Below are positions 1-33,560 of a stretch of DNA of 33,560 nucleotides, in pieces. The translations under genes were made by a program, and so were the position numbers. This DNA comes from Lacinutrix sp. (GTDB lineage Bacteria; Bacteroidota; Bacteroidia; Flavobacteriales; Flavobacteriaceae). The notes beneath the pieces were generated by a model. The model was not told where the DNA came from. It did no database searches and was given only the letters and a program-made list of their open reading frames with translations. The stretch's first letter is position 1. Every line of letters starts with the position of its first letter. Where the stretch lies: assembly GCF_023299985.1 (NCBI RefSeq), contig NZ_JALZVX010000143.1, forward strand, positions 1-33,560. The letters are read 5' to 3'.

Positions 1-35
1 GCTAATGCTAATGTTAGTATTACTATTTTTTTCAT
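1..35 (-). CDS. Partial gene: N-terminus of an exported protein
   Basis: An ATG at 35 on the minus strand opens a frame reading MKKIVILTLAL before the window edge. A Lys-Lys pair followed by a hydrophobic run is the start of a Sec signal peptide or a membrane anchor. It lies 52 bp downstream of the DUF547 gene on the same strand, so the two are probably co-transcribed. Nothing can be said about its function. Confidence 0.5.
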   Translation of the reverse strand, partial: MKKIVILTLAL

Positions 36-87
36 TTTTTTGGTTTTATTTATTGTTAATTGGTTTCTATTGTTTGTTAATTAATTT

Positions 88-801
88 TTATTGTTTGTTT
101 ACATTCCAATTGTACGGAAAATAAGATAGTTTCGATTTTTCGTCAATTTTCTCTGTTCTGTATTTATTAATAAAGTCTATTTCTGTAGTTCCATTCATGG
201 TAAAATCTTCTTTATACCATTCCATTATTTTTGATGCTGCTACACTTTTCTTTTTAGCATTTACTTTTAAAAACGAACCATTTAAAGCTATTTTAGTTTG
301 CTTTTCTAATTGTGTTTCTAATGTCGCTGGCAAGTATGCTTTATTAATTAAAGGAGGACAACCTAATGCACCACATACTAAAACAAAATGAAAACGCGCA
401 TCTTTAAAATTACCTCTTAATAACTTATGTTCTACATCGTTTAAAGTAATTTGCTTTCCACCTATACTGTGCTTTGTCTTATCGAAAAAACCTTTATCGT
501 CTAAAGGTGATTTTGTTGGGTAATTATCCACAATTCCTTTAATAACAGATAAGTTGTAAGCGTTTATCCAAAAGGCTTGATAATTATTAGCATCACTTTT
601 AGAAACCGAAATACCTTCAGCTACTTTTAAAACTTCGTCCAAAGCTTTTGTATCTTTTTTAATAACATCGTATGCTACTTTTCCACTTTTAACGTTCGCT
701 TTAAAAAAAGCATCCGATTGTTTAAAAAAAGTATCAAGATTTTGTGCTTCAGCAAAGATACCTCCTATTACTATTACTATTACTACTAATAAATTTTTCA
801 T
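88..801 (-). CDS. DUF547 domain-containing exported protein
   Basis: 237 residues. Residues 1-20 are a signal peptide (hydrophobic core, then AEAQ), so the protein is probably periplasmic. Residues about 73-205 match DUF547: the conserved FWINAYN block at 77-83, then FHFVLVCGALGCPPL near 137-151 with two cysteines, then a C-terminal KIMEWYKEDF block. The biochemical role of DUF547 is not known; a fold related to transglutaminase/papain-like proteins has been suggested for the family, but I see no catalytic triad that I could assign. It is transcribed divergently from the FAD oxidoreductase gene, and a second exported protein begins just downstream. The family call is firm and the function is unknown. 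Confidence 0.85.
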   Translation of the reverse strand: MKNLLVVIVIVIGGIFAEAQNLDTFFKQSDAFFKANVKSGKVAYDVIKKDTKALDEVLKVAEGISVSKSDANNYQAFWINAYNLSVIKGIVDNYPTKSPLDDKGFFDKTKHSIGGKQITLNDVEHKLLRGNFKDARFHFVLVCGALGCPPLINKAYLPATLETQLEKQTKIALNGSFLKVNAKKKSVAASKIMEWYKEDFTMNGTTEIDFINKYRTEKIDEKSKLSYFPYNWNVNKQ

Positions 802-917
802 TAAAGTTCTATTTATATTTCCGTAAAAACGAAAACCTGTTAATTGTTTAAATTGTTATAACTTTCGCTTCAGTCTGAAACATTTCAGTAAACTTTCAAA
901 AAAAATTTAAAAATTCC

Positions 918-932
918 TAGTCTCCCAGACTA
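918..932. promoter_or_regulatory. Short perfect inverted repeat in a divergent intergenic region
   Basis: TAGTCT-CCC-AGACTA is a perfect 6-bp-arm inverted repeat in the 244-bp space between the divergent DUF547 and FAD oxidoreductase genes. It could be an operator or a small hairpin. I see no exact TAnnTTTG promoter box in this intergenic region. The assignment is tentative. Confidence 0.25.
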
Positions 933-997
933 CATAACCCTTACAAATTAACGCTATTTATATTTATTCTAAATACTTTTTTAAAATTAAGTTTCTA

Positions 998-1023
998 TAT
1001 TGTGGCACGACCTAATCACAATA
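998..1023. promoter_or_regulatory. Inverted repeat TATTGTG-N12-CACAATA before the oxidoreductase gene
   Basis: Two perfect 7-bp arms (998-1004 and 1017-1023) separated by 12 bp lie 22 bp before the ATG at 1046. The spacing is longer than that of a CRP/FNR site, so I do not assign it to that family. It may be an operator for a redox-responsive regulator or a hairpin in the leader. Confidence 0.3.
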
Positions 1024-1045
1024 GTATTTAAAACCAAACCACGAT

Positions 1046-2347
1046 ATGGAACACATAGTTATTATAGGAAATGGAATTTCGGGTGTAACTGTAGCTAGGC
1101 ACATTCGCAAAAACTCTGATAAAAAAATTACTATCGTCTCTGCCGAAACCGATCATTTCTTTTCGCGTACTGCTTTAATGTATATATATATGGGACACAT
1201 GAAGTATGAACATACCAAGCCGTATGAAGATTACTTCTGGAAAAAGAACAGAATAGAGCTTAAAAGAGGCTACGTAAAAACAGTTGAAACAAAATCTAAA
1301 ACACTTCATTTTGAAGAAGGTGACACTTTACAATACGATAAATTAGTTATCGCAACTGGAAGTAAACCAAATAAATTTGGTTGGCCTGGACAAGATTTAG
1401 AAGGTGCACAAGGCTTATATAGCAAACAAGATCTTGATAATTTAGAACGTAATGCACCAAACAATAAAGTATGTAAACGTGCTGTAATTGTTGGTGGTGG
1501 TTTAATAGGTATTGAATTAGCAGAAATGTTAAACTCACGTAATATTCCTGTAACATTTTTAGTAAGAGAAAATAGTTTTTGGAATGGTGTTTTACCTGAA
1601 GGTGAAAGCGCTATGATAAACAGACACATACAAAACCACCATATAGATTTACGTTTAGGCTTTAATTTAAAGGAAATAAAAGCTGATGAAAACGGACGCG
1701 TAAAATCTATTGTTATTACAGAAACTGGAGAAGAAATAGACTGTAATGTAGTTGGTTTAACTGCAGGTGTCTCACCAAATATAAGTTTTATAAAAGAGTC
1801 TGAAATCGAAACCAATCGTGGTGTTTTAGTAAACAGACACTTAGAAACTAACATTAAAGATGTTTACGCTATTGGTGATTGTGCAGAGCAACGTGACAGT
1901 GGTATTGGACAACGCAGACCTATTGAAGCTGTTTGGTACACAGGCAGAATGATGGGTGAAACTTTAGCGCAAACCATTTGTGATAATAAAACAGAATATA
2001 AACCAGGACATTGGTTTAACTCTGCAAAATTTTTAGATATAGAATACCAGACTTACGGTTGGGTATTTGCAAAACCAAGAGAAAATGAAGCTCATTTTCA
2101 TTGGAAACATGAAGACGACACAAAATGTATTACTGTTTGTTATGACACTACAAATAATAAATTTTTAGGCATTAATACTTTTGGTATAAGAATGCGTCAT
2201 GAGGTTTTTGACAAATGGTTAACTGAAGCTCGCGATATTGATTATGTAATAAATAATTTACCAGAAGCTAATTTTGATCCAGAATTTTACAAGCATTTTG
2301 AAAAAGATATTCTATCTGCTTACAACAACAATTTACAAACCGCATAA
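1046..2347 (+). CDS. NAD(P)/FAD-dependent oxidoreductase (Pyr_redox_2 type)
   Basis: 433 residues. The N-terminal Rossmann motif GNGISG (8-13) binds FAD. ATGSKPN (103-109) is the usual second FAD contact, GGGLIGIE (150-157) is the NAD(P)H-binding dinucleotide fold, and a later IGDCAE is the third FAD motif. This is the layout of nitrite-reductase/rubredoxin-reductase-type flavoproteins. No redox-active CxxC is visible, so it is not a thioredoxin-reductase or lipoamide-dehydrogenase type. The C-terminal ~120 residues differ from common relatives and may dock a partner. Twelve bases separate it from the membrane Fe-S protein gene, so I infer that it feeds electrons from NAD(P)H to that partner. 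The physiological acceptor is unknown. Confidence 0.85.
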   Translation: MEHIVIIGNGISGVTVARHIRKNSDKKITIVSAETDHFFSRTALMYIYMGHMKYEHTKPYEDYFWKKNRIELKRGYVKTVETKSKTLHFEEGDTLQYDKLVIATGSKPNKFGWPGQDLEGAQGLYSKQDLDNLERNAPNNKVCKRAVIVGGGLIGIELAEMLNSRNIPVTFLVRENSFWNGVLPEGESAMINRHIQNHHIDLRLGFNLKEIKADENGRVKSIVITETGEEIDCNVVGLTAGVSPNISFIKESEIETNRGVLVNRHLETNIKDVYAIGDCAEQRDSGIGQRRPIEAVWYTGRMMGETLAQTICDNKTEYKPGHWFNSAKFLDIEYQTYGWVFAKPRENEAHFHWKHEDDTKCITVCYDTTNNKFLGINTFGIRMRHEVFDKWLTEARDIDYVINNLPEANFDPEFYKHFEKDILSAYNNNLQTA

Positions 2348-2359
2348 TCCAAAAATAAG

Positions 2360-3973
2360 ATGAGTAATAAATTAAACCATAGTATGTCTCTTGCTAAACC
2401 AGATGTGCAAGACATTTCTACAAAACAAAAAATAGCTTTAGCTACAGGCTTAGTTGGATTATTAATATTAATCTTAGCTTTTTTTAATGTAAACTTTCCA
2501 AACAGAGCTGTATTCTTAACTTTAGCATTAAGCTTAATAACTGCTGGAACTGTAGTATATTCTAGAGATGCTTATTTAACAAAATTAGAAGGCATAAAAA
2601 ACGATGGTGTTTGGTTTAAGTCTATTTCATCGCGTGGTGCTATGGGTTGGGCATTAGGTGTTTTTTTAACAGCTTTTTATATAGTACTTTACTTTTATGC
2701 AGAGCTTTTAGGCGCAGGACAAGGTGCTAATGGTACTAATACTGGTTTAATAGCCCTTTTCGACCCGTTAAGCAATCTACTAAGTGGTAGAGATGCAAGC
2801 CAATGGTTTGTTTATGGCACACTATACACAGTAGCAATTGCGGCTTTTGGTTATAAGTTTATATTAAAATACCGTCATAATAAATACCAACAAATACGTA
2901 CGGTTTCGGTTATCTTTTTTCAATTAGGCTTTGCTTATTTGATTCCTGAATTTATGCACGTTATGAATAGTGATTTACCTTATTACGATTTAAAAAGTGT
3001 ATGGCCACTTAACTATTATCTTTTTCAAGATTATCATTTAAATCAATTCCTTAGTGCTGGAAATATTGGTACTACCTTAATAATCTTTGGCATTGTTTCA
3101 ACATTAGTAATCACACCTATTTTAACTTACAAATATGGAAAACGTTGGTATTGTTCTTGGGTTTGTGGTTGTGGAGGCTTAGCCGAAACTGCTGGAGATT
3201 CTTTTAGACAACTATCATCTAAAAAAATGTCTTCATGGAAACTAGAGCGTTGGTTAATTCATGCAGTATTAGTTTTTTCTGTGATAATGACTGTTGGAGT
3301 CGTTAGCTCTTTCTTAAAAGGAGGTTGGGTAGATGGTGTATTTGTAGAAGGTAATTATTGGTTAAGCAACGAAGCATTTCTTACAAGTGTTGGTTTGTTT
3401 CTTACTGTTATATTTGCTGGAGTAATGATTTTTAAAAGAAGTGAATTAGGTAAAGATGCACTTTATGGCGCTATTGGTTATGCATTAGTTATCTTATCTT
3501 TATTTGTAGTTTATTTTACTGGAACTAACGAAGAAATATTTTTCGTTAATTCTGGCACTCTTAAATCTGCTTACGGTTTTTACATTGGCTCAATATTCTC
3601 TGGTGTTATTGGTACTGGTTTCTATCCTATTTTAGGAAATAGATCTTGGTGTCGTTTTGGATGTCCAATGGCAGCTATTCTAGGATTTCAACAACGTATG
3701 TTATCAAAATTTAGAATTACAACAAACGGTGGACAGTGTATTTCTTGTGGTAACTGCTCAAACAGTTGCGAAATGGGAATAGATGTAAGACATTATGCTC
3801 AAAAAGGAGAAAATATTGTACGTTCTAGTTGCGTAGGTTGTGGTGTTTGTAGTGCTGTTTGCCCAAGAGGTGTATTAAAATTAGAGAATGATAGTATGGA
3901 TGGAAGAATTAATCCGACTGAAGTACTATTAGGAAACGATGTTAACTTAATGGATTTATTAAATCAAAAATAA
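2360..3973 (+). CDS. Membrane 4Fe-4S protein, NosR/NapH-like electron relay
   Basis: 537 residues with about eight hydrophobic segments. Two membrane-proximal cysteine motifs are visible: WYCSWVCGC (C265, C269, C271) and WCRFGCP (C431, C435). These are followed by two ferredoxin-type clusters: C460/C463/C466/C470 and C491/C494/C497/C501-Pro. Paired membrane Cys motifs plus a C-terminal 2[4Fe-4S] module are the hallmark of NosR/NapH/RdxA-type proteins, which pass electrons between quinol or flavin and periplasmic or cytoplasmic partners. No nos, nap or cco genes are nearby, so the specific pathway cannot be named. It follows the FAD oxidoreductase by 12 bp and is very likely its partner. Confidence 0.85.
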   Translation: MSNKLNHSMSLAKPDVQDISTKQKIALATGLVGLLILILAFFNVNFPNRAVFLTLALSLITAGTVVYSRDAYLTKLEGIKNDGVWFKSISSRGAMGWALGVFLTAFYIVLYFYAELLGAGQGANGTNTGLIALFDPLSNLLSGRDASQWFVYGTLYTVAIAAFGYKFILKYRHNKYQQIRTVSVIFFQLGFAYLIPEFMHVMNSDLPYYDLKSVWPLNYYLFQDYHLNQFLSAGNIGTTLIIFGIVSTLVITPILTYKYGKRWYCSWVCGCGGLAETAGDSFRQLSSKKMSSWKLERWLIHAVLVFSVIMTVGVVSSFLKGGWVDGVFVEGNYWLSNEAFLTSVGLFLTVIFAGVMIFKRSELGKDALYGAIGYALVILSLFVVYFTGTNEEIFFVNSGTLKSAYGFYIGSIFSGVIGTGFYPILGNRSWCRFGCPMAAILGFQQRMLSKFRITTNGGQCISCGNCSNSCEMGIDVRHYAQKGENIVRSSCVGCGVCSAVCPRGVLKLENDSMDGRINPTEVLLGNDVNLMDLLNQK

Positions 3974-4009
3974 GTTTTAAAACACGTTCTTGCTTTTAGT
4001 AGAATTAAA

Positions 4010-4918
4010 ATGAAAAACACTTTCTTTATATTAGCTTTCATAATAAGTTTTTACGCTTCCGCGGAAAAGATTTACAAGAAAACTTACTACAAAAGCGGAA
4101 CCATTAAAGCTGAAGGCTGGACAGAAAATAAGCTAAAAATTGACTACTGGAAATTTTACCACCAAAACGGAAACCTAGAGAAAACAGGAGAATTTAATAA
4201 CAATCTAGAACATGGTTTCTGGGAATTTTACCATGACAATAAAAATTTAAAAGCCAAAGGCGTATTTAATAACGCACAACGCACTGGATTTTGGACGTAC
4301 TTTTTCGACAACAAAACCATTAATAAAGTTGGTAATTTTAAAAACGGAAAAGAATCTGGTTTTTGGAAAGCATATTTTACAAATGGTAATTTAATGCGAG
4401 AAGGCTATTATAATAGTGGGTATTTTGAAGGTTACTGGAAATTCTATCACTTTAATGGTAAACTAAAAAAAGAAGGTACATTTGCTAACGGAAAACCAAC
4501 AGCATACTGGAAAAATTATTTTGATAATGGCTCTCTAAAATCTGAAGGTTTTTACAAAAACGGAAAAGAGGAAAATTTTTGGACTTATTATTTTGACAAT
4601 GGTAAGCTTTTAAAATCTGGCAATTATAAATCCGGGTTAGAAAACGACTATTGGACGTTCTATAAAAAAAACGGTACAAAAGAAAAAGAAGGTCATTTTT
4701 TTAATGGCAAGCAAACAAATTGGTGGTTGTTTTATAACGACATGGAAAAGATAAATCATAAATGTCAATTAAAAGACAATCAAAAAAATGGATATTGCTT
4801 ACTATATGAAAACGAAAAACTAGTAGCTGCAAGTAAGTTTTCCGATGGAAAAAAAATTAAAACGTGGACAGATTTAGCCACTTTTAAAAAAGAAAATAAA
4901 TTAAGTGATCTTAGATAA
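4010..4918 (+). CDS. Exported MORN-repeat protein (YwqK-like)
   Basis: 302 residues. Residues 1-18 are a signal peptide (hydrophobic run ending ASA-E). The rest is a tandem array of about ten MORN-type repeats of 23-24 residues with the pattern NGK...GFWKFYFDNGKLKKEG, running roughly from residue 30 to 260. Such proteins are often annotated as 'YwqK family antitoxin', but no toxin gene is adjacent and that label says nothing reliable about function here. MORN arrays form elongated beta-sheets that bind lipids or proteins. The stop codon directly abuts the ATG of the following glycosyltransferase, so translation is probably coupled. A role at the cell surface together with the glycosyltransferases is inference. 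Confidence 0.8.
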   Translation: MKNTFFILAFIISFYASAEKIYKKTYYKSGTIKAEGWTENKLKIDYWKFYHQNGNLEKTGEFNNNLEHGFWEFYHDNKNLKAKGVFNNAQRTGFWTYFFDNKTINKVGNFKNGKESGFWKAYFTNGNLMREGYYNSGYFEGYWKFYHFNGKLKKEGTFANGKPTAYWKNYFDNGSLKSEGFYKNGKEENFWTYYFDNGKLLKSGNYKSGLENDYWTFYKKNGTKEKEGHFFNGKQTNWWLFYNDMEKINHKCQLKDNQKNGYCLLYENEKLVAASKFSDGKKIKTWTDLATFKKENKLSDLR

Positions 4919-5611
4919 ATGCCCAAAATAAAAGTTATTATTCCTGCTTACAACGAGCAAGATTCTATTGCAAATGTTATTAGAGACATACCAAAAAGCG
5001 TAGAAGAAGTTATTGTAGTAAATAACAACTCTACAGATAACACAGTTAAAAATGCTAAAAACGCAGGAGCAACAGTACTCACCGAAAACAATAAAGGTTA
5101 CGGTTATGCTTGTTTAAAAGGCATGAGTTACATTGCCAATTTAACAGAGAAACCAGATATTATAGTATTTCTAGATGGAGATTATAGTGATTACCCAGAA
5201 GAACTAACCCAAATCGTAGCTCCAATAATAAATGATGATATAGATTTTGTAATTGGCTCAAGAGTTAAACGACTAAGAGAAGGTGGCTCTATGACACCAC
5301 AGCAAGTTTTTGGTAATTGGTTAGCAACATTTTTAATGTCGCTATTTTTTAGAGCAAAATTCACAGATCTAGGCCCTTTTAGAGCTATTAAATATAATAA
5401 GCTTTTAGCTTTAAAAATGGAGGATAAAACTTATGGTTGGACTGTAGAAATGCAACTCAAGGCTCTAAAACAGAAATTCTCTTATATAGAAATACCTGTA
5501 CGATACAAACAAAGAATAGGAGTAAGTAAGGTGTCTGGAACAGTAAAAGGAACTATATTTGCTGGTTTTAAGATACTAGGTTGGATTTTTAAATACAGTT
5601 TTAAGAAGTGA
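4919..5611 (+). CDS. GT2 glycosyltransferase, dolichyl-phosphate-sugar-synthase-like
   Basis: 230 residues, cytoplasmic GT-A fold. VIIPAYNEQDSI (6-17) and VVNNNSTDNT form the nucleotide-sugar pocket. FLDGDYSDYPEE carries the DxD-type metal site, followed by VIGSR and the LGPFRA block typical of the DPM1/dolichyl-phosphate glucose synthase branch. The usual product is a polyprenyl-phosphate-linked mannose or glucose. There is no C-terminal transmembrane anchor. The ATG starts immediately after the TAA of the MORN gene, and its stop overlaps the GTG of the next gene (GTGA). Donor sugar and acceptor are not decidable from sequence. Confidence 0.85.
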   Translation: MPKIKVIIPAYNEQDSIANVIRDIPKSVEEVIVVNNNSTDNTVKNAKNAGATVLTENNKGYGYACLKGMSYIANLTEKPDIIVFLDGDYSDYPEELTQIVAPIINDDIDFVIGSRVKRLREGGSMTPQQVFGNWLATFLMSLFFRAKFTDLGPFRAIKYNKLLALKMEDKTYGWTVEMQLKALKQKFSYIEIPVRYKQRIGVSKVSGTVKGTIFAGFKILGWIFKYSFKK

Positions 5612-7101
5612 TTTATATAAACATAGTTATTATAATAATTTATTCGATAGCACTTGTGCTCATATTTATGTATGCCTTAGCGCAACTAAATCTGCTTTTT
5701 AATTATTTATCTGCACAGAAAAAACAAAATAAAACGCCATCTTTAGATTATAATAATCCAGAGGAAGTACCATACGTTACAATTCAATTACCAGTCTTTA
5801 ATGAAGAATATGTAATGGAACGCCTATTAGATAATATAGCTTTATTAGACTACCCAAAAGAAAAATTAGAAATTCAAGTTTTAGACGACTCTACAGATAA
5901 TACAGTAAAAACAACCTCTATTCAAGTTGCAATGCTTAAATCTAAAGGTTTAGACATTGTTCATATTTGTAGAACTAATCGTGAAGGATTTAAAGCTGGC
6001 GCATTAAAAGAAGGCTTAAAAGTAGCCAAAGGTGAATTAATAGCCATTTTTGATGCAGATTTCCTTCCTAAAAAAGATTGGTTAAAAAAAACAATTCCCC
6101 ATTTTATAGATAAAAATATTGGTGTTGTACAAACACGTTGGGGACACATTAATAGAAATTACTCAACACTTACAAAAATACAAGCATTTGCTTTAGATGC
6201 GCATTTTACGTTAGAGCAAGTAGGCAGAAACAGTAAAGGTCATTTTATTAATTTTAATGGCACAGCTGGTGTATGGCGTAAACAGTGTATTCTAGATGCT
6301 GGAAATTGGGAAGGAGATACTTTAACCGAAGATTTAGACCTTAGCTATCGTGCACAACTTAAAAACTGGAAATTTAAGTACCTTCAAGATGTGGAAACTC
6401 CTGCAGAATTACCAGTAGTTATCAGCGCAGCACGCTCGCAACAATTTAGATGGAATAAAGGAGGTGCCGAAAACTTTAGAAAGATGATGTGGAAAGTCTT
6501 GAAAAGCAAAAACATTTCTTCAAAAACAAAACTACACGGTTTATTACATTTATTAAATAGCAGCATGTTTTTAAACGTACTTATTGTTGGTGTATTAAGT
6601 ATTCCAATGTTATATATTAAAAATGAATATGCGCATTTGAAACCATACTTTTACGTTATGAGTTTCTTTGTAATAAGTACTGTAATTTTCTTTATTTGCT
6701 ATTGGTCAATGTACAAACGTACTTATGGTGGTGGATTTAAAAACTTTATACAATACATAGGTATGTTTTTTACCTTTTTCTCAATAGCAATGGGATTTAG
6801 TTTACATAATTCTATTGCAGTTTTAGAAGGACATTTAGGGAAACGCAGCGACTTTGTTCGTACACCAAAATTTAATATTAACAGTATAAAAGATAGCTGG
6901 AAAGGCAACAAATACTTAAAAAAGAATATTTCTATAAACGTTATTTTTGAAGGACTATTAATGCTTTATTTCGCTTTTGGTATGTACAGTGCCTTTATTG
7001 TTGGAGACCAAGGTGGCGATTTTGGGTTGTTTCCTTTTCACTTAATGTTATTTTTAGGTTTTGGCTTTGTGTTCTTTAAATCCTTAACTTCTAAAGCATA
7101 G
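5608..7101 (+). CDS. Processive GT2, cellulose-synthase/CslA-like
   Basis: 497 residues. The start is a GTG overlapping the upstream TGA; the next ATG would remove most of the first membrane helix, so GTG is preferred. Residues 4-28 are a transmembrane helix. The catalytic domain has LPVFNEE (61-67), DDSTDNT (93-99), the metal site D149-A-D151, TED (240-242) and QQFRW (278-282). This is the D,D,D,QxxRW signature of processive beta-glycan synthases. Four or so C-terminal helices follow. The length and lack of a PilZ domain resemble mannan/glucomannan-type CslA enzymes and the bacterial 'cellulose synthase family' proteins rather than true BcsA. The polymer made is unknown; a surface glycan or glycolipid is likely. 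Confidence 0.85.
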   Translation: MIYINIVIIIIYSIALVLIFMYALAQLNLLFNYLSAQKKQNKTPSLDYNNPEEVPYVTIQLPVFNEEYVMERLLDNIALLDYPKEKLEIQVLDDSTDNTVKTTSIQVAMLKSKGLDIVHICRTNREGFKAGALKEGLKVAKGELIAIFDADFLPKKDWLKKTIPHFIDKNIGVVQTRWGHINRNYSTLTKIQAFALDAHFTLEQVGRNSKGHFINFNGTAGVWRKQCILDAGNWEGDTLTEDLDLSYRAQLKNWKFKYLQDVETPAELPVVISAARSQQFRWNKGGAENFRKMMWKVLKSKNISSKTKLHGLLHLLNSSMFLNVLIVGVLSIPMLYIKNEYAHLKPYFYVMSFFVISTVIFFICYWSMYKRTYGGGFKNFIQYIGMFFTFFSIAMGFSLHNSIAVLEGHLGKRSDFVRTPKFNINSIKDSWKGNKYLKKNISINVIFEGLLMLYFAFGMYSAFIVGDQGGDFGLFPFHLMLFLGFGFVFFKSLTSKA

Positions 7102-7116
7102 CTATTATATAATAAA

Positions 7117-7152
7117 AGCTCTGTCACCTTATTTTCAAAAAATGACAGAGCT
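7117..7152. terminator. Bidirectional hairpin between convergent genes
   Basis: Perfect 10-bp arms AGCTCTGTCA (7117-7126) and TGACAGAGCT (7143-7152) enclose a 16-nt loop that can extend the stem with TTTT/AAAA. It lies between the stops of the plus-strand glycosyltransferase and the minus-strand lipoprotein. AT-rich flanks give a T-rich tail on the minus strand. It probably terminates both transcripts. Confidence 0.7.
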
Positions 7153-7173
7153 AATAAAAATAAAACTGATTTT

Positions 7174-8337
7174 CTATTCTACTACGAGAATTCTAAACTC
7201 AATACCTTCTGGCATTGCACTAATATCCTCTGTAAACATGGTCCAAAAAGTACCTGTATTATATAACCCTAAAGTTTTATCTAAAAACACACCTCCATCT
7301 GCTACATGTGTAATAACAAATTTAGCATCTGGATTGCTATTTAACAATATGTCGTCTATAGCAGATGCTTGTTGAACTTCTGCTGCAAGAATACTTGCGC
7401 TACTAGTTACATGTACTAATTCTGTAGCGTTATCACTTTTTAAGATAATATTAAAAGCAGCATTAACAGGTATAGCTGTTCCTGCTTGGTTAAAAATTCT
7501 CCATTTATTTATTGAAGCATCATATAAAACACCTGTATTGTTATTATTATAAATTCCATTTGGATTAAAATAATTACTAATTATAAGCACAGTATCCGGA
7601 TTATTATTAATTCTATCATCATCTATTGTAGATATAAAAGATCCATCTGTAGCAACATGAGTTATAGCATCTCCATCTTTAGAAATGAAAACATTATAAG
7701 CACTATTTATAACCATTGAAACTGAAATATCTTCATTATATATAACCCATTTTTCTTGAGTAGAATCATACCATAATCCAGTAACATTGTCATTATAAAC
7801 AGAGTTTGGCGACCAGTTATGGTTTATAACAATTTTTGCTTCAGGATTGCCATTTAAATCTGAGTGATCAAGATATGTATTATTATTAGATGAATTATCT
7901 GCAGTTGCAATATGTGTAAAAATAACATCACTAATATCATTAACGTTTACAGTAATAGATGAAGTTGTTGATGCTTCAGAATTAGATGCCGTAACAGTAG
8001 CAGAGATAGATCCGTTACTTTCGTAGTCAAATAAGCTCGCATTGGCAATAGTAACTTCTCCTGTTGAGGTATTAATACTCAATGCTCCTGATGGTGTTTG
8101 AGATGTAATTGCATAAGTGACTGTTTCTGTAGAATTACTAGTAGCTGTAATAGCACCAATAACTTGATTTGCTGTAACTGTGTTCTCATCAAAACCAGTA
8201 ACTAAAGATGTTGCAGTTATTGTTTTAGGAGTTGGTTCCGGCACACTTACTGTTGGAGAATCATCATCACTAGAACAAGAAGTAGATAATATTAAAATTC
8301 CCATTAAACATGTAATACTTTTAAATGTTGTTTTCAT
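7174..8337 (-). CDS. Lipoprotein with cadherin-like domain and three internal repeats
   Basis: 387 residues. LSTSC gives a lipobox with Cys21, followed by SSDDD, so it is a lipoprotein of the outer membrane or surface. Residues about 40-135 are a cadherin/Ig-like domain (TGEVTIANASLFDYES, then SITVNVND). Three diverged repeats of 75-80 residues follow (about 141-218, 226-299, 308-386). Each contains H-[IV]-[AT], a block like NPxAKxVIxHxW, then TGxxYD...KWxIFNxD and a closing A-x-NV/I. The repeat resembles DUF7452-type domains seen in exported Bacteroidota proteins; I recognise this from memory and it is not certain. A binding or adhesive role is plausible but unproven. Confidence 0.75.
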   Translation of the reverse strand: MKTTFKSITCLMGILILSTSCSSDDDSPTVSVPEPTPKTITATSLVTGFDENTVTANQVIGAITATSNSTETVTYAITSQTPSGALSINTSTGEVTIANASLFDYESNGSISATVTASNSEASTTSSITVNVNDISDVIFTHIATADNSSNNNTYLDHSDLNGNPEAKIVINHNWSPNSVYNDNVTGLWYDSTQEKWVIYNEDISVSMVINSAYNVFISKDGDAITHVATDGSFISTIDDDRINNNPDTVLIISNYFNPNGIYNNNNTGVLYDASINKWRIFNQAGTAIPVNAAFNIILKSDNATELVHVTSSASILAAEVQQASAIDDILLNSNPDAKFVITHVADGGVFLDKTLGLYNTGTFWTMFTEDISAMPEGIEFRILVVE

Positions 8338-8395
8338 TGTCTTATAAATTATTTGTTTATTAATTATGGTACAATGATATTGTTAAAACATGCTC

Positions 8396-8434
8396 AAGTC
8401 GACTGAATACGTCGAAGTAGATGTATTCGGACTT
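8396..8434 (-). terminator. Imperfect hairpin downstream of the AraC-type gene
   Basis: The arms AAGTC-gact-GAATAC and GTATTC-g-GACTT pair around a 12-nt loop, with a small bulge. The element sits 22 bp after the stop of the regulator and about 60 bp before the ATG of the lipoprotein, both on the minus strand. There is no clear T-tract, so it may be a processing or attenuating hairpin rather than an intrinsic terminator. Confidence 0.35.
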
Positions 8435-8455
8435 ATTTTAATTAAAAGAATTAAG

Positions 8456-9613
8456 CTAAATAGCAATTTTTAACTGCTTAATATACTGGGTAGGAGTTTG
8501 AGTAGTTATTTTTTTAAAAGCTGCTTGAAACGTTGATTTTGAATTAAATCCAGCATCAAAAGCCAAACTTAGTATTGTATAGTTTTCGGTTTTATTCTCT
8601 TCGAATAAAGAAATTAAATAATCAACACGATACTTATTTACAAACTCGTAAAAATTCTTATCAGTAGTTTGATTTATAATTGCCGACAAGTAGCTTTTAC
8701 TAATATTTAATGTTTCAGATAGAATTGTTAATGACAATTCTGGTCTTTTATAGATATGTTCTTCTTCAAATAATTTAATGAGTTTAATATATATAGGATT
8801 ATCTTTTTGAATTTTCAAGCTTTTATCTCTAACACTATCTTCTTCTAAATCTCTTTCAACTGTTATAGTTGCATCTTGATTTTTGTTAGATTTAAAAACA
8901 GGCAACAACGCTTCATCTCTAATAAATCCTGTCCAAGAAATCCACTGTAAAACAAAAGCTATAAACAACCATAAAAAATAATAGATATTCATAGAATGAA
9001 TATTTATTGAGATAGCATATGTATATACAGCTACCCATAGTAAACAAAATACTAAAACAACAACGAGCAGTCGTTTATGGAAAATAAGTTTTGAAATGTT
9101 ATAGTTAGAATATTGCTTTTCTATTAAAGTTTCTATCTCACCTAACTTTTTATATGAGATAAATCCCATGTACAACGTAAATAGTATTCCAAAATATTCT
9201 TCAAAATTGAATATAAAATTAACAACATCTATATTTATAACATTTTTGTTGTAATGCATTAAAACTCTTATACTAATGTGCAAAATTGTAAAAATCACAA
9301 AAGGAGCGAAAGCAAAATAATTATTTCTAGTTAACTCTTTTTGAAACGGTGCAGTAAAAACGATATAAAAATAAAAACATGCAGCTGATAACATTGCCCA
9401 TGGAAAATAAAGACTTTCTAGTATAGGCATTACTTTAACTACTCCTATATCGTAACTAAAATAATAAAGCAAATTCATCGATAACCCAAACAACATTATG
9501 GCTAAATATTTAGCTGTTTTTTTAGAGTGATTTTTTTTTAAAATAATCACACATAAAATGAGCCCTTGTAGCGCACCAAACATCATTAATATATTAGCTA
9601 AATTCCAATTCAA
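8456..9613 (-). CDS. AraC-family regulator with seven-helix membrane N-terminus
   Basis: 385 residues. The N-terminal ~235 residues form about seven hydrophobic helices separated by short loops. A charged linker follows, then an AraC/XylS double helix-turn-helix (about 275-382): LSLTILSETLNISKSYLSAI is the first HTH, and ILSLAFDAGFNSKSTFQAAFKK the second with the conserved F-x-A-F. This is the membrane-tethered 7TM-AraC architecture common in Flavobacteriia, where the helices probably sense a ligand or membrane state. The lipoprotein gene downstream on the same strand is a candidate target. The divergent neighbour is the GT-C glycosyltransferase. Confidence 0.88.
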   Translation of the reverse strand: MNWNLANILMMFGALQGLILCVIILKKNHSKKTAKYLAIMLFGLSMNLLYYFSYDIGVVKVMPILESLYFPWAMLSAACFYFYIVFTAPFQKELTRNNYFAFAPFVIFTILHISIRVLMHYNKNVINIDVVNFIFNFEEYFGILFTLYMGFISYKKLGEIETLIEKQYSNYNISKLIFHKRLLVVVLVFCLLWVAVYTYAISINIHSMNIYYFLWLFIAFVLQWISWTGFIRDEALLPVFKSNKNQDATITVERDLEEDSVRDKSLKIQKDNPIYIKLIKLFEEEHIYKRPELSLTILSETLNISKSYLSAIINQTTDKNFYEFVNKYRVDYLISLFEENKTENYTILSLAFDAGFNSKSTFQAAFKKITTQTPTQYIKQLKIAI

Positions 9614-9688
9614 CTTGTAAGGTTTTACATAAAATATTAAATATAGTTAAAAATTTATATTTTGCAAATACAACAACACCTATTTAGG

Positions 9689-9696
9689 TAGTTTTG
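9689..9696 (+). promoter_or_regulatory. Predicted -7 box of the GT-C gene
   Basis: TAGTTTTG is an exact match to the Bacteroidota -7 consensus TAnnTTTG, 24 bp before the ATG at 9721. A TTTG lies at 9661-9664, but its 24-bp spacing is slightly longer than usual for a -33 element. Confidence 0.45.
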
Positions 9697-9720
9697 TTAT
9701 ATTTACTTTTTTAGATCTAC

Positions 9721-11160
9721 ATGTTAAATCAAGCTTTATTTAAAACCAAAAAACTATCACTTCTATTATTGATAATAAGTGCTTTATTTTATTTTTTGTT
9801 TGCATATAATTTAGAACGTACAGAGTATCTTAAACTCATTTTGCTCTATTCTGGTTTGTTTGTTTTGTTTTACAAACTCATTCATCTTAATAAAAACAAC
9901 ACATCCTTTTTAACAGCAGTTGCTTTTCTGTTTAGAGCGATTTTTCTACTTACAATTCCAAACTTATCACAAGATTTTTATCGTTTTATTTGGGATGGAC
10001 GCATGATTTTAGAAGGCTACAATCCATACTTATACACACCAGAATCGTTTATATCTAAAGGTTTGTTTCCTATTGCTCAGGCTCAAGAGTTGTATGTTGG
10101 TATGCGAGAACTTAATGCAAGCCATTTTACTAATTATCCACCTGTAAACCAGTTATGTTTTATTATTTCTGCTTTGTTTGCAAGTAAAAGTATAGTTGGC
10201 TCTGCAATAGTTTTAAGATTGCTAATTATAGTTGCCGATTTTGGAACACTCTATTTTGGCAAAAAACTACTAGAGAAACTTAAACTCCCTGCTCACAATA
10301 TCTTTTGGTATATACTCAACCCATTTATAATAATAGAACTCACAGGAAATCTTCATTTTGAAGGTGTTATGATTTTCTTTCTTGTCTGGAGTTTATACTT
10401 ATTACATTCTAAAAAATGGAAATGGGCAGCAGTTGTTTTTGCTTTATCTATAGCAACTAAACTTGTTCCGCTTATGTTTCTACCCTTATATTTTTGGTGG
10501 TTTTTATCAAAAAATAATAAACAAACCGTCATTGCGAGTGAAATGAAGCTACCTGTTGAAATTGATGAGGTTTCCACATCGTTAACTCCTAATAATTGTA
10601 GTTGGAACGGAATAATAAAATTAATTAGCTTTTATGCAATAGTAATAGTAACCACACTACTCCTTTTTGCTCCATTTTTCTCAACACAGTTTATAGACAA
10701 CTACTCAAAAACCGTAGGTTTATGGTTTGGTAATTTTGAGTTTAATGCTAGTATTTATTACTTAGCTCGTGAAATTGGCTATTGGTTTAGAGGTTGGAAC
10801 GAAATTGCAATAATTGGCAAAGCACTTCCAATTATTACTGTACTATATATTTTATTCTTATCCTTTTTTAGAAAAAAAACAGATATCAAAAAACTAATTA
10901 ATGCAACGCTATTTAGTTTTACTATTTATTTATTTTTAAGTACTACTGTACATCCATGGTATATTGCAACCATTCTTATATTAAGTGTATTTACAAATTA
11001 TAAGTTTCCTTTGGTTTGGAGTTTTATAGTTATTATTAGTTATCTGGCTTATGCTAATGCAGATAATACCGAAAACCTCTGGATTATAGGTTTTGAGTAC
11101 TTGGTGGTTTTTAGTGTGTTTATTTGGGAGGTTTTTATAAAAAAGAACCAAAGAGCTTAA
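9721..11160 (+). CDS. GT-C type integral membrane glycosyltransferase (mannosyltransferase-like)
   Basis: 479 residues with about eleven hydrophobic segments. The first extracytoplasmic loop contains SQDFYRFIWDGRM (D85, D92), the acidic motif expected in GT-C enzymes that use polyprenyl-phosphate sugars, followed by GYNPYLY and a TNYPPVNQ block. This resembles bacterial mannosyltransferases of the GT87/DUF2029/GPI-MT-like group. The donor is probably a lipid-linked sugar of the kind made by the DPM1-like enzyme at 4919. The predicted loop around residues 269-293 is an insertion encoded by a decayed dispersed repeat. The stop lies 5 bp from that of the convergent histidine kinase gene. Confidence 0.75.
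   Translation: MLNQALFKTKKLSLLLLIISALFYFLFAYNLERTEYLKLILLYSGLFVLFYKLIHLNKNNTSFLTAVAFLFRAIFLLTIPNLSQDFYRFIWDGRMILEGYNPYLYTPESFISKGLFPIAQAQELYVGMRELNASHFTNYPPVNQLCFIISALFASKSIVGSAIVLRLLIIVADFGTLYFGKKLLEKLKLPAHNIFWYILNPFIIIELTGNLHFEGVMIFFLVWSLYLLHSKKWKWAAVVFALSIATKLVPLMFLPLYFWWFLSKNNKQTVIASEMKLPVEIDEVSTSLTPNNCSWNGIIKLISFYAIVIVTTLLLFAPFFSTQFIDNYSKTVGLWFGNFEFNASIYYLAREIGYWFRGWNEIAIIGKALPIITVLYILFLSFFRKKTDIKKLINATLFSFTIYLFLSTTVHPWYIATILILSVFTNYKFPLVWSFIVIISYLAYANADNTENLWIIGFEYLVVFSVFIWEVFIKKNQRA
10527..10600 (+). repeat. Decayed flavobacterial dispersed repeat inside a coding sequence
   Basis: The stretch begins CGTCATTGCGAG, continues with GAAGC..CCTGTTGAAATTGATGAGG and ends with TCGTTAACTCCTAATAATTG. 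It follows the order of the short imperfect-palindrome repeat commonly scattered between genes in Flavobacteriaceae genomes (CGTCATTGCGAG ... CTCGCAATGACG). The right arm is heavily decayed. It adds about 25 residues (VIASEMKLPVEIDE...) to the GT-C protein without breaking the frame. Recognition of the repeat is from memory of such genomes and was not searched. Confidence 0.6.
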
Positions 11161-11165
11161 AAAAA

Positions 11166-13409
11166 TTAAGAGATTATGTTCTTAATAATGACTTCTTTAA
11201 ACTTTTTTATATCGTAAGGTTTCAAAATGAAATCTGTCATTCCACAATCAAATATTTTATGTTTCACCTCTTCTATCTCAACCGCTGTAAGTGCAATTAT
11301 TGGAATTTTAGTATTAAACTCACGCACCTCTTTTGTAGCTTGAACACCGTCTTTTACAGGCATGTTTATATCCATTAAAACAATATCATATTCGTTCTTT
11401 TTAATCACCTCAATTGCTTCTTGACCATTATTTGCTATAGAACAAATTACCTCTTCTTTTTCTAATATTTTCTTTGTAACAATTTGATTTATACGATTAT
11501 CGTCAACAATAAGTATACGTTTTCCTTTTAGAGGTATAGTATTAAATGCTATAATTTTAGATGCTTCATTTTCTGCTATTTCATCTTCATAAACAATATC
11601 GTAACTTAATGTAAAATAAAAAAGAGAACCTTTTCCTAAATCACTTTCAAGAAATATTTTAGAGTTAGATAATTTTAATAATTTAGAAACAATAGGTAAA
11701 CCTAGACCAGAGCCTTGATAATTATAATTTTCAGGATTTGCTTGAGTAAATTCTTCGAAAATTTCAATTTGTTTAGATTTTACTATTCCTATTCCTGTAT
11801 CTCTTACACTAAATTTTATTTTTGCATTGTTTTTACTTAAAGACTCTGTTTCTAATAAAACAAATATGTCTCCATTCTCTGTAAATTTACATGCATTTCC
11901 AATAAGGTTTATTAGAATTCTAGAAAGATGGATAGAATTACCACTCATAAAAGCAGGCATGTTTTCTGATATACTTATGTGTATTTTGTTATTGTTTTGA
12001 ATTAACATATACTCAAAAGACGACAAGACTGTGGATATAAGACTTTTTATACTAAATACCTGTTGCTCGTTTTCTATTTTATTAGAGTCTATTTTATTTA
12101 TTTCTAATACATCGTTTATAAGTGCTAATAAATAATCTGCAGAAAACTTTAAAGATTTTATGTCCTCTTCATGGCTCTTTAGAGACTCATCTTCTAGCAA
12201 AATAGTGCTTAATCCTATAACACCATACAAAGGTGTACGTAACTCATGACTAACGGTAGAAAAGAAACTGCTTTTTGCTTTAGTCAAACGCTCTGCTTCC
12301 TCTTTTGCCTTTAGGTACTCTAGATTTTTAATATTTACTTCTTTTACTAACTGTTTACGCTTTTTTGATAAAAAATAAAACTGTAATAAAAAAAGTAAAG
12401 AAATAATTGTACCAACAATAAGCGTATAATTAATAATACTTTTAAATTTAATTTTCTCTGTTTTTAATTGCGAATCAAATTCAGCTTTAATCTTTTCTTC
12501 TCTATATTCCTCTACTTTAAATTCAGCGGTTATTTCTGCTGTTTCTTTAGATTTTTGTTTTTGGAAATTTAAAGATTTTATTGAGTCGTATAATCTACTA
12601 TATTTTAAAGATTCTTCATACGCTTTAAGTCCTTCAAGAGCAACACTATATTCTTCGTATAATTTCTCTAGAGGAAGTGAAAACTGTTGTTTTTTAAAAT
12701 TTGGATCACTAAGATATGGCGATGTATATTTAACAGCTTCGCTATAATCCTTTTTAAGATTGTAATAAGATGCAGCAAGTGGCATGTAATCTATATATAA
12801 TAGACTGTCACGAGATTTTGACACCATGGGAAGAAACTCATTAATTTTTTCTATTATCTCTTCTCCTTTATCTAAATGGTTAACCTTTATTATATTATTT
12901 AAATAATTATAATAGGTGTTTGTTAAATTAACTGTATCTCCAGTTTTTATATTAAGAGCTATTGTTTTCTCCATATAAACAATTGCTTTATTAATTTTTT
13001 CTTCTTTGCCTTTTACAAAATTAATAAAAGAAAGTATCATGTAACTCTCTCCCAAGTAAGGATCGTTTTTAAGTTTTATAGCATACTCTCTAGCCTTATT
13101 AATACATTTTTCTGCGCTTACAGTATCATTCTGTTCTAAATAATCATATCCTAATCCAGAATTTGCTTTTAGTTTATAATAGTCACTATTAGCTGCTCTT
13201 GCTTTTTCTAGTAATTGGGTACGTGCTTTAAAAGAATCATAAAATCTACCAGACATAAAAGCCAATAAACCTAAAGAATCTAGCGTTTTTAGTTCTTTAA
13301 TTACGTTCGAATTAGGAGTAATAGTATCTCTATCGTTTTTAGCTGTTTGACCAAAACTAAATGAATAAATAACAAAAAAAAGCAGGAAAAAAAATAATTT
13401 TAATCTCAT
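11166..13409 (-). CDS. Hybrid histidine kinase with TPR sensor region and REC domain
   Basis: 747 residues. Signal peptide 1-20. The periplasmic part (about 35-285) is helical with TPR-like units. A coiled-coil stretch leads to one transmembrane helix near 326-347. The HisKA phospho-acceptor is His388 in SHELRTP. The HATPase domain has the N box (NLIGNACKFTENGD, 501-514), G1 (RDTGIGI, 536-542) and G2 (GSGLGLPIV, 566-574). A C-terminal receiver has DDN (636-638) and phospho-acceptor Asp680 in LMDINMP. No DNA-binding domain is fused and no separate regulator gene is adjacent, so the phosphorelay partner lies elsewhere. A 20-bp-period direct repeat lies upstream. Confidence 0.92.
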   Translation of the reverse strand: MRLKLFFFLLFFVIYSFSFGQTAKNDRDTITPNSNVIKELKTLDSLGLLAFMSGRFYDSFKARTQLLEKARAANSDYYKLKANSGLGYDYLEQNDTVSAEKCINKAREYAIKLKNDPYLGESYMILSFINFVKGKEEKINKAIVYMEKTIALNIKTGDTVNLTNTYYNYLNNIIKVNHLDKGEEIIEKINEFLPMVSKSRDSLLYIDYMPLAASYYNLKKDYSEAVKYTSPYLSDPNFKKQQFSLPLEKLYEEYSVALEGLKAYEESLKYSRLYDSIKSLNFQKQKSKETAEITAEFKVEEYREEKIKAEFDSQLKTEKIKFKSIINYTLIVGTIISLLFLLQFYFLSKKRKQLVKEVNIKNLEYLKAKEEAERLTKAKSSFFSTVSHELRTPLYGVIGLSTILLEDESLKSHEEDIKSLKFSADYLLALINDVLEINKIDSNKIENEQQVFSIKSLISTVLSSFEYMLIQNNNKIHISISENMPAFMSGNSIHLSRILINLIGNACKFTENGDIFVLLETESLSKNNAKIKFSVRDTGIGIVKSKQIEIFEEFTQANPENYNYQGSGLGLPIVSKLLKLSNSKIFLESDLGKGSLFYFTLSYDIVYEDEIAENEASKIIAFNTIPLKGKRILIVDDNRINQIVTKKILEKEEVICSIANNGQEAIEVIKKNEYDIVLMDINMPVKDGVQATKEVREFNTKIPIIALTAVEIEEVKHKIFDCGMTDFILKPYDIKKFKEVIIKNIIS

Positions 13410-13772
13410 TAGAAGCGCCTATATAAAATTGAATATATAAATATATAATGTCAAAAGCAAGGTTTTAGCGATATTATACGCGTTTTAGCGATGATTTTGA
13501 TTATAAAATGGTGTCAACCAATTTATTAGAAACAAAATTTGACTATGGAAATTAAAAAAGAGGACTTGATTGAATTTATATCAGAAATTATATAAAATAT
13601 TAATTTAGGTGAAATACAGCCTATTTTTACAGATGTGCTATTACACTTGTTCTTTTTAGTTAAAACTTTTTTGTTGTTAGAGATATTGTAAGTAATTTTA
13701 AATATTACTTTTCTACTTTTTAGTTTATCTTCTAATGTGTTTGAAAACCTTATTTAGATATTAAAAAGCAAA
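13410..13772. other. 363-bp intergenic region with direct repeats and a possible relic frame
   Basis: This gap lies between the starts of the histidine kinase gene and the stop of the pseudouridine-synthase gene. It holds the direct repeats at 13462-13492. A plus-strand frame at 13545-13691 reads MEIKKEDLIEFISEII, a TAA at 13593, then NINLGEIQPIFTDVLL and more to a second stop. This looks like a possible degraded small gene, but the support is weak. I see no tRNA, terminator or exact TAnnTTTG promoter in the rest. Confidence 0.4.
13462..13492 (-). promoter_or_regulatory. Direct repeat pair, probable regulator binding site
   Basis: ATCGCTAAAAC occurs twice on the minus strand (plus-strand positions 13462-13472 and 13482-13492). 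The repeat period is 20 bp, close to two helical turns, which places both copies on the same face of the DNA. It lies 53-83 bp upstream of the histidine kinase ATG at 13409. That arrangement suits a dimeric response regulator, perhaps in autoregulation. Confidence 0.45.
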
Positions 13773-14627
13773 CTACATCATCATTAGCTTCTGTAATTCT
13801 AGTTCTGTTAATATTTTCCAGTTACCTCTTGGGATGTCTTTTTTAGTTAAATGTGCTATTTGCACACAATCAACTCTTACTAATTCAAGTTTAAAGTAGT
13901 CGAAAATAGTATGTAGAATAGTATTTCCTGTATTCTTTATTTTAATACCAACTTCGTTTTTCTTGTCACCAACGTAATCAATTTCTTCAACATTAATTTG
14001 CTTACCTTCAATACGTAAACCTTCGCGAATTTTCTTTAAATCTTCTAGTTTTAGATTATTATCTAATTCTAAATGAAACAAACGCTCTACACCTTTGTTA
14101 GAATTTGTAAAACGAGACACAATTTTTTCATCATTTGTAAACAGTAATAAACCAGTAGAATTTCTACCTAAACGTCCAATTGGTTTTATTCGTGAAGGTG
14201 TTGCATTTGCTACTAAGTCCATAACCGTTTTACCTTTATGTTCACTTGTAGTTGTTGCGAAACCTTTAGGTTTATTTAATAAAACATAGGCTTTTTTCTC
14301 TGGATTTATTCTTGATCCATCGTAACGTACTTCGTCTTCCAGTTTCACTTTATAGCCCATTTCTGTAACTATTTTACCGTTAACGCTAACTAAACCTGTA
14401 GCGATATGTACATCTGCATCACGACGAGAGCACACACCAGAGTTTGCTATATATTTATTTAATCTAATATCACTTGAATTAGAAGCCTTGTTAGACTGAA
14501 CTCCTTTCTTAGCTTTAACATCAGAATTTTTTATTCCAGCACTATCTTTTGCAAAATTATTTTTATATGATTTTCTTCCTCCGTTTGGAGCAGATTTACC
14601 TTGTCGATGTCCGCTTTGTTTACTCAT
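13773..14627 (-). CDS. RsuA/RluB-family pseudouridine synthase homologue, active site altered
   Basis: I place the start at the ATG at 14627; the longer frame would need a TTG at 14648 inside the leader hairpin. The product is 284 residues. A basic, low-complexity N-terminal extension (1-50) is typical of Bacteroidota members. An S4 RNA-binding domain follows (RLNKYIANSGVCSRRDAD, 55-72), then the synthase fold with VLLNKPKG (115-122). The catalytic motif normally reads GRLD; here it reads GRLG (151-154), so the catalytic Asp is Gly (codon GGT). The usual Lys-x-Tyr motif also appears as RLFHLELD, with Phe for Tyr. The protein may be an RNA-binding, catalytically inactive paralogue or assembly factor. 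Confidence 0.82.
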   Translation of the reverse strand: MSKQSGHRQGKSAPNGGRKSYKNNFAKDSAGIKNSDVKAKKGVQSNKASNSSDIRLNKYIANSGVCSRRDADVHIATGLVSVNGKIVTEMGYKVKLEDEVRYDGSRINPEKKAYVLLNKPKGFATTTSEHKGKTVMDLVANATPSRIKPIGRLGRNSTGLLLFTNDEKIVSRFTNSNKGVERLFHLELDNNLKLEDLKKIREGLRIEGKQINVEEIDYVGDKKNEVGIKIKNTGNTILHTIFDYFKLELVRVDCVQIAHLTKKDIPRGNWKILTELELQKLMMM

Positions 14628-14642
14628 AGCTTGTAATTTTAT

Positions 14643-14660
14643 CCTCAACTATTTTTGAGG
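14643..14660 (-). promoter_or_regulatory. 5'-leader hairpin of the pseudouridine-synthase homologue
   Basis: Read on the minus strand, CCTCAA and TTGAGG pair perfectly around a 6-nt loop. The hairpin starts about 4 bp after the predicted -7 box, so it would form the very 5' end of the mRNA, and it ends 15 bp before the ATG. It may stabilise the message or serve as a site for feedback control by the S4-domain product. Confidence 0.4.
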
Positions 14661-14663
14661 GTG

Positions 14664-14671
14664 CAAAGATA
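14664..14671 (-). promoter_or_regulatory. Predicted -7 box of the pseudouridine-synthase homologue
   Basis: TATCTTTG on the minus strand matches TAnnTTTG exactly, 36 bp before the ATG at 14627. No good TTTG -33 box is seen 17-23 bp further upstream. It suggests that this gene has its own promoter rather than depending only on the mevalonate operon. Confidence 0.5.
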
Positions 14672-14743
14672 GATTATAATTTAACATGTACTATCTATTA
14701 TAAAGGTTTGTTTCTAAGGCATTTTAACCTAAAAAATATAATA

Positions 14744-15694
14744 TTAATCTTTATATTCTACTGTAGATTGCCTTTCCCTGTTTACTGCTAATTTAGTAAC
14801 GTCTGGTCTTGAATAATGACCAACTGAATCGAAATTTTGGCGTTCTTCGAAAACACGGTTAAAATCTATTTCTTGAATTATTAAACCATCTTTGTGTAAA
14901 ACCGGCTCAACAATCCACTCTCCATCTGGTCCTGCAATGCAACTACCTCCATTTGCTAAAACATCTGGGCAATTTTCTAATATTTTATCTAAATGTGGCA
15001 TCTCTTTAGGAAATAAATCTTTAGTCATTAAACTTGAGACTGAAACAACAAAAGAGCGCGACTCTCTAGCTATAAATCGTGTGATGTCTTTTGTATTATG
15101 GTCGCTGCCTGGCCAGACTGCTATGTGTAAATTCTCGCCTAAACCATATAATGCTGTTCTAGGTAATGGCATCCAGTTTTCCCAACAGTTAAGACCACCA
15201 ACTGTAAATTGCTTTAAACTGTGCACTTGTAGCCCATTACCATCGCCTGGAGACCATGTTAATCTCTCATCGTAAGTTGGTTGTAGTTTTCTATGTACAG
15301 ATTTTATTTCTCCTGTAGCGTCTATATAAACAAGTGAGGCGTAAATTGAATGTCCTCCTCTATTTTTTGCACGCTCCATAATACCTAAATATACTGCGAT
15401 TTTATGTTGTTTGGCCAATTCGCAAACTGCATCCAATTCTCCAGCTTCTATTTGAATAGAGTTGCGAACATATTCTGCGTGCAACTCTTTATTTACCTGT
15501 GTATTCCATTCTGCTCCTCCTGTTAAGGCTACCCAAAATGGATAACCTGGTACTAAAGCTTCCCCAAAAACTATAAGTTCGCAACCTTTTTTACCAGCTT
15601 CAGTAATAGAATGTTCTACTTTTTTTAATGTTTCAATTTTATTTAAAAGCACAGGAGAAATTTGTGCCATTGCTATTTTTAGGGTGTTTTCCAT
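14744..15694 (-). CDS. Nitrilase-family carbon-nitrogen hydrolase
   Basis: 316 residues with the complete nitrilase triad. Glu45 lies in FGEALVPGYP, Lys136 in HRKLQPTYDERLTW and Cys170 in GGLNCWENWMP. The surrounding motifs, including WSPGDG and GGSCIAGPDGEW, belong to the true nitrilase branch (arylacetonitrilase/aliphatic nitrilase) rather than to amidases or NAD synthetase glutaminase domains. The reaction would be nitrile to carboxylic acid plus ammonia; the natural substrate is unknown. The ATG follows the stop of the UbiA gene with no gap, so it is very likely translated from the isoprenoid operon. No obvious metabolic link to that pathway is known to me. Confidence 0.88.
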   Translation of the reverse strand: MENTLKIAMAQISPVLLNKIETLKKVEHSITEAGKKGCELIVFGEALVPGYPFWVALTGGAEWNTQVNKELHAEYVRNSIQIEAGELDAVCELAKQHKIAVYLGIMERAKNRGGHSIYASLVYIDATGEIKSVHRKLQPTYDERLTWSPGDGNGLQVHSLKQFTVGGLNCWENWMPLPRTALYGLGENLHIAVWPGSDHNTKDITRFIARESRSFVVSVSSLMTKDLFPKEMPHLDKILENCPDVLANGGSCIAGPDGEWIVEPVLHKDGLIIQEIDFNRVFEERQNFDSVGHYSRPDVTKLAVNRERQSTVEYKD

Positions 15695-16600
15695 TTATAA
15701 AATACGTTTTAATACTAAATTTACATCAATCAACAAGATACTAAATACTCCAGCCACTACTATAATTTTAAGAATATTATGTAACAGTACATAATGTGTT
15801 TTGGTGGAAGATTTCCATAATAAAAAAAGAAAGATAACAAGTAAGATTACTGCTGCATAAAAGTAATAATTCATTTTACCAATTTCGAAAACATTAATTA
15901 GTAAATACAATGGTATCAAAGTTAATACAACTAAAATAGTCATCATGTTTTTACTAACTTTTTCACCATAAACTACTGGTATTGTTCTATAATTTAAAGC
16001 TAAATCACCTTTCATGTTTTCTAGATCTTTGGTGAGTTCTCTAATAGCAATTATTAAAAATAAAAAAGAAGCGTGTACAAAAACTACAGTATCGAAATTT
16101 TTATAGTATATAAATATGGCAAAAAATGGTGCTATTGTTAAAAGTGCTGAAACAATATTACCAACTATAGGTCTCTTTTTTAATTTATGAGAATAAAACC
16201 ATATGCCAAAAATGTAAGCCGAAAAAAATAGTACAGGATTAAAAGACACATAACTTGCCATTACTATCGCAGAGAAATTAAGCACAAAATAGAACGACAA
16301 CTTTGTGTTCTGGCTTACCAATTTATCTAACATAGATTTGTTAGGTCTGTTAATTAAATCTTTCTCTGAATCGTAAAAATTATTGATTATATAACCTGCA
16401 GCAATTATTGCTGCGGAAGCCAAAACAAGCATTAGTAAATTAACATCTAGTAGTACTTTTTTTGCAGGTTTATCGTGAGCAAATATGTAAATAGAAGTTA
16501 AATATTGTGCAATAACAATAATGAGAATATTATAACCACGAACGACAGAAAACAAACTAAAAAACTTAATTAGAATGTGTTTCTGGTTTCTGGTAAACAT
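15695..16600 (-). CDS. UbiA-family prenyltransferase, GGGP geranylgeranyltransferase-like
   Basis: 301 residues with about eight transmembrane helices. The first Asp-rich motif is NNFYDSEKDLINRPNK (73-88, D77 and D81), which binds the prenyl diphosphate through Mg2+. The second is RELTKDLENMKGD (188-199 region, D192 and D199). In Bacteroidota this subgroup is usually annotated as geranylgeranylglycerol-phosphate geranylgeranyltransferase, an archaeal-type ether-lipid enzyme, although the true acceptor in these bacteria is not settled. Other UbiA substrates such as quinone precursors remain possible. It sits 48 bp after the mevalonate kinase gene, consistent with an isoprenoid operon. Confidence 0.82.
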   Translation of the reverse strand: MFTRNQKHILIKFFSLFSVVRGYNILIIVIAQYLTSIYIFAHDKPAKKVLLDVNLLMLVLASAAIIAAGYIINNFYDSEKDLINRPNKSMLDKLVSQNTKLSFYFVLNFSAIVMASYVSFNPVLFFSAYIFGIWFYSHKLKKRPIVGNIVSALLTIAPFFAIFIYYKNFDTVVFVHASFLFLIIAIRELTKDLENMKGDLALNYRTIPVVYGEKVSKNMMTILVVLTLIPLYLLINVFEIGKMNYYFYAAVILLVIFLFLLWKSSTKTHYVLLHNILKIIVVAGVFSILLIDVNLVLKRIL

Positions 16601-16615
16601 AAAAAAGTATTAGAT

Positions 16616-16640
16616 GAGATCCTGAAACAAGTTTAGGATA
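16616..16640. repeat. Dispersed repeat copy in an operon spacer
   Basis: GAGATCCTGAAACAAGTTTA with GGAT following is an imperfect palindrome (ATCCT/AGGAT, AAAC/GTTT). It matches the GAGATCCTGAAA...TTCAGGATGAC class of intergenic repeat found in many Flavobacteriaceae genomes. It lies in the 48-bp space between the mevalonate kinase and UbiA genes and would form a hairpin in their mRNA. There is no T-tract, so it should not act as a strong terminator. Confidence 0.5.
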
Positions 16641-16648
16641 AAAGTAAA

Positions 16649-17578
16649 TTAAAAATTATAAACCACTTCTAGTTTATAGTCTTTAAGAGACTGTTGTGCT
16701 TTATTAATATCTTGAGTGAATCCTAAAATATAACCTCCTCCTCCAGAGCCACAAAGTTTAAGATAGTAATCGTTTGTATCAATACCTTTTTTCCAAAGCT
16801 CGTGAAACTGTTTAGGAATCATTGGTTTAAAGTTATTTAAAACCACTTTAGACAATTGCTTTGTATTACTAAACAAAGATTTCATATCACCTTTAAGAAA
16901 ATCCTCTACACAAGCATCTGTATGTTTAATAAATTGAGTTTTTAACATGTTACGAAAACCTTCCTGTTTCATGTTTTCCATAAAAATACTCACCATTGGT
17001 GCAGTTTCACCAGTGATACCACTATCTAATAAAAATACTGCGCCTTTTCCAGAAGTACTTTGAGTTGGAATTCCAGCAGTTTCAATATTATCTTTAGAAT
17101 TTATGAGTATTGGCAAACTAAGGTAACTATTTAGAGGGTCTAAACCAGAAGATTTACCATGAAAGAAAGATTCCATCTTAGAAAAAACTTGCTTTAATTG
17201 AAGTAGTTTCTTTCTTGTAAGATTCTCTAGAACGGTAATTTTATTAAAAGCGTATTTATCGTAAATAGCAGCAACTAATGCTCCACTACTTCCTACGCCA
17301 TAACCTTGAGGAATTGAAGAATCAAAATACATTCCGTTTTCTACATCTGCTTTTAGTTTTTCAATTTCAAACAACACCAAATCTTCACTTATTTCACTTA
17401 GATATAAAGTGAATTTTTGTAAATTTTTATTCGATTTTTTTGCTTCTTCTGATGGATTCTCATCCGTTTTTAGAGCTCCATTATAAAAGTTAAATGGTAT
17501 TGATAATCCTTTAGAATCTTTAATAATTCCGTATTCTCCGAAAAGTAAGATTTTTGAATAAAAAAGTGGACCTTTCAT
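16649..17578 (-). CDS. GHMP kinase, mevalonate kinase-like
   Basis: 309 residues. It carries the GHMP signatures: an N-terminal KILLFGEYGII motif (9-19), the ATP loop SSIPQGYGVGSSGALVAA (87-104), HGKSSGLDPL with catalytic Asp147, and the C-terminal LCGSGGGGYILGF. These fit mevalonate kinase in its divergent Bacteroidota form, phosphorylating mevalonate to 5-phosphomevalonate in the cytoplasm. Its place directly after diphosphomevalonate decarboxylase supports this. Phosphomevalonate kinase is the main alternative, as no other GHMP kinase for that step is in the window. Confidence 0.82.
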   Translation of the reverse strand: MKGPLFYSKILLFGEYGIIKDSKGLSIPFNFYNGALKTDENPSEEAKKSNKNLQKFTLYLSEISEDLVLFEIEKLKADVENGMYFDSSIPQGYGVGSSGALVAAIYDKYAFNKITVLENLTRKKLLQLKQVFSKMESFFHGKSSGLDPLNSYLSLPILINSKDNIETAGIPTQSTSGKGAVFLLDSGITGETAPMVSIFMENMKQEGFRNMLKTQFIKHTDACVEDFLKGDMKSLFSNTKQLSKVVLNNFKPMIPKQFHELWKKGIDTNDYYLKLCGSGGGGYILGFTQDINKAQQSLKDYKLEVVYNF

Positions 17579-17624
17579 TTATTTAGTGTTCTGTATTTAG
17601 TTGCAATTAAAACAATTAAGAAAA

Positions 17625-18707
17625 TTAAAGTTTTTTTGCTCCAAATCCAATTCTATCACAAATATAGTGACCATTTTGGCAATATGCAACTAACTCATTT
17701 TTTATGAATTTTAAAATAGCTTCAGCTTCATTTTCAGGGTACAAAATATGAACATTTGCTCCAGCATCTAAAGTAAAACAAATATGTAAACCGCTTTCTT
17801 TTCTAAAGCTCCAAATTTTATTAATTATTTCAAGTGTATTTGGTTTCATTAAAATAAAATAAGGCATACTCGACATCATCATAGCATGAAGCGTTAATGC
17901 TTCACTTTCTACTAAAGCAATAAAAGCATCTAAATCTCCAGAAGTAAGTATAGATTTTATCTTGGTAATATTTTCTTCGGCTTGGTTAAAACGTTCTTGA
18001 GCAAAAGCATGACCATGCATTAAATTATGACCAACTGTACTACTCACCTGTTTTTCGCCTTTATCTACTAGTAAAATAGTGTCTTGATAGTTTTTAAAGT
18101 TTTGGTGAACTTGATATGGATATTTTACACCAAATAAATCACTACTGCCATCAATATCTTCATGTTTTCCCCAAACAACTAAATCTCCTTCTAAACTTCT
18201 ACAGGCACTTCCTGATCCCAATCTTGCTATAAAAGATGCTTTTTTAATGAAGTATTCTTCAGTAATTTTAGAATTTAATTCTTTTTCTATACTCATTAAA
18301 CACAATGCCAAAGCGCTCATTCCAGAAGCAGAAGATGCTATACCTGAGCTGTGTGGAAAAGTATTTCTTGTTTCTATTTTAAAGTGATAGTCTTTTAAAA
18401 AGGGTAAATAAATTTTAATTCTCTCAAAGAAGGTTTTAATTTTAGGTTCAAAATCTTTTTTATGTTCTCCATCTAAAAATACTTTAAACGAAAAATCGTC
18501 ATTAGTATTTTCTCTTTTAGAGTAACTTAAATTAGTTATGGTTTTACATTCACTAAGAGTAAAACTAATAGATTGATTTTGTGGTATTTGATGCTCTTTT
18601 TTTCCCCAATATTTAACTAAAGCAATATTACTAGGTGAGGACCAAGAAATCTCACCATTAGTTACGTTTGTTGATGAGTTCGTAGGAGTAAACTGACTTG
18701 TAAGCAT
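17625..18707 (-). CDS. mvaD: Diphosphomevalonate decarboxylase
   Basis: 360 residues. The family motifs are clear: SPSNIALVKYWGK (24-36), the phosphate loop FPHSSGIASSASG (117-129), RLGSGSACRSLEGDLVVWG (162-180) and TLDAGANVH (312-320) with catalytic Asp314. The enzyme converts mevalonate 5-diphosphate to isopentenyl diphosphate with ATP. It is the first gene of a minus-strand operon that continues into mevalonate kinase, the UbiA prenyltransferase and the nitrilase. An exact TAnnTTTG box lies 18 bp before the ATG. HMG-CoA synthase and reductase are not in the window. Confidence 0.93.
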   Translation of the reverse strand: MLTSQFTPTNSSTNVTNGEISWSSPSNIALVKYWGKKEHQIPQNQSISFTLSECKTITNLSYSKRENTNDDFSFKVFLDGEHKKDFEPKIKTFFERIKIYLPFLKDYHFKIETRNTFPHSSGIASSASGMSALALCLMSIEKELNSKITEEYFIKKASFIARLGSGSACRSLEGDLVVWGKHEDIDGSSDLFGVKYPYQVHQNFKNYQDTILLVDKGEKQVSSTVGHNLMHGHAFAQERFNQAEENITKIKSILTSGDLDAFIALVESEALTLHAMMMSSMPYFILMKPNTLEIINKIWSFRKESGLHICFTLDAGANVHILYPENEAEAILKFIKNELVAYCQNGHYICDRIGFGAKKL

Positions 18708-18724
18708 GTGTTAATAAATTTAAA

Positions 18725-18732
18725 CAAATATA
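18725..18732 (-). promoter_or_regulatory. Predicted -7 box of the mevalonate operon
   Basis: TATATTTG on the minus strand matches TAnnTTTG exactly and would give a leader of about 11 nt. The nearest TTTG upstream (18747-18750) is only 14 bp away, short for a -33 element. Confidence 0.5.
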
Positions 18733-18785
18733 GTTTTAATTCTGTACAAAAATTTCTATTTTGGCAACTAAGTAAAATGTCAATT

Positions 18786-18803
18786 GGTAAAGTGATGCTT
18801 ACC
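18786..18803. promoter_or_regulatory. Candidate TetR operator in divergent intergenic region
   Basis: GGTAA-N8-TTACC is a perfect inverted repeat in the 218-bp space between mvaD and the divergent TetR gene. An overlapping CTTA-CCGT-TAAG palindrome follows. TetR proteins usually bind palindromes near their own promoter, so this is a reasonable candidate, without further proof. Confidence 0.3.
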
Positions 18804-18925
18804 GTTAAGTAAATGATGTGCATTTGATTGATTGATAATTACAACTAACACTTAGCTACAGAGATCCCTTAAAACCCTCAACTCAAAGCTACATAAACAG
18901 TTTTAGAAATAAAACTAACCTATAA

Positions 18926-19492
18926 ATGGACAAAAAACAAAGAATAATTCTCACCATGTTAGAACTGGTGGTCAAACAAGGAGTTCACGCAACTCCTATG
19001 TCTCAAGTTGCTAAAGAAGCTAGTGTAGCAGTGGGCACTATATATCATTATTTTAAAAATAAAGAAGAAATTATAGAAGAAATATACTCTATGATTTGTC
19101 AAGATTTTGGTGTTGTAATGATGGCAAATGTGCCAGAAAATGATGTGAAGAAGCAATTTAAAATTATGTGGTTAAATCTATATAGTTACTTTATTGGAAA
19201 TCCGTTAGCTTTTAAATTCATAGAGTTTGTTGGAGTACCACCTATTATCACCGCAGAGATTAGAGCCAAAAGCACTCCTCATCTTATACATATTAAAGAA
19301 TTCTTTTTAGCAGGTATACTAAGTAAAGATCTTAGGGATGTAAATTTAAGACTAATAATACAAATGAGTTTTGGAAGTGTTATTTCGGCTACAAGGTTAA
19401 AATTTAAAAATGAGCTAGAAATGGATAAAGAACAAATAAACGACGCTCTTAAAATGACTTGGGATAGTATTAAGAATCCTGAAAAACATTAA
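18926..19492 (+). CDS. TetR/AcrR-family transcriptional regulator
   Basis: 188 residues. The N-terminal HTH is typical: QRIILTMLELVVKQGVHATPMSQVAKEASVAVGTIYHYFKNKEEI (residues 5-49), with the GTIYHYFKNK recognition-helix signature. The C-terminal ligand-binding half is divergent, as usual, so the inducer cannot be guessed. It is divergent from the mevalonate operon, which is a possible target, although TetR genes in such positions often control only themselves. Its last four bases overlap the end of the convergent DUF1697 pseudogene. Confidence 0.9.
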   Translation: MDKKQRIILTMLELVVKQGVHATPMSQVAKEASVAVGTIYHYFKNKEEIIEEIYSMICQDFGVVMMANVPENDVKKQFKIMWLNLYSYFIGNPLAFKFIEFVGVPPIITAEIRAKSTPHLIHIKEFFLAGILSKDLRDVNLRLIIQMSFGSVISATRLKFKNELEMDKEQINDALKMTWDSIKNPEKH

Positions 19493-20009
19493 ACAAGTTC
19501 TAATAATATTTTAATTGTATTATAATTTCTTAAAGTAGCGCTTACGTTAAGTTTCTTCTCAAACGTATTCATGTTAAATTTTGTACGACCGTAACCTATT
19601 AACGAATAAAAATAAAGACAATCTTTTACAATTGAAAACTTCTCGTTCTCAAAAGTTGTTTTATCAATTTCTTTTACAAGATTAGCATCTGGTATTTTAT
19701 TTAATAAAATAACTTTTAATTTTCTTTTCTTCTGAAAAAACACAAGAATCAAAAATTACCTGTAATTCTGCTTTTTTTACAATAACTGGTACAATAAAAC
19801 CAAAATGAGAACTGATAGTTTTTTGAATTTTTCCTTCTAGTCTTTTAGTATTATTCTCTTAAGGACTGAAAAACTATATTCTCACTTTGTATATACGTTC
19901 TCACTTCATCAAATCCTACTTTGATTAATATTTCTTTTAAAACTACCATAGGTACTTTTTTGTGTCCTCCAACATTTATTCCTCTAGTTAAAGCAACGTA
20001 AGTTATCAT
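19489..20009 (-). pseudogene. DUF1697 gene, broken by two frameshifts
   Basis: An ATG at 20009 reads MITYVALTRGINVGGHKKVP and continues through VGFDEVRTYIQSENIVF, the conserved DUF1697 N-terminus, to a stop at 19851-19853 after 52 codons. Homology resumes in another frame as NNTKRLEGKIQKTISSHFG and VPVIVKKAEL. A second shift in an A-rich run near 19716-19730 leads to LKVILLNKIPDANLVKEID and the family C-terminus (GYGRTKF, then LNVSATLRNYNTIKILLEL), ending at 19489. Two indels therefore inactivate the gene, unless they are sequencing errors in homopolymers. The ATG overlaps the TGA of the BaiN-type gene (ATGA), so it was once the third cistron of that operon. Confidence 0.85.
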
Positions 20010-21220
20010 GTTTTAAAAATATTTTGTGAAACAATATAGGCACCTGTCCAAGCATTTTGAAAATTAAATCCTCCAGTTACTGCATCTATATTTAAAACTT
20101 CACCAGTAAAATATAGGTTTTTAAGTAGCTTGCTTTCAAAAGATTTAAAATTCACTTCTTTTAAATTTACACCACCTGCTGTTACAAATTCCTCTTTAAA
20201 AGTACTTTTACCATCTACATTAAAAACAGCACAAGTTAATTGATTTGCTAAATTATCTATTTGTACTTTGTTACAATCTGCCCAACGTGTTTCTAAATCT
20301 ATTCCCGAAGCTAACACTAATTGATGCCATAACCGTTTTGGCAGATTAAATTGAGTGTAATTAATAATTTTTTTCTTATTCAACTCTTTTTTAATGTCAT
20401 TTAATTGTGAAATTGCAATATCATTATTGGTATCAATAAAATTAACTTCAATAGCAAATTTATAGTCCCTTTCTGCTAAATCTAGAGCTCCAAATGCAGA
20501 CAGTTTTAAAATAGAAGGCGCACTCATTCCCCAATGTGTAATCAATAATGGACCATTAGATTCTAGATTTGTATCTACAACTTTTACAGTAACATTTTTT
20601 GCTACAACTCCAGGAATATCTTTAATACGATCATCTTTAATATTAAAGGTAAAAAGTGACGGAACTGGAGCAGATACTGTATGACCTAGGTTTTCTAGTA
20701 TATTCCATATTTTAGGATTGCTACCTGTTGCTATTATTAATTTTTTGCAAGTAAAATTTGCATTTTTAGTGTTAACAATCCAATTGCTTTCTTGATGTGC
20801 AATACTTACTACTGGATTATTTTTTAACAACTCTACATTGTGTTTTTTAGCTTCAGCTAAAAAACAATCAATAATGGTTTGCGAGCTATTAGACACTGGA
20901 AACATACGTCCATCATCTTCAATTTTTAATTCTACACCTCGCTCTTCAAACCAAGCGATTGTATCACCTGTCATAAACGTATGAAAAGGACCTAATAATT
21001 CTTTTTCACCTCTAGGATAATTAACTACTAAATCTTGTGGAATAAACTCTGCATGTGTAACATTACAGCGTCCTCCTCCAGACACTTTAACTTTTGTCAA
21101 CACGTCTTTCCCACGCTCTAAAATGGTGACTTTAGCTTCTGGATTTTGTTCGGCAATATTTATTGCTGCAAAAAAACCTGATGCTCCACCACCTACTACT
21201 ATTACATCTTGTTCAATCAT
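20006..21220 (-). CDS. BaiN/HI0933-family NAD(P)/FAD flavoprotein
   Basis: 404 residues. VIVVGGGASGFFAAI (6-20) is the FAD Rossmann motif, and KVSGGGRCNVTH (46-57) is the signature of the HI0933/YhiN/BaiN family. LIIATGSNPK and the C-terminal TGEVLNIDAVTGGFNFQNAW complete the fold. The reaction is not established for most members; BaiN itself was linked to bile-acid dehydroxylation, but that role should not be transferred. Its start overlaps the stop of the glycerophosphodiesterase gene and its stop overlaps the start of the DUF1697 pseudogene, both as ATGA. Confidence 0.9.
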   Translation of the reverse strand: MIEQDVIVVGGGASGFFAAINIAEQNPEAKVTILERGKDVLTKVKVSGGGRCNVTHAEFIPQDLVVNYPRGEKELLGPFHTFMTGDTIAWFEERGVELKIEDDGRMFPVSNSSQTIIDCFLAEAKKHNVELLKNNPVVSIAHQESNWIVNTKNANFTCKKLIIATGSNPKIWNILENLGHTVSAPVPSLFTFNIKDDRIKDIPGVVAKNVTVKVVDTNLESNGPLLITHWGMSAPSILKLSAFGALDLAERDYKFAIEVNFIDTNNDIAISQLNDIKKELNKKKIINYTQFNLPKRLWHQLVLASGIDLETRWADCNKVQIDNLANQLTCAVFNVDGKSTFKEEFVTAGGVNLKEVNFKSFESKLLKNLYFTGEVLNIDAVTGGFNFQNAWTGAYIVSQNIFKT

Positions 21221-21903
21221 AATCTATCTGGAAAATCGGAGATGATACCATCTACCTTATATTGTTTCATTCTTTCAATTTCTTCTTTCTTATTAACGGT
21301 CCAAACATTTACTAAATATCCTAAATCCTGAGCATGTATTACATTTGCTCGTGTAACTAAGGCTATGTTAGGATGAATAGCTTTTGCTTTAATTTTAGCG
21401 GCAAACTGGGTAGCTTCTTCCATGTTTGCCTTACTTAAAACGGCAAGGTGAATTTTAGGATTCAACTTAAAAACGGTTTCTAATTCGCGGTGTTGAAAAC
21501 TTGATACTAAAAATTCTTTATAATTTGCTTTTCCATTTTCAACATACTTCTCAATTATATCTACTGTTTCTTTAGCAGTATTTTTACCTTTAAGTTCAAT
21601 ATTAATAAAACACGACATATTAACAACTTCTAATACATCAATTAATGTAGGTATTTTAAAACCATTTCTCAACCTTATATCTTGTAATTGTGTTAACGAA
21701 AAATTAGAAATTTCTCCTGTAAACTTAGTTAATCTATCTATTGTAAAATCATGAAAAACAACTAATTCACCAGACTTACATTTATGTACATCTATCTCTA
21801 TGCCGTCAACTCCTAATTCAATAGCTTTTAAAATAGAAGATATAGTGTTTTCTAACACATAACCTTTTGCTCCTCGATGTCCTATTTTAAGAATTTTTGG
21901 CAT
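21217..21903 (-). CDS. Glycerophosphodiester phosphodiesterase
   Basis: I choose the ATG at 21903 because it gives MPKILKIGHRGAKG, the normal family start; the longer frame to 21963 adds 20 residues with no homology. The product is 228 residues. His9 (GHRG), Glu36 and Asp38 (GIEIDVH) and His51 (FHD) are the conserved catalytic and metal residues. It hydrolyses glycerophosphodiesters to glycerol 3-phosphate and an alcohol. No signal peptide is seen, so it is cytoplasmic. It is the first gene of an operon with the BaiN-type gene, joined by an ATGA overlap. Confidence 0.92.
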   Translation of the reverse strand: MPKILKIGHRGAKGYVLENTISSILKAIELGVDGIEIDVHKCKSGELVVFHDFTIDRLTKFTGEISNFSLTQLQDIRLRNGFKIPTLIDVLEVVNMSCFINIELKGKNTAKETVDIIEKYVENGKANYKEFLVSSFQHRELETVFKLNPKIHLAVLSKANMEEATQFAAKIKAKAIHPNIALVTRANVIHAQDLGYLVNVWTVNKKEEIERMKQYKVDGIISDFPDRL

Positions 21904-21966
21904 TTTATATTGAAAAAAATTATAATTTGGTCTCGTTAATATTCTTTTAAAAAAGAAACACAATTT

Positions 21967-22773
21967 ATGATTTTAAATATAAAACGCATATTAATTTTAT
22001 CTATAATTTTAGTATCCTGCCAAACAGGAAAGCTTGAAGTTATTGCAAATATTGATAATAAACTAGATGAAGTATCTGCTAATGAAATTATACCTCAATC
22101 TAATTTAATTTGGGTTATTGAAGATTCTAATAACAAAAATAATATTTATGGACTAAATGCTAAAGGCAATATTTCAAAAAATATTGATGTTAGTAATGCA
22201 AAAAATATAGATTGGGAAGATCTTACAAAAGATAAAGAAGGTAATTTATATATTGGTGACTTTGGCAATAACTCTAGAAAACGAAAGATTTTTACTATTT
22301 ACAAAATTAATAAAATTGCAACTATTGCGTCAAGCACTAAGGCAGACATAATTAATTTTACATTACCTAAAAACGTACCTTCAGAAGACTTTGAAGCCTT
22401 CTTTCTATGGGACGGTTTATTTTATATTTTTAGCAAAAATGATAAAAAAACAAAAGTTATTACTGTACCAAATAGCATTGGTAATCATGAAGCTTCTTTC
22501 TATGCTGAATATAAGCTTGAAGGCAAAAACACTCCAATTACTGCTGCAGATATAAGTGCAGATGGTAAGCAAATTGCTTTATTAAACCACGATAAAGTAT
22601 GGCTTATTAGTGATTTTAAAAAACCTAATTTCTTTAAAGGCAACGTTACTGCACTTCCTTTTATGCATAAATCTCAAAAAGAAGGCTTATGTTTTAAAGA
22701 TTCTAAAACTATTTATATTTCTGATGAAAGAAAAAAACATGATGGAAAAATATATAGCTTTAATTTAGATTAA
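21967..22773 (+). CDS. Putative lipoprotein with beta-propeller-like repeats
   Basis: 268 residues. Residues 8-19 form a hydrophobic leader ending LVSCQT, a lipobox with Cys near residue 18. The body has repeated beta-strand patterns such as NIDWEDLTKDKEGNLYIGDFGNN and AADISADGKQIALLNHDKVW, which suggest a beta-propeller of the SdiA-regulated/NHL type. I cannot assign a function. It starts 63 bp from the divergent glycerophosphodiesterase gene, and its stop is 7 bp from that of the convergent large metallophosphoesterase gene. Confidence 0.7.
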   Translation: MILNIKRILILSIILVSCQTGKLEVIANIDNKLDEVSANEIIPQSNLIWVIEDSNNKNNIYGLNAKGNISKNIDVSNAKNIDWEDLTKDKEGNLYIGDFGNNSRKRKIFTIYKINKIATIASSTKADIINFTLPKNVPSEDFEAFFLWDGLFYIFSKNDKKTKVITVPNSIGNHEASFYAEYKLEGKNTPITAADISADGKQIALLNHDKVWLISDFKKPNFFKGNVTALPFMHKSQKEGLCFKDSKTIYISDERKKHDGKIYSFNLD

Positions 22774-22780
22774 AGGCATT

Positions 22781-25700
22781 TTAAAACGCTACTTCAAACC
22801 CGAAAGAAAACCTTAAACCTTCATTACTATTAAAGAAGTTAAAAGTACCTTGAATTGATTCTGCGGCAGACACCCAAAAACCACCTCCATAATCGTTATG
22901 CCATTTATTGGAAGATTCTCCTTTTAACCATACTCTACCAACATCTCCACCTGCAAAAACACCTATTTGCAAAGGTAATGTTGCTGTTTTAAAAGAGTTA
23001 AAACTATAACGAACATCTGCACTACCTACTAAGGAATTCTTTCCTGTAAAGCGTTGATTTCTAAACCCTCTTAATCCATTTATTGCGCCAATATTTGCAG
23101 CTTGATAGAATACTAAATCGTCTCCAAACCTTGCTTGTCCTCGTAAGTCTGTTTTTAAAACTAATTTTCTATTGGTTGATAAAGCATTATAAAAACCTAA
23201 ATTATAGTTTAAATAGCCATAAGTATTTTTAGTGTTTTCTGGCTCTGTTTTAATTCCTGTATTTAAATTAAGCGTCATGCCTCGAGTTGGTGTAATTTTA
23301 TTATCGAAACTAGCATAATTAAAATCTGCTTCAGTTGCTAAGAAAAAACGTCTGTTATAAAATTCGTTATTAAAAGAAGATGGTGAAAATGTTTCTATAA
23401 AACGATCTGTAGTTTCTGCTATTTCTATTCCTTCAGCTATAAATTTAAATCCATAATCACTACCAAAATGACCGCGTTTTAAAACACCTACACTTGCTTT
23501 GTATATACTTGTTTTAACTCTATTAAAATCTAAATCTAACTCATCATTATTTACAGTTTCGTTTCCAAATCCAAAAAAGTTATTAGAAAAATTCTCGCCT
23601 GTTAATTGGCCTCCAACATGTAAATTCCAATCTTTAAATAAATTTGCAAACTTACCATCGTACTCTATACTAAAACCGTCTGTTCCAAAAAAATAGCCTC
23701 CTTTAAAACGATGTTGTTGCGAGTATGGGTTACGCTGAAAACCTTTTGTAGTTTTAACTAAAGAAACGCCTAATGCAAAACCATCGTCTGGATTGTAAGC
23801 TAAACTTGGTGTTATAATTCCTGTTCTTACTATGTTTTTATTAAAGTCGAATAAATTATTATTATAATTATCTATAAAATTAATTTTTGCACCATTATTT
23901 TCTTGAATTGTGTTTGGCTTAGATTCATGGTCGTAAACACGAACTCTCTTTCCGTTTTTTATAATGTAGGTATCGTTATTTTGACCTCCAACTATTCTTG
24001 TGAAAATTAAATTATTTGCTTTGCCTGTAACTTCAAAAATATCATCATCGTCCAAACCATAAATCCAGAGTTCTTTAGTAATGTCCTTATTAAAATTTCT
24101 ATCTATTAATACTTCGCCTTTTTTACCATCTATAATTCTAGATATTTTTACATTGGTCTGGTTATCTCCAATACGATTGATTTCGAAATAATCGTCTTTA
24201 TCTGTTCCTGTTATAATTACTAATTGGTTTAAATAGTTATAATAACGCTCTGCAATGTCAAGCATATTGGACTTTCTAGCCTTTAGCAAATCTTTAATTT
24301 CGGCAAGAGATTTATCGTTAACTTCTTTAGGTACTTTAGAAAATGCCGTGGTTATAACTTGATCTGTAATGTTATCCATTAAAAATTTAGCCTGCTTTAA
24401 CCATACTGCTCTATCTGATTTTTGAATTAAAACTTTATCCAGTTTTATGCCTGCACTATTCATCCATTCAATATCCTTAAGTTCTGCATCGTAAACTTGA
24501 AGCTGTTTTGTTGCGCCAGACAAAACTTTCATTACATCTAGTAAAGCTCCATCAAAATTTGAAAACACTTGGTCTCTATCTCTAGGAATTGGTTTAAATA
24601 ACTTGTCGCCATTTTCTTGATTAAATTGTGCCCAACGCCATTGGTCTTGATGCCTATCCCAATCTCCAATAAGCATATCGAAAAGTCTTGCTCTTATGTA
24701 CGCGTTTTCGTCTATTTTATATTTTTCATCTTTTCTAATTTTTGTAATAATATCGTGTGTACTTTCAATATCATCTGCATATCCAAAGTTTTTTTCTTCG
24801 CTATAATTTTCTTCAGGACGTTCTTCAATCATATACAATTCATCTCCATAATCTGTATTATAATCACCCAAATATTTGTGCTTAGGAATGTAAAATAACT
24901 TTGGGTTTGTATGATAAAGATTGGCTGCATTAGACAAATCTGGAACCACAAAAAACGCATAAGGATGTGCAGCAGTGTAAAAATCTAATACTACGTCTTC
25001 AACTTTTGTTTTATCAAAGTCGTTTTCGACATATGTTTCTTTAAACAATACTGTTTGTAAATATTGCGTAGCACTTTTTCTAAGCGCTCTCATATTTAAT
25101 TGTCTGCCGTCTTTGGTTGCTAATCTAAGTGAACGCGTTTGATGTCCTCCACCTGCTCTTACGATTTCTAATCCTCCATATAACGTATCTAAAGTTGCTA
25201 CTTTTGCTGTTATTTTTCTACTATATAATTTTCGATACCTATTTCCTAATAACGTTTTATATATTCCTGTTTTCTCTGTTTCTTCTTTAGTGTAAATTGA
25301 AGTTTGAACCGTTTTTGGAAACGAATCCTGTAAAACATCTGTATTAAAAATAGCTCTACTTTTTGGTAAAACTTCTTTGGTAAACATTAATTTAGGTTCT
25401 CCATTTTCAGACACATAAATACTTACCCAAGTACTACCATCTTTAAAAATTGTTAATTCGGCAAAGCCTTGTTGCCCAACAGAAAATAGTCCGTTTTTAC
25501 TTAATGCAGCTGCAGACTTTTTAGCACCAGAACCAGAAACAATTTGCTTAATACCATTGTTTTCTATATATTGAATAGAGTGTTCGTGTCCAGACGCAAA
25601 TATAATATTATCGTATTCTAGAGACATGGTTTCAATACGGTTCATCAACTCATTATACCTCTCGTTGTATCTATCTTGAATAGAAACACCTCCTTGCGTC

Positions 25701-26485
25701 CTTACTTGAGCTAGTAAAGAGGATAATATTGGTAATGGAATTTTTTTTTGTGTTGGGTAAAGATGTTTACTCGCATCGTAAAAACCACCATGCGTACCAT
25801 TAGTGTACATTGGATGATGCATAGCAAATATAACACGTTTGTTTTGAGCTTTTTTTAGTTCACCTTCTAATGCTTCGAAAAAACGCTTACGTGTTTTAAT
25901 TTCACAGTTATCGTTAATTGTTGGATTTTCATTCCAGTTTTCTAAATACCATTGACTATCTATTACAATAAGTTGTACTTCCGCACTTACATCTATACTT
26001 TCTAGTGGACAACCATTTTCTGGTTTAAATGTATTTTCCCCTAGAGCATATTCTATATATTTTTCTTCTCGCTTAACACCTTCTACACCATCTGCATACC
26101 AATCGTGATTACCAGGAATCATAACTGTTTTACCCTTAAAACCAGCTACCGATTTTATTTGAGCATCTAGCGCGTTTTCTGCAGTCGCTCTACCGTCACT
26201 TCCTTTTTTAACCAAACCATCTGGATACACATTATCACCTAAAAATACAGTATAATCTTTTTTAGTGTCTTTATTTTTTATGTGCTTATTAAATGCCGTT
26301 AAACCTAAAGACATACCTCCAATTGGAGATTTCCCTGCATCACCAATTAGGTAAAATGTTCTATCAATTTCCTTATTAGGTAGCTGCTTTATAGTTTTCT
26401 CTTTGCTTCTATATTGCGCAGTAAATGTTGCACAGCCTGATAGCGTTAATAATAAAACAGTTAGAATTATGTTATTTTTAATCAT
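22781..26485 (-). CDS. Outer-membrane fusion: PAP-like phosphatase, kinase-like region, beta-barrel
   Basis: 1234 residues. LSGC gives lipobox Cys18. Residues 44-310 hold the purple-acid-phosphatase motif set: GDAG (D49), GDNVY (D84, Y87), GNHD (N126), MHH (H223) and GHEH (H300, H302). Residues about 435-660 resemble a protein-kinase-like fold of the FAM20/HipA kind: a Gly-rich strand pair (GGGHQTRSLRL, then NMRALRK), a hinge-like ELYMIEERPEE, the catalytic-loop-like GDWDRHQDQW (D610) and RDRDQVF (D636/D638). Residues about 870-1234 form a BamA/D15-type barrel with INGLRGFRNQRFTG and a terminal Phe. The phosphatase and barrel calls are firm; the kinase resemblance is inference. It could be a surface phosphoesterase with self-export or anchoring. 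Confidence 0.8.
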   Translation of the reverse strand: MIKNNIILTVLLLTLSGCATFTAQYRSKEKTIKQLPNKEIDRTFYLIGDAGKSPIGGMSLGLTAFNKHIKNKDTKKDYTVFLGDNVYPDGLVKKGSDGRATAENALDAQIKSVAGFKGKTVMIPGNHDWYADGVEGVKREEKYIEYALGENTFKPENGCPLESIDVSAEVQLIVIDSQWYLENWNENPTINDNCEIKTRKRFFEALEGELKKAQNKRVIFAMHHPMYTNGTHGGFYDASKHLYPTQKKIPLPILSSLLAQVRTQGGVSIQDRYNERYNELMNRIETMSLEYDNIIFASGHEHSIQYIENNGIKQIVSGSGAKKSAAALSKNGLFSVGQQGFAELTIFKDGSTWVSIYVSENGEPKLMFTKEVLPKSRAIFNTDVLQDSFPKTVQTSIYTKEETEKTGIYKTLLGNRYRKLYSRKITAKVATLDTLYGGLEIVRAGGGHQTRSLRLATKDGRQLNMRALRKSATQYLQTVLFKETYVENDFDKTKVEDVVLDFYTAAHPYAFFVVPDLSNAANLYHTNPKLFYIPKHKYLGDYNTDYGDELYMIEERPEENYSEEKNFGYADDIESTHDIITKIRKDEKYKIDENAYIRARLFDMLIGDWDRHQDQWRWAQFNQENGDKLFKPIPRDRDQVFSNFDGALLDVMKVLSGATKQLQVYDAELKDIEWMNSAGIKLDKVLIQKSDRAVWLKQAKFLMDNITDQVITTAFSKVPKEVNDKSLAEIKDLLKARKSNMLDIAERYYNYLNQLVIITGTDKDDYFEINRIGDNQTNVKISRIIDGKKGEVLIDRNFNKDITKELWIYGLDDDDIFEVTGKANNLIFTRIVGGQNNDTYIIKNGKRVRVYDHESKPNTIQENNGAKINFIDNYNNNLFDFNKNIVRTGIITPSLAYNPDDGFALGVSLVKTTKGFQRNPYSQQHRFKGGYFFGTDGFSIEYDGKFANLFKDWNLHVGGQLTGENFSNNFFGFGNETVNNDELDLDFNRVKTSIYKASVGVLKRGHFGSDYGFKFIAEGIEIAETTDRFIETFSPSSFNNEFYNRRFFLATEADFNYASFDNKITPTRGMTLNLNTGIKTEPENTKNTYGYLNYNLGFYNALSTNRKLVLKTDLRGQARFGDDLVFYQAANIGAINGLRGFRNQRFTGKNSLVGSADVRYSFNSFKTATLPLQIGVFAGGDVGRVWLKGESSNKWHNDYGGGFWVSAAESIQGTFNFFNSNEGLRFSFGFEVAF

Positions 26486-26543
26486 ATAGGAGCTTTTTGG
26501 TTTAATTTTAGTAATTTGGTTTTTATAAAATTCTTAAAAAAAT

Positions 26544-27806
26544 ATGTCTTCAATTATTGAAAAAGCTGAAAATTTTGTTTTAAAGTTATTTAAAGAGGAG
26601 CTACCAAATACTTTTATTTATCACAATTTTACGCATACTAAACGTGTGTTTAAAAGTACGAAAGAAATTATTGAAAACACTGAAATAAACGTTAATGAGA
26701 AAGAAATATTACTGTTAGCAGCTTTATTTCACGATACAGGCTACACTAAAACCAGAGAAGGGCATGAAGAAGAAAGTGTGAAAATTGCAACACAATTTTT
26801 AACCAATGAAAAAGTTAATCCAAATATAATTGAAGGTGTAAACAAATGCATCATGGCTACTAAGTTTAGAGAAATTCCAAATTCTAAATTAGGCGAAATT
26901 ATTTGTGATGCAGATACTTCTCATTTTGCTAAGAAATATTTTAATGAAGCTAGCGAGTTTTTAAGAAAAGAATATGAAATTCAAGGTATTAGAACATATA
27001 CAGCTAAAGAATGGAGAGTTGAAAATATTGAAGTTTTAGGCCAAAAACATCGTTATTACACACCTTATGCTATTAAACATTGGCAACTAGAAAAAGATAG
27101 TAATTTAGCCAAATTGATTAAAAAGAAAAAAAAGAGCAAAGCTAAAGATAATAAAGAAAAACTAAAAGCTAAATATAAAGAGCAGTATAAAAACGAGAGT
27201 CCAGAACGTGCCATTCAGTCTTTTTACAGAACAGCTTTAAAAAACCATATTAAATTAAGTGATATTGCAGATACCAAAGCCAATATTTTATTATCTGTAA
27301 ATGCTATTATTATTTCTGTAGTTTTAGCCAACTTAATTTCTAAATTAGACACTAACCCTTATTTAATATGGCCAACAGTAGTATTCACGTTATTTAGTGT
27401 TGTTTCTATGGTAATGTCTATAATTGCCACACGTCCAAATGTTACAAGTGGACAGTTTACTAAAGAAGATGTAATAAACAAAAAGGTAAACCTAACTTTT
27501 TTTGGTAATTTTCATAAAATGGAACTTAAAGAATTTGAATGGGCCATTAAAGAAATGATTAGTGACAAAGATTACATCTATAACACGTTAACTAAAGATT
27601 TGTACTTTCTAGGAAAAGTTCTTGAACGCAAGTATAAATTATTAAGAATTACTTATACCGTTTTTATGATAGGCATTATAGTATCTTTAATATCTTTTGG
27701 AATTGCAGTTAAAAATAATCCAAGAGCTAACTTTGAAGATGTACTAGAAACTAATGTTCAAGTACAGCCTACTTCTATTCTTAATAAAGAAGTATATAAA
27801 AGTTAA
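26544..27806 (+). CDS. HD-domain protein fused to Pycsar-type membrane domain (PycTM)
   Basis: 420 residues. The N-terminal HD phosphohydrolase has His31 (FTHTKRV), His63-Asp64 (LFHDTGY) and Asp122/Asp124 (CDADTSHF), the full metal-binding set. A Lys-rich linker (190-215) leads to the PycTM/DUF5706-like domain (about 225-390). This has KLSDIADTKANILLSVNAI, two membrane helices near 252-296, the ATRPNVTSGQFTKEDV block, FFGNFHKM and a third helix near 370-388. PycTM domains are the effectors of Pycsar anti-phage systems, activated by cCMP or cUMP. No uridylate/cytidylate cyclase is in the window, so this may be a housekeeping or orphan relative. It overlaps the convergent GAF gene by 4 bp. Confidence 0.85.
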   Translation: MSSIIEKAENFVLKLFKEELPNTFIYHNFTHTKRVFKSTKEIIENTEINVNEKEILLLAALFHDTGYTKTREGHEEESVKIATQFLTNEKVNPNIIEGVNKCIMATKFREIPNSKLGEIICDADTSHFAKKYFNEASEFLRKEYEIQGIRTYTAKEWRVENIEVLGQKHRYYTPYAIKHWQLEKDSNLAKLIKKKKKSKAKDNKEKLKAKYKEQYKNESPERAIQSFYRTALKNHIKLSDIADTKANILLSVNAIIISVVLANLISKLDTNPYLIWPTVVFTLFSVVSMVMSIIATRPNVTSGQFTKEDVINKKVNLTFFGNFHKMELKEFEWAIKEMISDKDYIYNTLTKDLYFLGKVLERKYKLLRITYTVFMIGIIVSLISFGIAVKNNPRANFEDVLETNVQVQPTSILNKEVYKS

Positions 27807-30187
27807 GCTTTAATCTCATTCATTAAATCATTGTAAGTATAAAACTGTTTATTGTCCTTTTTAGATTTGCTGTATAAAATCTCAACACGCAATGCCTTTA
27901 AACCTGTAACACCTTGAAGATCTTCAAGTTCTAAAACCTCAACATTATCTCCTAAAACATGTTTAAACTGTAAAAAGTTTATGTATTCTAAGTATTCTAT
28001 TTCATCTGCTTTTTGAGAATATACAATAGTTAATTTACCTTCCACAGTAGCGCGCTCATTTGTGCCTTTTATATTGGCTTTGTCCACACGTTTTTTTACC
28101 ACCTCGTATCTAGCGTTATAAGTACCATCTACATCAAAATGTTTCTCGTCCATTCTAAAACGTATAGATAACGGTTGATTAAAAACTAAAATCATAGAAG
28201 CAACATCAAGAGAAACAGGATATTTACTTCGCTTGTTATAATAGCTATTTTCCATATCGCACATAACCTGCAATTGCCATAATCTTAAATTATACAAATA
28301 CATGTTATTAAACGAATTCTCTTTAGTAATATCTTCTCCAATATACATGTTGTGCTCTACACCATCGGTTTTAAAACGCTCGAAAAAGTGTGGATACATT
28401 TTCTGTGCTTCAATTTGCTTTTTATCAATTAAAGAAGACATGTTTTTATTGATGAGCATAATGGTGTCATCATATTTTTTTCTATAGTTATAGACCACTC
28501 CTAAGTCTTTATCTATTTTAGAAAAATAATCCTTTATATCTTGCTTTAAAATAGAGTTGCTTTTTAATTTAAATTTTAAAACAGAATCTAGTTCATTTTT
28601 AAAAAATGCTGTGATTTTTTGCTCACTATCTACTTTAAAATCTGTATTTATTTCTTCGGAAAACTTTTCAATTTGAAATTTTAATTTTTCGTAAACCGGA
28701 AGTTTTTCATTACCAAAACCTTTGTCTATAATTTTCTTTACTAATAGTAACTGAAGTAATAAATCTTTCTGTGTTGCTTGATTTCTAGCATTAGACGAGC
28801 CTTTTACATCCATTTGCCCAAATAAAGGATAAACATCTCTAAATATAATTTTTCCAAAAGTAGCATTATCACCACGCTCACTACTATCTAGCATAAACTG
28901 TCTTGCTGCTTTCTCGAATTTCCAATGTACACTTGGATGTATAGCAGTACATTCGCTTTGAATGATTGCTTGAATTAAGTTTGCTTCATGAATTTTCGAA
29001 CGTTTAACTGCCTCGTAAATAAAAGGCATAACATCTACTAACTTGTTAGCAACAATACTATTTAAAGCGTGCTTTTTGGTAGAGACTAATTCTAGTATAC
29101 CCAATAAGTTTTCTCCATCTGCAATAGGTGCTAAAATTGCGCTTTTGTATCCTTGATTATAAAGCACTTTTACCTGTGGCACTTTACCTTTAGACTTATT
29201 ATAATACAGTTCTAAATCTGAATTTGAATAAAACACCTTATCATCAAATATTGTTTTGTAAGAATTATGACAAAAAACAGCTTCACAGGCTAAACTGGAG
29301 TTTAAATCTAAAAGAAGACTTTGAATTCCTGCATCTGGAACCTGCATTAACAATTGTTCTCTTTCATTAAAAACTGAAAAACCAACGTCTAAATCTTGCA
29401 TCCCAAGAAAAGAACGAAAAATTTCTTTAAAGCTGGACATAAAACGTTTGTCTCTTTGCTTATCACTTACTATTAAACTAGATTTAATATTAGAAATCGA
29501 TTGGTCTGCTGTGATATCCACAATATTAGAAATCACAAATCCTTTAGCTATATAACTATTAGGTGGAAATTTCTCTTTCCAAAGTGCTATATCTTCAAAA
29601 TTATCTAGTAATTTTTTATAGTCTTCCTCAGTAATTTCTGGTGTATTATCTTTCTTTATAACCTCTATAAAATCTGCATTGTATAAAATCTTGTAATAGC
29701 GGATAATACCATTAGTATCTGGTATTTGGTAATATAATGGTCTGCTAAAATTGGCAGAATAACCGTAATATGCTTTTAATATAACATTACATGCAATAAT
29801 GTATTTATCATTATCAGGCATGTTTTCAATTTCTATTTCGTAATCGTCTCCAGCAGCTTCAAGAATAGTTTTAAAACGTTGAGAAGAATTAAAAATCATA
29901 TTATGAAAAGGAACAGTTGCTGTTTTAATTTCATTTTTAGTTAACACTTGACTAAAAGAATCTTGAAGAATAATATTAATCTCTTTTTCGTACGTTTTCA
30001 AATAAGACAGATCACTAAAACCTTCTCTAAGTAAAGGACTATTTTCTTGAGTTTTAAGAACTCTACGTGCTTTAGCAGCAAGGAATTCATCCTCGTTTTT
30101 TTCTAACTCTTCATAGTAGTTCAATAACTTATTGAAACCTATTTTAAGGTCGAAGGGCAGTGTTATGTTATTGTTTATATCTTGCAT
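27803..30187 (-). CDS. Large GAF-domain protein of unknown function
   Basis: 794 residues, no signal peptide and no transmembrane helix, so cytoplasmic. A GAF-like domain spans about 245-395 (FLGMQDLDVGFSVF, then KVLYNQGYKSAILAPI and GILELVSTKKHAL). The N-terminal 240 residues and the C-terminal 400, which are mostly helical and charged, match nothing that I recognise. No kinase, GGDEF or HTH output is seen, so how a GAF ligand signal would be passed on is unclear. The gene runs from near the tRNA-Leu to a 4-bp overlap with the convergent HD-PycTM gene. Confidence 0.75.
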   Translation of the reverse strand: MQDINNNITLPFDLKIGFNKLLNYYEELEKNEDEFLAAKARRVLKTQENSPLLREGFSDLSYLKTYEKEINIILQDSFSQVLTKNEIKTATVPFHNMIFNSSQRFKTILEAAGDDYEIEIENMPDNDKYIIACNVILKAYYGYSANFSRPLYYQIPDTNGIIRYYKILYNADFIEVIKKDNTPEITEEDYKKLLDNFEDIALWKEKFPPNSYIAKGFVISNIVDITADQSISNIKSSLIVSDKQRDKRFMSSFKEIFRSFLGMQDLDVGFSVFNEREQLLMQVPDAGIQSLLLDLNSSLACEAVFCHNSYKTIFDDKVFYSNSDLELYYNKSKGKVPQVKVLYNQGYKSAILAPIADGENLLGILELVSTKKHALNSIVANKLVDVMPFIYEAVKRSKIHEANLIQAIIQSECTAIHPSVHWKFEKAARQFMLDSSERGDNATFGKIIFRDVYPLFGQMDVKGSSNARNQATQKDLLLQLLLVKKIIDKGFGNEKLPVYEKLKFQIEKFSEEINTDFKVDSEQKITAFFKNELDSVLKFKLKSNSILKQDIKDYFSKIDKDLGVVYNYRKKYDDTIMLINKNMSSLIDKKQIEAQKMYPHFFERFKTDGVEHNMYIGEDITKENSFNNMYLYNLRLWQLQVMCDMENSYYNKRSKYPVSLDVASMILVFNQPLSIRFRMDEKHFDVDGTYNARYEVVKKRVDKANIKGTNERATVEGKLTIVYSQKADEIEYLEYINFLQFKHVLGDNVEVLELEDLQGVTGLKALRVEILYSKSKKDNKQFYTYNDLMNEIKA

Positions 30188-30273
30188 GACTATTAAAAGT
30201 AAGCAAAATTAGGCATTTAGGTTGGTAAATCAATTATAATTAACACACTCAATCTACAATTAAAATAAAAACT

Positions 30274-30304
30274 AAAAAAGCTCCTCTAAAAAGAGAAGCT
30301 TTTT
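30274..30304 (-). terminator. Terminator of tRNA-Leu
   Basis: GCTTCTCT and AGAGGAGC pair around TTTT on the minus strand and are followed by TTTTTT. The one non-Watson-Crick position is a G-U wobble on the minus strand but a C-A mismatch on the plus strand, which fits a terminator serving the minus-strand tRNA just upstream. Confidence 0.75.
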
Positions 30305-30309
30305 GTTTG

Positions 30310-30391
30310 TACAGGCGGAGAGACTCGAACTCTCACACCTCGCGGCACTAGATCCTAAGTCTAGCGTGTCTACCAATTCCACCACGCCTGC
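30310..30391 (-). tRNA. tRNA-Leu, anticodon UAG
   Basis: 82 nt on the minus strand. The acceptor arms are GCAGGCG and CGCCTGT (first pair G-U) with discriminator A. The anticodon stem CTAGA/TCTAG encloses the loop CTTAGGA, giving anticodon TAG. A long variable arm (TGCCGCGAGGTGT) marks a class II leucine tRNA, and the T-loop reads TTCGAGT. CCA is not encoded. It decodes CUA and wobble-related leucine codons. Confidence 0.95.
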
Positions 30392-30416
30392 AACTTATAC
30401 CGATAATTTCGGATTG

Positions 30417-30424
30417 CAAATATA
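30417..30424 (-). promoter_or_regulatory. Predicted -7 box of tRNA-Leu
   Basis: TATATTTG on the minus strand is an exact TAnnTTTG match, 25 bp upstream of the mature tRNA 5' end. No clear -33 TTTG is visible at the normal spacing. Confidence 0.45.
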
Positions 30425-30504
30425 AACAATAGTTTGAATATTCATAATAACCTTAAATAAAATAATTTCCTTTTTGTACTTTTACATAAACTCAATTTAT
30501 ATAA

Positions 30505-31893
30505 ATGAAAAATATAAAATCTTACGTACAAGAAAATAAGCAACGTTTTCTTGACGAACTTATAGAGCTACTTAAAATACCATCAATAAGCGCAGACTCT
30601 GCTTATAAAGAACATACTGTAAAAACAGCAGACGTTGTCGCTAAAAGCTTAACAGATGCAGGTTGCGATGTTGTAGAAATTTGTAAAACAGAAGGCTACC
30701 CAATTATCTACGCACATAAAATAATAGATAAAAACCTACCAACCGTTCTAGTTTATGGACATTACGATGTGCAACCACCAGATCCATTAAACTTATGGAC
30801 CTCTCCACCTTTCGAGCCTGTTATTAAAACAACAAAATTACATCCAGAAGGTGCTATTTTTGCACGTGGTGCTTGCGATGATAAAGGTCAAATGTACATG
30901 CATGTAAAGGCTTTAGAGTTTATGACGACTCAAAACCAACTACCATGCAACGTTAAGTTCATGATAGAAGGTGAAGAAGAAGTAGGCAGCGTAAACCTCG
31001 CTAAGTTTGTAAAACAAAATCAAGACAAACTAAGTAACGATGTAATTTTAATTAGCGACACAGGAATGATAGCTAAAGACGTACCATCTATAACAACCGG
31101 ATTACGTGGTTTAAGCTACGTAGAAGTAGAAGTTACAGGACCAAACAGAGATTTACACTCTGGTTTATATGGAGGTGCAGTTGCAAACCCAATAAACGTG
31201 CTAACCAAAATGATAGCATCGCTTCACGACGAAAACAACCACATTACCATTCCTGGTTTTTACGATAATGTAGAAGAACTTTCTAAAGAAGAACGCGCAC
31301 AAATGGCAAAAGCGCCATTTTCGTTAGAAAATTATAAAGAAGCTTTAGACATAGATTCCGTCTATGGAGAAGCAGGTTACACAACTAACGAGCGCAACTC
31401 TATTCGCCCAACCTTAGACGTTAACGGCATTTGGGGAGGCTACACAGGAGAAGGCGCAAAAACAGTTATTGCAAGTCAAGCATTTGCAAAAATATCTATG
31501 CGTTTAGTACCAAATCAAGATTGGGAAAACATAACAGCATTATTTAAAAAACATTTTGAAAGCATTGCTTCAAAAGGCGTTACCGTAAAAGTAACACCAC
31601 ATCATGGCGGACAAGGTTACGTAACACCAATAGATAGTATTGGCTATAAAGCTGCCAGTAAAGCCTACGAAGAAACGTTTGGCAAAACACCAATTCCACA
31701 ACGTAGTGGTGGCAGTATTCCTATTGTAGCTTTGTTCGAGCAAGAACTAAAAAGCAAAACCATTTTAATGGGCTTTGGCTTAGATAGTGACGCTATCCAT
31801 AGTCCAAACGAACATTTTGGAGTTTGGAATTACTTAAAAGGCATTGAAACCATTCCAGGTTTTTACAAACATTTTACAGAATTATCTAAATAA
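30505..31893 (+). CDS. M20-family dipeptidase
   Basis: 462 residues, cytoplasmic. The di-zinc site and catalytic residues of the M20 carnosinase/dipeptidase group are present: GHYDVQP (H86, catalytic D88), RGACDDKGQ (D125 bridging), EGEEEVGS (E158 general base, E159 metal), LISDTG, and AIHSPNEHF near the C-terminus. The inserted dimerisation domain starts around GLRGLSYVEVEVTG and includes DLHSGLYGG. Length and motifs match peptidases that cleave dipeptides. It is divergent from tRNA-Leu and followed by a strong hairpin. Confidence 0.93.
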   Translation: MKNIKSYVQENKQRFLDELIELLKIPSISADSAYKEHTVKTADVVAKSLTDAGCDVVEICKTEGYPIIYAHKIIDKNLPTVLVYGHYDVQPPDPLNLWTSPPFEPVIKTTKLHPEGAIFARGACDDKGQMYMHVKALEFMTTQNQLPCNVKFMIEGEEEVGSVNLAKFVKQNQDKLSNDVILISDTGMIAKDVPSITTGLRGLSYVEVEVTGPNRDLHSGLYGGAVANPINVLTKMIASLHDENNHITIPGFYDNVEELSKEERAQMAKAPFSLENYKEALDIDSVYGEAGYTTNERNSIRPTLDVNGIWGGYTGEGAKTVIASQAFAKISMRLVPNQDWENITALFKKHFESIASKGVTVKVTPHHGGQGYVTPIDSIGYKAASKAYEETFGKTPIPQRSGGSIPIVALFEQELKSKTILMGFGLDSDAIHSPNEHFGVWNYLKGIETIPGFYKHFTELSK

Positions 31894-31906
31894 TTTTTTG
31901 GGTGTA

Positions 31907-31939
31907 ACCACCTTTTGCTTTTAAAGAGCTAAAGGTGGT
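31907..31939 (+). terminator. Hairpin after the dipeptidase gene
   Basis: ACCACCTTT (31907-31915) and AAAGGTGGT (31931-31939) are perfect arms, with an inner GCT/AGC pairing that leaves a small loop. It begins 13 bp after the stop codon. No T-tract follows on the plus strand, so it may be a 3'-end stabilising or factor-dependent terminator structure. Confidence 0.5.
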
Positions 31940-31956
31940 CGCGTCATCCATTATAT

Positions 31957-31989
31957 CTTTATTTTGCCATATATGGCAGCAAAATAAAG
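31957..31989. repeat. Second, AT-rich hairpin with a nested palindrome
   Basis: CTTTATTTTGC (31957-31967) and GCAAAATAAAG (31979-31989) are perfect 11-bp arms. The core is a 12-bp perfect palindrome, GCCATATATGGC (31966-31977), so two alternative folds compete. Outer CATC/GATG bases (31945-31948, 31990-31993) can extend it. It lies in the leader of the transporter gene. Confidence 0.5.
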
Positions 31990-32024
31990 GATGCCATTTC
32001 TACCGCTTACACAACCACTCAAAA

Positions 32025-32891
32025 GTGAAAAACCAACATTTAAGGCACGTTCTAGAACTTACATTCGCTACGCTTTTAATAAGTACATCTGGCGCATTAG
32101 GTAAATTTATAGACATGCCAGCTCCAGTAACTATTTGGTGGCGAAGCACATTAGCCATGTTGTTTTTATTACTTTTCTGCAAGTACAAAAAAGTAAGTCT
32201 TAAAATTCAATCTAAAAAAGATTTAAGTGCCTTTATATTCAGTGCTTTATTTATGGCAGCACATTGGATAACTTACTTTATAGCCTTACAAAGTTCTACT
32301 GTAGCTATTGGCATGTTAGCCTTATTTACCTTCCCAATAATGACCGCCTTTTTAGAGCCTTTGTTTTCTAAAACAAAGTTCGATTATGTCCATCTACTTT
32401 TAGGTGCAATGGTGCTTTTAGGTATTTACATATTATCACCAGCATTAGATATTGAAAGCGATGCAGTAAAAGGTATTCTGTTTGGTTTACTTTCAGCCTT
32501 TTGTTATGCCATGCGTATTTTAATACTCAAGCAATATGTAACCAAATACAATGGCAGTAGCCTCATGTTTTTTCAATTACTAATTATGAGTATTGTATTA
32601 ATGCCAACACTATTCTTGTTAGACACCTCTAATATTAGCACGCAATTTCCTTATGTTATTATTTTGGCATTGGTAACAACTGCTATAGGACACACATTAT
32701 TTGTAAAAAGCTTAAAACATTTTAAAGTAAGTACAGCAAGTATTATTGGAAGTTCTCAACCAGTTTTTGGCATTATTATCGCCTTTTTCTTTTTAAACGA
32801 AATTCCCACCTTAAATACTTTTTTAGGAGGCTCTCTTATTCTAGCTACTGTAATAGTTGAAAGTTTAAGGTCTAGAAAAAATAGACGCTAA
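32025..32891 (+). CDS. DMT-superfamily (EamA) transporter
   Basis: I place the start at the GTG at 32025, giving 288 residues. A longer frame from a GTG at 31935 would begin inside the two hairpins and encode 30 non-homologous residues, and no ATG gives a full-length protein. The product has ten hydrophobic helices arranged as two EamA repeats. The first includes SGALGKFI and TIWWRSTLAMLFLLL, and the second starts near GILFGLLSAFCYAMRILIL and ends ...GIIIAFFFLNEIPTLNTFLGG. Such proteins export or import amino acids, nucleosides or other metabolites; the substrate cannot be inferred. Confidence 0.85.
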   Translation: MKNQHLRHVLELTFATLLISTSGALGKFIDMPAPVTIWWRSTLAMLFLLLFCKYKKVSLKIQSKKDLSAFIFSALFMAAHWITYFIALQSSTVAIGMLALFTFPIMTAFLEPLFSKTKFDYVHLLLGAMVLLGIYILSPALDIESDAVKGILFGLLSAFCYAMRILILKQYVTKYNGSSLMFFQLLIMSIVLMPTLFLLDTSNISTQFPYVIILALVTTAIGHTLFVKSLKHFKVSTASIIGSSQPVFGIIIAFFFLNEIPTLNTFLGGSLILATVIVESLRSRKNRR

Positions 32892-32900
32892 AAATATATA

Positions 32901-32936
32901 GATTCTTCAGTCGTACCTCTTTCTGAATGACAAAAC
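32901..32936. repeat. Dispersed flavobacterial repeat copy
   Basis: GATTCTTCAGTCGTACCTC, then TTTCTGAATGACAAAAC, matches the GATTCTTCAGTCGTxCCTCxxxCTGAATGAC class of short repeat scattered between genes in Flavobacteriaceae. It lies between the transporter stop and the BlaI operators. The class is recalled from such genomes and was not searched. Confidence 0.5.
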
Positions 32937-32950
32937 ACAAAAAATCTGCT

Positions 32951-33010
32951 CTACATTTGTAGAATTGATTTATTTGTTCTACATTTGTAGAGAATAATCT
33001 AAACTTGTAG
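32951..33010 (+). promoter_or_regulatory. BlaI operators overlapping the -33 and -7 boxes
   Basis: CTACATTTGTAG is a perfect palindrome (CTACA-TT-TGTAG) that occurs at 32951-32962 and 32979-32990; a degenerate copy, CTAAACTTGTAG, follows at 32999-33010. TACA/TGTA palindromes are the known BlaI/MecI operator type. TACATTTG within the second site matches TAnnTTTG, and TTTG at 32956-32959 within the first site is exactly 20 bp upstream of it. The two operators therefore cover both promoter elements of blaI, predicting tight autorepression. Confidence 0.8.
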
Positions 33011-33013
33011 AAC

Positions 33014-33385
33014 ATGCAGCTTACAAAAACTGAAGAAGATTTAATGAATTACCTCTGGAAACTTGAAAAAGCGTTCATGAAAGATTTGCTTGAAGCCTAT
33101 CCAGAACCAAAACCTGCAAATACAACGGTTGCTACACTTTTAAAACGCATGAACGATAAAGGTTTTATTGCCTATAATTTGTTTGGGAACTCGCGTGAGT
33201 ATTATCCGCTAGTTAAAAAAAAAGACTATTTCTCTAAACACGTTAACGGATTGATTAAAAATTTCTTTAACGATAGTAGTTCGCAATTTGCTTCTTTTTT
33301 TACAAAAGAAACCAATTTGTCTAAACTAGAATTACAAGAGCTTCGTGCAATAATAGATACCGAAATTAAAAATAAACCTCATTAG
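33014..33385 (+). CDS. blaI: BlaI/MecI/CopY-family repressor
   Basis: 123 residues. The N-terminal winged helix has LTKTEEDLMNYLWKLEKAFMKDLLEAYPE (3-31) and NTTVATLLKRMNDKGFIAYN (36-55), the recognition helix and wing of the family. The C-terminal half is the helical dimerisation region, where BlaR1-type proteases cut. It represses its own operon through the operators just upstream and is followed 77 bp later by a BlaR1-like gene. No beta-lactamase is visible; in Bacteroidota this pair often controls other envelope or metal-related functions, so a resistance role is not implied. Confidence 0.92.
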   Translation: MQLTKTEEDLMNYLWKLEKAFMKDLLEAYPEPKPANTTVATLLKRMNDKGFIAYNLFGNSREYYPLVKKKDYFSKHVNGLIKNFFNDSSSQFASFFTKETNLSKLELQELRAIIDTEIKNKPH

Positions 33386-33462
33386 CAAATTTAAAATAGA
33401 ATTCCTATCTTATTATAGAGGTTCAATGAGACATAAAATAAATATCAACGAATTAATTAATC

Positions 33463-33560
33463 ATGGAAATTATACTCTTAAAATCCGCAGCCTGTTTAGC
33501 GATATTAATGGTTTTCTATAAACTACTTTTAGAGAACTTGGTCATTCATAAATTTAAACG
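33463..33560 (+). CDS. Partial: N-terminus of BlaR1/MecR1-like M56 sensor protease
   Basis: The ATG at 33463 opens a frame reading MEIILLKSAACLAILMVFYK and LLLENLVIHKFKR, cut by the window end. The first transmembrane helix and the KLLLEN...HKFKR stretch are typical of the start of M56 family peptidases in Bacteroidota, which sit beside BlaI. It probably senses a signal in the envelope and cleaves BlaI. Confidence 0.75.
   Translation, partial: MEIILLKSAACLAILMVFYKLLLENLVIHKFK

Follow-up and report, generated by a model that had tools for sequence, protein, structure and literature searches.

The LRGF/VRGF loop and a C-terminal aromatic residue are marks of the Omp85 family, and both ends of an Omp85 barrel lie in the periplasm. 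Among Omp85 proteins that serve as enzyme scaffolds, the studied case is PlpD of Pseudomonas aeruginosa, a patatin carried on an Omp85 barrel. According to the study that describes it, PlpD was once believed to export its passenger, the enzyme is kept in the periplasm, and its authors propose a role in outer-membrane lipid homeostasis while regarding the periplasm as an environment without ATP (PMC11116518). A second point of reference is the atypical kinase CotH (PF08757): work on the Bacillus subtilis protein gives D228 and D251 as catalytic residues, the D228Q and D251A mutants being catalytically inactive (PMC7821199).

Here we describe a gene of Lacinutrix sp. that brings comparable elements together, located in a stretch of 33,560 nucleotides (hereafter the window; contig NZ_JALZVX010000143.1). 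The open reading frame (22781-26485, minus strand, ATG start) encodes a predicted lipoprotein of 1234 aa with three modules: a purple-acid-phosphatase-like (PAP) domain, an atypical kinase-like domain (K1) and an Omp85 barrel. It resembles PlpD in placing enzyme N-terminal to a 16-stranded Omp85 barrel, and differs from it in the kind of enzymes, in being a lipoprotein and in having no recognised POTRA domain, so that new enzyme types would join the Omp85 scaffolds. No description of this architecture was found in the literature searched, which covers subscription journals only in part.

Protein layout and authenticity of the fusion

The sequence-only reading had proposed that phosphatase, kinase-like region and outer-membrane barrel are joined in one polypeptide, and all three modules were recovered. 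They are preceded by a signal peptide with the lipobox LSGC (Cys18; 26432..26485, minus strand), assigned from the sequence and its relatives. When the whole 1234-aa protein was compared with Pfam at E <= 1, Metallophos was the only family matched, and phmmer gave no match in the PDB at the same threshold. Relatives are encoded by 152 stretches, of which the best 80 were kept; nearly all of these 80 loci align over the full length, with 49-84% best-segment identity. An assembly chimera was ruled out, since these 80 loci lie in other genomes, many of them from named isolates, and encode nearly always full-length relatives. The titles of the kept loci belong to Flavobacteriaceae, for example Lacinutrix, Bizionia, Olleya and Winogradskyella. 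In the genome of the window itself, whose assembly is only 78% complete and divided into 230 contigs, there is a paralogue with 43% identity.

The phosphatase domain

The N-terminal domain (residues 35-377; 25355..26383, minus strand) matches PF00149 (Metallophos) in Pfam with an E-value of 6.8e-9 over residues 63-238, and its model superposes on human PAP with Z 27.0 and an rmsd of 3.0 over 268 residues at 19% identity (19-20% across 2bq8 and 1ute). All seven metal ligands, including the tyrosine of the GDxxY motif that had already been noticed, are present (D49, D84, Y87, N126, H223, H300 and H302), and 114 of 122 aligned rows have the whole set. By fold and ligands the domain is a purple acid phosphatase, with a predicted binuclear metal centre and phosphomonoesterase activity; unlike the known enzymes, it shares its chain with a kinase-like domain and a barrel, and is lipid anchored. 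Two of the eight incomplete rows are fragments (L069, L032), a second copy in L056 lacks D49 alone, L024 lacks two ligands, and at least three are missing from L002 (the own-genome paralogue), L151, L147 and L148. The N-terminus of each of these four looks to be of signal peptidase I type and not a lipobox, and L002 and L151 retain the kinase residue set despite their lost PAP ligands.

The kinase-like domain: fold

The middle of the protein had been read as a FAM20/HipA-type kinase at about residues 435-660. We modelled residues 400-762 (24200..25288, minus strand) with AF2 from an alignment of the window protein and 81 rows from close loci (A1, 82 sequences). Structure prediction and fold search, which might have returned a region with no kinase lobes, gave a two-lobed atypical kinase fold (mean pLDDT 79.4, pTM 0.82); the kinase-like nature of the proposed part thus held, and the full domain proved larger, at about 400-760. 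In Foldseek against the PDB, kinase folds led a list of 484 matches at E <= 10, of which none reached E <= 0.001 (best 1.7e-3). VIA-align was run on the 1000 chains ranked highest by Foldseek, and the 50 entries listed are kinases, including a few (MDT, HipS-HipT and one titled after a compound) that we take to be kinases although their titles do not say so.

The closest matches in this comparison were PI4K-II beta (Z 14.6, 262 residues, rmsd 4.7) and CotH (Z 14.3, 255 residues, rmsd 4.2), which we consider tied, followed by CtkA (Z 12.4), HipA (Z 11.2), PI4K-III beta (Z 10.9) and actin-fragmin kinase (Z 10.4). The FAM20-type Golgi casein kinase 4kqa reached Z 9.6, well under CotH and PI4K-II. 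The modelled domain has the protein-kinase-like (PKL) fold of the CotH/HipA/PI4K group; its likeness to PI4K type II comes with only 8-9% identity, and a common fold gives no proof of a lipid substrate.

The kinase-like domain: catalytic residues and family relationships

The motifs named from the sequence, a Gly-rich strand (G445-G447), EERPEE (554-559), GDWDRHQDQW and RDRDQ, are all present in the window protein and conserved among its relatives; an initial conservation count had the window in it two times, under the names Q_win and L001, unlike the residue-set and ligand counts. The conservation of the aspartates on which the sequence-only reading had staked itself was also examined: across the 82 A1 sequences, window included, neither D610 nor D638 varies, and D636 is conserved in at least 90%. 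A further alignment (A3) combined the window with 66 of the 81 rows of full length. The set K470, E554, D610, Q/N615, D636 and D638, in which the roles of K470 and E554 are assigned by position and not by superposition, is found whole in 132 of the 147 rows, namely 79 of the 81 close rows and 53 of the 66 diverse ones, the other 13 diverse rows being incomplete. Catalytic residues are lost in L117, L118, L131, L135, L136, L137, L139-L141, L147 and L148. The window domain has the N-lobe Lys, the catalytic-loop Asp and the metal-binding Asp expected of the PKL fold, and phosphotransfer is predicted from these residues.

For profile comparisons we used 65 diverse members (A2), drawn from 67 rows after exclusion of L001, which is identical to the window, and L137. 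Against the PDB, this profile placed CtkA first, with an E-value of 0.051 and an alignment on GxxDRH. Profiles of CotH (28 sequences) and HipA_C (30 sequences) were made with sequences from the phylum's own genomes, and with hhalign the catalytic Asp motifs came into register in both. K1 and CotH aligned with P 2.4e-4 at a low probability of 43.8, GDWD and IPRDRDQ of K1 lying in register with GNWD and IPYDYDNTFG of CotH; K1 and HipA_C aligned with P 0.0059, again at a low probability (6.2), with DRHxxQ opposite DDHxxN. Eight unrelated families compared with K1 in the same way gave P >= 0.13. The PAP profile was unfit as a negative control, its alignment overhanging into K1 (probability 100).

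No kinase model of Pfam or NCBIfam reached its cut-off on K1 members. CotH PF08757 stayed under its gathering cut-off, matching 3 of the 65 members (best E 0.012) and not the window domain; HipA_C PF07804 gave no match to the window protein at E <= 1, and among the matches listed for the 65 members (25 of 36 families) it was absent. Since no family cut-off was reached and the Foldseek E-values are weak, it is the fold and the register of the motifs that identify K1 as kinase-like. K1 therefore shares with CotH the overall fold and the DWD and DxD motifs in register, and differs in falling under the Pfam cut-off, in being exported and in its fusion to an Omp85 barrel and a PAP domain. With HipA, HipT and CtkA (PF07804; 3akj) it shares a DRHxxN-type catalytic loop in register as well as the fold, and differs from them in having Gln at +5, where HipA and CtkA have Asn, in the missing PF07804 match, and in the presence of a signal peptide and membrane anchor. 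The NCBIfam model for the glycogen debranching protein GlgX matched 6 of the 65 K1 members (best E 9.4e-4), which we judged to be chance.

The barrel and the linker

A model of residues 35-1234 (pLDDT 80.4, pTM 0.75) shows 16 strands from 886 to 1232, in agreement with the D15/BamA-type barrel seen in the sequence. The barrel (residues 886-1234; 22784..23830, minus strand) matches TamA with Z 25.1 and a chain of the BAM complex with Z 24.8, and carries LRGF at 1138 and a C-terminal F. An NCBIfam Omp85 family match over residues 1051-1234 is subthreshold for that model (E 1.5e-15). In modelled strand number, loop and C-terminus, the barrel is that of the Omp85 superfamily. It is joined to K1 by a beta-rich linker (residues 763-885; 23831..24199, minus strand), where the full-length model and the sequence indicate three GxDxD-like turns, with short strands at about 755-870. 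POTRA domains were found neither by Pfam nor in the secondary structure of the full-length model; an Omp85 subfamily without N-terminal extension, 'noNterm', has been described (PMC4104836).

Distribution and gene architectures

In a profile search of 392 genomes sampled from the phylum, 150 (about 38%) had the K1 domain, as did 76 of 179 genera. The 66 rows of the tree comprise 36 PAP-kinase-barrel, 23 kinase-barrel and 7 kinase-only proteins, and split with an SH-aLRT of 99 into a kinase-barrel side of 22 rows and a mainly PAP-kinase-barrel side of 44 rows. Architecture changes across this tree 6 times in all, as judged from a quick search with labels taken from frame length and phmmer matches, and with four long-branched rows. 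PAP is absent from many K1 relatives and this, together with the loss of PAP ligands in L002 and L151, indicates that the two activities are not always paired. In one genome (L116/L163), the kinase, Metallophos and Omp85 proteins are encoded by three adjacent genes on one strand, which provides an independent link among the three functions. As a clue to substrate, we inspected one neighbour each of the stand-alone kinases L153-L156 (SET domain, peptidase M20, PNPOx and PcrB), and these look unrelated. Five plasmid records also match (Hymenobacter 3, Persicobacter 1, Parabacteroides 1); in the four with an annotated gene, the product is labelled hypothetical protein.

A second family, K2, appears in a similar setting. 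Its gene, which encodes a lipoprotein of 561-568 aa, lies in L142 and L145 together with an Omp85 gene and a PAP gene, the three being adjacent. A search of 198 genomes found six K2 genes in four genomes, each adjoining a barrel-matching gene, and a fifth genome with only a weak match of 162 bases. K2 is kinase-like by its motifs (LIKFDG, NDTDRRDAN and DFG), of which the DRR motif is missing in two of the six genes (L172, L173). No Pfam family exceeded a cut-off on K2, HipA_C giving E 0.25 for one of three members, and a PDB profile search returned designed armadillo repeats only (E 0.31 to 1.8). The K2-HipA comparison gave P 0.0019 and is weak, since K2 against the PAP profile gave P 0.0055; the hhalign probability between K1 and K2 was 0.7 with three K2 sequences and 1.0 with six. 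Kinship of K2 to kinases is thus claimed at the level of motifs.

Cellular location and possible roles

The earlier reading had placed the enzyme modules at the cell surface. Work on lipoproteins of the phylum describes them as often surface exposed and gives their export signal as K-(D/E)2 or Q-A-(D/E)2 (PMC5080379). A first lipobox pattern found 97 of 160 rows, a set that included fragments and barrel-only frames, and missed visible lipoboxes, so that a laxer test was used instead. By this test, a hydrophobic N-terminal stretch is followed by a Cys in 109 of the 117 rows with PAP; among these 109, positions +2 to +6 hold no acidic residue in 85 and one in 24, and two or more in none. All 30 kinase rows without PAP begin with a hydrophobic stretch of signal-peptide or anchor type, L139 being doubtful, and in the stand-alone, barrel-less L112-L114 this stretch reads as a membrane anchor. 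Because of these N-termini, K1 is very probably extracytoplasmic. The surface location found no support, given the missing export signal, the periplasmic ends of Omp85 barrels and the periplasmic enzyme of PlpD; the export-signal count, the hydrophobic N-termini and the PlpD precedent favour a kinase and PAP that more likely face the periplasm.

We give an even chance to an outer-membrane-anchored, periplasmic enzyme pair made of a lipid-anchored PAP, a kinase of CotH/HipA/CtkA/PI4K-II type and an Omp85 barrel. Barrel and lipid anchor would keep both enzymes at the outer membrane, on its periplasmic side, where the kinase would put phosphate on an envelope protein or on a lipid of the inner leaflet, and the PAP would take it off again or clear the phospho-product; this would require either ATP in the periplasm or a different phosphate donor. 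The notion of opposed phosphorylation and dephosphorylation by one protein, as the sequence-only reading had it, would fit this scheme. That the barrel instead exports the PAP-kinase passenger, so that both enzymes work at the cell surface in phosphate scavenging or on extracellular substrates, we hold to be unlikely: the phylum's lipoproteins are indeed often surface exposed and Omp85 proteins are able to translocate polypeptides, as the sources state (PMC5080379; PMC11116518), but in none of the 109 homologues do positions +2 to +6 hold more than one acidic residue, the passenger of PlpD stays periplasmic, and L112-L114 have their hydrophobic anchor and no barrel.

The nature of the middle domain admits other readings. 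It may be a regulatory pseudokinase that binds nucleotides or other ligands, or catalyse a different transfer such as AMPylation, leaving the PAP as the sole classical enzyme; this would suit a compartment where, according to the PlpD report, ATP is not expected (PMC11116518), and the loss of catalytic residues in several relatives (L117, L118, L131 and others), but the completeness of the residue set in most close and diverse rows is expected for catalysis over scaffolding, and we consider this reading rather improbable. That the region is no kinase, its motif spacing and fold match being coincidental, is very improbable: the Foldseek E-values are weak and the profile matches subthreshold, yet VIA-align lists kinases in all 50 entries, the best with Z 14.6 across 262 residues, and the CotH and HipA profiles fall in register where unrelated families do not.

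Returning to the periplasmic enzyme pair, a bolder extension, which we regard as speculative and probably wrong in full, is a self-contained outer-membrane phosphate switch: the kinase would phosphorylate an inner-leaflet lipid or envelope protein where ATP is thought absent, the PAP of the same chain would reset it, and the barrel would anchor the pair and present the substrate, as part of an envelope phosphorylation that would be widespread in the phylum and would have evolved at least twice around Omp85, with K1 and K2 as different kinase families. K1 is in any case a kinase-like family that Pfam and NCBIfam leave uncovered at cut-off and that its N-termini place outside the cytoplasm. Joined to a PAP and a barrel, it would point to phosphate addition and removal in the cell envelope and, if active, raises the questions of which phosphate donor serves in that compartment and which outer-membrane component undergoes reversible phosphorylation.

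The neighbouring beta-propeller gene

The convergent neighbour (21967..22773, plus strand) encodes an SdiA-regulated-like beta-propeller lipoprotein, a small protein that may assist the enzyme pair. It has no Pfam match at E <= 0.01 and is linked to this group by profile comparison only: its family aligned with two SdiA-regulated proteins encoded beside kinase-barrel genes, in L120 and L126, which themselves match PF06977 (hhalign probability 95.95, E 5e-9). The neighbour's family occurs in 51 of the 80 close loci. When SdiA-like relatives are counted as well, 17 of the loci L001-L031 have it (31 loci, one of them the window's own place), and so do 3 of the loci L119-L141, 23 places of kinase-barrel type with only short flanks. 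An SdiA-like propeller gene recurs beside K1 genes in both deep clades. A search of 148 genomes listed 36 PF06977 places, which were compared by hand with the K1 matches; among those listed, eight lie 84-570 bases from a kinase-domain match, seven of them on the same strand, and a ninth lies 3.8 kb off.

Genomic neighbourhood of the gene

Two protein families recur close to the gene encoding the PAP-like domain, the predicted kinase-like domain and the Omp85 barrel. Its divergent neighbour in the window (26544-27806, + strand) encodes a protein that combines an HD domain with PycTM, the membrane domain of Pycsar effectors, and this family lies near the gene in 60 of the 80 close loci, the best 80 of 152 stretches encoding relatives. 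The next protein, of 794 aa (27803-30187, - strand), matched neither Pfam nor NCBIfam models at E <= 0.01; its family is found nearby in 43 of the same best 80.

Own-genome paralogue and a second kinase-like family

In the own-genome paralogue L002 (G000:C208:282-3575), the PAP ligands are degenerate while the kinase residue set is intact; a search of its N-terminus for a lipobox found none. Motifs suggest a second family of kinase-like lipoproteins, K2, encoded in loci L142 (1951-3657 and 10939-12636), L145 (2719-4404) and L171 (7568-9550), with no Pfam match above cut-off in these three loci. Omp85 genes adjoin K2 genes in all three, and a PAP gene also adjoins K2 in L145 and at the first L142 copy (1951-3657).

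Genes encoding only the predicted kinase-like domain stand side by side in two genomes of one genus, three in L157 (4129-9148) and two in L158 (7436-10775), with two genes divergent. The Lacinutrix neustonica orthologue (L032, 5977-9708) is broken into two frames, reflecting a frameshift or a sequencing error.
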